Shown here: positions 1-63,511 of the stretch, in pieces
Layout of the letters: the number at the start of each line of letters is the position of its first letter
How positions within the stretch are numbered: position 1 is the stretch's first letter
From: Cyanobacteriota bacterium
GTDB taxonomy: Bacteria; Cyanobacteriota; Cyanobacteriia; PCC-6307; Cyanobiaceae
Assembly: GCA_026389265.1 (NCBI GenBank)
Contig: JAPLIE010000137.1
Location: 1 to 63,511 of the forward strand
Length of the DNA: 63,511 nt
Reading direction: 5' to 3'
The notes under the pieces: generated by a model
What the model was told of the DNA's origin: nothing
Database searches by the model: none
What the model saw: the letters and a program-made list of their open reading frames with translations, nothing else
Position numbers and translations under genes: made by a program

Positions 1-462
1 GCCCTGCAGTGGCTGGACGATCCCATGGCCCAGCTGGCCCACTGGGCCGGCCGGCTCGCCCCCGGCGGCTGGCTGGCCCTGGCGGTGCCGGTGGCCGGCA
101 GCTTCGACACCTGGCAGGCGGCAGCCCGCGCTGCATCCGTGCCCTGCACCGCCCTGCCCCTGCCCGAGGCGGACGGGCTGATCGAGGCAGCGATCCGCGC
201 CGGCCTGGAGGGACCCCGGGCCCAGCGGCTGCGCTTCAGCCGGGCGCCCCGCGATGGGCTCGCCACCCTGCGGCTGCTGAGCTCCCTCGGCGCCACCGCC
301 AGCCGTCAGCCACCCTTGGATCCTGGCCAGCTGCGCCGCTTGCTGGCCCACTGGCCGGCTGCGCCCCTGCGCTGGGAGGTGCTGCTGTTGGTGGGGCGGA
401 AGACCGGGGGCGCGCCCTCTCTCGCCGCGGCCCCCAGCCCTCCCTGCGGCCCGCCATGCTGA
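1..462 (+). CDS. bioC: Malonyl-ACP O-methyltransferase BioC, 3' fragment
   Basis: The open frame enters from the left edge, so the N-terminus and the SAM-binding core are outside the window. The visible part begins with a segment reading ALQWLDDP followed by HWAGRLAPGGWLAL, the usual layout of the late Rossmann strands in BioC-type SAM methyltransferases. BioC methylates malonyl-ACP to start pimelate synthesis for biotin. The assignment rests on this C-terminal part plus the position directly before bioD and bioA. The stop is 30 bases before bioD, which suggests one transcription unit. The last ~20 residues are Ala/Pro-rich and probably unstructured. Confidence 0.75.
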   Translation, partial: ALQWLDDPMAQLAHWAGRLAPGGWLALAVPVAGSFDTWQAAARAASVPCTALPLPEADGLIEAAIRAGLEGPRAQRLRFSRAPRDGLATLRLLSSLGATASRQPPLDPGQLRRLLAHWPAAPLRWEVLLLVGRKTGGAPSLAAAPSPPCGPPC

Positions 463-491
463 GCGCCATCCCGTAGCCGCCGCCCCACGTC

Positions 492-1115
492 ATGCGCCTG
501 GTGGTCTGCGGCACCGACACCGACGTGGGTAAAACGGTGGTGAGCGCCCTGCTGGTGGAAGGGCTGGGGGCCCGCTATTGGAAACCGGTGCAGAGCGGTG
601 TGGAGGGGGGCGGCGACCGCGACCGGGTGGCGGCCCTGCTGGATCTTCCGGCAGAGCGGATCGTGCCGGAGGCCTACCGCCTTGCCGCCCCTGTGTCCCC
701 CCACTGGGCCGCCGAGCGGGAAGGGGTGACGATCGATCCGGCGCGGCTAGCCCTGCCGCCGGGTGATGGTCCGCTCGTGGTGGAGTGCGCTGGCGGCCTG
801 CTGGTGCCCCTGCGGCGCGACTGGCTGCAGATCGAGCAGATCAGCCGCTGGGGGCTGCCGGTGGTGCTGGTGGCCCGCAGCGGCCTGGGCACCCTCAACC
901 ACACCCTGCTCTCCCTGGAGGCCCTGCGCCAGCGCCGCATTCCCGTGCTGGGGCTGGTGCTCAATGGCGAGCCCCACCCCGACAACCCCCGCACCCTGGC
1001 AGAGATCGGCGGTGTGCCGGTGCTGGCCGAACTGCCTCCGATCGAACCGCTGGATCGGGCTGGCCTGCGCCGGCATTGGCTGCGCTGCGAAGGATTCCGT
1101 AGCCTGGAGCGATGA
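492..1115 (+). CDS. bioD: Dethiobiotin synthetase BioD
   Basis: 207 residues, normal for the family. The N-terminal P-loop GTDTDVGKT is the BioD signature; WKPVQSG follows at about residue 31 and an ECAGG segment near residue 100 matches the second nucleotide/substrate motif. The enzyme closes the ureido ring of 7,8-diaminopelargonic acid with ATP and CO2 to give dethiobiotin. It lies between bioC and bioA, and its stop overlaps the start of a 49-residue ORF by four bases (ATGA), so translational coupling is likely. Confidence 0.95.
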   Translation: MRLVVCGTDTDVGKTVVSALLVEGLGARYWKPVQSGVEGGGDRDRVAALLDLPAERIVPEAYRLAAPVSPHWAAEREGVTIDPARLALPPGDGPLVVECAGGLLVPLRRDWLQIEQISRWGLPVVLVARSGLGTLNHTLLSLEALRQRRIPVLGLVLNGEPHPDNPRTLAEIGGVPVLAELPPIEPLDRAGLRRHWLRCEGFRSLER

Positions 1116-1261
1116 GCAAGCGTCACCTTCTGGTGAGCGTCCTGGTGGCCGCCCTCTGCAGCGGCATCCTGGTGCTGTTCACCAACATCGAGAAGACGGT
1201 GGGCGGCCTGTTGCGCTGCGGCACCTTGGTCACGCTTTCTGAGGCCAGGGCCTGCCGCTGA
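1112..1261 (+). CDS. Small single-span membrane protein between bioD and bioA
   Basis: A 49-residue ORF that starts in an ATGA overlap with the bioD stop. It begins MSKRH, has a hydrophobic stretch at residues 6-23 and ends with a short cysteine-containing tail. The overlap and the high-GC third-position pattern of its neighbours make it plausible as a translated gene. No family is recognised. It could be a conserved small picocyanobacterial protein or an overlooked leader before bioA. Confidence 0.5.
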   Translation: MSKRHLLVSVLVAALCSGILVLFTNIEKTVGGLLRCGTLVTLSEARACR

Positions 1262-1359
1262 GCCTGCCGGTCCTGCCGCATCGAAGCCCCGCCACCGCTG
1301 GCCTCGCTCTTGCCAGGCGCCGTTCCACCATGGCCGATACCCCCTGACCTGCCAGCCCC

Positions 1360-2661
1360 ATGCCGATCGGCGCCGCCGCCCCGTCGGGCTGGCATCCCCA
1401 CCTCTGGCATCCCACCACCCAGGTGGCCACCGCGACGCCGCCCGAGCAGGTGGTGCGCGGTGAGGGGGCGGAGCTGATCACCGCCGACGGTCGCCGCCTG
1501 ATCGATGCGATCGGCAGCTGGTGGGTCACCCTGCATGGCCATGGCGAGCCCAGCATCGCCGCCGCGATCGCCGATCAGGCCCGCCGCCTCGAGCAGGTGA
1601 TCTTCGCCGATTTCAGCCATCCGCCCGCCGAGCAGCTCGCCACCCGCCTGAGTCGGCTGAGCGGCCTCGAGCGGCTCTTCTTCTCCGATAACGGCTCCAC
1701 CGCGGTGGAGGTGGCCCTGAAGGTGGCCTGGCAGTGGTGGCGCAACCGCGGTAGCGAGCGCCGCCAGCTGGTGGCCTTCGCTGGGGCCTATCACGGCGAC
1801 ACGTTCGGGGCGATGGCCGTGGGGGAGCGCTCCCTCTTCTCCGACGCCTTCGAGCCCCTGTTGTTCGAGGTGGCCCGGGTGCCCTGGCCCGCCACCCACT
1901 GGCAGGACGAGCGGGTGGAGGAGCGGGAGGCGGAAGCCCTGGCGGTCCTGGAGCGGCTCCTTGAAACCCCGACTGCCGCAGTGATCCTCGAGCCATTGGT
2001 GCAGGGCGCCAGCGGCATGCGCATGGTGCGCGAATCCTTCCTGCGGCAGGTGGAGCGGCGGGTGCGACAGGCGGGAGCCCTGCTGATCGCCGATGAGGTG
2101 CTCACCGGTTTCGGCCGCACCGGCGAGCTGTTCGCCTGCCGGCGCGCCGGCATTCAGCCCGACCTGATGGCCCTCTCCAAGGGCCTCACCGGCGGCTTCC
2201 TGCCGATGGGGGTGACCCTGGCCCGCGAGGCGCTGTTCCAGGGCTTCGTGGATCCCGACCCCACCCGCACCCTGTATCACGGCCACAGCTTCACTGCGAA
2301 TCCCCTCGGTTGCGCCGCAGCCCTGGCCAGCCTCGATCTGCTGGAGGGGTTCCCGGAGCGGCACCGGGGGATGGAGGCGCGGCACCGGCCCCACCTGGAG
2401 CGCCTGGCCGGCCACCCCGGCGTGCGCCAGCCCCGCCTGCTCGGCGGCATCGCCGCCTTCGACCTGGTGGTGGAATCGCCCGGCTATCTCAATCCGGCCG
2501 GGAAGCGGCTACAGGCCCTGGTGCGCCACGAGGGGGTGTTCCTGCGCCCCCTGGGTCAGGTGATCTACCTGCTCCCTCCCCTCTGCATCGACGACAACCA
2601 GCTGGAGCGTTGCTACCGGGCGATTGGGTTGGCGCTTGATGCGCTTGGTGAGGCGCCCTGA
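1360..2661 (+). CDS. bioA: Adenosylmethionine-8-amino-7-oxononanoate aminotransferase BioA
   Basis: 433 residues, typical of class III PLP aminotransferases. Visible motifs are WHPTTQ near residue 16, SDNGSTAVEVALK around residue 110 (phosphate-binding loop), AYHGDTFGAM, the DEVLTGFGRTG aspartate segment that contacts the PLP pyridine nitrogen, and the LSKGLTGG lysine that forms the Schiff base. BioA transfers the amino group of SAM to KAPA to give DAPA, the substrate of BioD. It ends the bio gene run; about 100 bases separate it from the small ORF upstream. Confidence 0.95.
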   Translation: MPIGAAAPSGWHPHLWHPTTQVATATPPEQVVRGEGAELITADGRRLIDAIGSWWVTLHGHGEPSIAAAIADQARRLEQVIFADFSHPPAEQLATRLSRLSGLERLFFSDNGSTAVEVALKVAWQWWRNRGSERRQLVAFAGAYHGDTFGAMAVGERSLFSDAFEPLLFEVARVPWPATHWQDERVEEREAEALAVLERLLETPTAAVILEPLVQGASGMRMVRESFLRQVERRVRQAGALLIADEVLTGFGRTGELFACRRAGIQPDLMALSKGLTGGFLPMGVTLAREALFQGFVDPDPTRTLYHGHSFTANPLGCAAALASLDLLEGFPERHRGMEARHRPHLERLAGHPGVRQPRLLGGIAAFDLVVESPGYLNPAGKRLQALVRHEGVFLRPLGQVIYLLPPLCIDDNQLERCYRAIGLALDALGEAP

Positions 2662-2862
2662 TCCGCTCCACCTGATGCACCGAAACGTTTCGGCTGTCCA
2701 GGCTCAGATCCACATCCCGACCCACAGTCCCGCAGGCATCCTCGGAAGCATTGGTGGGGCACGCTCAGCGGCCAGGTTCCCTCCGACCGCCTCTCACAAC
2801 ATGCGGGCCAGCGGGATGCTTGCAACTGGCACGTCGGCTACCCCTGCCGGGCCTTGCTGACT

Positions 2863-3129
2863 TCAGGGTCCGGCCAGGATTGCCGCCTCCACGTCAGCGC
2901 GGGTGAGGCCGTAGGAGAAACGCCGCTGGCTTTCCCTTCCTTCTCCATGCCAGCTCACGGCCAGGTCCTCGCTCTCCAGCGTGATCCGGGCACTCCAATC
3001 GGGCCGGTGCAGATCCCAGTGCTCCGCCTGAGAACCCTCCTGGCGGGCACCGAGCTGGCGCAGCCAGGCCTCCAGGGCCGGCAGGGGATGGTTGTAGAGC
3101 GGGGTCCGCTCAGGGGGCAGGGTGGGCAT
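2863..3129 (-). CDS. DUF3143-type small cyanobacterial protein
   Basis: 88 residues. Features typical of the DUF3143 family are a start [17 protein letters not shown], a segment LEAWLRQLGA, the pair HWDLHRPDW and a final LTRADVEAAILAGP. Function is unknown. It overlaps the 3' end of the upstream DnaJ-domain gene by 20 bases in another frame, so the two are probably co-transcribed. The start was placed at the ATG that begins the recognisable family sequence; an upstream extension in the same frame would only read the DnaJ gene out of frame. Confidence 0.7.
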   Translation of the reverse strand: MPTLPPERTPLYNHPLPALEAWLRQLGARQEGSQAEHWDLHRPDWSARITLESEDLAVSWHGEGRESQRRFSYGLTRADVEAAILAGP

Positions 3130-3640
3130 CGGTGAGGGGGGAGTCCGGGGGCGAATCGGGGGCAGCGGCCGCAGCCACGGCTTCGGGCCACCAGCTGGGG
3201 GTGCGCACCAGGGCCGCCCCCCGCGCCCAGGCCACCCCCAGGCCCAGCACCAGGCTGAGCACCAGGGCCAGACCGAGGAGTAACAATGCAAACCATTCGC
3301 CCCCCGAGAGTGCCCGCCGCACCCCCACCGGCCGGGGTGTTGAGGTCCGCGGTGGGGGCTGGGCCGGCACCCCCGACGGCAAAGGCGGCCCGGGCGGCTG
3401 CAGCAGCTGGCTGTCGTAGCGGTTCCGGCTGATCGGATCGCTGAGCACCGCATAGGCCTGCTGCAGCTGCCGGAACGACTCCTGGGCTTGGGCCTGGGGC
3501 AGGCTGGTGGTGTCTGGGTGGTATCGCTTGCTGAGCTGGCGGAAGGCCTGACGCAGCTCCGACACGCTGGCGGTCTTTGCCACCTCCAACAGGTCGTAGT
3601 GGGTGGGGCCCGGGGCGGAGGGATTCTGGGTGGGGGGCAT
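3110..3640 (-). CDS. Membrane-anchored DnaJ-domain protein
   Basis: 176 residues. Residues ~13-77 form a J domain: THYDLLEVA, then [15 protein letters not shown] with the HPD tripeptide that stimulates Hsp70 ATPase, then [15 protein letters not shown] Pro-rich linker and one strongly hydrophobic span (about residues 118-138) follow, so the J domain is probably tethered to a membrane. The glycine/phenylalanine and zinc-finger parts of true DnaJ are absent, making this a type III J protein. The start is the ATG 66 bases from rsmG, which is transcribed divergently. Confidence 0.8.
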
Positions 3641-3705
3641 GGCCCGGCAGACGGCGACCCGGCACGGTGTGCAGGATCCTAGGGAGAGCAGACCGGCCCA
3701 CGGTG

Positions 3706-4458
3706 ATGGAAGCGGCTTCGATGTCTCTGGCGGAGCTCTGGCGGGCCCTGGGCTGGCAACCGGCACCGCAGCAGGAGGAGCGGTTCCTGCAGCTCCAGGA
3801 TCTGCTGCGCCACTGGAATGGCCGCCTCAACCTCACCCGGCTGGTGGAGGGCGATGACTACTGGGTGGCCCAGGTGTTCGACAGCCTCTGGCCCATGCGG
3901 CCGCTGCTGCAGGAGGAGCCGGAGGCCTCCCCGGAGGTGATCGACGTGGGCACCGGCGGCGGATTCCCCGGCCTCGCGGTGGCGATCGCCCTTCCCCAGG
4001 CCCGCCTCACCCTGGTGGATTCCGTGGGCCGCAAGGTGGAGGCGGTGCGGGCCATGGCCACCGATCTGGGGCTGGCTGCGCGGGTCCAGCTGCGCTGCGA
4101 GCGGATCGAACGCACCGGCCAGGCCGCAGCCACCCGCGGCCGCTTCGACTGGGCCCTGGCCCGGGCGGTGGCTCGGGCTCCGGTGGTGGCCGAATACTTG
4201 GTGCCCCTGCTGAGACCCGAGGGACGGGCGCTCCTCTATCGCGGCCAGTGGGTCCCCGATGACCAGACGGAGCTTGAAAGGGCCCTGGTGCCCCTGCGCG
4301 CCAGGCTGGAGGGGGCAGAGCGGCAGGAGCTACCGGCTGAGCGGGGGGTGCGTCATGCCCTGCTTGTGCGGCCCACGGGGCCCTGCCCAAAGGCCTACCC
4401 CCGCGCGGTGGGGGTGCCCGCCCGCCAGCCCCTGGGGGAGAGCGCCGCGGAGCACTAA
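3706..4458 (+). CDS. rsmG: 16S rRNA (guanine527-N7)-methyltransferase RsmG
   Basis: About 250 residues, family size. The RsmG pattern is clear: RWN-type region WNGRLNLTR, then D[17 protein letters not shown] (SAM motif I), [11 protein letters not shown], and the ARAVA segment. The enzyme methylates G527 of 16S rRNA. Two in-frame ATGs (3706 and 3721) are possible; the upstream one was chosen. The last ~20 residues are a Pro-rich extension. Divergent from the DnaJ-domain gene. Confidence 0.92.
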
Positions 4459-4592
4459 AGGGGCTTTCCCGTCAAGTCATGCAGCGAGAAGCTCCCTCAC
4501 CCCCTGGCGGAGAGCGCTCAGGGCGCGAGGCCAGCAGCGGGCGACCCTCTAACTCGCCAGCCCTTTCAGGCTTCCCTCTGCTTCCCTCTGCT

Positions 4593-5843
4593 TCAGGTCT
4601 CCTGGAGCCGGCGCACCGCCTGGCCGCCGATCCGCTCCCGCAGCCGCCGCAGCAGGCCGGGGATCTGCTCCGCCCAGGGGCTCCCCTCCAGCGCGGCCCG
4701 CAGGGCCGCCTCGGGCACCTCGCCATCGAGGCCATCAGCGTTGGCACCGGGGAACCAGTGGCCGCCATGGCCCAGCAGGCCGTAGCGCGCCTGGCAGAAG
4801 CCCTCCAGATCAAAGGCCTCGAGGAGTTCGTGGAGCCAGAGCAGCACCGGCAGATTGATCTCCCCCGGCGTGTCTTCCCAGCGGGGCAGCCCCTGGTGCC
4901 GACTCCCCAGCCAGTCCTCCCCGAGGGCGGAGCGGCGCGCGGCATCCAGCCGCTCCAGGATCGGCGGCAGCAGCTCGCCGGCCCGAGGCAGCAGGGCCAC
5001 GGCCTCTAGGTGGAGGTCCAGGTCTTCGGGGCGGGACGCTCCGACGCTGATCGTGTGAATGCCGGGGGCGCTGAGGCAGAAGAGATCGTTGAACACGATC
5101 GGGTGGAGCGGCGCGCACAGCTCGCTCAGTCGCTGCGAGGGCGTATGGAGGTGGCCACCCTTATCGGTGGGGCTGATCACGAACACGCCCATGTCGTGGG
5201 CGGTGGCGGCCTCGATGGCGGCCTGGTTCTGCTGCTGGATGTAATACCAGTGCAGGTTGAGGTAATCGAAGCTGTCGGAGTCGATCGCCTCCAGGATTAC
5301 GGGCAGCGGCGCATGGGTGGAGAAGCCGATCGCACCGATGCGGCCCTCCTCCCGCCAGCGCTGGGCCACCGCCAGACAGCCGCCCGGCCTCAACGACTGC
5401 TCGAGCAGCTCGGCGTTGTTCACTCCGTGGATGGAGAGCAGGTCGAGGCGATCGCGGCCGGGATCGAGGCCCAGCCGCGAGAAGCTGGTGGCCAGTTCGG
5501 CCTCGAAGGCGGCCGGGTCCGGGTTGGGCGGCACCTTGCTCTGCAGGATCCGCCGCGGATCGGGAAGGTCCTGAAGAAGGGGAGCCAGCTGCCGCTCGGA
5601 GCTGCCGTAGTGGCGGGCGGTCTCGATGTGGTGGAGGCCGGCGCCGATCGCCTTCTCCAGCAGGCGGCGCAGATTGACCTGGCTGGACTCCTCGATGGCG
5701 CCGGCTTCGAGATCCTTCCAGCTCTGCTGAAAGCGCATGCCGCCGAGAGAGAGCACTGGCATCGCCAGACCGGTGCGGCCGAAACGCCGGCTGGGCACCA
5801 TCCCCGTGCCGGCGGCGGCGGTGGAACCGGCAGCTGGGGTCAC
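4593..5843 (-). CDS. Aldo/keto reductase-family oxidoreductase
   Basis: 416 residues: an N-terminal aldo/keto reductase barrel of about 300 residues plus a long helical C-terminus. Visible family features are RRFGRTGLAMPVLSLGGMR at the start, HIETARHYGSSE (catalytic Asp/Tyr region, with Glu where many AKRs have Asp) and LQSKV (catalytic Lys). In cyanobacteria such large AKRs commonly sit beside a 4Fe-4S ferredoxin, as here: the start overlaps the stop of the upstream ferredoxin by four bases. The substrate cannot be told from sequence. Confidence 0.8.
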   Translation of the reverse strand: MTPAAGSTAAAGTGMVPSRRFGRTGLAMPVLSLGGMRFQQSWKDLEAGAIEESSQVNLRRLLEKAIGAGLHHIETARHYGSSERQLAPLLQDLPDPRRILQSKVPPNPDPAAFEAELATSFSRLGLDPGRDRLDLLSIHGVNNAELLEQSLRPGGCLAVAQRWREEGRIGAIGFSTHAPLPVILEAIDSDSFDYLNLHWYYIQQQNQAAIEAATAHDMGVFVISPTDKGGHLHTPSQRLSELCAPLHPIVFNDLFCLSAPGIHTISVGASRPEDLDLHLEAVALLPRAGELLPPILERLDAARRSALGEDWLGSRHQGLPRWEDTPGEINLPVLLWLHELLEAFDLEGFCQARYGLLGHGGHWFPGANADGLDGEVPEAALRAALEGSPWAEQIPGLLRRLRERIGGQAVRRLQET

Positions 5844-6277
5844 GCGGGGGTACCCGGGGCCGGCGAGGCAACGGTGGCCCGAGGCAACGTGCGCCGTAGG
5901 CGGGAGGGGTTGGGAAGCCCGAGGGGCAGGATCTCCTGCTGCTGCAGCTGGGCCTCCAGAGCCGGAACCTCCTCGTAGCTCACCCAGTGGATGCAGTCCA
6001 CCGGACAGGTGTCGATCGCTTCCTGGATCCGTTCGGTGCTGTCCCCGTCCTGCCGGAGAGCCCGCGAGCGGCCCCAGTCGGGTTCCACCACGAAGGTATG
6101 GGTGGCCACGTGGGTGCAGTAGCGGCAGCCGATGCAGACCGCCTCATCCACCCACACCGCCTTCTGCCGCAGGGCTCCTCCTAGCAGCGGCTCCTGCCCC
6201 GTGGCGGAACTCGGGGCGTCGGGATTGACCCGGAAGGCGAGCGCCGGGTCGGCATCTGCGGCGTGCGGAGACCCCAT
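5840..6277 (-). CDS. Single-cluster 4Fe-4S ferredoxin
   Basis: 145 residues. Cluster ligands are seen in CIGCRYC near residue 48 and in DTCPVDCIHWV near residue 90, giving one [4Fe-4S] cluster in a bacterial-type fold. A poorly conserved Pro/Ala-rich N-terminus (about 40 residues) and a basic C-terminal tail flank the domain. The stop overlaps the aldo/keto reductase start (ATGA), so the two probably act as a redox pair. The DUF1257 and DUF2997 genes are upstream on the same strand. Confidence 0.85.
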   Translation of the reverse strand: MGSPHAADADPALAFRVNPDAPSSATGQEPLLGGALRQKAVWVDEAVCIGCRYCTHVATHTFVVEPDWGRSRALRQDGDSTERIQEAIDTCPVDCIHWVSYEEVPALEAQLQQQEILPLGLPNPSRLRRTLPRATVASPAPGTPA

Positions 6278-6296
6278 GGGCGCGTGGCCGACGTGA

Positions 6297-6689
6297 TCAG
6301 CCGTCCCAGCGGCTCACGACCAGTTCGATGCTGCCATCCAGCTGATTGGTTTGCTCCGCCACCTGAAAACCCTCCTCGGCACTCGCCGCCAGGATGGTGC
6401 GCAGGGCATAGCGCTGGGTGAGGCGGGCCAGGAAACGCTCCACGGGAATGGGCTGCTTCCAGAGATCGAGATCGGTTACCAGCTCATAGCTGCCGATGGC
6501 GTCGTTCCAGCGGAAGCCGATGTCCGCTCCCTGCTCCTGGGGCACCGCCAGGTCGGCGATCACGGTCTGGCCGCGGTAGCCACGCACGGGCTGGCTTCCC
6601 TCCAGGGGGGGATGGCCCAGGTCACCGAGGGCCTCGATCAAGGCCTGGCGATCGCGGAGCTCGGTCCGCACGGTGCTGAAGTGCGACAT
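6297..6689 (-). CDS. DUF1257 (Ycf35-type) protein
   Basis: 130 residues beginning MSHFSTVRTELRDR, which is the characteristic DUF1257 start. A G-Y-R-G-Q segment and IGFRWNDAIGSYELVTD are also typical. Orthologues occur in nearly all cyanobacteria and in red-algal plastids (Ycf35); their function is not established. It sits between the ferredoxin and DUF2997 genes, a common cyanobacterial neighbourhood that suggests a shared redox or photosynthesis-related role. Confidence 0.85.
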   Translation of the reverse strand: MSHFSTVRTELRDRQALIEALGDLGHPPLEGSQPVRGYRGQTVIADLAVPQEQGADIGFRWNDAIGSYELVTDLDLWKQPIPVERFLARLTQRYALRTILAASAEEGFQVAEQTNQLDGSIELVVSRWDG

Positions 6690-6742
6690 CGTTCAAAGGG
6701 GGCTGCGTGGATGGACGGAATCGGGAACTGGGGAGCTCGGCA

Positions 6743-6961
6743 TCAACCAACCGGCTGGTTGGCCGAGAGGGGTTGCTGGAGGTCGGCGGAGCGTTGACCG
6801 GACTGGAAGGCCTCACTGGTCTCCTGCCGTCGCTGCACCGTGCCGAGCCTGGACTCGATCCGCTCGGTGAGCTGCTGGCAACCCTGGCCCGCCACGCCCT
6901 CCACCGTCTCCTCAACGCGGCCGTCAGGCCGGATGCGGAAACGGATCGTGCGCTGAGCCAT
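6743..6961 (-). CDS. DUF2997 small protein
   Basis: 72 residues. The core MAQRTIRFRIRPDGRVEETVEGV is typical of DUF2997, a small cyanobacterial family that usually accompanies DUF1257 and a ferredoxin. Here it is the first gene of that minus-strand group. A Gln-rich C-terminal tail is less conserved. The start was set at the ATG preceding the family core; the longer frame upstream has no family features. Confidence 0.8.
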   Translation of the reverse strand: MAQRTIRFRIRPDGRVEETVEGVAGQGCQQLTERIESRLGTVQRRQETSEAFQSGQRSADLQQPLSANQPVG

Positions 6962-7149
6962 CCCAGATGGGAAAAGGTTCGTGGATGTTAGCCCTGTTTT
7001 CGCTTGGGCGCTGATCAAGATCCAGGAGGTTGAGGGGCATTTGGCTTTGCATCCGATTGGCACAGTCTCCGCCTCGGGGAACAGCGAGCTGCCGGGAGTG
7101 GAAGGCACAAGGCCTCCTCCAACACGGCCGGGCTCAGCCCGAAGCTTCC

Positions 7150-7962
7150 CTAGCTGATCAGCCCCTCATCCACCAGGGTCTGGAGCCGGTCGAGCACCTC
7201 CGGCTGCTCCAGTTGCTCCAGGGCCATCCGGGCCTCATCGCGCACCGTTGGATCGCCGTCGTGCAGGAGGGTGTGGAGAAGGGCTTCCACCACGGTCTCC
7301 TGGCGGGGTTCGACCAGGTCGGGATAGAGGCGCCCCAGGGACCAGGCGCTGTTGCTGCGCACCGCCGGCTCGCTGTCGATCCGCAGACTCTGCAGGAGCT
7401 GGGCAGCGGCCGGATCGGCCTTGGCCGCACCGGTCGCACCGGCGTCGGCAAGGGAGCTGGCGGCCCAGAGGCGCACGGCGGCCACATCCAGCTCCAGGGA
7501 GCGGATCAGTGGGTTGAGAACCGGGGCCTCGGGGTAGTTACCCAGGCTCCAAGCCACCGCCTTGCGCACATACCCGTTGTCATCGGCATGCAACAGGCCC
7601 AGCAGGGGTTCCACCGCCAGGGGATGGGGGTTTCGGCCGAGGGCATAAATCGCGCTCATCCGCAGCACCGCGCAGGGGGCCTGCAGCAGGGGCAGCAGCA
7701 GGGGGATGGCCCGCGGATCGCGGTGCTCACAAAAAATGCGCAGGCCCTGCATGCGCTGCTCTTGATCCCCCTGCAGGAGGGAGAGGCCGAGGTCGCATTC
7801 GGCGGCCACATCCACCTCGGCGGGTTCGAGGGCCTCGATTTCATCGAGGGGATCGCCGAGCAGTTCAGCCGCCAACTCCCTGGCCAGCACCTCGGGATCG
7901 AGGGCCAGCTCCGCCGGACTGTCGGGGAAGGGTTCGGGGACAGGCAGAGCCTCGTCCGGCAT
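7150..7962 (-). CDS. HEAT-repeat protein
   Basis: About 270 residues with repeating helical pairs: DPRAIPLLLPLL, VLRMSAIYALGR, YVRKAVAWSLGNYP, AVRLWAASSLAD, AVRSNSAWSLGRLYP and TVRDEARMALEQL. These are PBS-lyase/HEAT-type repeats. In cyanobacteria such proteins can be phycobilin lyases (CpcE/F family) or general scaffold proteins; no bilin-lyase partner is in the window, so only the fold is called. The start used is the ATG before the acidic N-terminal region. Confidence 0.75.
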   Translation of the reverse strand: MPDEALPVPEPFPDSPAELALDPEVLARELAAELLGDPLDEIEALEPAEVDVAAECDLGLSLLQGDQEQRMQGLRIFCEHRDPRAIPLLLPLLQAPCAVLRMSAIYALGRNPHPLAVEPLLGLLHADDNGYVRKAVAWSLGNYPEAPVLNPLIRSLELDVAAVRLWAASSLADAGATGAAKADPAAAQLLQSLRIDSEPAVRSNSAWSLGRLYPDLVEPRQETVVEALLHTLLHDGDPTVRDEARMALEQLEQPEVLDRLQTLVDEGLIS

Positions 7963-8068
7963 GGGCGAGGAGGGCGCGTAGGCCCGTGATCGTAGGCGCA
8001 AGGGGTCAACAGCGCCCCTGGCGAGCGGCCTTCCAATCAACCGTGCAAGGGCTGCCGGCTGGAGGCCC

Positions 8069-9112
8069 ATGCTGATCAGTACCATTAAGCATCTGTCGTC
8101 AATGCAGACCCCAGACACTGAAGTAGCCGAAGTAGCCCGGGTCATTTCTGATGTTCTGGCAAGACCGCAATGCCTCGACCCGAGGGCGGTAGCCGACATC
8201 TATCGTCGCCAAGGCCTGCTGGTGATCCCGGACCCAAGCGCCACCGCGATCAGCGAACGTGTGATCCGCGCTTTGCAATCCCAACAACCCCTCTCAGCCA
8301 TCAGGATTGGTGATGGAGAAGCAAACCTGCTTACCCACAATGCTTACGCGACACCCAAACTGAATGCCGAGGTCGGAAAACTTATACTTTTCATGCAAAG
8401 TGATAGCCTGGAAGCAACAGATAAATGGCTGAAGCGACTTTCAAGACTCATGCATCTTTCCATCCTTGAGGCTGATATCGTCGGAGTTCGCGGACTGTGG
8501 ATTTCCAAAGGCGATCCACTTAAAAAACAGGACGAAACTGCCTACTGCGGACAAATCCAAACTGCCGGTCCAGCAGAACTGCGCGGTCTAACAGGAGTTT
8601 GGCGAGCCACCGATTATCTGCTTCAGCTTGGCCAACAAGGAGCGTTGCAGAACAAAATGATTTGCTCAGCACACTTTTACCTTTCCATTCTCGCCAATCT
8701 TGAGCAGATCCTGGCTCAAACCTCATGCGTCTACCTAATCACCGAACGCAGCGACCTGCTGGCGTTGTTCACAAACCGCTTTGCAAACGTTGCTTTTAAA
8801 CTCATTCCGGTCGGCAGTCTGCGCCCCGAACAACCATCAAGCCTGGACAGAGTGAGAGAACTCTCATTTCTGGGAAGCACCTTTAGGCAGATTCCCAGGA
8901 ACATGGCTGGCACTCTCTGCCTGGTAGGCGCAGGAGTATGGGCCGAACTCTATTGCACATGGATCCGCAGGCGCGGCGGAGTTGCTGTCGATATCGGTAG
9001 CGGTATGGATCTACTGGCAGGGCAATGCAGCCGCCCAGTTCATTATAATTGGGGCTTGCATGAGGATCTCCGCTATTCCTTATCCGAGTCATCGGGGCGT
9101 GCCAGACCGTAG
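8069..9112 (+). CDS. GT-D-type glycosyltransferase-like protein
   Basis: 347 residues. The segment SAIRIGDGE near residue 78 resembles the D-x-E motif of GT-D-fold glycosyltransferases, and the C-terminus CLVGAGVWAELYC...VDIGSGMDLLAG resembles their closing nucleotide-sugar-binding part. Base composition is visibly lower in GC than the flanking genes, as for the next gene, so this stretch may be a transferred surface-glycan island. An alternative start lies at the ATG at 8102. The acceptor and donor sugars cannot be inferred. Confidence 0.6.
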   Translation: MLISTIKHLSSMQTPDTEVAEVARVISDVLARPQCLDPRAVADIYRRQGLLVIPDPSATAISERVIRALQSQQPLSAIRIGDGEANLLTHNAYATPKLNAEVGKLILFMQSDSLEATDKWLKRLSRLMHLSILEADIVGVRGLWISKGDPLKKQDETAYCGQIQTAGPAELRGLTGVWRATDYLLQLGQQGALQNKMICSAHFYLSILANLEQILAQTSCVYLITERSDLLALFTNRFANVAFKLIPVGSLRPEQPSSLDRVRELSFLGSTFRQIPRNMAGTLCLVGAGVWAELYCTWIRRRGGVAVDIGSGMDLLAGQCSRPVHYNWGLHEDLRYSLSESSGRARP

Positions 9113-9138
9113 CCAGTGGATTCAGGCCTTGGCTCCGT

Positions 9139-10809
9139 TCAGGAAGGCGGCAGCAGGATGGATGGTGCCAGACTCCAATTCAGTGGCACCACGGGAAGCT
9201 GCCAGCGGCGGGTGGCCATCATGAAGCTATCGATGGCCGTAAGTTTTTCAGCGACACAATCCACAACAGCCGGGTTCCAATCCACACCTGCAAGCTCCTC
9301 CGGCGAGTGAACAGTCAGCAGATTGAGCAGGGAAGACAATCGCTGGCGATCGGAATCCCTGCCGGATGGAGGATTGAAGGGCCAGACCATCAGCACAGGA
9401 ATACCCATGGCCAGGGCAGGCAGAGCGCAATGCAGCAGCGTGGTGACGATCAACTTGGCATGATGCCGATAAAGGCTGAGCAACTGGCTAGCCGCAAGAA
9501 GATTAGAATCAAAGCAGTTAGATCCTGTGTAATGACTGACATATTGGTAGGGACCCAGCGACGGCGGCAAGTAGGAGAGAATTTCCCTATCGCGAGAAAC
9601 AATAAACACGGTTTCGGGCTCCAGATAACCAGGCATCCGCCGCGGCATCGTTAATGACAGGCAGTGGCTGAGATAGGCATCAACAGCATGCGCCTGCAAC
9701 AATTCACAGGTCCAACGATCGCGGCAACCGATCGGACCATGCTCTCGGTAGTGCGCCAAAGCCAAGGGCCCCACCAACTCAGGGCATTGAAAAAGACGGA
9801 TGTGAAAGCCAACATAGGCTGGCATCAACATGGGATGGGGCGGCCATTGTTGCCGGTTTGTTTTGAACCAACCGTTCAGAATAATCGGCCATGTAGAAGT
9901 GGGAGACGGCAAGCCTGGCAAGGAAGCGATGCCATCATCACGATCAATGAAGATGGAGGGAGCATTCCAGAGCCGCCTCATCAAGGCATTAGCGGCGAGG
10001 ATTTGAATATGATCGCCAAGATTTTCTGTTTGCACAGCGAGGGAGGCCACGCGGCTAGCGTTAACGGCCGTTGAGCTGACACGTGACCAGGCAGGAGGTA
10101 ACTGGGGATCTGGAAGATCCGCCAACAGCCAACTCAGCAAACAGCTCCTACCCAGTAGGGAAGGATCATGACGATAGCTGAGCTTGAGAACGGGGCTTTG
10201 CTCCTGCTGGAGCTCGCTGAGGGCGGCCGGATCTTCAGAGTCAAGACCCAGGAGCTGGGCACGATGGGGGCTATCGGCCCCACTTAACTTTGGGACACGC
10301 GCCCAGCGATCACGGAAGCCAGGATCCGCTGAGCAGAGTTCTTCGAAGAGATGATGAAACCAAAAATAATCATGGCTTCTCAATCTCAGCCGCCAATAAA
10401 GGTGACTTGCCTGACACCACTGTGCCATCAAGGGATGACCAGACTCAGCCGCGAGAAACCAACTGGCGAGAGGGCGGTCCGGAGCCGGACGCTCAAAGGC
10501 AAAAAAGCCTTCCTCCATCAATGCGGGCAGCCAATCATCCAAGGGACGCCTGCAGAGCAAGGTGGCATCAACCCATACACCACCATATTCGTGAAGGAGC
10601 TGAACGCGAACCAGATCCGAAAATGATGCGGCAGTAATGATCTTTCCCGCGAGATCAGGCAAGTCAAGCAACACGCGAAAATCTTCGATCGCACAAGCCC
10701 TGACCTGCCAGCCAGGATTGAAGTGTTGCCAGCTAGACAGGCACTTCAAAACCAAGGGCGGTGCCGACTGCCAGCCCTGCAGCCATGAGATCCAAATAAT
10801 TTTATGCAT
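9139..10809 (-). CDS. Fused GT32-like glycosyltransferase / polysaccharide pyruvyltransferase-like protein
   Basis: 556 residues in two parts. Residues 1 to ~230 resemble capsular-polysaccharide/GT32 sugar transferases: start KIIWISWLQG, then SDLVRVQLLHEYGGVWVDAT with the D-x-D-like element. Residues ~245-500 (NASRVASLAVQTENLGDHIQILA, then YVGFHIRLF, GCRDRWTCELLQ, and later ALPALAMGIPVLMVW) look like polysaccharide pyruvyl transferase. It is convergent with the GT-D-like gene and likewise low in GC. It probably decorates an exopolysaccharide or S-layer glycan. Confidence 0.65.
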   Translation of the reverse strand: MHKIIWISWLQGWQSAPPLVLKCLSSWQHFNPGWQVRACAIEDFRVLLDLPDLAGKIITAASFSDLVRVQLLHEYGGVWVDATLLCRRPLDDWLPALMEEGFFAFERPAPDRPLASWFLAAESGHPLMAQWCQASHLYWRLRLRSHDYFWFHHLFEELCSADPGFRDRWARVPKLSGADSPHRAQLLGLDSEDPAALSELQQEQSPVLKLSYRHDPSLLGRSCLLSWLLADLPDPQLPPAWSRVSSTAVNASRVASLAVQTENLGDHIQILAANALMRRLWNAPSIFIDRDDGIASLPGLPSPTSTWPIILNGWFKTNRQQWPPHPMLMPAYVGFHIRLFQCPELVGPLALAHYREHGPIGCRDRWTCELLQAHAVDAYLSHCLSLTMPRRMPGYLEPETVFIVSRDREILSYLPPSLGPYQYVSHYTGSNCFDSNLLAASQLLSLYRHHAKLIVTTLLHCALPALAMGIPVLMVWPFNPPSGRDSDRQRLSSLLNLLTVHSPEELAGVDWNPAVVDCVAEKLTAIDSFMMATRRWQLPVVPLNWSLAPSILLPPS

Positions 10810-10889
10810 ATTTCGAACTAGACCAGGCGATGCTTTGAGGATTTAGTGAACGCCAAACATACAATGAGGAAAAGCATAAACAGGGCCAT

Positions 10890-10949
10890 CAATAAAATCA
10901 GCCTAGCAACTCTTGATGATCAGATGATCGTCAAGAGTTGCTAGGCTGA
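10890..10949 (-). terminator. Strong intrinsic terminator after the PEP-CTERM gene
   Basis: Arms at 10899-10921 and 10926-10948 are complementary over 23 bases with a single G-T mismatch and a four-base loop (AGAT). On the minus strand the hairpin is followed by a T-rich run (TTTTATTG). It begins about 27 bases after the stop of the PEP-CTERM gene, so it is best read as that gene's Rho-independent terminator. Confidence 0.8.
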
Positions 10950-10974
10950 GCCATCTACAAGGCAATGGCTACAT

Positions 10975-11760
10975 TTACACCAATTCAATCCGGCTAGCAG
11001 CTTTACAGCGCCGACGGATGCGGCGAGAATATGCGAATGCTGTTCCCACACCCAGCAGAGGCAGGGGACCAGGGACATGGGCAGCTTCAACTTTGAGATT
11101 TTGGACCCAATAGTCTAATTTTCCCTGGGTGAAACTTGTTTCCACAGTCACAGGAACATTGGCTTGGGCAATGAAATTACTAAACATAAAATCAAATGGA
11201 TCCAAAGTAACATCACCAGGAGTCACAGTGTTGTCAGAGTTGGTGGCATTAAAACTAGCGATGGATCCCGGTGTTGTCCAGACTGAAGAAATGATATTAT
11301 CGCCCATAGTGTCACCAACAACACTGCGCGTCACACCGGCGGCTGAAAGCAGCTTGACGGCTTTATTAAATGTGAGCGTGATCTTGTTGAGCTCAGGCGT
11401 TGGACCGTTCGGATCATTTCCACAGACCGCAACCGAGGCTGGTCGTTGCCCGCCAAGGCAGGTTCCGAGGACTGAGGTGGAGCGAGAAACAGCGGGATCC
11501 ATTGATTTTAGGGGGTCAGAAAACGTAACCTGAATACCCGACTTGTTAAAAGAAAAGCTGGATCCAACTTTACTCAGGCCGGATGCGGGTTTGCCACCCC
11601 CAAAAATGGCATCAGGAGTAGGTGTCACCGCATCTGCCGAGTCAGAAAATGTAGATATTGTTAAAGCCTGCGCCGGACTGGAGACGGCCAAAGTGGCGAC
11701 GCTACCAAGAGCAGCTGCCACGAGAACAACGGCCGATCTGCGGTGACGGGTGATGGGCAT
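10975..11760 (-). CDS. PEP-CTERM sorting-signal protein
   Basis: About 261 residues. It has an N-terminal signal peptide (basic MPITRHRR, hydrophobic VVLVAAALGSVATLAV, cleavage-like PAQA). The C-terminus carries a VPGPLPLLG motif, a short hydrophobic span and an Arg-rich cluster RRIRRR, the tripartite PEP-CTERM layout of cyanobacteria recognised by exosortase-type sorting. Two cysteines in the mature part could form a disulfide. Neighbouring surface-glycan genes fit an extracellular-matrix role. A short in-frame GTG extension upstream is possible, but the ATG at 11760 begins a better signal peptide. Confidence 0.8.
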   Translation of the reverse strand: MPITRHRRSAVVLVAAALGSVATLAVSSPAQALTISTFSDSADAVTPTPDAIFGGGKPASGLSKVGSSFSFNKSGIQVTFSDPLKSMDPAVSRSTSVLGTCLGGQRPASVAVCGNDPNGPTPELNKITLTFNKAVKLLSAAGVTRSVVGDTMGDNIISSVWTTPGSIASFNATNSDNTVTPGDVTLDPFDFMFSNFIAQANVPVTVETSFTQGKLDYWVQNLKVEAAHVPGPLPLLGVGTAFAYSRRIRRRCKAASRIELV

Positions 11761-11987
11761 GGGATCAAGAAGAAAAAAATCTTTCACCTATCTTAGCAAC
11801 AGCCCAGTGACTGGCAACAACTTTGCCACTCAACAAGAAGCCAAGCCCGGCCAGGGTTCCTGGAAGATTCTCAAGAGATTCGCACTTGAGCGGGACCATG
11901 ACGGCCTGGTTGACGGCCGTTTTGCTCCGAGCAGCGACAGGGAGCACCGGATCGGCTTCAGCCTGGACCGTCAACGCCCGCCGCCGC

Positions 11988-12113
11988 TCAGCTGATCGGT
12001 GCGGGGGCAGCCATGTCGCCCGGCAGCCAGATGCGGGCGCTCACGGCGAAGAGGGCCAGGCCGAAGATCAGCACGATGGCGGCGGGCAGCAGGGTGGATC
12101 GGAAGAACGACAT
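11988..12113 (-). CDS. Small single-span membrane protein
   Basis: 41 residues: MSFFRST, then a hydrophobic span of about 20 residues (LLPAAIVLIFGLALFAV), then a short polar tail. Such small membrane ORFs are common in picocyanobacteria. It is divergent from the MFS transporter. A longer in-frame extension upstream is Ala/Gly/Pro-rich and looks non-coding, so the internal ATG was used. No function is recognised. Confidence 0.5.
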   Translation of the reverse strand: MSFFRSTLLPAAIVLIFGLALFAVSARIWLPGDMAAPAPIS

Positions 12114-12289
12114 GACCGTGGGCGTGATGCAGGCATTCTGTCTTGCCTGGCCGCCACATCCTGCCGGCTCCTGTGGTTTCGCTGCAGCCGCCGTGCCGGG
12201 TGGGGGCGCATGGTGCACCCCGGCCCTGGCCATGGCGCCGCTGCCTGTCCCGCCCAAGCCCCACTCCTAGGGTGCACGCACCCTGACCG

Positions 12290-13579
12290 GTGCCAGTGGT
12301 TTCCCGTTCCACCGCTGCTTCTGTCGCCCCCTGGCGGCGTCTCCTGGCGGTGGGGGCGGTGGGTGTGGCCAGTGGCACCCCCCTGATGGTGGGCAGCAAG
12401 CTGCTGCAAGGCTGGCTCGCCGCCAGCGGCGTTCCCCTGTCCTTGATCGGCCTGATTCCCCTGGCCGAACTCCCCTACACCCTCAAGCTGTTCTGGGCGC
12501 CGCTGCTGGACCGCTGGCCGATCCCCTGGCCCGACCGGCGCCGCGGCTGGATCCTGGCGATGCAGCTGCTGCTGGTGGGGGTGATTGCCGCCATGGCGCT
12601 GCTGCAGCCGGGCACGGATCCCGCCAGCCTCACGGCCATCGGCGTGGCGGCCCTGGCCCTGGCGGTGTGCAGCGCCACCCAGGACATCGTGATCGATGCC
12701 TACCGCACCGACCTGCTGCCGGAGGCGGAACGGGGCCCTGGCGCTGCCGCCGCCACCCTCGGCTACCGGGCTGCCATGCTTGCAGTGGGGGCCGGCGGCT
12801 TCCTGCTGGCTGGCCGCTTCGGCTGGCCGGTGGCCTTTCTGGGGTCTGCGGGGCTGGTGGCGGCCGTGATCCCGTTCACGCTCACCGCCCCGAAGCTGCG
12901 GCCGGTGGCCCATCAGGTCACCAACCTCAAGCAGGCGGTGCTCGGCCCGGCGCGGGAGTTTCTGCACAGGGCCGGCCCCGGCCGCAGCTGGCAGCTGCTG
13001 CTGCTGGTGCTGCTCTACCGCTGGCCCGATGGCCTGCTGAGTGCCATGGCGATTCCCTTCCTCAAGCTGCGGGGCTTCAGCGAGGCTGACATCGGCATCG
13101 TTCAGGGGGGCTGGGCGATCGCCGCCACCATGGCCGGCACCGTGATCGGCGGCATCCTGTTCGCCAGGCTGGGGATGAACCGCTCCCTGTGGAGCTTCGC
13201 CGTGATCGGAGCCCTCGGCAACCTCAGCTACTGGAGCCTGGCCCGCTTCGGCGGCGGCTTCGCCGGCCTGATCACGGCGGTGAGCCTGGAGAACATCAGC
13301 GGCGGCATGGTCGGCGCGGTGTTCGTGGCCCTGCTGATGAGCCTCTGCAATCCGCGCTTCTCAGCCACCCAGTACGCCCTGCTCTCCGGGGTGTACGCGA
13401 TGAGCCGCTCCCTGCTGTCCGCCCCGGCGGGGGTGCTGGCGGAACGGGTGGGCTGGCCTGGTTTCTTCCTGTTCACCGTGGCGGCCTCGCTTCCTGCCTT
13501 CCTGTTGCTGGCACGTCTCGCTCCCTGGGGCGAAGCGGAAGCCCGCGGCGCCTTCGATCCGGATCGGGATCCCACCTGA
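12290..13579 (+). CDS. AmpG-like MFS permease
   Basis: 429 residues with about 12 hydrophobic spans. The beginning (LLAVGAVGVASGTPLMV), the segment LPYTLKLFWAPLLDRWPIPWPDRRRGWI and the SATQDIVIDAYRTDLL stretch are hallmarks of the AmpG / acetyl-CoA-transporter branch of the major facilitator superfamily. AmpG imports anhydro-muropeptides for cell-wall recycling in proteobacteria; the cyanobacterial substrate is uncertain. A GTG start is inferred. Convergent with the FIST gene. Confidence 0.8.
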   Translation: MPVVSRSTAASVAPWRRLLAVGAVGVASGTPLMVGSKLLQGWLAASGVPLSLIGLIPLAELPYTLKLFWAPLLDRWPIPWPDRRRGWILAMQLLLVGVIAAMALLQPGTDPASLTAIGVAALALAVCSATQDIVIDAYRTDLLPEAERGPGAAAATLGYRAAMLAVGAGGFLLAGRFGWPVAFLGSAGLVAAVIPFTLTAPKLRPVAHQVTNLKQAVLGPAREFLHRAGPGRSWQLLLLVLLYRWPDGLLSAMAIPFLKLRGFSEADIGIVQGGWAIAATMAGTVIGGILFARLGMNRSLWSFAVIGALGNLSYWSLARFGGGFAGLITAVSLENISGGMVGAVFVALLMSLCNPRFSATQYALLSGVYAMSRSLLSAPAGVLAERVGWPGFFLFTVAASLPAFLLLARLAPWGEAEARGAFDPDRDPT

Positions 13580-13607
13580 CCCCTGCCAGTCCGCTCTTCA
13601 GGCCAGT

Positions 13608-14849
13608 TCAGGCCAGGGCCAGGGCCACCAGGGTCTGGTTGTGGAAGCCACCGGCACCATGGGTGCGGGCAATTTCGCCGTAGGTGTAGAAGCCGGCCAC
13701 GGGTAAGGGGCCCAGTAGTTCCCGCACGCACTCGAACTCCCCGTCGGCGGAGGCGCTTTCCAGCACCGAGCGGCGCGCCACGCAGTCGAAGAGGAGCATG
13801 CCGATCGGCGCGGCGCCGGCCAGCCCAGCGCAGGCCTCCCGGCAAGCGTTTTCAGTGGCTCCCAGCACCGACTCGCTGTCGCCTTGCATGAACATCGTCA
13901 TCCCACCCTGGGGAAGGCCGGCGATGCAGGTGAGGCTGCGGGTCTCCAGATCGGCGCCGGCCACGTAGCGGATCTCGATGCGGTCGCGCCTTGGGATGCC
14001 TAGGGGATGGGTGGCGGCGAAGGCGGCGAAGGCTTCCGGGCTGGCGCTCGCCTCAGGCGGCGCCTTCAGGGTTTCCAGGTAGACGTCGAGGGCCGGACGG
14101 TCATCCAGGCTCACCACACTCACTCCCGAACTGCCGGTAACCAGCATCGGCTCTCCCACCGGTTGCCAACCATGGGAGACACCGATGCCGATCGGGCTGT
14201 CGGATCCAATGGCGGCGGCCACCACGGCCTGGTTCAGCACCCTCGCTCCAAAGAGCTGGGAGGTGGAGCGCATCGCCATGTCATCGCCCGCGCATCCCCC
14301 CACCAGGGGTACGGAGGCTCCCGCCACTTCGTACGCCCCGCGCACCACCTCCATCTGGTCGCCACAGAGGCCATCGGCCAGGATCACGAGGGCGCGATGG
14401 GGATGGGAGGGAAGGCATTCAAGGCAGCGGGCCGCCTGGCGGGAGGCCACCCGCAGGCTGCCCGATTCCCCCTGCCCCATACCCACCCGCACGGAAAAGC
14501 CGGCACCGCCCAAGGCCCAGAGCACGAGGCTGTGGCGCAGGGAGCGGCCGTCGGTGAGTTCACCGGAGGTGCTGCAGCCGATCACGGGAACGGATCCCAG
14601 GGCGGCCTGGAGCTCCCCGGCCATCGCTTCCATCGGGTAGGCCGGGGAGAGGAAGGCGATCACCAGGGCTGGTGCCCCTACCGCGGCGAGGCCCTCCGGA
14701 AAGAGGGCGGTCATCGCTTCGGCGATCGCCCCGGCCGCATCGGGGTTGCTGGAACTGCCGCAGCGCACCCAGCGGGGGCGGGGACCGCTGGATTCCTCCT
14801 GGATCGTTGGCTCTGGCACGAGAGCGGCGCCTGGGGAGGGATCGGTCAT
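13608..14849 (-). CDS. FIST-domain sensory protein
   Basis: 413 residues. An N-terminal FIST domain (about residues 28-230: ALVIAFLSP, VIGCSTSGELTDG, PLVGGCAGDD) is followed by FIST_C (about 240-395: GVSHGWQP, LDDRPALDVY, GMLLFDCVARR, VAGFYTYGEIA). FIST proteins are thought to bind small ligands such as amino acids and often partner with signal-transduction modules; no kinase or cyclase is adjacent here, so it is a stand-alone version. Confidence 0.88.
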   Translation of the reverse strand: MTDPSPGAALVPEPTIQEESSGPRPRWVRCGSSSNPDAAGAIAEAMTALFPEGLAAVGAPALVIAFLSPAYPMEAMAGELQAALGSVPVIGCSTSGELTDGRSLRHSLVLWALGGAGFSVRVGMGQGESGSLRVASRQAARCLECLPSHPHRALVILADGLCGDQMEVVRGAYEVAGASVPLVGGCAGDDMAMRSTSQLFGARVLNQAVVAAAIGSDSPIGIGVSHGWQPVGEPMLVTGSSGVSVVSLDDRPALDVYLETLKAPPEASASPEAFAAFAATHPLGIPRRDRIEIRYVAGADLETRSLTCIAGLPQGGMTMFMQGDSESVLGATENACREACAGLAGAAPIGMLLFDCVARRSVLESASADGEFECVRELLGPLPVAGFYTYGEIARTHGAGGFHNQTLVALALA

Positions 14850-14965
14850 GGCAGCCAGGGCGATCGAAGCCTCCCCAAACTATGAGGGGATCATGAGGAG
14901 AATGGAAACACGCGGGAGCGGAACAGGCGGAGCTCCTCGCCTGAAGCCGGGTGCATCACCCTGGT

Positions 14966-16269
14966 TCAGCCGAGCCGGCGCCTGAGCTGACCGCAGGCGG
15001 CGTCCTGGTCCAGGCCGCGACTGGCGCGCACGCTCACGGCGGTGTGGCGGCGGGCCAGGGCCATGCGGAAGGCCTCCACCGCCGCGGGCGAGGGGCGCTG
15101 GAACTCCTCCTCCTCAATGGGGTTGTAAGGGATGAGGTTCACATGGCTCTGGAAGCCCCGCAGCAGGGCGGCCAACGCCGCGGCATGGCGCGGCTGGTCG
15201 TTCAGACCCCCCAGCAGGATGTACTCAAAGCTCACCCTCCGGCCCGTGATCGTCACGTAGCGGCGGCAATCCTCCAGCAGCTCCTCGATCGGATAGGCGT
15301 GGGCGGTGGGGATCAGCTCCTCCCGCAGCCGCTGATCCGGGGCGTGGAGGCTCACCGCCAGGGTGAACTGGGCGCGGCCCAGACGATCGAGGGCCCGTTC
15401 GGCCAAGGTGGGCAGGGTTCTCGGCACGCCCACGGTGCTCACCGTGATCTGGCGCTGGGCCATGCCCAGGTCGCGGCAGAGGCAGTCGATCGCGGCGAGC
15501 ACCACCTCACTGTTCAGCAGGGGTTCGCCCATGCCCATGAACACCACATGGCTGGGGCGGCGGCCCATGGCCTCGCGCACGCTCAGCACCTGGTCCACGA
15601 TCTCGTGCACGGCAAGGGAGCGCTGCAGGCCTCCCTTGCCGGTGGCGCAGAAGCGGCAGGCCATCGGACAGCCCACCTGGCTACTCACGCACACAGTGAG
15701 CCGCTCACCGCTGGGAATCCCCACGGTTTCGATGCTCAGACCATCAACGGTGCCGAGCAGCAGCTTGCAGGTTCCATCGCGGGCGTCACTGCGGTGCAGC
15801 ATCCTGGAGCGGCCCAGTAGGGCCTGACCGGGTTCGCAGTCCCCTGGGGTGATTCCTTGCTCTCTGGGGGGCTCTCTGGGGGGCTCTGGACTCCCATGCG
15901 CTGGTGGCCAACGGGCCTCCGCCTCGGGCCCGGTGGCCCCTGGCCCGGCCGGGAGCACCGGCAGCTCCTGCAGTCGCTGACGCCAGGCCTTGGGAAGTAC
16001 CGAGATGGCGTCGAGGCTGCGGGCTCCGCGGCTGTACAGCCAGTCATGCAGTTGGCGGCCACGAAAGGCCGGCTGTCCCTGGGCCTGAGCCCACGCTTCG
16101 AGTTCGGCCACCCCGAGTCCCAACAGGGGCGTGGGCAGCTGAGGGAGCCGATCGGTGGACGCCACAGTGGCGGCTTCCAGGTTTAGGCGTGATCCCGTGG
16201 TGGTCACGGACCCTGCCGCAGCCGCACTTGACGGCTCCTGGGGGCTTGCTTCCGCCGCCGTGGCGGCCA

Positions 16270-16270
<1 letters not shown>
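14966..16270 (-). CDS. rlmN: 23S rRNA/tRNA adenine-C2 methyltransferase RlmN
   Basis: About 434 residues. The radical-SAM cluster motif [11 protein letters not shown], the GMGEPLLN segment, ISTVGVP-like [25 protein letters not shown] and the late catalytic cysteine in ACGQLRRRL are all present. The enzyme methylates C2 of A2503 in 23S rRNA and A37 of certain tRNAs. A Pro/Glu-rich insertion with a short repeat (EPPREPPRE) lies between the N-terminal domain and the SAM domain. The start overlaps the hli stop as TGATG. Confidence 0.93.
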
Positions 16271-20716
<4,446 letters not shown>

Positions 20717-22543
20717 TCAGGCGGCGGCCACGGCGGCGATGATCGTGTGGTTGATCACCACCCGGCCCACGGTGGTCAGCAGGTAGCGGCTGATCAGGGC
20801 GCCGTCCTCATCGAAGCGGTCGCGCCGGTACTTCCACTGCTCCACGCGGGTGCCGTCGCTGAGGATCTCGCTCGACTGGGGCTCCCGGTCCTCGTCGTCG
20901 CTCTCAACCTCACCGATGAAGCGCACCCAGATCCAGTCGTGGAGATGGAGATGCTTCTCTTCGAAGGCGTGAATCACGTCCTCGAGGTCGGCGAAGGTGT
21001 GGGAACGATCGCCGAAGGTGGGCTTCGCGGCGCCGGGCTGCTCGGCGGTGAGGTAGTAGGCGCCCAGCACCATGTCCTGGGATGGGGTGATGATCGGCTC
21101 ACCCGTGGCGGGGGAGAGGATGTTGTTGCTGGCGAGCATCAGCATCCGGGCCTCGGTCTGGGCCTCGATCGCCAGGGGAACGTGCACGGCCATCTGGTCG
21201 CCGTCGAAGTCAGCGTTGAAGGCGGGGCAGACCAGCGGATGCAGCTGGATCGCGCGGCCGTCCACCAGTTTCGGCTCAAAGGCCTGAATCCCCAGTCGGT
21301 GCAGGGTCGGGGCACGGTTGAGCAGGATCGGGTGTCCCTCGATCACCTCCTGAAGCACCTGCATCACCTCATCGTCAGCGCGCTGAATCAGCTTCTTGGC
21401 CGCCTTGATGTTGTTCACAATGTTTTGGCGGATCAGGCGATGGATCACGAAGGGCTGGAACAGCTCGATCGCCATCTCCTTGGGCAGGCCGCACTGGTGC
21501 ATCTTGAGCTTGGGACCCACCACAATCACGGAACGGCCGGAGTAGTCCACCCGTTTGCCCAGCAGGTTCTGGCGGAAGCGACCCTGCTTGCCCTCAATGA
21601 TGTCGCTGAGTGATTTGAGGGCCCGGTTGTTGGCTCCCACCACGGTGCGACCGCGGCGGCCGTTGTCGATCAGGGCATCCACGGCCTCCTGCAGCATGCG
21701 CTTTTCGTTGCGCACGATGATCTCGTGGGCCAAGATCTCCTGAAGCCTCGCCAGGCGGTTGTTGCGGTTGATCACCCGCCGGTAGAGGTCGTTGAGGTCG
21801 CTGGTGGCGAAGCGACCGCCATCGAGCTGCACCATGGGCCGCAGATCCGGTGGGATCACCGGGATCACCCGCTTCTGACCCTTGCTAGCATTGATGTCTT
21901 CACGGAGCTGCTCGCCGATCTCGTTGAGATCGAGATCTTCGAGCAGTTGCTTCAGGGCTTCGGCACCAATACCGACAACGGGTTCATTCTCAATCTCGGA
22001 GTCTTCGGCGAAGATCTGATCCTCAATCTCCAGCCACTCGTCTTCGGTGAGCAGCTGTTTGTAGGTGAGATCTTTATGGTCGCCCGGATCGAGCACTACG
22101 TAGCAGTTGAAGTAAACGATCTGCTCTACGTCGCGCAGCGGCATGTCGAGCAGGATCGCCACATAGCTGGGAATGCCCTTCAAATACCACACATGTGAGA
22201 CGGGCGCCGCAAGCTTGATGAAGCCCATGCGATGGCGCCGCACCCGGCTTTCCGTGACCTCCACCCCGCAGCGTTCGCAGACGATGCCGCGGTGCCGCAC
22301 CCGCTTGTATTTTCCGCAGTGGCATTCCCAATCCTTGGAGGGGCCGAAGATCTTCTCGCAGAAGAGCCCGTCCATCTCAGGCTTGAGGGTGCGGTAGTTG
22401 ATCGTTTCCGGCTTGGTCACCTCGCCCACCACCTGGCCGTTGGGCAGGGTGCGCTGACCCCACTGCATGATCCGCTCGGGGGAGGCGAGCGTGATCTTCA
22501 CGTAGTCGAAGTGGTTCTCGGTGCGGAGGTTGCTGTTGGACAT
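20717..22543 (-). CDS. rpoC1: RNA polymerase subunit gamma (RpoC1)
   Basis: About 608 residues. It contains the zinc-binding region [23 protein letters not shown] and the catalytic Mg-binding motif [12 protein letters not shown] with three aspartates. Start chosen at the ATG giving [17 protein letters not shown], which matches the family N-terminus. It is the second gene of rpoB-rpoC1-rpoC2, 126 bases upstream of rpoC2. Confidence 0.98.
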
Positions 22544-22636
22544 GGCGGCTGTCGCGCGGAGAGGGAGGAAGGCGGGGGGTATCGGACTCCCGTGCAACCG
22601 CCCCTGGGGAGGGGCGGCGTCGGGGGCGATCAGCGA

Positions 22637-25600
22637 TCAGTCGTCGTCGTAGTCCGCGACGCCGAGGGATTCGTAGGTGGGCCGGCTGGGGGTGCTACGG
22701 CGGGGGTTTACGTCCTGCATCAGGTCGACTTCCTCGCCGGCATCGGTGTACACGGCGATGTCCAGGCCGAGGGACTGGAGTTCGCGCATCAGCACCTTGA
22801 ACGATTCGGGAGTTCCCGGCCTGGGGATCGGTTTGCCCTTCACGATGGCGTTGAGCGCCTCGTTGCGGCCCTGCATATCGTCGGATTTGACGGTGAGCAG
22901 TTCCTGCAGGGTGTAGGCGGCGCCATAGGCCTCCAAGGCCCACACCTCCATCTCGCCCAGTCGCTGGCCGCCCTGCTGGGCCTTGCCTCCCAGCGGCTGC
23001 TGGGTGACCAGGGAGTAGGGACCGGTGGAGCGGGCGTGAATCTTGTCGTCCACCAGGTGCACCAGCTTGAGGATGTGGGCATAGCCCACGGTGACCGGCT
23101 GATCGAAGGCTTCGCCGCTGCGGCCATCGATCAGCTGGATCTTGCCGGGGTTGGAAGGGTCATAGACCCAGTCCTTACCCGGTTCCTTAGCGGCTTCTTC
23201 GAGGTAGGCCTGCACCGTTTGCTTCGATTTCTCGGCGCCGTGCATCTCATCGAAGGGCACCACCTTCACCCTGCAACCGAGGTGGGAGGAGGCCCAACCC
23301 ATCAGGCACTCGAACACCTGGCCCACATTCATCCGGCTCGGAACACCGAGCGGGTTGAGCACAATGTCGATCGGTGTGCCATCGGGCAGATAGGGCATGT
23401 CCTCGCGGGGAAGGATGCGGCTGATGATGCCCTTGTTGCCGTGGCGGCCGGCCATCTTGTCGCCCACCTGGATCTTGCGGCGCTGGGCCACATACACCCG
23501 CACCACCATGTTGGCGCCGGGGGGCAGTTCATCACCCTGCTCGCGGGTGTAGATGCGCACATCCACCACGCGACCCCTCTCGGTGCTGGGCACCCGAAGC
23601 GAATTGTCACGAACGTCGCGAGCCTTTTCACCAAAGATGGCGCGCAGCAGCTTCTCCTCGGGAGGCTGGTCGGATTCGCCCTTAGGCGTAACCTTGCCCA
23701 CCAAGATATCGCCGCTCTCGACATAGGCGCCGATGCGGATGATGCCCATCTCATCGAGGTTGCCGAGGCTTTCCTCGGCCACGTTGGGAATTTCCCGCGT
23801 GATTTCCTCTGGACCGAGCTTGGTTTGGCGGGCCTCGATCTCATACTTCTCGATATGCACCGAGGTGTAGAGGTCGTCCTGCACCAGACGCTCACTCACG
23901 AGAATGGCGTCCTCGTAGTTGTATCCCTCCCAGGGCATGTAGGCGATCAGCACGTTCTGACCCAAGGCGATCTCCCCGCCCTCGCAGGCGGAGCCGTTCG
24001 CCAGCACTTGGCCGGCAATCACGCGATCACCCTGCTTCACGATCGGACGCTGGTTGAGGCAGGTGTCCTGGTTGGAGCGCTGGTACTTCTGAAGCATGTG
24101 GTAGTGATCCTCACCCTGCTCGTCGCGGATGATGATCTGGGTGGCGTCCACGAACACCACCTCGCCGTTCACCCGGGTAATCGGCACCATGCCCGAGTCT
24201 CGGGCGACCTGGGTTTCCAGGCCGGTGCCCACCAGGGGACGTTCTGGACGCAGCAGGGGCACCGCCTGCCGCTGCATGTTCGAGCCCATCAGGGCGCGGT
24301 TGGCGTCGTCGTGCTCAAGGAAGGGAATCAGGGAAGTGGCCACCGAGATCACCTGCACCGGTGAGAGCTGCACGTAATCGACCTGCTCGGGCGGCACCTT
24401 TTCGAAATCCTGGCGGTAGCGCACCGGCACCAGGTCAGAGGTGATGCGGCCGGTGGCGTCGGTGGGCACGTCGCCGGGGGCGACGCGGCATTCATCCTCC
24501 AGATCGGCGGAGAGATAAATGGGATTGCCCTGCTTGCTCACGATCCCGTTTTCCACCCGCCAGAAGGGGGTTTCGATGAAGCCGTATTCGTTCACCCGGG
24601 CATGGGTGGCCAGGGAACCAATCAGGCCGGCATTGGGGCCTTCTGGCGTTTCGATCGGGCAGATCCGGCCGTAGTGGGAGGGGTGAATGTCGCGCACGGC
24701 GAAGCCGGCCCGCTCCCGGGTGAGACCGCCTGGGCCGAGGGCGCTGATGCGGCGTTTGTGGGTCAGTTCGGCCAGAGGGTTGGTCTGGTCCATGAACTGA
24801 CTCAGCTGGCTGGAGCCGAAGAATTCCTTGATCGCCGCCACCAGGGGCTTGGGGTTCACCAGCTGGGCCGGGGTGAGCGAATCGGTCTCGCCCACCGTCA
24901 TCCGTTCCTTGATAATCCGCTCCAATCGGTTGAGGCCCACCCGGACCTGGTTCTGGAGCAGCTCACCCACCGAGCGCACGCGGCGATTGCCGAGATGGTC
25001 GATATCGTCGAGACTGGCGCCGCCCACATCAAGCTCGAGATTGATCAGGTAATCAATCGTGGAAAGCACATCCTCGGGAGTGAGGGTGCGGGTGGCATCC
25101 GGAATGGTGAGCCGTAGCTTTTTGTTGATCTTGTAGCGACCAACTCGTCCGAGGTCATAGCGTTTCGGATCGAAGAAGCGGCTGTGCAGCAGCGTCTGGC
25201 CGCCGCTCACCGAAGGCGGTTCACCGGGTCGCAGTTTTTTGTAAAGCTCCAGAAGGGCCTGATCTTCGGAAGCGATGCCCTCATCGTTGGCCGCCTCGAT
25301 CGACTTCTGGTAGTACTCCGGGTGGCGGAGCTTATCGAGCACGTCGTTGTCGGAAAGACCGATGGCCCGCATCAGCACGTGGGCATTAATCTTGCGGGTC
25401 TTGTCGACACGCACGTGCAGCAGGTCGTTCTTATCGGTTTCAAACTTCAACCAGGCTCCCCGGTTGGGAATCAAGCTGGCGTTGAAGGTTTTGCGGCCGT
25501 TCTTATCCTGTTCATCCTTGAAATACACGCCGGGAGAACGCACGATCTGGTTCACGATCACGCGCTCGGCACCATTGATGATGAAGGTTCCACGTTCGGT

Positions 25601-25927
25601 CATCAGGGGCAGTTCACCGATGAACACTTCCTGTTCCTTGATCTCACCGGTTTCCTTGTTGATCAGCCGGCAGGTCACATACATCTGGGAAGCGAAGGTG
25701 GCGTCACGCCGCTTCGCCTCTTCCACATCGTGGCGGGGACGCTTGAGCCGGTACTGGTCGCCGACGAAATGAAGCTCGAGCTTGCCGGTGTAATCGGTGA
25801 TCGGGGAGAAGCTGTCCAGCTCCTCGATCAGGCCCTTCTCCAGGAACCACTTGAAACTCGCCCGCTGTACCTCCACCAGATCCGGGAGGTAAGTGACGGT
25901 CTTAGCGACCTGGATCGCGCTGCTCAT
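22637..25927 (-). CDS. rpoB: RNA polymerase subunit beta (RpoB)
   Basis: About 1096 residues from the ATG giving [21 protein letters not shown]. Conserved segments include the rifampicin-region sequence [41 protein letters not shown], the lid region [21 protein letters not shown] and [13 protein letters not shown]. An in-frame extension upstream reaches 26038 but is not family-like. The 290-base leader before it holds a perfect hairpin (see 26039-26072). Confidence 0.98.
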
Positions 25928-26038
25928 GCGGTGAACCTGCAGGAACGGATGGATAAGGGAATCGGTCTGGGATGGGACTGGTGGTCGACGTGGAGTCGAC
26001 GACCGGTGGGCACGGCGGAGGGTCGGCTGTGTCGACAC

Positions 26039-26072
26039 GAACAGCCGTTCCTGTAACCAGGAACGGCTGTTC
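26039..26072. other. Perfect inverted repeat in the rpoB leader
   Basis: 15-base arms at 26039-26053 and 26058-26072 are exactly complementary around a TAAC loop. The hairpin lies about 110 bases upstream of rpoB and 150 bases after the tatD stop. No T-run follows on either strand, so it is not a standard intrinsic terminator. It could be a processing site between tatD and rpoB or a 5'-leader element of the rpo transcript. The rest of 25928-26221 holds no convincing gene. Confidence 0.6.
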
Positions 26073-26221
26073 AGGCGAAGTTCCCTACCGTGCCTCCCTC
26101 AGGGCCGGGGAGGGGGTGGATGCCGCCTGGGGCTTGGGGGAAGACCCAAGCGCTGTGGTGATCCGGGGGGTGAGCCGAAAGGTGGACAAAGAAGCGCTTC
26201 CGCTGCCAGGCCAATGGAACA

Positions 26222-27160
26222 TCATACATTGTGAAGCGGCAACTTGAAAAGGCGTGCCGCATTCTGGGTGCTGGTAGAAGCCACCTGCTCGAGGGTCTCG
26301 CCCCGCAGCTCCGCCACCCGGGCAGCCACCGTCGCCACGAAGGCCGGTTCGTTGCGCTTGCCCCGTCGAGGCACCGGGGCCAAGAAGGGGCAGTCGGTCT
26401 CCACCAAATAGCGGTGCGGCGGCACTTGGCGGGCACATTGGTGGGTGGCTTCGGCCTTTGGGAAGGTGACGGTGCCGCTGAAACTGATGTAAAAGCCGAG
26501 GGCCAGGAAGGCCTCCATTTCCGCCGGGGTGCCTCCCCAGCAGTGCATCACCCCGCAAGGGATGCCGCCTTGGCGTGACCGGGAGGCGAACAGCTCCAGC
26601 ATCGGCGCGGCGGCGTCGCGGCAGTGGATGATCACCGGCAGATCCAGCTCCACGGCCAGATCCAGCTGGGGCTCCAGCACAGCCAACTGGCGCTCCAGGT
26701 TGGTCTCCCGGTAGAGATCCAGCCCGAGTTCTCCGATCGCCACCACCCTGCTGTCGGCCCGGGCAGCGATCCGCAGGTCGCTGAGTGTATGCTCATGCCA
26801 GTGCTGGGTGTCCAGCGGATGGACCCCCACCGCGTAGCGGAGTTCAGGAAAACGGTCGGCCAAGGCGCGGATGGCCGGGATTTCGGCGGGCTCCACACAG
26901 GCGTGCACCAAGGCGCTGACACCGGCCTCACGCCAGCGGGCTGCGACTTCGTCGAGGTCCGCGTCGAAATTGCGGAAGACGATGTGGCAATGGGAATCGA
27001 CTAGGGAGATTGCCGAGGCCGGGACATCAGTCAAGCCTTCGGTGGCATCACCCGTTGCGGTGGAGAGCGACATCGGGGCGACCGGCGGCAGTGGAAACGG
27101 ACTCACCATTGTGATGTTTCCGGATGTGATGTCACCGGATGTGATGTCTCCTGACGACAT
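26222..27160 (-). CDS. tatD: TatD-family metal-dependent hydrolase
   Basis: Up to 312 residues. Metal-ligand motifs are DSHCHIVF near the N-terminus, GELGLDLYRE, IIHCRDA, HCWGG and VETDCPFLAP. TatD enzymes are Mg-dependent 3'-5' exonucleases or related hydrolases. The N-terminus in this frame has a short repeat (SGDIT-type units) encoded by GGATGTGATGTC-like repeats and may not be translated; an internal ATG at 27073 gives a more family-like start. The position between rpsT and rpoB is a common cyanobacterial arrangement. Confidence 0.9.
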   Translation of the reverse strand: MSSGDITSGDITSGNITMVSPFPLPPVAPMSLSTATGDATEGLTDVPASAISLVDSHCHIVFRNFDADLDEVAARWREAGVSALVHACVEPAEIPAIRALADRFPELRYAVGVHPLDTQHWHEHTLSDLRIAARADSRVVAIGELGLDLYRETNLERQLAVLEPQLDLAVELDLPVIIHCRDAAAPMLELFASRSRQGGIPCGVMHCWGGTPAEMEAFLALGFYISFSGTVTFPKAEATHQCARQVPPHRYLVETDCPFLAPVPRRGKRNEPAFVATVAARVAELRGETLEQVASTSTQNAARLFKLPLHNV

Positions 27161-27216
27161 CTCCGGCCCAAGGAAGGGGTCTGGGAGGCTTTTCCTCTCC
27201 TCGCCGGGGGGGAAGA

Positions 27217-27621
<405 letters not shown>

Positions 27622-27677
27622 CTAGCCTCTTGTGCATTCCGCTCCCAGCCTGGATCAGGTTCCTGGATCCGCCGGGG

Positions 27678-27713
27678 AATCCATTGCTGAATCCATTGCT
27701 GAATCCATTGCTG
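27678..27713 (+). repeat. Three tandem 12-base repeats before hisD
   Basis: Three head-to-tail copies of GAATCCATTGCT, followed by a degenerate GAACCC. They are in frame with hisD and would encode repeated Asn-Pro-Leu-Leu. They lie just upstream of the probable start, so they may be leader rather than coding sequence. The unit length (12) allows copy-number change without shifting the frame. Confidence 0.8.
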
Positions 27714-27722
27714 AACCCGTTT

Positions 27723-29069
27723 GTGAACGAGGTGGACCCATCGCAGCAGGGGCCTGGCCTGCAGGCCCTCGACCCACCCCTGGCCCTGGCCTGTCTGCGG
27801 GATCCGGAGCTGGCTGGCGACAGGTTGGCGGCCATCGCCCAACGGACCGAGGGGAGTGCGATGGCAGAGCAACAGGAGCGCGTGGCCGCGATCCTGGAGC
27901 GAGTGCGCCACGAGGGAGACGAAGCCCTATTCGATCTCACCCAACGTTTCGACGGGGTGCGGCCCGATCCCCTCGCCATTCCGCCCGAGCGGCTGGCTCA
28001 GGCTTGGGAGGACACGGCGCCCTCCCTGCGCGCCGCTCTGGAGCTGGCCCACGACAGGATCACGACCTTTCATCGTCACCAGCTTCCCGCCGACCTGGCG
28101 GTGAGCGGACCCCATGGCGAGCGGCTCGGGCGCCGCTGGCGGCCCGTGGCGCGGGCGGGCCTCTATGTGCCCGGCGGGCGAGCCTCGTACCCGAGCACGG
28201 TGTTGATGAACGCCGTGCCGGCCCGTGTGGCCGGCGTGGAGCGCATCGTGATGGTCACGCCGCCGGGCCCGGATGGGGAGCCCAACCCCACGGTGCTTGC
28301 GGCCGCCCATCTCGCCGGGGTGCGGGAGGTCTATCGGGTCGGCGGGGCCCAGGCGATCGCCGCTCTGGCCTACGGCACCGCCTCCATTCCCCGGGTGGAT
28401 GTGATCAGCGGGCCGGGCAACCTCTGGGTGACCCTGGCCAAGAAGGCCGTGTACGGCCAGGTGGGGATCGATTCCCTGGCGGGCCCCAGCGAGGTGCTGG
28501 TGATCGCCGACCACACCGCCCAGGCCGACCAAGTGGCCGCCGACCTGATGGCCCAGGCGGAGCACGATCCACTGGCGGCCGCCATCTTGATCACCACCAG
28601 CGAGGAGCTGGCGGCGGCGGTGCCGCCAGCGGTGGCGGCCCAGCTCGCCCGGCACCCCCGGGCGGCGATCGTGCGCCAGGCCCTAGCTGACTGGGGCCTG
28701 ATCGTGGTGTGCGCAGACCTGGTGGAGGCGGCAGGCCTCAGTGATCGGTTCGCGCCGGAGCACCTGGAGCTGTTGGTGGAGGATCCGGAGGCTCTGGCGG
28801 AGCGGATCCAGCACGCCGGCGCCATCTTCCTCGGCTCCCACACGCCCGAGGCGGTGGGCGACTACCTGGCCGGTCCGAACCACACCTTGCCCACCAGCGG
28901 CACGGCCCGCTTCGCCGGAGCGCTGAGCGTGGAAACGTTCCTGCGCCACACCTCGCTGATCCAGTTCAACCGGGGGGCCCTGGAAGCCACCGGCGCGGCC
29001 GTGATCGAGCTCGCCGAGAGCGAGGGGCTCCACAGCCACGCTGAATCGGTGCGTCGCCGGCTCGGTTGA
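27723..29069 (+). CDS. hisD: Histidinol dehydrogenase
   Basis: About 448 residues from the GTG at 27723. Conserved elements are RRWRPVARAGLYVPGGRASYPSTVLMNAVPA-type sequence, VGGAQAIAALAYGT, VDVISGPGNLWVTLAKK, GPSEVLVIAD, the metal-ligand/catalytic pair AEHDP and the late PNHTLPTSGTARF. HisD performs the last two oxidations of histidine synthesis. The frame is open back to 27519, but that extension (with the 12-base repeats) exceeds family length; the exact start is uncertain. Confidence 0.93.
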   Translation: MNEVDPSQQGPGLQALDPPLALACLRDPELAGDRLAAIAQRTEGSAMAEQQERVAAILERVRHEGDEALFDLTQRFDGVRPDPLAIPPERLAQAWEDTAPSLRAALELAHDRITTFHRHQLPADLAVSGPHGERLGRRWRPVARAGLYVPGGRASYPSTVLMNAVPARVAGVERIVMVTPPGPDGEPNPTVLAAAHLAGVREVYRVGGAQAIAALAYGTASIPRVDVISGPGNLWVTLAKKAVYGQVGIDSLAGPSEVLVIADHTAQADQVAADLMAQAEHDPLAAAILITTSEELAAAVPPAVAAQLARHPRAAIVRQALADWGLIVVCADLVEAAGLSDRFAPEHLELLVEDPEALAERIQHAGAIFLGSHTPEAVGDYLAGPNHTLPTSGTARFAGALSVETFLRHTSLIQFNRGALEATGAAVIELAESEGLHSHAESVRRRLG

Positions 29070-29217
29070 AGGCCGCGCTCCGCCTCGCCGTCGCTCCTGC
29101 CCGCCGGGTCGGTCTTGAAGCCCTGGCCAGCTCCGAGCTGCTCCGGCCCTGATCTCACGCGGATGGGTCTGCACCAGCGGCAGCGGCCGATAGCGTGACC
29201 ACAACCTGTGTTTCCCG

Positions 29218-30309
29218 ATGGCCTCCCCTGCGCTCCGTGCCCTGCCGCTCGCCGTGGTTGCCACTGGACTGCTGGGGGCTTCCCTGCTGCTGCGCCTTCC
29301 CTCGGCCGCCAACCCTTCCCCAGGGGCTGCCACGCCGCCCCTCCCCCCACCCGTGAAGGCGAGCCCTGGAGCCCCTGCGGCTCCCATGCCGGCTCCGCCC
29401 GGGCTCCCACCTCCACCCGGGCCTTCAGTGGCGCCAGCGGCCGGCCCCCTGCTGCCCACCCGGGCCGGCCTGCCCACCGCGCCCGACGGCCGCCATTACC
29501 CCCTGGTGCCGGCGGATCCCGGGGCCACCGCCAGCCTGCTCGCCCTGGTGGAGGAGGCCCTGCGTTCGGAGGCCACCCCCGCGGCGGACCTGCCGGCTCT
29601 GGGTCATCAGCAGCAGGTGATCTACCGGGTGCTGGCTTACCAGCCTGAGCAGGCTGATCGGATGCGGGCCGCCCTGCCGGAGCGCTGGCGTCCGGTGTTC
29701 GATCGTCAGATCCGGGCCCGGCGGGAGTTCATCGCCATGCACGATCCGAGACGGCGGCCGGCCAACCTGCCCGCCTGGCGGATCGCTCCCCCGGAACCCG
29801 CCGCCAACCTGCTGCGCTACTACCGCGAGGCCGCCGCCGCCACGGGTATCCCCTGGGAGGTGTTGGCCGCGGTGAACCTGGTGGAGAGCGGCATGGGGAG
29901 GATTGATGGGGTGTCGGTGGCCGACGCCCACGGACCCATGCAGTTTCTCCCCAGCACCTGGGCCGAGCCGGGCATCGGCAACGGGGGCAACATCCGCGAT
30001 CCCCGCACGGCCATCAACGCCGCCGCCCGCTACCTGGTGCGCCGTGGCGGTCTCAAGGACATCCGCAAGGGGCTGTGGGGCTACAACAACAGCGATCGCT
30101 ACGGCCAAGCGGTATTGGAGTACGCCGCCCTGCTCAAGGAGGACCCCCGGGCCTACACGGGTTTCTATCACTGGGAGATTCACTTCGCTTCCGCCGCCGG
30201 TGATCTGTGGCTGCCGGTGGGTTATCTGGAGGCCCGGCCGGTGCCGGCCAGCGCCTGGCTCCAGACCACGCCGGTGGGGGCGCCGCCACCGGGAAGTTCG
30301 GGCTACTGA
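29218..30309 (+). CDS. Lytic transglycosylase (SLT-type) exported protein
   Basis: 363 residues. An N-terminal signal sequence (hydrophobic LPLAVVATGLLGASLLL) is followed by a Pro-rich linker of about 60 residues. The catalytic domain (about residues 195-300) shows VLAAVNLVESGMGRI with the catalytic Glu, then ADAHGPMQFLPSTW and INAAARYL, the SLT goose-lysozyme-like pattern. It probably cleaves peptidoglycan glycan strands in the periplasm. It is not obviously coupled to its neighbours. Confidence 0.87.
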   Translation: MASPALRALPLAVVATGLLGASLLLRLPSAANPSPGAATPPLPPPVKASPGAPAAPMPAPPGLPPPPGPSVAPAAGPLLPTRAGLPTAPDGRHYPLVPADPGATASLLALVEEALRSEATPAADLPALGHQQQVIYRVLAYQPEQADRMRAALPERWRPVFDRQIRARREFIAMHDPRRRPANLPAWRIAPPEPAANLLRYYREAAAATGIPWEVLAAVNLVESGMGRIDGVSVADAHGPMQFLPSTWAEPGIGNGGNIRDPRTAINAAARYLVRRGGLKDIRKGLWGYNNSDRYGQAVLEYAALLKEDPRAYTGFYHWEIHFASAAGDLWLPVGYLEARPVPASAWLQTTPVGAPPPGSSGY

Positions 30310-30332
30310 GCTCTGGGCGGGTGCCGCAGGGA

Positions 30333-31046
30333 TCAGCGTTTCACCAGGTCCCGCACACCCGGCACCCCAGCCACGATCTCGCCCACCAGCACTTGATCGG
30401 TGAGGTTCACGAACAGGCCGTTCTCCAGTACTCCGGGGATGTTGTTGATCGTCTTTTCCAGGGCCTCTGGATCGCTGATGCCGCCGGCGAACTTCACATC
30501 CAGCACGAGGTTGCCCTGGTCGGTCACCACCGGGCCGGCCTTACGCACCGCCATGCGCAGCTGAGCATCACCGCCCAGCTCCCCCAGCTGGCCCTTCACC
30601 TGGCGCCAGGCTCCCGGGAGCACCTCCACCGGCAACAGAAAGCCCAAGTTCAGGGTGTCCACCAGCTTGGTGCTGTCCACCACCACCACGAAGCGCTGGG
30701 CGCGCACCGCCACCAGCTTCTCCTGCACGTGGCAGGCGCCGCCGCCCTTGATCAGCTGGAAGGAGGGATCCACCTCATCGGCGCCGTCGATGGCCAGATC
30801 GATCCGATCCACGGCGTTGAGGCTCTGAAGGGGGATACCGAGCTCTGCCGCCAGCACCTCTCCCTGGAAGGAGGTGGTCACCCCCACGATGTCGCGCAGC
30901 TCACCGCTGCGGAGTTTCGCGCCCAAGCCCTGAATCATCAGGGCGGCGGTGGAGCCGGAGCCCAGCCCCAGCACCATGCCGTCGCGGATCTGTTCCACGG
31001 CCGCCGCGGCGACCGCCTGCTTCATCTGGTCCTGAAGATCCGACAT
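30333..31046 (-). CDS. rpiA: Ribose-5-phosphate isomerase A
   Basis: 237 residues from the ATG giving [20 protein letters not shown]. Family motifs are GLGSGSTA near residue 28, DGADEVDP with the catalytic/substrate aspartates, [14 protein letters not shown] and a closing glycine-rich region near [10 protein letters not shown]. The enzyme interconverts ribose-5-phosphate and ribulose-5-phosphate in the Calvin and pentose phosphate cycles. Convergent with the transglycosylase gene. Confidence 0.96.
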
Positions 31047-31140
31047 CGCTGGCGCTGGCTGGGGCGCCAGACCGTAGCAGGGAAAAGCCACGGCACTTGA
31101 GGTGGTGCCTCTGGGCCGTGGCACCACCCTGGCCCGGAGC

Positions 31141-32370
<1,230 letters not shown>

Positions 32371-32391
32371 TCAGGACACGACTTCCGAAAA

Positions 32392-33231
32392 CTAGAGGCA
32401 CTCCAGGGCCGGCCAGCGCAGCAGGCGATGCCGGATTTCCCCCTCCTCTCCGAGTTCCAGGAGCCTGCCCCCCGGATCGGCGGCCCGGCCCAGCGGACAG
32501 GGCTGGACGGGCCCGTAGCCGATCAGGGTGGAGGGGCAGCCGAGCATGGGGACCTCCGGCCGGCCCGGCAGACAGCCCTGCCAGTGCTGGTGCACGTGGC
32601 CGAAGACCACCCCCCGCACCTGCGGCGCCGCCGCCAGCAGGGCGATCAGGCGCTCCCCCTCCTCCAGGGCGATGGCGTCAAAGCCCGGGTCGCCGATCGC
32701 TCGCGGCGGATGGTGCAGCGCCACCAGCAGAGGCCTCGCCGCCGCCGGGGTCGTCAGCGCCTGCTCGAGCCAGGCCCACTGGGCCGGATCCAGGCGGCCC
32801 CCCTCCCGACCAGCGCAGTGGCTGTCGATGGCCAGCAGGCTCCACCCCGGAGCCGGCTCCAGAGGCCAAAACCCGGGGCCGATCCTGGCCTGCCGGCCGA
32901 GGGCGGCGCGAAGCAGCTGGGGATGGTCGTGGTTGCCCGCCAGCAGGATCGGTGTCGCGATTCCCCCCGGCATGGGGGCGGGGTGGGTTTCGGGGAGCTC
33001 GGATCGCAGAATCTCGCCGAGCCGCCGGTAGCCGCCCCAGCTCTCGTCATGGCAGAGGTCGCCGCTGATCAGCAGCCGATCAGGGAACACTCCGTCGGCC
33101 CGGAGCTGGGCGAGGGCCTGCTGGAGCCCGTGCCGGAGCAGGGCCGCTGGCCTTCGGCCCCGCAGGCTGCTGGCCGGGTCCGCCAGCAGGTGGGGATCGC
33201 TGAGCTGGAGGAGGCGCAGGCGGGGGACCAT
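32392..33231 (-). CDS. CpdA-like metallophosphoesterase
   Basis: 279 residues. Calcineurin-type metal motifs in order are QLSDPHL, SGDLCHD, AGNHDHP, ALHHPP and FGHVHQH. This resembles the class III cyclic-nucleotide phosphodiesterase/CpdA group; the substrate (cAMP or another phosphodiester) is inferred from family only. It lies about 70 bases upstream of htrA on the same strand. Confidence 0.85.
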   Translation of the reverse strand: MVPRLRLLQLSDPHLLADPASSLRGRRPAALLRHGLQQALAQLRADGVFPDRLLISGDLCHDESWGGYRRLGEILRSELPETHPAPMPGGIATPILLAGNHDHPQLLRAALGRQARIGPGFWPLEPAPGWSLLAIDSHCAGREGGRLDPAQWAWLEQALTTPAAARPLLVALHHPPRAIGDPGFDAIALEEGERLIALLAAAPQVRGVVFGHVHQHWQGCLPGRPEVPMLGCPSTLIGYGPVQPCPLGRAADPGGRLLELGEEGEIRHRLLRWPALECL

Positions 33232-33329
33232 TTCCTAACAAGTCTTGACGAGTGAGCCGCACCCGTGGGCGTGGGCGGGCGGATTCCGGGAGGATCCCCC
33301 TAAGTTGCCCGCCGTGAAGGCTGCGTGCC

Positions 33330-33614
33330 ATGCCCTCTATCCCGCCCGGCACCCGTCAGCGCTGTGAGCTCTGCCAGGTGGAGATTCAGGGGATGGTGGG
33401 GGGTGCCGATCTGGTGCACTTCAGCATGGGTGCGCCGGGCACCCGGGCAAAGCTGTGGGCCAGGGTCTGCCAGTACCTGCGCAGCCCCGAACAATGCGCC
33501 CGCTGTCTCAATCAGGAAGCGGCGCTGCGGGGCACCGTGACCAGCAACGACTATTACGCCGAGGCGCCCCTGCTGGATCTGGGGGTGACCCCGCCAACTG
33601 ATCCCCTAGGGTGA
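33330..33614 (+). CDS. Small protein with two CxxC motifs
   Basis: 94 residues. CELCQVE near residue 12 and CARCLNQE near residue 56 suggest a four-cysteine zinc site. The remainder (GADLVHFSMGAPGTRAKLWARVCQYL) is polar/basic. It is transcribed toward rimP-nusA and looks like a conserved cyanobacterial protein of unknown role, perhaps linked to translation given its neighbours. Confidence 0.7.
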   Translation: MPSIPPGTRQRCELCQVEIQGMVGGADLVHFSMGAPGTRAKLWARVCQYLRSPEQCARCLNQEAALRGTVTSNDYYAEAPLLDLGVTPPTDPLG

Positions 33615-33640
33615 TGCCATGCCCGCCGGGCAGCACTCGG

Positions 33641-33677
33641 CCGTGAACCGGCGCCCCCGAGGGGCACGGGTTCACGG
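33641..33677 (+). other. Stem-loop between the CxxC gene and rimP
   Basis: Nine-base perfect arms, CCGTGAACC at 33641-33649 and GGTTCACGG at 33669-33677, enclose a GC-rich loop that can itself pair (GCCCC/GGGGC type). No T-run follows. It starts 27 bases after the upstream stop and ends 60 bases before rimP, so it could be a weak terminator, processing site or leader structure of the rimP-nusA-infB operon. Confidence 0.5.
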
Positions 33678-33736
33678 TTGGGGCAGTTCTATCAACTGCG
33701 GCCGCGGCGGCTGCCCCGCCACCGGATGCGGTTCCC

Positions 33737-34237
33737 TTGAACCGTCCGCCCCGCTGCACCGCCTTGCCCGATTCCCTCACTACGGACCTTGAACGGCTGG
33801 TCAGCCAGCTGGCCGCTGCCGCCGCCCTGAGGCTTGAAGGTCTTCATCTGCACACCCACCGGATTCCGATGACGGTGCAGGTGCTGGTGCGGCGGGCCGA
33901 TGGCTCCGATGTGAACCTCGATGACTGTGCCGCCTTCAGCTCTCCTCTTGGAGAGGCCCTGGAAGCGGCCGCGCTGCTGGAGGCTCCTTACGTGCTGGAG
34001 GTGAGCAGCCCCGGCATCGGCGAGGAGCTCAGCATGGATCGCGATTTCATCAGCTTCCGGAGCTTCCCGGTGGCGGTGCATCGCCAGGCCGCCGATGGAT
34101 CCCAAACCATCCAAGAGGGTCTGTTGCTGGAGCGCAACGCCGAGGCCGTGTGGCTCAATGTGCGGGGGCGAACCGTGAAGGTGCCTAGCCAGGAGGTGGT
34201 GCGGGTGCGGCTGGTCAGCCCCCGAGACGGCCCCTGA
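33737..34237 (+). CDS. rimP: Ribosome maturation factor RimP
   Basis: About 166 residues. Family features are LRLEGLHLHTHRIPMTVQVLVRR, the VNLDDCA segment, YVLEVSSPGIGEEL and the C-terminal Sm-like part. RimP assists 30S assembly. The start is uncertain: TTG at 33737 was taken, but TTG at 33764 aligns equally well with the family N-terminus. It opens the rimP-nusA-ylxR-infB cluster. Confidence 0.9.
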   Translation: MNRPPRCTALPDSLTTDLERLVSQLAAAAALRLEGLHLHTHRIPMTVQVLVRRADGSDVNLDDCAAFSSPLGEALEAAALLEAPYVLEVSSPGIGEELSMDRDFISFRSFPVAVHRQAADGSQTIQEGLLLERNAEAVWLNVRGRTVKVPSQEVVRVRLVSPRDGP

Positions 34238-34310
34238 TCGCTTCCTGTTCTCCGCTCCCTGTTCACGGCTTCGCGGCCGCTCCGCTCTTCCGACTCCCTA
34301 ACGCATCGCC

Positions 34311-35768
34311 ATGGCTCTGGTCCTTCTCCCCGGTCTGAACAACCTGATCGAGGACATCAGTGACGAGAAGAAGCTGTCTCCCCAAGTGGTGGAGGCAGCC
34401 CTGCGCGAAGCCCTGCTGAAGGGCTACGAGCGCTACCGCCGCACCCTCTATCTCGGCATCAGTGAGGACCCTTTCGAGGAGGACTACTTCTCCAATTTCG
34501 ATGTGGCTCTGGATCTGGAGGAGGAGGGTTACCGCGTGCTGGCCAGCAAGATCATCGTGGAGGAAGTGGAGAGCGATGACCACCAGATCTCCATCGATGA
34601 GGTGCGGCAGGTGGCCGAAGATGCTCAGATCGGCGACACCGTGGTTCTCGATGTCACACCCGAAAAGGATGACTTCGGCCGCATGGCCGCCACCACCACC
34701 AAGCAGGTGCTCGCCCAGAAACTGCGGGATCAGCAGCGGCGCATGATCCAGGAGGAGTTCGCCGATCTGGAGGATCCGGTGCTCACCGCCCGTGTGATCC
34801 GCTTCGAGCGCCAGAGTGTGATCATGGCCGTGAGCAGCGGCCTGGGCCGGCCCGAGGTCGAGGCTGAACTGCCCCGCCGCGACCAGTTGCCCAACGACAA
34901 CTACCGCGCTAATGCCACCTTCAAGGTGTTCCTCAAAGAGGTGAGCGAAGTGCCGCGGCGGGGTCCTCAGCTGTTCGTGAGCCGCGCCAATGCCGGTCTG
35001 GTGGTGTATCTCTTCGAGAACGAGGTGCCGGAGATTCAGGAAGGCTCGGTGCGAATTGTGGCCGTGGCCCGGGAAGCCAACCCCCCCTCCCGCTCGGTGG
35101 GTCCCCGAACCAAGGTGGCCGTCGACAGCGTGGAGCGGGAGGTGGATCCGGTGGGGGCCTGCATCGGCGCCCGCGGCTCCCGCATCCAGCAGGTGGTGAA
35201 TGAGCTGAGAGGCGAGAAGATCGACGTGATCCGCTGGTCGCCGGACCCCGGCCAGTACATCGCCAATTCCCTCAGCCCCGCTCGGGTGGAGATGGTGCGC
35301 CTGGTGGATCCCGAGGGGCACCATGCCCATGTACTCGTCCCCCACGACCAGCTCAGCCTGGCGATCGGCCGGGAAGGCCAGAACGTACGACTGGCCGCGC
35401 GGCTCACCGGTTGGAAGATTGACATCAAGAACGCGGCGGAATACGACCAGGCTGCAGAGGATCAGGTGGTGGCCGGTCTGATTGCCCAGCGCCAGGAGGA
35501 GGAAGCCCTCCAGGCCGAGGCGGAGGCCCGCCTGGCCGTCGAGCAGGCGGCCAGGGTTGAGGAGGATGCCCGTCTGCGGGAGCTTTATCCCCTGCCGGAG
35601 GACGACGAGGAGCTGGACTACGGGGCCGAAACCACCTCTGGTGAGGAACTGGCCAGCGACGAGCCCGCTGAGGATGGTGGAGCCGAGGCTCAAGCGAGCG
35701 AGATTGCCGAGGAGTCCAACGATGACGGCACTAACGATCAGGGCACTAACGAGGATCCGGTCCGGTGA
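34311..35768 (+). CDS. nusA: Transcription factor NusA
   Basis: 485 residues: an N-terminal polymerase-binding domain (MALVLLPGLNNLIEDISDEKKL), an S1 domain (about residues 150-210), then KH domains with DPVGACIGARGSRIQQVVNEL and LAIGREGQNVRLAARLTGW. A long acidic Glu/Asp-rich tail replaces the C-terminal repeats of E. coli NusA. NusA controls pausing, termination and antitermination. Its stop overlaps the ylxR start (GTGA). Confidence 0.96.
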   Translation: MALVLLPGLNNLIEDISDEKKLSPQVVEAALREALLKGYERYRRTLYLGISEDPFEEDYFSNFDVALDLEEEGYRVLASKIIVEEVESDDHQISIDEVRQVAEDAQIGDTVVLDVTPEKDDFGRMAATTTKQVLAQKLRDQQRRMIQEEFADLEDPVLTARVIRFERQSVIMAVSSGLGRPEVEAELPRRDQLPNDNYRANATFKVFLKEVSEVPRRGPQLFVSRANAGLVVYLFENEVPEIQEGSVRIVAVAREANPPSRSVGPRTKVAVDSVEREVDPVGACIGARGSRIQQVVNELRGEKIDVIRWSPDPGQYIANSLSPARVEMVRLVDPEGHHAHVLVPHDQLSLAIGREGQNVRLAARLTGWKIDIKNAAEYDQAAEDQVVAGLIAQRQEEEALQAEAEARLAVEQAARVEEDARLRELYPLPEDDEELDYGAETTSGEELASDEPAEDGGAEAQASEIAEESNDDGTNDQGTNEDPVR

Positions 35769-36046
35769 TCCCTCCTCGCCCCGTGCTGCGGCGCTGTGTC
35801 TCTTGTCGGATGCTGGTGGATCGACTCCAGCTCTGGCGGGTGATCCGCTTGGCTGACGGGGGATTAGGACTGGATGGGGGAATGGGCCGTTCGGCCTATC
35901 TCTGTCCGAGTCCTACTTGTCTGGATGAGGCCAGGCGACGCAAGCGCCTTCAACGGGCACTGCGCTGTCAGGTATCGGATTCCATCTTTGCCACGCTTGA
36001 GGCCCGTCTCCCGACCGCCGGGATCGCGAGCCCTGAGGCAAGATGA
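35765..36046 (+). CDS. YlxR-family RNA-binding protein
   Basis: 93 residues with GTG start overlapping the nusA stop. The YlxR/DUF448 pattern is present: RRCVSCRMLVDRLQLWRVIRL, then GRSAYLCPSPTCLDEARRRKRLQRAL. YlxR binds RNA, or RNase P RNA in some bacteria. Position between nusA and infB is the usual one. Confidence 0.9.
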   Translation: MIPPRPVLRRCVSCRMLVDRLQLWRVIRLADGGLGLDGGMGRSAYLCPSPTCLDEARRRKRLQRALRCQVSDSIFATLEARLPTAGIASPEAR

Positions 36047-36128
36047 ACTGTGGCCGTGGCGTTTGTACGGCCCGGTGGCACCCCTGCCCCCCCGGCGGCC
36101 CCATGGGCCCCGCCCTTCGGAGACCTGA

Positions 36129-39620
<3,492 letters not shown>

Positions 39621-39625
39621 GCGCC

Positions 39626-40450
39626 GTGAGCGTGGCCGCGCCGTCTCCCCGAAGCGAGCCTCTGCTCTGGTTGCAGCTCCTGGCCCTCGGCCTGCTGCCG
39701 CTTGAGGCCCTGTTGCTGCTCCTGATGCTGGGAGCCAACGATCCAGGATCCCTGCCGCTCCTGGAGCGCTTGCTCTGTTGGGCGATCGGGGTTCTGGCTC
39801 CCGCCGCCCTGTTCTGGCGCCTTCCGGTCGATCCCTGGTCGCTGCTGGTGGCGCAAGTACCCCAGCGCGGGCGCCGGGACATCCAGCAACGCCTCTCTGC
39901 CCTGCAGCCGCCTGCGGTGCTGCGCCTTGGCAGCCTGGTAGGCCTCGCCATCCTCAGCCTGGTGCTGCTCTGGTGGTGTGACGACCATGCCGCCTTCGCC
40001 AGCGCCTTCTCGCCTGTGGCGCACAGCCCCAGGCTGGTGGGTCTGCTGCTGGCCGCGGCCGTGCTGGCGTTGCTCCAGTGGCAGGGTCAGCAGGTGGTTC
40101 AGGCCCTCTGGCTGCTGAGCCGTTCGCCCCAGGAAGTGGCGGCTGCGGCCCCGCTGTCGGCGGCTGCCTTGGAGCCGGAGCGGCTCAGCCCAGGACTGCC
40201 GCTATTGCTGCTGCCACCCCTGCGCGAATCGCTGGCTTCCGTCTCCATCCCTTCACCAGCCCCGTTCTCCGCCCCGTCGTCAGCGGCCATCGATCCAGCG
40301 GCTCCCGGGACTGCCCCTTCCACTCCGGTCCCCGAAGACCCCCCGGAAAGCTTCGCCAGCCCTTCAGCTGCCGCTGCTGCGATTGCGGTCGAACCAGAGG
40401 AGCCCACCGAAGAGCAGCAGAGCCCCTCCCTGGATCAGGAGATCCGTTGA
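39626..40450 (+). CDS. Membrane protein with low-complexity tail
   Basis: 274 residues, GTG start six bases after the infB stop. Hydrophobic spans lie at about residues 15-37, 47-65, 106-123 and 135-155. The C-terminal ~110 residues are Ser/Pro/Ala/Glu-rich and probably disordered. No catalytic motif is seen. It is probably co-transcribed with infB and overlaps the convergent DUF3493 gene by 87 bases. Confidence 0.6.
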   Translation: MSVAAPSPRSEPLLWLQLLALGLLPLEALLLLLMLGANDPGSLPLLERLLCWAIGVLAPAALFWRLPVDPWSLLVAQVPQRGRRDIQQRLSALQPPAVLRLGSLVGLAILSLVLLWWCDDHAAFASAFSPVAHSPRLVGLLLAAAVLALLQWQGQQVVQALWLLSRSPQEVAAAAPLSAAALEPERLSPGLPLLLLPPLRESLASVSIPSPAPFSAPSSAAIDPAAPGTAPSTPVPEDPPESFASPSAAAAAIAVEPEEPTEEQQSPSLDQEIR

Positions 40451-40630
40451 GGCCACCTCACCGCCTGCGGAGGAGCGCATCGCCATGGTGGCCAGCCCAA
40501 GGGCCGCTGAGGCCACAAGGGCGAACCAGAGCGCCCGCCGCAGGCCCCGCCAGGGGGTGCGGGCCTCGAGGAGCAGCCGGCGCCTCAGTTCCGGGTCAAG
40601 GGGCTGGCGCGGACTGGATTGGGATGCCAT
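40364..40630 (-). CDS. DUF3493-type membrane protein
   Basis: 88 residues. RLLLEARTPWRGLRRALWFALVASAALG is the typical DUF3493 start, with a first span, a short polar segment and a second span LLIQGGALLLFGGLLWFDRN. Homologues occur in cyanobacteria and chloroplasts (LPA3-like, linked to photosystem II assembly in plants). It overlaps the 3' end of the previous gene on the opposite strand. Confidence 0.75.
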   Translation of the reverse strand: MASQSSPRQPLDPELRRRLLLEARTPWRGLRRALWFALVASAALGLATMAMRSSAGGEVASTDLLIQGGALLLFGGLLWFDRNRSSGS

Positions 40631-40655
40631 GGCCGAATGCTAGTTTGCCCTCCAC

Positions 40656-40727
<72 letters not shown>

Positions 40728-40746
40728 TGCTCGATCTCCCGCTTCA

Positions 40747-40788
40747 CCACTCAGAAATGTCAGTTTCCGCAGGCGAACTGACGAGTGG
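40747..40788. other. Bulged stem-loop after tRNA-Thr
   Basis: CCACTC (40747-40752) pairs with GAGTGG (40783-40788), and GTCAGTT (40759-40765) pairs with AACTGAC (40776-40782), leaving a six-base bulge on one side. It lies 20 bases after the tRNA and about 110 bases from the hypE stop. No T-run follows. The geometry is partly like a single-strand recombination hairpin, but there are no attC R boxes. Function unknown. Confidence 0.4.
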
Positions 40789-40897
40789 CGGCAAGTCTGC
40801 TCCTGTCGCAACCTGAGCCAGCGAGGAAGCACCCGCACCGAGGCCTGGGGCTCAGCAACCTGTAGCGCTGGCGGCGGCCGTTCGCCGGTGCAGCAGT

Positions 40898-41920
40898 TCA
40901 GCAGATGCGCGGCAATGACTCACCCCGCCCCAATTCTAGCCGGCGCGGCAGTCCCAGGCTGGTCTCCAGCAGCACGGCCTCACCCTGCACGCAGCCGATG
41001 CGGGCGGCTGAGGACTGGAAGCGTTGCAGCACTGCCAGGGCCTGATCCGCCTGGTGGGCAGGCAGGAACAGCACGAAGCGGCCCTCGTTGGCCATGGCTA
41101 TGGGATCGAGGCCCAACAGTTCGCAGGCGGCATCCACCTCGGGGGCGATCGGAATGGCGTTCTCCCGCACCAGAACGCCCAAACCGGCGCCCCTGGAAAT
41201 CTCGTGCAGGGCACTGGCCAGGCCGCCTCGGGTGAGATCCCGCAGGCAGTGCAACTCCAGGTCGGCCGCCAGCAGGGCCCGCACCGGCTCCTGCAGGGGC
41301 GCCAGATCGCTGCGGAGCTCCGTGCGGAATCCCAGCTCCTGGCGAGCCGCCAGGATTGCCACGCCATGGCGGCCCAGGTCGCCGCTCACCAGGATGGCGT
41401 CACCGCTTCGCACCGCCTTAGGGCCGATCTGCAGCCCATGGTCGACGCGGCCGATCCCGGCGGTGTTGATGTAGATCCCATCCCCCTTGCCCCGCTCCAC
41501 CACCTTGGTGTCACCGGTCACCACCGGCACACCGCAGCGTTGGGCGGCCAGGCGGATCGAGGCCACCACCTGCTGCAGCAGGTGCATCGGCAAGCCCTCC
41601 TCCAGGATCAGGCTGAGGCTGAGAGCAATCGCGCTGGCCCCCACCATGGCCAGATCATTGACGGTGCCAAACACCGCCAGGCTGCCGATGTCGCCGCCGG
41701 GGAAGAGCAGGGGGCGCACCACGTAGGAGTCGGTGGTGAAGGCGAGCGGCCCAGCTTCGGCGGGCAACACAGCCGCATCGAGAAGCACCCCATCGGCAGG
41801 GCCGAAGGCCGGCACCAGCAGCTGGTCGATCAACCGCTGGCTGAGGCTGCCGCCACCGCCGTGGCCCAGCAGCACCGTGGCATCCCCAGCTGGGGGAAGG
41901 GGACAGGCAAAGGAGTCCAT
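40898..41920 (-). CDS. hypE: Hydrogenase maturation protein HypE
   Basis: 340 residues. HypE features are LGHGGGGSLSQRLI at the start, TTDSYVVRPLLFPGGDIG, GTVNDLAMVGA, VTGDTKVVERGKGDGIYIN and the C-terminal PRIC, whose last cysteine accepts the carbamoyl group and is dehydrated to thiocyanate. HypE works with HypF to make the CN ligands of NiFe hydrogenase. This is the last gene of the hyp-nifJ operon, 3 bases after hypD. It appears intact. Confidence 0.95.
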   Translation of the reverse strand: MDSFACPLPPAGDATVLLGHGGGGSLSQRLIDQLLVPAFGPADGVLLDAAVLPAEAGPLAFTTDSYVVRPLLFPGGDIGSLAVFGTVNDLAMVGASAIALSLSLILEEGLPMHLLQQVVASIRLAAQRCGVPVVTGDTKVVERGKGDGIYINTAGIGRVDHGLQIGPKAVRSGDAILVSGDLGRHGVAILAARQELGFRTELRSDLAPLQEPVRALLAADLELHCLRDLTRGGLASALHEISRGAGLGVLVRENAIPIAPEVDAACELLGLDPIAMANEGRFVLFLPAHQADQALAVLQRFQSSAARIGCVQGEAVLLETSLGLPRRLELGRGESLPRIC

Positions 41921-41923
41921 GGC

Positions 41924-43036
41924 TCAGGCGCGGTAGCGGTGATAGGCGGCGCAGGCCCCTTCTGCGGAAACCATCGGCGCACCGAGTGGCCGCTCCGGCG
42001 TGCAGCGACCGCCGAAGGCCGGACAATCGGTGGGACGCGCCAGCCCCTGCAACACCCGGCCGCTGATGCAGGGGCTGGCTGGTTCGCCCGGAGCGATCCC
42101 GTTGCCAGCGGCCGACCAGGGGATGGTCGCCCCAAAGCGTCGCTCGGCGTCGAGGACGTCGTAGGGCGGCCGGAGCTGTAAGCCACTGCCGCTTAGCACC
42201 CCGAGACCGCGCCAGTGCTGGTCGACCGGCGTGAACACGCGCTCCATCAACGCCCGCGCTGCACCATTTCCGGCGGCCTGGCTGGCCCGTGGGTAGGCGT
42301 TGATCACCCGGCACTCGCCTCGCTCCAATTGACGAACGCCCTGGAGTAGGCCATCGAGCAAATCCAGCGGTTCAAAGCCGGTGACCACGATCGGCACGCC
42401 GTGGCGCTGGGCGATCGGCCGGTATTCCTCCTCTCCCATCACCGTGCAGACATGGCCCGCCGCCAGGAACCCTTGCACGCGGCACTCCGGCGCGGCGAGG
42501 ATCGCCTCCATCGCCGGCGGCACCCGCCCATGGCAGACCAGCAGGGACAGATTCCCCAGACCCAGGGCCAGGGCCTGATGGGCCAGCAGGGCCGTGGCGG
42601 GTGCAGTGGTTTCAAAGCCCACCGCGAAGAACACCACCGTTCGCGCCGGGTGGGCCTGGGCGATGGCCAGGACATCGGACGGTGAGGTGACGATCCGCAC
42701 ATCACCCCCGGCGGCGCGCACTTCGAGCAGGGTGCGGGCGCTGGAACCCGGCACCCGCAGCATGTCGCCGTAGGAGCAGAGGATCACCTCCGGGCGCCCC
42801 GCCAGCTCCTGGGCCCGATCGATCGCCGCCTCAGCCGTGATGCACACGGGGCAGCCGGGCCCATGGATCAGCTCCAGCTGATCCGGCAACAACTGATCGA
42901 GGCCATGGCGCAGGATCGCGTGGGTCTGGCCGCCGCAGATCTCCATCAACGTCCAGGGCCGGGTGATCTCCCGCCTCAACGCTGCCGCCAGCTGATGCAC
43001 CAGCTCCGGCCTGCGGAAGCGGCTGGGCCGGCTCAT
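41924..43036 (-). CDS. hypD: Hydrogenase maturation protein HypD
   Basis: 370 residues. All HypD motifs are visible: [33 protein letters not shown] and a cysteine-rich C-terminus with [19 protein letters not shown] and [19 protein letters not shown]. HypD carries a 4Fe-4S cluster and is the scaffold on which Fe(CN)2CO is built with HypC. The start overlaps the stop of the upstream dehydrogenase-like gene (ATGA). It looks intact, unlike its partner HypC here. Confidence 0.95.
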
Positions 43037-44073
43037 CGGATCGGGGTCTCCTGGGGTTGCTCCCACACCGGGGTGGGATAGCTGGAGAGGGCCCTCATGT
43101 ACTGGGCCCGCTCAAAGGCGCCGGGGTCGGGGCCGCGCTGCTGGCAGAGGCAACCCCGCAACTCGTTGAGCCCGCTGTAGTCGTGCTGCTCAAGCCATTG
43201 GCGCAGCTCCGACTCCAAGCTGCGCAGATGCTCGGGCCCATGGCGCAGCAGGGCCGCCACCACCATCGTGACGCTGGCGCCCACCATCAGCATCCGCACC
43301 ACATCGGTGCCGTGGCTGACGCCACCGCTGGCGGCAAAATCGAGCCCAACCCGGCCATGAAGCAGGGCAATCCAACGCAGCGGCAGCCGCTGGTCCGCCG
43401 CCGTGCTGAGCAGGAGGTTGGGCCGGTGCTCCAGGGCTTCGATGTCGATGTCGGGCTGATAGAAGCGGTTGAAGAGCACCAGTCCGCGAGCCCCGGCAGC
43501 CTGGAGGCGATGGGCGAGGTGGGTGAGGTTGGTGTAGTAGGGGCTGAGCTTCACAGCCACGGGCAGGGTCACCGCCGCGCAGACCTCGCGCACCACATCC
43601 ACCTGACCGTTTTCCAGTTCGGCGCCGCTGAGGTTCTGGTCGGTGGGCACCGCATAGAGGTTCAGCTCGATGGCGCTGGCGCCGGCCTGCTCCAGGGCCC
43701 GGGCGGTGGCGGCCCAAGGCCCGACCTGGCTGCCGTTGAGACTGGCGATGATCGGGATCTCCACCCTGCGGCGGGCGGCTTCAATCTCCCGCAGGTACCC
43801 CTGGGCGCCGAGGTGGCCTGGAGCGGTGCGGGGCAGGTAGCTGAGGGATTCCGCAACGCTCTCGCTGCCGTGCTCCTGGTGGTGATTCCATTCCTGCCAG
43901 TCCCTCTCGACCTGTTCCAGAAAGAGGGAATGGAGTACAACGGCCGCCGCCCCCGCATCCGCCAGCCGGGGGATGTGGTCGGGGTCGGCGCTGAGCGGTG
44001 CCGCGGCTCCCACCACCAGGGGCGAAGCCAGCGGTAGCCCGAGATAGAAGCTGCGGAGATCGACGCCACTCAT
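43033..44073 (-). CDS. Dihydroorotate dehydrogenase-like flavoprotein
   Basis: 346 residues in a TIM-barrel DHOD-like fold: [47 protein letters not shown] and [23 protein letters not shown], the FMN-phosphate site. It is not the canonical PyrD type; many bacteria carry this DHOD-like protein near nifJ. Start and stop overlap nifJ and hypD, so it is translated within the operon. A role in pyruvate/electron metabolism is inferred from context only. Confidence 0.85.
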
Positions 44074-47000
44074 GGCTGGGGAGCCGGGCTCGGGCCAGGC
44101 TTGGCTGGTGGGGCCAGGGGGGCAGCCAGTCGCTGGTAGTGCGCCCAGCGCTCGTCGACGCCGCCATGGGCCAGCCGCGTCAGGAGGCGGGCCTGGTCGG
44201 GCTGGCTGTAGCTGAGCATGCGAAAGCGGTTCTCGGCGGCCATCGCCTCGGCGACGGGCAGGGTGGGGGCGTGCGAATCCACCACCAGCGGGTTCTCCCC
44301 ACGGGCCGCCCGGCGCGGGTCATGGCGGTAGAGCAGCCAGCGGCCGGAGTCCACCGCCTGCCGTTGATGCTGCATCCCCTTGGCCATGTCGATGCCGTGG
44401 GCGATGCAGTGGGAGTAAGCCAGGATCAGGGAGGGGCCGTCGTAGGACTCGGCTTCGAGGAACGCCCGCAGGGTGTGCTCATCGCGGGCACCCATCGCCA
44501 CGCTGGCCACATAGACGTGGCCGTAGGTCATCGCGATCATGCCGAGGTCTTTCTTGGCGCTGGCCTTGCCTTCGCTGGCGAACTTCGCCACCGCTCCCAG
44601 GGGCGTGGCCTTTGACATCTGGCCGCCGGTGTTGGAGTACACCTCCGTATCCAGCACCAGGATGTTGACGTTGTGATGGCTGGCGAAGAGGTGATCGATG
44701 CCGCCGAAGCCGATGTCGTAGGCCCAGCCATCGCCGCCGATCATCCAGACGCTGCGTTTCACCAGGTCGTCGGCCAGGCTGAGCAAGCTGCGGGCCGCCC
44801 CGCTGATCCGGTCCGCGTCGCCGGTTCGATCGGGGTTCCCGGCGCCTGGGGCTGAATCCTCAAGAGCGGCCTGGAGCGTTGCCTTCAAGGCCGCGACGCG
44901 CTGGCGCTGCTCGTAGATGCCCGCCTCATCGCCTTGATCGGCGCCCACCAGGGCCTCGGCCAGGGCGAGGGGAATGGGCCCGGCCGGATCGGCCCGGCTG
45001 GAGAGCTGCTGCACCAACCGCTCGGCCTGGTGGTGGCGCTGGTCGTAGGCGAGGCGAAAGCCGAGGCCGAATTCGGCGTTGTCCTCGAACAGGGAATTGG
45101 ACCAGGCGGGGCCACGGCCCTCGTCGTTGGCGCTCCAGGGGGTGGTCGGCAAGCTGCCGCCGTAGATCGAGGAGCAGCCGGTGGCATTGGCCACCACCAT
45201 CCGATCACCGAAGAGCTGGCTGGCGAGCTTGATGTAGGGCGTTTCGCCGCAGCCGGCGCAGGCGCCGGAGAACTCGAACAGGGGCTGCTGCAGCTGCTGC
45301 TGGTTGATGTGGTGGGGGTTGAGGGAAAGCCGATCGGGATTCGGCAGGTCGAGGAAAAAGTCCCAGTTGCGCCGCTGCTGGTCGCGCAGGGGCCGCTGCG
45401 GCTCCATGTTGATGGCCTTGCGCCGGGGTTCGCCCCGGTGACGCACCGGGCAGATCTCAACGCAGAGGCTGCAGCCGGTGCAGTCTTCGGCGGCCACCTG
45501 GAGGGTGAAGCTCTGGCCGGCCCAGTGCTGATCCCGCGCCGGGGCGCTCAGGAAGCCGGAGGGGGCAGCCTGCAGCGCCTGGGGCTCCACCACCTTGGCG
45601 CGGATCACGGCATGGGGGCAGACCATCACGCACTTGCCGCACTGCACGCACACGTCTGGATCCCAGACCGGGATGGCCTCGGCGATGTTGCGCTTCTCCC
45701 AGCGGGCCGTGTCGCAGGGAAAGGTGCCATCCACCGGCAGGGCACTGACCGGCAGCCGATCACCCTGGCGGGCCAGCTGGGGGGCGATCACCTGGCGGAC
45801 GAAGGCGGGTGCGGTGGCGAGCGGATCCGCCACGGCCGCAGCCATGCCGGCGGAATCGGTGCCAGCGCCATCGACAGGGCCGGGGGTGACCGGCGCCAGC
45901 CGGGCCAGGGCGGCATCCACCGCCTGCAGGTTCAACGCCACCACCCGTTCGCCTTTGTTGGCATAGCTGTGGCGGATGGCGTTGCGGATGGCAGCGAGGG
46001 CCTGCTCCAGGGGCAGCACCGCCGCCAGGGAGAAGAAGCAGGTCTGCATGATCGTGTTGATCCGGCCCCCCAGCCCCAGCTCCCGGGCCAGGGCTGAGGC
46101 ATTGATGGCAAAGACCCGCAGCTGCTTCGCCCCGATCTGCCGCCGCATCGCCTCGGGCAGGCGCTCCCAGATCTCGGTGGCCTCCCAGGGACTGTTCAGC
46201 AGCAGGGTGCCGCCGGGCAGGGCCGCCTCAAGCAGATCGAAGCGGCCGATGAAGTCCCACTGGTGGCAGGCCACGAGGTGGGCCCGCTGCACCTGGTAGG
46301 TGGAGCGGATCGGCCTGGGGCCGAAGCGCAGATGCGAGACGGTGACGGAGCCCGATTTCTTCGAGTCGTAGACGAAGTAGCCCTGGGCATGCAGGGCCGT
46401 GCCTTCCCCGATGATGTGGATGGCGTTCTTGTTGGCCCCGACGGTGCCATCGGAGCCGAGTCCGTAGACGATCGCGCGGAAGTCGTCGTCCGGCTCGGTG
46501 CAGAAGGCCTCGTCGATCTCGAGGGAGCTGTGGCTGAGGTCGTCGTGGATGCCGACCGTGAAATGGTTGCGCGGCTTCGCCTGGCGCAATTCATCGAGCA
46601 CGGCCTTCACCATCGCCGGGGTGAACTCCTTGGAGGCCAATCCGAAGCGCCCACCGATCAGCCGCGGCAGAACTGCCGCCGCCACGGTTCGAGCCGGCCA
46701 GGCCTCCTGCACCGCGTTCACCAGATCGAGGTAAAGCGGTTCGCCGCCGCTGCCCGGTTCCTTGCAGCGGTCGAGAACGGCGATCGCCCGCACGCTGGAC
46801 GGCAGGGCGGCCACCAGGCGCTCGGCGCTGAAGGGCCGAAACAGCCGCACCTTGAGCACCCCCACCCGCTCCCCAGCGGCGCAGAGGGCATCCACCGCTT
46901 CATGGGCGGTTTCACAGCCCGATCCCATCAGCACCACCACCCGCTCGGCGGCGGGATCGCCGTGGTAATCGAACAGGTGGTAGGCGCGGCCGGTGAGGGC

Positions 47001-47747
47001 GGCGAAGGCGTCCATCGCCTGCTGCACCAGCTCCGGGGCGGCGGCGTAGAAGCCGTTCACCGCTTCCCGCGCCTGGAACGCCACATCCTGGTTCTGGCTG
47101 GTGCCCCGGATCACCGGTTGATCGGGGCTGAGGCCGCGGCGCCGATGGGCCTCCAGCAGCGACTCCGGGATCAAGGCCCGCAGGTCGTCATCGGCGATCA
47201 GCTCGACCGCCTGGATTTCGTGGGAGGTGCGGAAGCCGTCGAAGAAATGCAGAAAGGGCAGGCGCGAGCGCAGCGTGGCCAGGCTGGCGATGGCGGCAAA
47301 ATCGCCGGCCTCCTGCACCGAGGCCGAGCAGAGCAGGGCGCAGCCGCTGCCGCGGGTGGCCATCACATCGCTGTGGTCGCCGAAGATCGACAGAGCACTC
47401 GTGGCGAGGGCGCGAGAGGCCACATGGATCACCGTGGCGGTGAGTTCACCGGCGATCTTGTAGAGGTTGGGGATCATCAACAGCAACCCCTGCGACGCCG
47501 TGAAGGTGGTGGACAGCGCCCCCGCCTGCAGGGCACCGTGCACCACACCCGCCACACCGGCTTCGCTCTGCATCTCCACCACGGTCGGCACCGTGCCCCA
47601 GAGGTTGGGCCGTCCGGCCGCCGCCCAGCTGTCGGCCCATTCGCCCATCGGCGTGGCGGGGGTGATCGGGTAGATCGCCATCACCTCGTTGAGCCGGTAG
47701 GCGACCCGGGCCACCGCCTCGTTGCCATCCAGGCAGGAGCGGCTCAT
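44070..47747 (-). CDS. nifJ: Pyruvate:ferredoxin (flavodoxin) oxidoreductase NifJ
   Basis: 1225 residues, close to family length. Order: alpha-like domain (NEVMAIYPITPATPMGEWAD), gamma domain, two 4Fe-4S motifs (CVQCGKCVMVCPHA and CTGCSLCVEICPV), then the TPP-binding beta-like part with CAGCGETPY, ATGCSSIYGG, IGGDGWAYDIGFGG and DTEVYSNTGGQ. It oxidises pyruvate to acetyl-CoA and reduces ferredoxin or flavodoxin, supplying electrons in dark anoxia. It is embedded between hypC and the DHOD-like gene with four-base overlaps. Confidence 0.97.
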   Translation of the reverse strand: MSRSCLDGNEAVARVAYRLNEVMAIYPITPATPMGEWADSWAAAGRPNLWGTVPTVVEMQSEAGVAGVVHGALQAGALSTTFTASQGLLLMIPNLYKIAGELTATVIHVASRALATSALSIFGDHSDVMATRGSGCALLCSASVQEAGDFAAIASLATLRSRLPFLHFFDGFRTSHEIQAVELIADDDLRALIPESLLEAHRRRGLSPDQPVIRGTSQNQDVAFQAREAVNGFYAAAPELVQQAMDAFAALTGRAYHLFDYHGDPAAERVVVLMGSGCETAHEAVDALCAAGERVGVLKVRLFRPFSAERLVAALPSSVRAIAVLDRCKEPGSGGEPLYLDLVNAVQEAWPARTVAAAVLPRLIGGRFGLASKEFTPAMVKAVLDELRQAKPRNHFTVGIHDDLSHSSLEIDEAFCTEPDDDFRAIVYGLGSDGTVGANKNAIHIIGEGTALHAQGYFVYDSKKSGSVTVSHLRFGPRPIRSTYQVQRAHLVACHQWDFIGRFDLLEAALPGGTLLLNSPWEATEIWERLPEAMRRQIGAKQLRVFAINASALARELGLGGRINTIMQTCFFSLAAVLPLEQALAAIRNAIRHSYANKGERVVALNLQAVDAALARLAPVTPGPVDGAGTDSAGMAAAVADPLATAPAFVRQVIAPQLARQGDRLPVSALPVDGTFPCDTARWEKRNIAEAIPVWDPDVCVQCGKCVMVCPHAVIRAKVVEPQALQAAPSGFLSAPARDQHWAGQSFTLQVAAEDCTGCSLCVEICPVRHRGEPRRKAINMEPQRPLRDQQRRNWDFFLDLPNPDRLSLNPHHINQQQLQQPLFEFSGACAGCGETPYIKLASQLFGDRMVVANATGCSSIYGGSLPTTPWSANDEGRGPAWSNSLFEDNAEFGLGFRLAYDQRHHQAERLVQQLSSRADPAGPIPLALAEALVGADQGDEAGIYEQRQRVAALKATLQAALEDSAPGAGNPDRTGDADRISGAARSLLSLADDLVKRSVWMIGGDGWAYDIGFGGIDHLFASHHNVNILVLDTEVYSNTGGQMSKATPLGAVAKFASEGKASAKKDLGMIAMTYGHVYVASVAMGARDEHTLRAFLEAESYDGPSLILAYSHCIAHGIDMAKGMQHQRQAVDSGRWLLYRHDPRRAARGENPLVVDSHAPTLPVAEAMAAENRFRMLSYSQPDQARLLTRLAHGGVDERWAHYQRLAAPLAPPAKPGPSPAPQP

Positions 47748-48028
47748 CGGCCAACTCCAGCGGTGTCCTGAGCGGCGGCGTCAGCAGGGTCGGCGGCGGG
47801 GCTGTCAGTCGCGTCGTCAGCGGTGGTGTCCTCAACCACGCCGAGGGCAAAGCCCACATGCACCAGCAGCTGATCGCCGAGGCGGGCTGCGGGCACGCAG
47901 GCCAGGCTCACCTCGCGCTGCACCCCGGCAAAGCTCACCAGCCCCACCCGCCAGAGCGCCGCGTCATCCGCCGGCGCCCCGGCAGGCGGGCGCTCTTCGA
48001 TGGCGATCAGTTCACCCGTGATGGCCAT
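47744..48028 (-). CDS. hypC: HypC-family hydrogenase chaperone lacking the N-terminal cysteine
   Basis: About 94 residues. The HypC fold is recognisable: AITGELIAIEER, a VGLVSFAGVQREVSLACVP strand pair, and LGDQLLVHVGFALGVVEDTTADD. The family invariably begins Met-Cys, and Cys2 binds the Fe(CN)2CO unit; here the starts read MAITG or, from the upstream ATG at 48040, MKPGMAITG, with no cysteine. This suggests loss of function or a start/sequence problem. The tail is Asp/Ala-rich. It overlaps the hypF frame by about 17-29 bases and nifJ by four. Confidence 0.75.
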   Translation of the reverse strand: MAITGELIAIEERPPAGAPADDAALWRVGLVSFAGVQREVSLACVPAARLGDQLLVHVGFALGVVEDTTADDATDSPAADPADAAAQDTAGVGR

Positions 48029-50376
48029 ACCGGGCTTCATCCAGGCCCACAGCTGGGCCGGCCGCTAGTGCCGCCACTGGTCCCGCCACTGGTCCCGCCG
48101 CTGGTTCCAGCCGCCAGCCGGCCGCCAGCAACTGGCCGAGGGCCAGACCACCGTCGTTGCAGGGGATCCGCTGGGGCCAGACCGCCTCGATGCCGGCATT
48201 GGCCAGACACTCCACTGCCAGCTCCAGCAGCAGGCGGTTCTGGAAACAGCCACCGGCGAGCAGCAACCGCTTCACCCCCAGCTGGCCGGCCAGGGCGGGC
48301 AGCAGCTGGGCCAGGGCCTGATGGAAGGCCAGGGCGATCACCTCCACCGGCCGATCGGCGGCAAGGTCGTGGAGCAGGGCCTCCAGCAGGGGCTGCCAGT
48401 CGAGCAGCCAGGGCTCACCGTGGGCCCCTGGGCGGATCGCCACGGTGTAGCCAACCGCCGCCGGCGCCAGCCGCCCCGGCACTGCGGGCAGGGCCGCCCT
48501 GGCGGCGGCCTCCAGCCGCAGGGCCGCCTGTCCCTCGAAACTGCAGCGCTGCGCCAATCCCAGCAGCGAGGCGATCGCATCGAACAGGCGACCGACCGAT
48601 GAGCACAGGGGAGACTGCAGGCGCTGCTGGAGCATGCGGGCGAGCACCCGCCGCTCGTCGGCCCCGAAGGCAGCCAGGGAAGGCAGCAGCCGGGTGACGC
48701 CGTCGAAGGCGGCCGGGCCGAATCCGGCATAGAGCAGGCCGAGGGCGGCGCGGCGCGGCTCCCGCATCGCCCGCTCGCCGCCGGGCAGGGGGAAGGGCCG
48801 CAGGCGGGCGAGGCGGGTGAACGGGGCGGCACCCCCGGGCTCCTCCAACCGCAGACACTCGCCGCCCCAGAGGGTGCCATCGCCGCCATGGCCGGCTCCG
48901 TCCCAGGCCACCCCCACGGCGGGCGGGGGCAGGCCGTGCTCGGCCATGCAGGCCAGCAGGTGGGCCTGGTGGTGCTGCACCTCCAGCAGGGGCACCCCAG
49001 CCGCCGCCGCCAGTTCGGCGCCGATGCGGCGCGAGGCGTAGGCGGGATGGCCGTCCACCACGAAACAACGGGGGCGGAGGCCGAAGCGCTCCAGGGCATC
49101 GCTGAGAACCTGGCGCAGGCGCTGCTCGGCGGCGAGGCTGTCGAGATCGCCCAGGTGGGGGCCCAGCCAGGCGCGGCCGCCGGCAACACCGATCGCCAGG
49201 CTGCCCTTGAGCTGGCCGCCCATGGCCACCACACCGGCGAGCCGGTCGGGGTGGGGGAGCAGGGGGGTGAGCGCATGCACGCTGGGGGCCTGGCCGCGGG
49301 CGTGGCGTGGTGGCCAGCAGCGGTTCGCCCAGCTCGCGCAGCAGCAGGGCGTGCAGGGGGCTGGCCGCCAGCATCACCCCCAGCCAGGGGTTGTGCGGGG
49401 CAACGCCAAGGGCGACGTCAGGGGCGGCGCCAGGGCCGACGCCACAGGCGGCGCCATGCCGCCTGCGCAGCAGCACGATCGGGGCGGCCGGGGCGGTGAG
49501 CAGCCGTTCCTCGGCGGGGCCCAGCAGGCAGTGGCGCCGCACCCAGGCAAGATCGGGCGCCAGCAGGGCAAAGGGCTTCTCGGGCCGCCCCTTACGACGC
49601 CGCAACTCGGCCACGGCCACCTCCGAACGGGCTAGGCAGAGCAGCTGGAAGCCCCCCACGCTCTGCAGGGCCACGATCCGCCCGGCCCGCAGGGCTGCGG
49701 CCGCTGCGGCCAGGCAGGGGCTGAGCGGGCCGCTCGGACGCGCTGGATCCCGGAGGCGAGGGCCGCCGGGGGTGAACCAGCTCAGCCGCGGCCCGCAGGC
49801 GGGGCAGCCGGTGGTCTGGGCGTGGAAGCGGCGGTTGCGGGGGTCGGCGTATTCCGCGGCGCAGGCGGCGCAGAGGGGAAAGGAGGCCAGGGCGGTGTGG
49901 CGTCGCTCGAAGGGCAGGGCCCGCAGGATGCTGAAGCGGGGCCCGCAGTGGGCGCAGCTGGTGAAGGCGTAGCCGCAGCGCCGGCTGGCGGGATCGGTGA
50001 GCTCCGCCAGGCAGGCGGCGCAGGGGGCCAGATCGGGCAACTGGAGGGCGGTGGCGGCGGCCGGGGGGCGGCCGGGGGCGCTTTGGGCAGCCGTGGTGAG
50101 GATGCGGAAGCCGGCGCTGGCCTGGGGGGGTAGCCACTGCTGCTGGAGCCGATCGAGGCGGGAGTGGGGCGGCCGCTCGCGGGGCATGCGCGCCAGGAAG
50201 GCCTCAAGCGCGGCGCCTGGACCCTCCAGCTCCAGGCAGACGCCAGCGGCGGTGTTCTCCACCCAGCCCGCCAGCTCCAGGGCCGACGCCAGGCGGTGCA
50301 CGAAGGGACGAAAGCCCACCCCCTGCACCAACCCCTCGACGTGGAGCCGCAGCCGCCGGTTCCCGGCGATGCTCAT
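48012..50376 (-). pseudogene. hypF: HypF carbamoyltransferase disrupted by an internal deletion and frameshift
   Basis: Two frames carry one HypF. From 50376 to about 49306: acylphosphatase domain (LHVEGLVQGVGFRPFVHRLA), two zinc fingers (CAACLAEL/CAHCGPRF and CAACAAEY/CPACGPRL) and the first part of the YrdC domain, ending LRELGEPLLATT. After about 49305 the match moves to another frame: ARGQAPS, then MGGQLKGSLAIG, HLGDLDSL and the Kae1-like domain (EVQHHQAHLLACMAEH, DGAGHGGDGTLWGGE, GGCFQNRLL). The TSGN...RRxRG part, about 55-60 residues, is missing at the junction. The start overlaps the hypB stop (ATGA). Could be a real mutation or an assembly error. Confidence 0.8.
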
Positions 50377-51095
50377 GCGGCCACGGGCTGGCGGTGGTGG
50401 CTGAACCAATGCAGCAGGGCGTCCACCCCTTCCCCTGTGCGGGCCGACACCTCGAAGATCCGCGCCTGTGGCGCGACAGCGGCCAGGGCGGCCAGGGCGG
50501 CGCGGCGATCAAAGCCCACGGCCTCAGCGAGGTCCACTTTGTGGATCACCACCGCATCGGCCGAGTGGAACATGGCCGGGTATTTCAACGGCTTGTCTTC
50601 TACCTCGGTGACCGAAAGCAGCACCAACCGCAGCCTCTCGCCCAGATCAAAGGCGGTGGGACACACCAGGTTGCCCACGTTCTCGATCAGCAGCAGCGCC
50701 ATGCCGGTTGTGTCGAGCTGATCAAAGGCCCGTCCCACCAAGGAGGCCTCCAGGTGGCAGAGATCGCCGGTCTGGATCTGCACGGCCCGGGCGCCGGCGG
50801 CCTGCAGACGGCGGGCGTCGTTGTCGGTGGCGAGATCGCCCACGATCACCCCCACCGGCCCGTCGCTCCACTGGCGGGCGAACCGTTCCAGCAGGGCGGT
50901 CTTGCCGGCCCCGGGCGCCGAGAGCACGTTGAGCACCAGCAGCCCGGCGGCGGCGAAGCGCTCGCGGTTGGCCGCGGCCAGGGTGTCGTTCCGGTGCAGG
51001 AGGTTGTGGTGCAGCTCAAGGGTGCGCCGAGCGCGGGGGGCGGCAACTGGTGAGAAGGTGGGGGTGGGCTGGCCGCAGGAGCAGTCGAGGCACAT
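50373..51095 (-). CDS. hypB: Hydrogenase nickel incorporation GTPase HypB
   Basis: 240 residues. The N-terminal CLDCSCG is a metal-binding segment; the P-loop reads SAPGAGKTAL, followed by GDLATDNDA, IENVGNLVCP (metal-dependent dimer site) and NKVDL-like HKVDLAE for guanine recognition. HypB with HypA inserts nickel into hydrogenase. No hypA follows or precedes in this window; a winged-helix gene takes the upstream position, about 105 bases away. Confidence 0.95.
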   Translation of the reverse strand: MCLDCSCGQPTPTFSPVAAPRARRTLELHHNLLHRNDTLAAANRERFAAAGLLVLNVLSAPGAGKTALLERFARQWSDGPVGVIVGDLATDNDARRLQAAGARAVQIQTGDLCHLEASLVGRAFDQLDTTGMALLLIENVGNLVCPTAFDLGERLRLVLLSVTEVEDKPLKYPAMFHSADAVVIHKVDLAEAVGFDRRAALAALAAVAPQARIFEVSARTGEGVDALLHWFSHHRQPVAA

Positions 51096-51200
51096 GGCAG
51101 GGACGGGGCGAGGGGGCGGGGGATGGCCTGAGGGCAGAGCCGCTTGCTGCTCTCAGCCCTTGCTTCTCTTAGGCCTTTGTGTTTTCAGGCCTTGGAGTTC

Positions 51201-51491
51201 TCAGCCCTTGGAGTTCGGCGCCGCCACACCCAGAGAAGCGGCGAAGGCCGCGGCGCTGAAGGCTTCATCGTTCCGCAGGCTGCGGGCCAGGGGGGTAAGC
51301 ACAAAGGTGGTGGATTCCTCCTGGCAAGCGAGCAGACCGCGCCGCAACAGGTCGTAAAACAGGGCTTTCGTCTCCTCCAGCTCCATGCCGAGGGAGTCCG
51401 CCACCTCGCGGGGAGTGGCGCCGCCGACTTCCACCAGCACGAGCACCTCGAGGTCGTCAAAACTCAAAGTGTGGGCAAAGGGTTGGTCCAT
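51201..51491 (-). CDS. Small winged-helix protein upstream of hypB
   Basis: 96 residues. A helix-turn-helix-like stretch (residues ~25-55: ATPREVADSLGMELEETKALFYDLLRRGLL) is followed by a beta-wing (TTFVLTPLARSL). It resembles a winged-helix fold and could regulate the hyp operon, which it heads at 105 bases. It is not HypA: the zinc CxxC pairs and N-terminal MHE are missing. It is the last chromosomal gene before the integron. Confidence 0.6.
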   Translation of the reverse strand: MDQPFAHTLSFDDLEVLVLVEVGGATPREVADSLGMELEETKALFYDLLRRGLLACQEESTTFVLTPLARSLRNDEAFSAAAFAASLGVAAPNSKG

Positions 51492-51592
51492 GGGTGGTGG
51501 GTGCCCCTAGCGGCGGTGGCTGATGGGTGCTCTCAGCATGGCGCCGCGGTCGCGGCAGGGAATGCTGAGGGGAAAGATCCGAAAGGATGACT

Positions 51593-52594
51593 ATGGCCAC
51601 ACCTGAACCCCGACCAGGCCCGCCACCTGTTGGCGTCCGTCCGCCAGGTCTGATCCAGCGGTATCGAGAGGAACTGCAGGCCCGCCACTACGCCCGTCGC
51701 ACAGTTAAAACCTACGAGCAATGGCTGCGGCGGTTTCTGCGGTTTCACCAGCTGCGCCATCCGCGGGAGATGGGCAGCGCGGAGGTGAATGCCTTTCTCA
51801 CGCACCTGGCAGTGGAGGGTCAGGTGAGTGCCTCTACCCAGAACCAGGCCCTGGCGGCGCTGCTGTTTCTGTATAGGGTGCTGCTGGAGCGGGATCTGGA
51901 TCTGGAGGGGGTGGTGCGAGCCCGCAAGCCTCGACGCTTGCCGGTGGTACTGACAGAAGAGGAGGTGCGTTCGGTATTGCAGCGGCTCGAAGGGAGCGAA
52001 GCGTTGGTAGCTGGACTGCTGTATGGAAGTGGGCTGCGATTGATGGAGGCCCTGCGGCTGAGGGTGCATGACCTGGATTTCAACCGGCAGGAACTGACCG
52101 TACGTAACGGAAAGGGCGGAAGTGACAGACGTACAATGCTTCCGAAACGGTTATCGAAGAAGCTGCGAAACCATCTTGAAGAGGTTAGGAGTATACACAA
52201 ACGGGATTTGATGGATGGATGGGGTCAGGTACGACTTCCCTATGCCTTGGCTCGAAAGTATCGGAATGCCGCAACGGAGTGGGGCTGGCAATGGGTGTTT
52301 CCTCAGCATCGGCGCTGGCAGGATCCAACTTCAGAACAACAGGGACGCCATCATCTCGATCCGAGTTTAATTCAGAAATCGGTGCGGAGCGCAGTGCTGG
52401 CAGCTGGCATCAGCAAGCCAGCCAGTTGCCATAGCTTGCGCCATTCGTTTGCTACCCACCTGCTCGAGAGAGGACAGGACATTCGCACGATTCAGGAATT
52501 GATGGGCCACAAGGACCTAAAAACAACAATGATCTATACGCATGTTCTCAATCGCGGGCCAATGGGTGTCGCCAGCCAGGCAGATTTCCTGTAA
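51593..52594 (+). CDS. intI: Integron integrase IntI (tyrosine recombinase)
   Basis: 333 residues from the ATG at 51593 (335 from 51587), as for IntI1. Numbered from 51587, the catalytic set is complete: Arg151 ([10 protein letters not shown]), Lys176, His282 and Arg285 ([10 protein letters not shown]), His308 (MGHKD) and Tyr317 (MIYTHV). The IntI-specific extra block is present at about residues 215-262 ([33 protein letters not shown]), which XerC/D lack. An SD-like AAAGGA precedes 51593 by five bases. It recombines attC with attI. The start is 100 bases from the divergent winged-helix gene; the 3' end faces the array. Confidence 0.95.
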
Positions 52595-52689
52595 AGAAGT
52601 CGAAAAGAGCTTCCGGCGATTCCGGGTCCGTATAAAATCCCCACGTCCCCACCGTACAATCCCCCAGACCCATTGCACCGCATGCCTAT

Positions 52690-52782
52690 TAGAGCAAGCT
52701 TCAGGCCTCCCATCGGCAGCATAGGCCGACAACGGCACCCACCGCAGAACGGATACCGGACCCGCCCATACAGCGTTAGATG
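52690..52782 (+). other. Candidate attI site
   Basis: Between the intI stop (52594) and the first cassette gene (52921) there is one core-like GTTAGAT at 52776-52782 (consensus GTTRRRY), followed by GCACCTAAG, similar in look to the attI1/cassette junction. The crossover would fall after 52776. The left limit is arbitrary. No attC-like palindrome ends here, which favours attI over attC. The rest of 52595-52920 holds no gene that I can support. Confidence 0.55.
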
Positions 52783-52920
52783 CACCTAAGAATGCCTTGG
52801 GCCGCATATAAGAATCGTTTTCTATGCGCTGAGGCAGATGACCCGCTACTCTGAATAGACTGAGCCTTCTAAGCACAAGGTTGTCTTCAGCATAGGCTTA
52901 TCACTCACCAAACGCTTGAC

Positions 52921-54897
52921 ATGGCTAGGCAAATCTCAGTTCAAGTGGCTGACGATCATCTGACGAAACTCGCCACCACTAGGAAGGCAGTTGATGCACT
53001 CTCTGAAATTGTGTGGAATTCACTCGATGCAGACGCTTTGAAAGTAACGGTCAACTTGGTTGAGAACGGCCTTGGCGGCATCGATCGTATAGTGGTAAAA
53101 GATGATGGCAGTGGATTTAGTCCGCTAGAGCTAGATTGTGCCTTCACCAATCTTGGAAATTCTTGGAAAAGACAAGCTAATCGAACTCGGTTTACAGGCA
53201 GGCTACTCCATGGGAAAGAAGGGCAAGGGCGATTTAAAGGACTATCGCTTGGCTTGAACGTATCTTGGAGAACAACTTGGCGAGACCCTTCGACTGAAGA
53301 GCTTCGCAGCCACATCATCTCGATGAACCGAGATAATCCTAAAGTCGCTATTATTGAAGAGATTCAAGATCACTTTCCTGCGCCGGGCACTGAGGTTACG
53401 ATTTCAGATGTAGATCGGAGGTCTTCCTCCTTTACTGATGCTGATAACCAGGAAAGATTCTCCGATACCTTCTCCTTGTACCTTCTTGAGTATCCCTCCG
53501 TATTCATCCGGTATTTGGGAGAGACAGTCGACCCTCAATCGCAAATCTGCTTTAAGCAAGAATATGAGTCATCCTTTGACCATGAGGGCACTTCATACCC
53601 TTGTAGTCTGACAGTTATCGAGTGGTCGACACAGAAACAGCGTGCCTTAATGCTATGTGGGAGTGATGGCTTCACCATGAATCGTGTACCAGCCAGAATT
53701 CAGGCTCCAGGGTTTTCATTTACAGCATATTTAAAATCAGAATTCCTTCGAAGGATAAACGACGAAGGGTTCCTTGATGTTGAAGAACTTCATCCCGGGC
53801 TTAATGATTTACTTGGTCAGACAAGAGAAGCACTAAGATCACATTTTCGTCAAAGGCTAGCGTCATTGGCCACTAGTAAGGTGGATGAATGGAAGCAGAA
53901 CGACATTTACCCATACCAGGACGAACCGACTGATGATATATCTAGGTCTGAGAGGCAAGTTTTTGATATATTGGCACTGAACGTTAGTGAGTTCTCGCCG
54001 GGATTCAATAGCAGTGATGCCAAGATCCAGGCACTTTCTTTTCGTCTGTTGCGTGAAGCCGTAGAAGAAAGCCCTGATGCAGCTCAGCGAATCATTGCCG
54101 AGGTTCTCGATCTTCCTGAGGAGAAACGTGAGCAGTTAGCCAAACTGCTCGATAAAACATCGCTCTCGGCTATCATCAATGCTTCCAAGGAGGTAACTGA
54201 CAGGCTTGATTTTATTCGAGGCCTTGAAGTGCTGGTATTTGAAGACATATCAAAACAGACCGTGCTTGAGCGCAAGCATCTTCATCGCATTCTTGCAAAG
54301 CATACGTGGCTATTTGGCGAGGAGTTTGGACTAAGTGTTGACGATCAATCGCTTAATGCCCTTTTAGAGAAGCATATAGCGCTATTGGAGAGAGAAGAAG
54401 AAGATCACTCGGACGTAACTCGTCTTGACGGTAGCCACGGAATTGTCGATCTAATGCTTTCAAGACGAATTCCCCAGACACGGCCAGAAGAAAGAGAGCA
54501 TTTAGTGATAGAGCTGAAGAGGCCATCACAAAAGCTCACTGAAAAGGTTGTGTCACAGATCAGAAGTTACGCATTTGCCGTAGCGGAAGACGAACGCTTT
54601 AGAGATACTCGAACAACTTGGCACTTCATGGCAGTCTGCAATGAAATGGATGGAGCGGTGCAGCGAATTGCACGCAGTAGAGATAGGCCGTATGGGCTAA
54701 TCCATGATGACCCTGACCTCAATCTAAAGATATGGGTTAAGACTTGGGCTCAGGTGCTTGAGCCTTGCAGAGGAAGGCTCCATTTCTATCAGCAGAGTCT
54801 TGAGTATGAAGCCGGTCGTGACGATGCCTTGAGTTATCTAAATGAATTGTATGCTGACTATCTTCCAGTGAGTCTGCACACAGTGCGGGCTGCTTGA
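52921..54897 (+). CDS. GHKL ATPase fused to Shedu/DUF4263-like PD-(D/E)XK nuclease domain
   Basis: 658 residues. An N-terminal GHKL (Hsp90/MutL/MORC-type) ATPase shows the N box ALSEIVWNSLDADAL (Glu29, Asn33), DDGSGF at 61-66 and a GKEGQGRFKG lid near 98-107. The middle is helical. The C-terminal part (about 450-600) has HTWLFGEEF at 462-470, IVD with Asp510 and IELKRP with Glu531 and Lys533, a PD-(D/E)XK pattern like the nuclease domain of Shedu (DUF4263). It fills the first cassette; the stop is six bases before attC. An ATP-dependent anti-phage or DNA-damage role is inference. Confidence 0.7.
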   Translation: MARQISVQVADDHLTKLATTRKAVDALSEIVWNSLDADALKVTVNLVENGLGGIDRIVVKDDGSGFSPLELDCAFTNLGNSWKRQANRTRFTGRLLHGKEGQGRFKGLSLGLNVSWRTTWRDPSTEELRSHIISMNRDNPKVAIIEEIQDHFPAPGTEVTISDVDRRSSSFTDADNQERFSDTFSLYLLEYPSVFIRYLGETVDPQSQICFKQEYESSFDHEGTSYPCSLTVIEWSTQKQRALMLCGSDGFTMNRVPARIQAPGFSFTAYLKSEFLRRINDEGFLDVEELHPGLNDLLGQTREALRSHFRQRLASLATSKVDEWKQNDIYPYQDEPTDDISRSERQVFDILALNVSEFSPGFNSSDAKIQALSFRLLREAVEESPDAAQRIIAEVLDLPEEKREQLAKLLDKTSLSAIINASKEVTDRLDFIRGLEVLVFEDISKQTVLERKHLHRILAKHTWLFGEEFGLSVDDQSLNALLEKHIALLEREEEDHSDVTRLDGSHGIVDLMLSRRIPQTRPEEREHLVIELKRPSQKLTEKVVSQIRSYAFAVAEDERFRDTRTTWHFMAVCNEMDGAVQRIARSRDRPYGLIHDDPDLNLKIWVKTWAQVLEPCRGRLHFYQQSLEYEAGRDDALSYLNELYADYLPVSLHTVRAA

Positions 54898-54902
54898 TAG
54901 GC

Positions 54903-54992
54903 ATCTAACACTGCCATTCACCTGAGCCGCCACCGCATGGCTGCCTGCTTGATGCACCACCATCTGCGGCCAGGTGATGGCAAACATTAGGT
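54903..54992 (+). repeat. attC site 1 (family A)
   Basis: R'' ATCTAAC at 54903-54909 and R' ATTAGGT at 54986-54992 (consensus GTTRRRY, first base changed). The left arm TGCCAT-T-CACCTG-A-GCC pairs with GGCCAGGTGATGGCA, leaving two extrahelical bases on the left side spaced by six pairs, the known attC geometry. It orients the cassette on the plus strand, downstream of the ATPase-nuclease gene. Confidence 0.8.
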
Positions 54993-55037
54993 GGAAGAGG
55001 CGAATCCTGCAGTGCACCGGCTTTTGGTACCCAGCCC

Positions 55038-55066
55038 TTGACTTTGGCGATGCCTATGAGTATCAT
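55038..55066 (+). promoter_or_regulatory. Sigma-70-type promoter before the methyltransferase
   Basis: TTGACT at 55038-55043 and TATCAT at 55061-55066 are separated by 17 bases, close to consensus. The -10 lies 30 bases before the ATG of the methyltransferase. It would let this cassette be expressed without the integron promoter, as expected for a restriction-modification cassette. Confidence 0.55.
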
Positions 55067-55095
55067 CGCTTAAGACAGTGAAGTGTTAGCAGAGC

Positions 55096-56523
55096 ATGGG
55101 AATTCGCGCAATGCGCCTCAATGCAAAGATGAGCCAAGCCGAATTAGCACAGAGAGCTGGTATTAGTCTTTTGACTTTAAAGAAATGGGAGCGAGGGCTC
55201 GAATGTGCAAGATGCACGGCTCTTGAAAAGATAAGCACACTTCTTGAGGTTAATTACAAGGAGCTAGAGGAAGGTCAACGCGTTGTTGAAAATGCTGCTA
55301 CTCCTGGAGAGGGCTATACAACTGCCGTTTCCGATAGAGGAATTAAAATAAGTCGCCAAGAGCAGCCTCCCGAAGGCAAACAATATGTTGTGGACTTTTA
55401 TTGCGGTGCGGGTGGTCTTTCCTATGGATTTGAAATGACGGAACAGTTTGTTACGGTGTGCGGAATTGATCTACTTAAAGATCGTGTTCAGACGTTCACT
55501 GCAAATCATAAGTATGCGAATGGCTTGGTTGGAGATATTCGTGATTTTGATGTTACGGAGCTAACAGGAGGCTTTCGTGAAGTTGATGTAGTTTTGGGAG
55601 GACCACCTTGTCAAGGATTTTCCTCTATCCGTCCTTTTCGAAACTTGACCGAAGGCGATCCAAGAAACTCGCTAGCCGAACATTTCGTTTTGCTCACATC
55701 TAAAATTAAGCCAAGGTGGTTTGTTTTTGAGAACGTTGTAGGGATTCTCACTCATGAGCGAGGCAATAAGCTAAGAGCTTTAATAAATGGCTTCCGCGAA
55801 GCAGGCTATCTATGCGAGTGGAGAGTTCTGAATAGTGGACTCTTCGGAATACCACAGAATCGCGAGCGCGTAGTTATAATTGGCAACCGTGATTGCATAC
55901 CTATCTCATGGCCAATTCCAACTCATTTATATGAATTCAAAAGTATGGCCGGTGCTAGGCCCGAAGTTATTCGGCCACTACCACCATTGTTTTCACAAAG
56001 CCTACCAAGGTCCGTGTCTCTGATAGAGGCCATAAGTGATTTGCCGAATGTGGCATCAGGCGAGGAAAAGAAAGATTACACTTGTGCCCCTAAGAATGGC
56101 TATCAACTACTAATGAGAGAAGGTGATCCGAATCTATGCTTGCATAGATCTACCAAGCATTCTGCAAAAATGCTTAATATCATACGTCATGCAGGCTCAA
56201 ACATTTACGCCCTTCCCGCTGGCATGGTCAAGTCTGGTTTTAGTTCATGCTATAGCCGTCTCGATGCTGATAAGCCAAGTACGACAATTACGGTAAACTT
56301 TGTACATCCCGCCTCAAACAGATGCATACACCCTTTTCAAGATAGAGCACTTACGCCTAGAGAAGGAGCTCGGATTCAGAGCTTTCCGGACAAATTCTTT
56401 TTTGCAGGGACGACAGCGCAGATTGTTAAGCAGATTGGCAATGCAGTACCACCGCTACTGGGGAAGACAATAGCTAATTCAGTAATTGAAAGTGAGTTGT
56501 TGTTAGGCGCTCAAGCGGCTTGA
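55096..56523 (+). CDS. DNA cytosine-C5 methyltransferase with N-terminal HTH
   Basis: 475 residues. Residues 1-60 are an XRE-type helix-turn-helix (MSQAELAQRAGISLLTLKKWERG). From about residue 97 the C5-methyltransferase motifs follow in order: I (VVDFYCGAGGLSYGF), IV (GGPPCQGFS, catalytic Cys172), VI (FENV), VIII (PQNRERVVIIG), and IX-X (IVKQIGNAVPPLLGKTIA). The HTH suggests it represses its own promoter, as for M.SsoII- or M.EcoRII-like enzymes. It converges with, and overlaps by 13 bases, the putative endonuclease gene. Confidence 0.93.
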   Translation: MGIRAMRLNAKMSQAELAQRAGISLLTLKKWERGLECARCTALEKISTLLEVNYKELEEGQRVVENAATPGEGYTTAVSDRGIKISRQEQPPEGKQYVVDFYCGAGGLSYGFEMTEQFVTVCGIDLLKDRVQTFTANHKYANGLVGDIRDFDVTELTGGFREVDVVLGGPPCQGFSSIRPFRNLTEGDPRNSLAEHFVLLTSKIKPRWFVFENVVGILTHERGNKLRALINGFREAGYLCEWRVLNSGLFGIPQNRERVVIIGNRDCIPISWPIPTHLYEFKSMAGARPEVIRPLPPLFSQSLPRSVSLIEAISDLPNVASGEEKKDYTCAPKNGYQLLMREGDPNLCLHRSTKHSAKMLNIIRHAGSNIYALPAGMVKSGFSSCYSRLDADKPSTTITVNFVHPASNRCIHPFQDRALTPREGARIQSFPDKFFFAGTTAQIVKQIGNAVPPLLGKTIANSVIESELLLGAQAA

Positions 56524-57158
56524 AAAGCCCCTAGGTAATCTGAGTATAGTTTACCCTTGGGGGACATTGGCAAAAAATCAGGAGCTATAAAGACTGGCTG
56601 CAATGCTGAGATTCCAGCAGCATTTATTACGGGTGTCTTTCCGCTATCGCCCTCAGTATTGCTGAAATTGAAATGCCTTTCGTCGAGCACACCAACGCGT
56701 ACCTCCCATATACGAGGTATACTTCCTCGCTTATCCTTCCCTCTTTCATATCTACCATCTGAATGGGTCAAGACATACCGAATCGTTAGGTGAGGACCTG
56801 GCTTGATTAAGTGCCCCTTGGGCTTATTGGCTTCTAGGGCAACTTTGATTTCAACATCCGATGCATCGCCATCATTTGCTAGCAAATCGGGATAGGTATG
56901 AGGAAGATTAGATCTAAACTTTCCTCCAGAAGATTTTACGATGCCTCCTCGATACAGATTCCCAATGATTGCCGATAGGTTAGCGAGCTCAACAAGCTCT
57001 GACAGCCGCTCACCGCCAGCATCCAAGAGGCGTTCATCAATAGAAGAAAGAATATCATCGACATATGAAACAGCTCCTGTTATCATTCCGACCGTGAGGC
57101 CTAATTCACTAAGCGCCGAAGAGGGCCGAGTCTTGGTTTTGTATGTAAACTCAGGCAT
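56511..57158 (-). CDS. Putative type II restriction endonuclease
   Basis: 215 residues. A PD-(D/E)XK-like pattern is visible: Tyr-Pro-Asp at 89-91, then DVEIKVALEANKPKGH with Glu103 and Lys105. Later segments (HLTIRYVLTHSD, RIWEVRVGVLDERHFN) look like core beta strands. The call rests on this motif plus position: directly after a controller gene and convergent with a C5-methyltransferase. The start is eight bases after the controller stop. The recognition site is unknown. Confidence 0.7.
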   Translation of the reverse strand: MPEFTYKTKTRPSSALSELGLTVGMITGAVSYVDDILSSIDERLLDAGGERLSELVELANLSAIIGNLYRGGIVKSSGGKFRSNLPHTYPDLLANDGDASDVEIKVALEANKPKGHLIKPGPHLTIRYVLTHSDGRYERGKDKRGSIPRIWEVRVGVLDERHFNFSNTEGDSGKTPVINAAGISALQPVFIAPDFLPMSPKGKLYSDYLGAFQAA

Positions 57159-57166
57159 ATTGACAG

Positions 57167-57385
57167 CTATTCAAAGTCGACCAGGAGTGCTGACGGGGGG
57201 ACCTCCAGCGCCTCGGCTACTGCAAGAAGGTTAATGAACCCAATATTTCGTTCTCCGCGTTCAACGCCTCCTATGTAAGTGCGATGTAAACAGCATTTGT
57301 CGGCCAGCTCTTCTTGAGAAATTTCCCTAGTGAGTCTGATGGCTCTAATTCGAGATCCCAACAGGACTAATGCCTCGCGCTCCAT
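57167..57385 (-). CDS. Restriction-modification controller (C) protein
   Basis: 72 residues, a compact XRE helix-turn-helix: LLGSRIRAIRLTREISQEELA, then RTYIGGVERGERNIGFINLLAVAEALEVPPSALL. Size and sequence match C proteins such as C.AhdI or C.PvuII, which dimerise, activate their own C-R operon and delay endonuclease expression after entry into a new host. The stop is eight bases before the endonuclease start. A C-box-like operator lies just upstream. Confidence 0.85.
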   Translation of the reverse strand: MEREALVLLGSRIRAIRLTREISQEELADKCCLHRTYIGGVERGERNIGFINLLAVAEALEVPPSALLVDFE

Positions 57386-57407
57386 CGGCCTAGCATCGCG
57401 GAATGAT

Positions 57408-57433
57408 GACCATATGTCGACAGACTATGAGTA
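57408..57433 (-). promoter_or_regulatory. Candidate C-box operator of the controller gene
   Basis: Two palindromes, GACCATATGTC (57408-57418) and GACTATGAGTA (57423-57433, with ACT-N3-AGT perfect), have centres 15 bases apart. This matches the GACTNNNAGTC-type C-boxes that C proteins bind as two dimers. The sites lie 23-48 bases before the controller ATG, the normal position for such autoregulated promoters. Confidence 0.6.
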
Positions 57434-57470
57434 GCATTAGAATCGGCTGTGATGCCAGCCAGCATTCTCC

Positions 57471-57554
57471 ACCTAACATCCAAATGCAGAAGACGGGAGC
57501 GACAGGTATTGGCTATGCCTAAAACATTGCCCGCTTCTGATTGGGGCGTTAGGC
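57471..57554 (+). repeat. attC site 2 (family B)
   Basis: R'' ACCTAAC at 57471-57477 and R' GTTAGGC at 57548-57554 match the consensus exactly. The left arm CAAAT-G-CAGAAG-A-CGGG pairs with CCCGCTTCTGATTGG, with two extrahelical bases on the left side. It closes the restriction-modification cassette. Confidence 0.9.
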
Positions 57555-57784
57555 GGCCTTGCGCCAAGGCCGTCGCGTAAAGATTAGCTGCATTACTCAA
57601 TAAGTCCATTTTGTTCACTGCGAACAGACAAAAAAAGGGGGGGGCGGTAATTTTAGCGCAAGCCCTCATTCTGATTAAGGCATCAACTGTGACCTATTCT
57701 CAGGGATTTGATGACATAAACTCAGTAGGCCCTAATGGCTACTGGAGCAATGTGCGCCGGAATGGCTCCGTTCGGAGAGTAAAG

Positions 57785-58207
57785 ATGCAGCGCATGATAG
57801 CTGCTAGTTTATTGACTTCATTAATTATTGTTGGAGCATCATTCCCGGCTCTAGCGGCTCACTGGGGAGATTTTCGCGACGACGGCATCCAAGACCTTGG
57901 AAATGGACGTAAGGTGCGGGTTTATCAAGCTATTTTATGGGGCATCCCTTGGGGGCATAGCTGGGAAGATGCCTGCGCAAAGCAGCCTGCAAACATCAAC
58001 GGTGTTCATTTCGATCGTCCAACTGCGTGTGTAAAATCTAGCATATTACAACCCATTTCGGCCATCCTTGCAGGAATTAGCGTGGTTGGTTTAGTGTTTC
58101 CACCTGTAGGCGTCGCGGCTGCTGTAGGGAGCGTCGGGACATCCGCCCTTGATCTTAGTGGAGCTGGTGCACTCAATATGTGGGGCATATTCTATGTAAA
58201 CCAATAG
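57785..58207 (+). CDS. Small exported protein of unknown function
   Basis: 140 residues from the ATG at 57785, which has a good SD (GGAGAG, eight bases upstream). A signal peptide is clear (MQRMIAASLLTSLIIVGASFPALAA). The mature part has two cysteines (DACAKQPAN, TACVKS) that may pair and an Ala/Gly/Val-rich hydrophobic C-terminus. It is the only gene of the third cassette. The frame is open upstream to 57611, but that part crosses an A/G homopolymer and looks non-coding. No family is recognised. Confidence 0.75.
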   Translation: MQRMIAASLLTSLIIVGASFPALAAHWGDFRDDGIQDLGNGRKVRVYQAILWGIPWGHSWEDACAKQPANINGVHFDRPTACVKSSILQPISAILAGISVVGLVFPPVGVAAAVGSVGTSALDLSGAGALNMWGIFYVNQ

Positions 58208-58267
58208 CCCGGAGGGATTTATAAACGGCTGCATCATTGACCCAAGCGGAATTTTCCACGAACCTTT

Positions 58268-58352
58268 GCCTAACATCAAGATACAGAAGTCGGGAGCGGA
58301 GGGGATTGCCTATGCTTAGGGTTCCGCCCGCTTCTGATCTTGAGCGTTAGGC
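58268..58352 (+). repeat. attC site 3 (family B)
   Basis: R'' GCCTAAC at 58268-58274 and R' GTTAGGC at 58346-58352 both match consensus. The left arm TCAAGAT-A-CAGAAG-T-CGGG pairs perfectly with CCCGCTTCTGATCTTGA, with extrahelical A and T. It is very similar to attC 2 and 5. Confidence 0.92.
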
Positions 58353-58363
58353 GAATTACATTG

Positions 58364-58675
58364 ATGCGAAGGTCCCATAGGAGCATGATATTGATATTTG
58401 GCACCATAGTAAAGACGAGCGCAGACAACAGCGTAGCTTGGGGTTTATTGTTTCTCGCCCCGTCAGCGGCAATTTGTGGTGGTGGGATATTGAGGCTGTA
58501 TTTGTGGAACTCGAGGCGGGGGTCAGCGAGAGAGCTGGCGTTCGGGTCCCCATCGTGCTATCCGTTGAGGTCAGTCAGGGCCTTTGCCAACCCACATCCA
58601 TTCACTGATACCGAAAAGGGAACTGTTGCTTCAAAGCCCTCCCAGCGGCCAGCAAGTAGTACCCGTCAAGGGTAG
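58364..58675 (+). CDS. Doubtful small ORF after attC 3
   Basis: About 103 residues from the ATG at 58364 (the frame also opens at 58340, inside attC). The first ~45 residues contain hydrophobic stretches (MILIFGTIV, WGLLFLAPSAAICGGG); the remainder is rich in Ser/Arg/Pro and looks random. It may be a decayed cassette gene. Apart from this ORF I see nothing in 58353-58665. Confidence 0.25.
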   Translation: MRRSHRSMILIFGTIVKTSADNSVAWGLLFLAPSAAICGGGILRLYLWNSRRGSARELAFGSPSCYPLRSVRAFANPHPFTDTEKGTVASKPSQRPASSTRQG

Positions 58676-59421
58676 TCAGCCCTCTGCACGAACTGATTGT
58701 AGAAGTGATCCTTGAGCTTCCAGGCCCGGTCTATCTGCTCCAAGGCGCTGTGCACGGCATCCTCATTGTCGATCAGACCCACCAGGTGCCCTGCCAGCTC
58801 CTGAGCATGGGTGAGGCCGCCAAGCAGCTCCACCTCGCCGATATCGGCCTGGCGCCGGTCGTGCATCATGTGGTAGTAGAAAAATTCAGACCGCGCACCA
58901 CCGCCGGCGGCCCCCTGGTTGAGTCGTTCCGACAGCCGCGGCCACAGGCTCTCATATTCCACTGCCACCAGCACTTCGGCCCAGAAGCGCAGGAAGCACA
59001 CCAGGGACAGGTCTCTTTGGGGCAAGTGCAGACAGGCCTGTAGCTGCTCCATGCTCTGGTGGCGGACCAAGGCTGTGGTGACAGATTCCTCACTCAACAA
59101 AATCTGCTCGCGGCTGGCCCCGAGATTCAGCAGGTCGCGAAATAGAAGTTCGCGGTGCGACGCCAGGGGCAACCCTCGGGTGTTACGGGGATATTCTTCA
59201 TGCAAGATCGATCGCACAGTCGCCCTGATGGCTTCAGAGTGCAACCCATCAATCACGAACTCATAGATGTTGACGATCGACAACGACAGAAACCGCCGCT
59301 GAATCAGCACCGCCAGCAGCTCTTCCCAGCCCAGGGCCGGCAGCCGCTGGAACAGTGGATGGCTCCTCAGGCGCTGCATCAGCTGGCGTTCGTGGGCATT
59401 GAGTCGGTCCAGCATGGTCAT
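58666..59421 (-). CDS. Iron-containing redox enzyme-like (heme-oxygenase-like fold) protein
   Basis: About 251 residues, all-helical. Segments such as TVRSILHEEYPRN, LASHRELLFRDLLNLG and EFFYYHMMHDRRQ supply Glu and His residues in the order seen in heme-oxygenase-like diiron proteins (TenA/PqqC-related, HDO group). The substrate is unknown. The start overlaps the stop of the upstream winged-helix gene (ATGA), so the two form an operon. GC is closer to the host chromosome than in the other cassettes. Confidence 0.6.
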   Translation of the reverse strand: MTMLDRLNAHERQLMQRLRSHPLFQRLPALGWEELLAVLIQRRFLSLSIVNIYEFVIDGLHSEAIRATVRSILHEEYPRNTRGLPLASHRELLFRDLLNLGASREQILLSEESVTTALVRHQSMEQLQACLHLPQRDLSLVCFLRFWAEVLVAVEYESLWPRLSERLNQGAAGGGARSEFFYYHMMHDRRQADIGEVELLGGLTHAQELAGHLVGLIDNEDAVHSALEQIDRAWKLKDHFYNQFVQRADYP

Positions 59422-60314
59422 CGGTCGGTGAACAAGATCCTGAGGCTGCTGCGCCAGTTCCGGTCGGGATCGGGCAGGAAGGGGCGGGCCACGGTCCACA
59501 TCAGTTCGAAGTCGTTGAGGAGGGTGCCGGTGATCAGGGGGTCACTGGCCTGCAGGTCGAGTTCAAGCTGAAAGGTGTGGATCGCCAAGGCCCCATGCAG
59601 GAACGGTGCCGCCAGAAGGGTGTCGCCGGCCCGGTATAGGGCTAGTGACGGCAGGGTGTCATACAGCCGCACCTGTAGGCGGTCGGCGTGGGCGTTGCCG
59701 CAGATCGTCGCCTCCAGCGTCTCCAGATTGGCGATCACACTGGACTGGATGCCGAAATCATCGGCCAGAGGCTCATCGGCGTAGCGCTTCAGCACCGCTT
59801 CCCTCAGACTCGCCGCCAGTGAATACGGCCAGGCAAGCAGGATCCGCACTGAAACCCCCGCCAGCAGGCAACGGCTCAGCAGCGCGCGGTATTGATCCAG
59901 GTTGGGGGCGAATGTCTGCAGGATCGCCACCTGGCGGTCGTCAACTTCAACGGCGCTGATCAGTTGCTCGAGAGCTGCCGCGAAGCGGTCGTTGGGGAAC
60001 CCGGGGTGGATGGTCTGCAGACCCAGACGCCCGAAGCCTTGACCCCGTTGCTGGTACTGCTGCTGCAGGTAGCGATGCAGCTGGGGTAGTTTGTAGCCAC
60101 GGCCAATGATGTTGAACTTGCGATAAATCGTGCGCAGTCGCTGGGTGAAGGCTTCGTCTTCGATCGGGCTGTGGCGTTGCTGGTAGGTCTCCAGAAGCTC
60201 TTGCTTGCTCTGGACGGGGTGCTCCCTGAGGCAGAGAATCACGTCGAGCTCATAGGCGGTTAGTGCATGCTCGTGACGTTCGCTGATGGACTGCAGAAAG
60301 GCTGTCCAAGTCAT
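59418..60314 (-). CDS. Winged-helix protein with phospholipase-D-like C-terminal region
   Basis: 298 residues. The N-terminal ~75 residues contain a winged-helix-like region (ELDVILCLREHPVQSKQELLETYQQ). The remainder resembles the PLD-like/DUF5919-type domain of regulators: GVSVRILLAWPYSLAA, LQVRLYDTLPSLALYRAGDTLLAAPFLHG and FQLELD. It may be a transcription regulator sensing a ligand and controlling the redox gene translated with it. Family assignment is tentative. Confidence 0.45.
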   Translation of the reverse strand: MTWTAFLQSISERHEHALTAYELDVILCLREHPVQSKQELLETYQQRHSPIEDEAFTQRLRTIYRKFNIIGRGYKLPQLHRYLQQQYQQRGQGFGRLGLQTIHPGFPNDRFAAALEQLISAVEVDDRQVAILQTFAPNLDQYRALLSRCLLAGVSVRILLAWPYSLAASLREAVLKRYADEPLADDFGIQSSVIANLETLEATICGNAHADRLQVRLYDTLPSLALYRAGDTLLAAPFLHGALAIHTFQLELDLQASDPLITGTLLNDFELMWTVARPFLPDPDRNWRSSLRILFTDR

Positions 60315-60581
60315 GGCTCTCGACGGCGGTTACAGCTGGGACAACTGAACACATGCCACTCTATCGCATGGGTTCTTCAATAAGCACCGCTTCCAGTTAC
60401 TTCCACTTCCCTCGATCTGGCCAAGATTGACAGGCTGATGGGGGTACCCAGACTGTACGTAGGTCCCTAGCTAGGGCCATCGGCGCCGTTGATGGCGAGC
60501 AGAGACGGGAGATCGAGATCGTGGCGGCATTAGCATTAGCCTTAGCCTTATGGATCTATGCCGCTCTGGATTAGAAGTGTG

Positions 60582-61181
60582 ATGGACCTGAGTGCTGACG
60601 CCTGGGAAAAAAAGTACCGTGAAGGACAGGATCGATGGGACATAGGTTGCCCAGCCCCTCCCCTGATCAACCTCTTGGCGTCGGAGCAAGCTCCGAAGGC
60701 AGGACGACTAGCAGTTTTGGGCTGTGGTAGTGGTCAGGATGCCATGCTTTTTGCTTCAGCTGGCTTTGAGGTCGTGGGGTTTGATTTTGCACCGACTGCA
60801 GTTGAACGGGCTTAAGCCACGGCAAAGGCCCGAAATCTAAACGTTCAGTTTTTACAGCGCAATATTTTTGATTTGGGAGCTGAGCTCCCAGGTTGTTTTG
60901 ATTCGGTCTTAGAGCATACTTGTTTTTGCGCCATCGATCCCATCTTGCGGAGCCAATATGTGGAGATGGCCACAAAGATTCTCCGCCCAGGTGGACAACT
61001 TATTGCTTTATTCTCCGCACACAATCAGCCAGGTGGACCGCCATTTGGCATCAAGCCTCAAGCCATCCTTGATCTCTTTATGCCTCACTTTGAAGTCATC
61101 ATGTTTCAGGCGGCAACTGATTCGATTGCCTACCGTCAAGGGAAGGAGCATCTAGCCATTTTCCAGGCCCGAACAAGCTAG
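60582..61181 (+). pseudogene. SAM-dependent methyltransferase with in-frame stop
   Basis: The frame reads through 200 codons with one internal TAA at 60813-60815 (codon 78). Before it: WEKKYREGQDRWDIG and the SAM motif I LAVLGCGSGQDAMLFA, then VVGFDFAPTAVERA. After it, in the same frame: FLQRNIF, FDSVLEHTCFCAID and ILRPGGQLIALF, as in thiopurine-methyltransferase-like enzymes. A single-base nonsense change, or a sequencing error, would explain it. The 3' end overlaps the convergent TIGR04222-type gene by three or four bases. Confidence 0.8.
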
Positions 61182-62527
61182 CAACAACATCCACCGCCGC
61201 CCCCTGCAGCTTCTTGGTCTTCTGCTGTAAAGGCTCGCCTCAAATCATCTAGAACTCCACCCGATAGCTTCGGATAGCCGAAAAGCGCGAACCTCTGCAT
61301 GACATCAAAAGTATCATGAGTTCGTCGAATCTCGTCCAGGATTCGACGGCCCCAACGCGTGTGCAAACCCGGTGGAACGACGCAGCATAGAGTCACGATT
61401 CCAATCCAGCGAACTGGGGCCGTAAAGGCTTGCAGATCAGAGATAGCCCAGCTGGCAATCACTAACAGGGGAAATAACAGGGGAAATAAGTGCCAGAAAC
61501 CTTCTACGATGAAAGCTGCCCATCCCGTCAGCAACAGTTTCTCGTGCTCCAGTGATTGTTTCAATGACTTCGTTTCATCGTGATTGATGTTCCGTAGCTC
61601 TTTTAGGGCTGGCGTTCGCTCGACCTGCCGCATCACCTGTTGCTCAATTTCATGCGCTCCCGGAGGCAAGATCTTTGCTATTGAAAGCGTGCGGTTCCGC
61701 AGATTCAGACGCAAATATCCCTCATGCAGAAGTTTTGCAATCGAAGACTCCACGGCCCGTTCATGTCCAGCGGCTAGATAAGCAGTCTCGTACAGATCAA
61801 GTTGAGGCTTATGCGGCTGATGGCTGGGTCTTAGGATAAAATGGCGCGCTAGCAGCCCAAGGATGGCAGGTCCGCCATAAGAAACCAGAAACGAATGAGC
61901 CGGCACAACATCCTTCATCTGATCAGTGGTAAAGCCATGGGCCATATGAGCGCCGTCAATGAGTATCAGGCAGGCAATGACGGCGCTGATGCTTAATGGC
62001 AGGCAGAACTTCTTGCGGAGAAAATGAAGCAAGAGAAAGGGAAATCGCTTGGGAACAATCCAGTTGTCGCTTAAGTTCACTCGTTGCATTTTAAGCTCTG
62101 CCCCAAACCGCACATCTGGAGGGGACCAGATTTCAATGGGTGGAGATCCAAAGAAATGGCGATAACTTGCGATCGTTTTCGTGTAGAGATCATGGAACTC
62201 GGCTCGCTCTGGCCGACCGCCGCGTGCTGGATGATGATGGAGCGGCTTCCCCAACACCTTTGGGCAAAACTCATCCCAGTAAGATTGAGTGAGGAGGACA
62301 TGGGCATGCCAGACCTGGTCGACTTGATCAGACGGCACCACTTGATGATCGGCAACGACCGCGAGAAACGCAAACTTTTTATACTCTGTGATAGCTCTTG
62401 CAGAATAGTCCTGCGTCCAACCATGACTTTTCATGAGATGGCGAATAAAGCCAAACTCATGAGTATTATCATTCAATTGATAGGCTTCAAGCCGCTGATA
62501 AAGGGCCGACTGCACCGCATCGAGCAT
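61178..62527 (-). CDS. TIGR04222-type membrane protein
   Basis: 449 residues. The first ~130 residues (ITEYKKFAFLAVVADHQVVPSDQVDQVWHAHVLLTQSYWDEF) are a glycine-rich-domain-like module. Hydrophobic spans lie at about 175-195, 215-230, 340-360 and 375-390. The C-terminus ends in Gly-rich then CCC, typical of TIGR04222 proteins. Function is unknown. It is in the integron region on the minus strand, convergent with the methyltransferase pseudogene. Confidence 0.65.
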   Translation of the reverse strand: MLDAVQSALYQRLEAYQLNDNTHEFGFIRHLMKSHGWTQDYSARAITEYKKFAFLAVVADHQVVPSDQVDQVWHAHVLLTQSYWDEFCPKVLGKPLHHHPARGGRPERAEFHDLYTKTIASYRHFFGSPPIEIWSPPDVRFGAELKMQRVNLSDNWIVPKRFPFLLLHFLRKKFCLPLSISAVIACLILIDGAHMAHGFTTDQMKDVVPAHSFLVSYGGPAILGLLARHFILRPSHQPHKPQLDLYETAYLAAGHERAVESSIAKLLHEGYLRLNLRNRTLSIAKILPPGAHEIEQQVMRQVERTPALKELRNINHDETKSLKQSLEHEKLLLTGWAAFIVEGFWHLFPLLFPLLVIASWAISDLQAFTAPVRWIGIVTLCCVVPPGLHTRWGRRILDEIRRTHDTFDVMQRFALFGYPKLSGGVLDDLRRAFTAEDQEAAGGGGGCCC

Positions 62528-63025
62528 GGCACTGAGATTTTCAGGAGGGGCTCAATCATCTTCAATGGCTTCTGGTTGCGAGTCAATGGTGGGCAAATGG
62601 AATCAGGTGGAATCAAATGCAAGGCGGATAGCAGTGGCTCATGACGACTGAAGACGCCCGCGGTAGATTCGGCCCTCGCACCTAGTTGTCTGCGGTGACG
62701 GCGCCGCTGGTGGAGGTCTGTAAGTTCATGAGGATGAGGACATTTGTTTCTACATGCCTGCACGGAATTCAAAATTAGTCTTGAACCAGGTTCCTGAGAT
62801 GCAGGCGTTAACTCGGCTAACAATGCCATACACCTGAGCCGCCACCAAGACACCTCATTTAATCGCCATGGCATACTGCGGCCAGGTGATGGCAAGCGTT
62901 CGAAGGATGACAGGGAAAGCGAGAACCACTGCACTCTGTTCGAAGGCCGTTGATTGCCCCCTAGGAAAAGCAGAAGGCCATCAAGCCGTGTTCCAGGCTA
63001 AACTGGAGCATGAATCAGGGGCAGG
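62528..63025. other. Gene-poor stretch containing attC 4
   Basis: About 500 bases between the start of the TIGR04222-type gene and the antitoxin-like ORF. Apart from attC 4 at 62815-62904 I see no supported gene. Open frames here (for example 62473-62934 on the minus strand) cross the attC hairpin and lack any family signature. The minus-strand promoter of the TIGR04222-type gene should lie in 62530-62800. Confidence 0.5.
62815..62904 (+). repeat. attC site 4 (family A, degenerate R boxes)
   Basis: R''-like GGCTAAC at 62815-62821 and R'-like GTTCGAA at 62898-62904, both off consensus by one or two bases. The left arm TGCCAT-A-CACCTG-A-GCCGC pairs with GCGGCCAGGTGATGGCA, leaving two extrahelical A bases. 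Arms are nearly the same as in attC 1, so these are one family. The weak R boxes may reduce recombination. Confidence 0.75.
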
Positions 63026-63190
63026 ATGAAGGGTATGGAAAAGCTCTTTGAAGCAGTTGTTGAATCTGATGGTCGAATACGCCTGAACACCCCTGTACAT
63101 CTGGAGAAAGGTCTCCGGGTTCTTGTTGCCGTACCGCAATCTGATTTGGATACATCCAGCTCTTGTGCTTGCCGGAGTAGGGAGGGGTGA
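63026..63190 (+). CDS. Antitoxin-like small protein (AF2212/DUF104 type)
   Basis: 54 residues: MKGMEKLFEAVVESDGRIRL, then NTPVHLEKGLRVLVAVPQSD, resembling AF2212/DUF104 beta-rich antitoxins (Glu-Ala-Val-Val-Glu...Pro-Val-x-Leu). After about residue 40 the sequence is Ser/Cys-rich, probably read out of frame into a toxin remnant. It may start at the second ATG (63035). Confidence 0.55.
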   Translation: MKGMEKLFEAVVESDGRIRLNTPVHLEKGLRVLVAVPQSDLDTSSSCACRSREG

Positions 63191-63434
63191 TTTTCTTCTT
63201 TGTCAGATAACCAGTAAACAATATGATGACTCTAATGCTTTATCGCTAAACGAATCGGACTTCCTTTCTGGCAGTCTCAGGCAAGACAGTTTCATTCGCA
63301 TCGGCAAGCTCTTTACTGCCAATGAGTCTCTCATAGCAGGAGTCGCTGGCCATCTTAAGTCTGCTAAGACTGGAGAAGCCATCGCACATCTTGTTGAAAT
63401 GCTATCGGCATGCATTCAAGATGACACCTTCTAA
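63123..63434 (+). pseudogene. PemK/MazF-like toxin, N-terminally truncated
   Basis: The C-terminal three quarters of a MazF/PemK-type endoribonuclease are visible: HPALVLAG, DFLLCQITSKQ, LNESDFLSGSLRQDSFIRIGKLFTANES and GHLKSAKTGEAIAHL. The usual first ~25 residues (Gly-Asp-Val and Pro-Phe-Pro-Phe part) are absent, and the frame runs into the antitoxin ORF in another phase. An internal deletion joining antitoxin and toxin is likely. The TAA stop is formed inside the R'' box of the next attC. Confidence 0.7.
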
Positions 63435-63511
63435 CATCCAGATACAGAAGACGGGGGCTGAGGCTGGGTCCTATGCCCAGATCTAGACCCGCTTCTGATC
63501 TGGAGCGTTAG
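63429..63511 (+). repeat. attC site 5 (family B), cut by the window end
   Basis: R''-like TTCTAAC at 63429-63435; R' begins GTTAG at 63507 and continues outside. The left arm TCCAGAT-A-CAGAAG-A-CGGG pairs with CCCGCTTCTGATCTGGA, with two extrahelical A bases. It closes the toxin-antitoxin cassette and shows that the array continues. Confidence 0.88.

Follow-up and report, generated by a model that had tools for sequence, protein, structure and literature searches.

Does the segment at 54987-57548 of the analysed DNA (the window, a whole stretch of 63,511 nucleotides) hold a complete restriction-modification (RM) system within one integron cassette, as a sequence-only reading had proposed, and is the small gene beside its methyltransferase the nuclease of that system? 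We conclude that the segment is almost certainly an integron cassette holding a mobile, complete and C-controlled RM system of Type II. The earlier proposal is borne out by homology, predicted fold, a conserved gene neighbourhood, conserved C-boxes and the presence of the same cassette in a second genome with other flanks. It is a known kind of system, and RM systems on integrons are already in the literature.

Cassette boundaries and a second copy

The RM gene cassette runs on the plus strand from crossover to crossover (54987..57548), both ends being attC crossover points. Integron attC sites follow the consensus RYYYAAC...GTTRRRY; the attC of the RM cassette (57471..57554, plus strand) is a full site of this form, and that of the preceding cassette (54903..54992, plus strand) departs from it by one base in its 3' core, ATTAGGT. 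Arm complementarity at the latter site scored 12, compared with 11, 16 and 14 at three other sites, and bottom-strand folding was better than that of shuffled sequences at all three sites compared (z of -3.2 at 54903, -2.9 at 57471 and -6.2 at 58268). The integron integrase IntI is encoded nearby (51587..52594, plus strand; TIGR02249, E 2e-136, 454.5 bits with a cut-off of 265). At about 2.6 kb, the cassette is no outlier beside its immediate upstream neighbour, the one cassette used for this comparison, whose gene measures 1977 bp.

A near-identical cassette is found in Cyanobium sp. Cruz CV13-4-11 (locus L002), with 98.7% identity over 2573 bp, and the M, R and C products there are 97-100% identical to those of the window. 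The match spans 54987 to 57557, ending 9 bases past the G/TT crossover, and beyond the attC crossovers the bases flanking the junctions differ between the two genomes, which indicates that the RM set moves as a cassette. The segment thus has attC sites on both sides, an integron integrase nearby, and the same ends with other neighbours in L002. By eye, the L002 copy sits among small open reading frames that resemble toxin-antitoxin genes. The cassette is rare: among 299 genomes from the order, two carry it, its own being one of them.

Methyltransferase, controller and endonuclease

The three genes are arranged convergently, with the methyltransferase M on the plus strand and the controller C and endonuclease R on the minus strand, and the M and R stops overlap by 13 bases (56511-56523), in agreement with the arrangement first read from the sequence. 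M (475 aa; 55096..56523, plus strand) is a C5-cytosine DNA methyltransferase (PF00145, DNA_methylase, E 5.9e-62; PADLOC MTase_II, E 1.3e-95) that carries an N-terminal helix-turn-helix (HTH) domain at residues 3-56 (55102..55263, plus strand; HTH_3, E 3.9e-8), so both halves of the earlier assignment, a C5-methyltransferase with its own HTH, are matched by profiles. Its catalytic motifs are intact, the PPC, ENV and QxRxR positions being invariant among 9 aligned sequences, the window's included. Between this copy and that in L002, 12 changes are nonsynonymous and 5 are synonymous (pN/pS 0.73, from few sites). Since M.HaeIII, the best match among bacterial proteins of solved structure, is only distantly related (E 1.3e-26), and since the relatives on plasmids and phages bear generic names (in the 25 listed of 75 plasmid records and in 12 of 12 phage records), M allows no recognition sequence to be inferred.

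C (72 aa; 57167..57385, minus strand) lies upstream of R in the same direction. That it is a controller protein, as had been proposed, is confirmed by PADLOC Control_protein (E 8.3e-20) and by matches to the solved C.BclI (E 7.4e-14), C.AhdI (8.3e-14) and C.Esp1396I (1e-7). Work on the DNA interface of C.Esp1396I has addressed four residues, T36, Y37, R46 and S52, according to passages of PMC4041747. Aligned with that protein, and with the numbering taken to differ from that of the crystal by 3, C retains the first three of these and has N52 in place of S52.

The putative endonuclease was the weak point of the sequence-only reading. Searches of Pfam, NCBIfam, PADLOC and PHROGs with R (215 aa; 56511..57158, minus strand) gave nothing at E <= 1; as a single sequence R matched no PDB sequence up to E 10, PvuII included, and an 8-row profile searched against solved structures gave two insignificant matches (E 0.89 and 6.4), NaeI not among them. 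Its AlphaFold2 model (pLDDT 87.9) is predicted to take a PD-(D/E)XK-type restriction endonuclease fold. The best structural match was NaeI, with a Foldseek E of 4.7e-4 and a modest TM-score of 0.45 (Foldseek TM-scores for R are modest generally), and a VIA-align Z of 9.0 over 150 residues, slightly above the range of 7-8 that is reached by models without a clear relative. SwaI, DpnI, SfiI, EcoRV, BglI, HincII and PvuII were also matched, and restriction enzymes accounted for 50 of 50 among the VIA-align matches listed. In a library of viral structures, the best named match was a phage protein, ParB/Sulfiredoxin (E 4.6e-7), and no named restriction enzyme had a good E-value, the sole entry named restriction endonuclease scoring 0.064; one unnamed partial match was 40% identical. 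The sequence-only reading had named a candidate unlike any nuclease as one half of the case against itself, and the predicted fold, with its restriction-enzyme matches, shows otherwise.

Conservation points the same way. E57, D91, E103 and K105 are invariant in all 12 sequences (the window's and 11 relatives), and the stretch from D91 to K105 (PD...EIK; 56844..56888, minus strand) forms the putative catalytic motif. Predicted fold and conservation together support the assignment of R as a nuclease. We considered R as a member of the NaeI family and set this aside: it has no sequence match to NaeI, with which it shares 10-12% identity in the structural alignment, and this alignment covers NaeI residues 12 to 168/169 of a 304-residue chain, R being too short for a second, C-terminal domain like that of NaeI.

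Every one of the 12 distinct loci in which R is intact, the window included, has an M of one and the same family next to R, and C is fused to R in five of these (L004, L009, L013, L015 and L029). For this count, repeats were removed (L010, taken by its coordinates to be the L002 genome, and L014, L016, L017 and L018), L019 and L029 were merged as one locus, L028 and L030 were assigned to L015, and L012, with a broken R, and the two nucleases of L031, distant relatives, were left out. Because the same set recurs in distant bacteria, the association of M, R and C is not a matter of chance. A strict pattern scan for attC around the relatives outside Cyanobium returned none, and it also misses the L002 sites and is therefore uninformative; the literature search found no paper naming the Psychrobacter plasmid.

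Candidate operators and proposed regulation

Upstream of C, 18 bp from its start codon, lies a C-box with both half-sites (OL and OR; 57404..57435, minus strand). C-boxes were initially chosen by eye in upstream regions, and a matrix built from 5 homologs scored this site at 40.2 bits, top by 30 bits, with the next best in the 63.5-kb window at 10.7 bits; such conservation suggests a candidate operator. A C-box-like half-site, the candidate OM operator, overlies the -10 element of the predicted M promoter (55053..55063, minus strand). By half-site score it is the second best in the window, and 2 of 1000 random 130-bp stretches drawn from the window reach its score. The promoter itself, TTGACT - 17 bp - TATCAT (55038..55066, plus strand), has 10 of 12 matches; two promoter-type matches were found compared with a shuffle mean of 3.5, so that the match alone proves nothing. 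GTATCAT also occurs upstream of M in L003, L004, L005 and L030. Among eight loci, the best half-site upstream of M outscored no fewer than 96.6% of random stretches in seven, the near-duplicate L002 among them; the exception was L006 (0.583), the sole locus lacking C, which also indicates that the family can do without C. The half-site over the -10 element suggests control like that of Esp1396I, in which C would activate C-R and repress M. Action of C at M is a prediction, and the HTH of M could bind there instead.

On arrival in a new cell, M would be expressed at once from its own predicted promoter and would methylate a cytosine in the target, whereas C and R very likely start low, because transcription of C-R would need C at the C-box. 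As C builds up, C-R would be switched on, and by analogy with Esp1396I we lean towards a scheme in which C lowers M by binding the half-site that overlaps its -10 element; the HTH of M itself is probably a second brake. R would then cut incoming unmethylated DNA at a cytosine-containing site. Predicted promoters of its own would make the cassette independent of the integron promoter and of its position in the array.

Alternative readings and related systems

Loss of the cassette could, through diluted methylation, render R lethal, and by this route the cassette may possibly, if doubtfully, hold itself and its array neighbours in place; by analogy with the RM literature, post-segregational killing that stabilises the array is plausible. 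That such addiction, with self-maintenance of cassette and array, is the main selected role rather than phage defence seems rather improbable to us. Passages of PMC4176335 discuss a stabilising role of RM systems in super-integrons, post-segregational killing by RM systems is reviewed in part of PMC3874152, and the apparent toxin-antitoxin surroundings in L002 would fit, yet presence in two of those 299 genomes makes strong self-maintenance not evident, and the two roles are compatible.

In the window's copy of R, residue 176 is a proline (P176), against alanine in each of the 11 relatives, within the conserved, near-invariant stretch GDSGKTAVIN and beside a low-confidence loop of the model (168-172). 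The change from L002 to the window is A176P, the proline is unique among the 12 R sequences, and this copy could therefore be impaired. Loss of R activity is frequent in RM systems. A decaying cassette, with M still methylating as an orphan methyltransferase beside an inactive R, is nonetheless unlikely in our judgement, given that E57, D91, E103 and K105 are intact and the R frame is open; the pN/pS of 0.49 for R against L002 is based on 5 changes, too few to judge.

The preceding cassette, outside the RM system, encodes a GHKL ATPase of 658 aa whose C-terminal part bears a nuclease-like motif (52921..54897, plus strand; HATPase_c_3, E 1.2e-15; HSDR_N_2, E 0.018, below cut-off). One PHROG matches it, and a search of viral contigs with its six peptide patterns gave no matching stretch. 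This protein is similar to restriction enzymes of the BbrUII/HgiDII kind (E 7.3e-16, 57.8 bits, far below the curated cut-off of 550) and was tried as the true nuclease partner of M, with another role left to the 215-aa gene, a reading we dropped as highly improbable: the 215-aa R is the gene beside M in every distinct locus and has the predicted restriction-enzyme fold, no GHKL match occurs in the 8.4 kb of L002 searched, which contain the near-identical set, and in the two examined of 42 GHKL-bearing plasmid records the genes alongside serve conjugation or encode a type ISP enzyme.

Several known systems are close to this one. In Esp1396I, C and R form an operon that runs convergently to M and has C-boxes upstream of C, and C represses M through an operator at the M promoter (passages of PMC4041747 and PMC11736437). 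The window shares the convergent order, the C-box upstream of C and a homologous C; it differs in the N-terminal HTH of M, in an R of an unlisted family and in its location in an integron cassette. Methyltransferases with an N-terminal HTH can repress their own gene, autorepression that an excerpt of PMC3874152 calls a "second type" of regulation, and SsoII is such an autoregulating enzyme (PMC3978073, in part). The window's M resembles this SsoII, Ecl18kI and EcoRII type, in which the methyltransferase is the regulator, whereas the window adds a C protein and a C-box. Our literature search gave no description of a C protein combined with an HTH methyltransferase, weak evidence that the combination is possibly undescribed. 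In contrast to the C-R fusions of the NsoJS138I and PvuII type, which the fused relatives recall, C and R are separate genes in the window; a fusion in another system does both jobs, as described in part of PMC3850674. RM genes are among the defence genes of Xanthomonas integron cassettes in a section of PMC12444791, and RM on integrons is noted in passages of PMC4176335 and PMC3874152; from such chromosomal integron cassettes the window differs by its host, apparently a freshwater cyanobacterium, by convergent genes and by predicted promoters of its own.

A bolder reading, somewhat less likely than not, is that the family joins an unlisted restriction enzyme with two regulators at once, C acting on C-R and M and the HTH inside M, the latter accompanying convergent genes and being absent where M and a C-R fusion diverge, and that in cyanobacteria it travels as an integron cassette that is expressed by itself, serving both as a defence and as an anchor of its array. 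Pfam, NCBIfam, PADLOC and PHROGs lack a model for R, and annotation based on these four libraries would detect M and C while missing R. The cassette is now testable, since its nuclease is named, its operators have candidates and another strain carries a natural copy that is almost identical, and it offers a clean setting for how an RM system becomes established after integrase-mediated insertion and for the part that RM cassettes may play in keeping integron arrays intact.

The cassette and its integron setting

The restriction-modification (RM) cassette proposed by the sequence-only reading (54987–57548) held up on checking, with the same three genes at the same coordinates: a C5-cytosine methyltransferase gene, M (55096–56523, plus strand), a gene for a predicted 215-residue restriction endonuclease, R (56511–57158, minus strand), and one for a 72-residue controller protein, C (57167–57385, minus strand), with the 13-base overlap between M and R likewise confirmed. 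Two attC sites have their crossovers at positions 54987 and 57548, and an integron integrase gene (51587–52594, same strand as the cassettes; TIGR02249, E = 2e-136) lies upstream, ending 2.4 kb before the RM cassette. The array stands on the 3′ side of the integrase, with integrase and cassettes co-oriented; in class 1 integrons the orientation of integrase to array is the reverse. GC content is 47–49% in the 2-kb blocks of 52001–58000 and 53–75%, mostly above 60%, in the other listed blocks of the window. Sites resembling the attC at 58268–58352 also occur on other contigs of the same genome (among 11 listed matches, eight had E < 1e-9, three of these lying in the window, query included), the places concerned being several contigs of that genome and the end of the window (63431–63511). 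Because such sites recur on other contigs, the assembly has probably broken up a longer array, or else the cassettes form loose clusters.

On a contig of Cyanobium sp. Cruz CV13-4-11 (L002), we found a match to the whole RM cassette (98.7% identity over 2573 bp, window 54987–57557). Past the downstream G/TT crossover, L002 reads TTCTGC versus TTAGGC in the window, the flanking open reading frames differ, and no counterpart of the GHKL ATPase gene found ahead of the window's RM cassette is present in the 8.4 kb of L002. The same cassette between different flanks is what integrase-driven movement of a single cassette predicts. R was present in 2 of 299 genomes drawn from the order, in 2 of 386 genomes of a phylum sample (each pair including the window's own, the second phylum member being distant), and in 2 of 369 genomes sampled from the class of an Acidovorax relative (L006), that genome included. 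The window's organism is probably a Cyanobium-like cyanobacterium, since the genome bearing the near-identical copy falls in its genus and has match coordinates equal to those of L002. Within the genus, integron integrases are frequent, with hits at E ≤ 1e-60 in 28 of 42 genomes.

The preceding cassette gene (52921–54897) encodes a 658-residue GHKL ATPase that has a nuclease-like motif at its C-terminus; the cassette holds no gene for a methyltransferase. Relatives of the ATPase are found in 42 plasmid records; in one of two examined the gene lies among conjugation genes and in the other beside a type ISP restriction enzyme, and this is possibly a second defence cassette. GHKL restriction-enzyme-like genes also lie near the RM systems of L003 (an Acidobacteria locus; 5830–6069 and 6183–7178) and L005 (Gammaproteobacteria; 4000–5190), matching PADLOC REase_II models at E = 9.6e-20 and 2.6e-7, in L003 beside a second C5-methyltransferase match; both neighbourhoods are likely defence islands. 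The cassette after the RM one (57788–58207) encodes 139 residues from its ATG with, by eye, a signal-peptide-like start, and gave no significant family match in Pfam, NCBIfam or PADLOC (best Pfam E = 0.17).

The endonuclease, the methyltransferase and their relatives

No model in Pfam, NCBIfam, PADLOC or PHROGs matched R at E ≤ 1, and as judged by sequence its family is absent from these four libraries. A scan of a collection of species genomes, able to pick up only close relatives, returned seven loci, L002–L008 (Cyanobium, Acidobacteria, Deltaproteobacteria, Gammaproteobacteria, Acidovorax, Pseudomonadales and an unplaced bacterium, respectively), and further relatives came from a Psychrobacter plasmid (L009), a viral contig (L013), a genome of the window's class (L015) and one from the class to which L006 belongs (L019/L029). 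The AlphaFold2 model of R (mean pLDDT 87.9) matched NaeI first in Foldseek (E = 4.7e-4, probability 1.0, TM-score 0.45), followed by EcoRV; three NaeI chains were the only hits at E ≤ 0.001, and unrelated proteins appeared from E = 0.08 on. All 50 VIA-align rows shown were restriction enzymes, led by NaeI (Z 9.0 over 150 residues, rmsd 3.6), with SwaI at 7.1, DpnI at 6.9 and SfiI at 6.3, on a scale where Z of 7–8 is frequent even for proteins that share no true relationship. Among named entries of the viral structure library, R matched best not to a restriction enzyme but to a phage protein called ParB/Sulfiredoxin (E = 4.6e-7). Residues E57, D91, E103 and K105, whose roles we infer from the fold class, are kept in all 12 intact R sequences, window included. 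The window's copy may be weak, since position 176 is P where all 11 relatives have A.

M combines a C5-methyltransferase domain (E = 5.9e-62) with an N-terminal helix-turn-helix (HTH; E = 3.9e-8) and is the sole match in its own genome at E ≤ 1e-5. Positions that we take to be the PPC, ENV and QxRxR motifs are invariant in all nine aligned sequences, window included. Relative to L002, M differs by 12 nonsynonymous and 5 synonymous changes (pN/pS 0.73), R by 3 and 2, and C by 0 and 1; these are too few to conclude from, though M gives no sign of strong constraint.

A same-family M adjoins R in all 12 distinct loci with intact R. M and R are convergent in nine (window, L002–L008 and L015), each with an N-terminal HTH region in M (by profile in the window, by alignment in L002–L008 and by eye in L015). 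In the other three (L009, L013, L029), M diverges from a C-R fusion and, by eye, has no recognisable HTH ahead of the methyltransferase domain, although the longest reading frame of L029 is some 43 residues longer. Of the convergent loci, six have a separate C; it is fused to R in two (L004, L015) and was not found in L006, so that fusions make up five of the 12. Among these loci, convergent order and the HTH of M are perfectly associated, a link that may reflect one split in the family tree.

These counts leave out L012 (Streptococcus suis phage phi-SsuHCJ31_comEC), where a frameshifted R relative adjoins a gene annotated R.SnaBI. Its methyltransferase, annotated SinI, is 54.6% identical to the second of two tandem C5 methyltransferases in L031 (Peribacillus simplex plasmid pSHB26), one of which belongs to the M family (47%). 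Beside these stand two related SnaBI-like nucleases, both also found by the R profile (E = 8e-10 and 1e-5 in a set of seven proteins); L031 has the appearance of a system with two R and two M genes, perhaps directed at an asymmetric site.

The controller and its operator-like sites

Inspection of the upstream regions by eye first revealed a 32-bp box ahead of C. Across six loci aligned on this box, the mean majority fraction is 0.90 inside versus 0.51 and 0.48 in the flanks, a contrast favoured by the box having been picked by eye. A matrix built from the five non-Cyanobium boxes scored 40.2 bits at 57404–57435, with a runner-up of 10.7 in the whole window. From the end of the box to the start of C there are 18 bp in the window and, with the starts chosen, 18–22 bp in the five other loci; by eye, L015 has a box too.

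With a half-site matrix, the second best match in the window is 55053–55063, overlapping the −10 of the predicted M promoter TTGACT-17-TATCAT. Leave-one-out scoring, with 1000 stretches of 130 bp taken at random from the same source as reference, gave fractions at the best half-site upstream of M of 0.002 in the window, 0.031 in L003, 0.022 in L004, 0.016 in L005, 0.034 in L007 and 0.020 in L008; L002 (0.023) is a near copy of the window, not independent, and L006, which lacks a recognised C, gave 0.583. The half-site lies over the start codon of M in L008 and on the other strand in L007, and the window, L003, L004 and L005 therefore give the clearest picture. In L030, from the genome of L015, a similar TATAGTCATCAT stretch lying on the opposite strand adjoins a TATCAT (by eye, unscored).

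C aligns with C.BclI, C.AhdI and C.Esp1396I, and of the four DNA-interface residues mutated in C.Esp1396I (PMC4041747) it keeps T36, Y37 and R46, assuming an offset of 3. C and the HTH of M probably read different sites, because they differ over the stretch aligned with C's recognition part.

Proposed control and known systems

RM systems on integrons have been reported (PMC3874152, PMC4176335, PMC12444791), as has a C-R fusion able to do both jobs (PMC3850674). The Esp1396I system likewise has its C-R genes in convergent order with M, and C represses M at the operator OM (PMC4041747, PMC11736437). The account in PMC3874152 treats HTH-based autorepression by the methyltransferase as a second type of control beside the C protein; the window's RM family appears to have both, a mix that is possibly new.

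Sequence comparison establishes the gene families and their order, the cassette ends, the operator-like sites (by conservation) and the same cassette between other flanks. In the working that we propose, M would be made first, expression of C and R would be delayed until C accumulates, and M would then be turned down by C, perhaps also by M itself, while R would cut unmethylated DNA. With its own predicted promoters, how far the cassette lies from the integron promoter would not matter to it.
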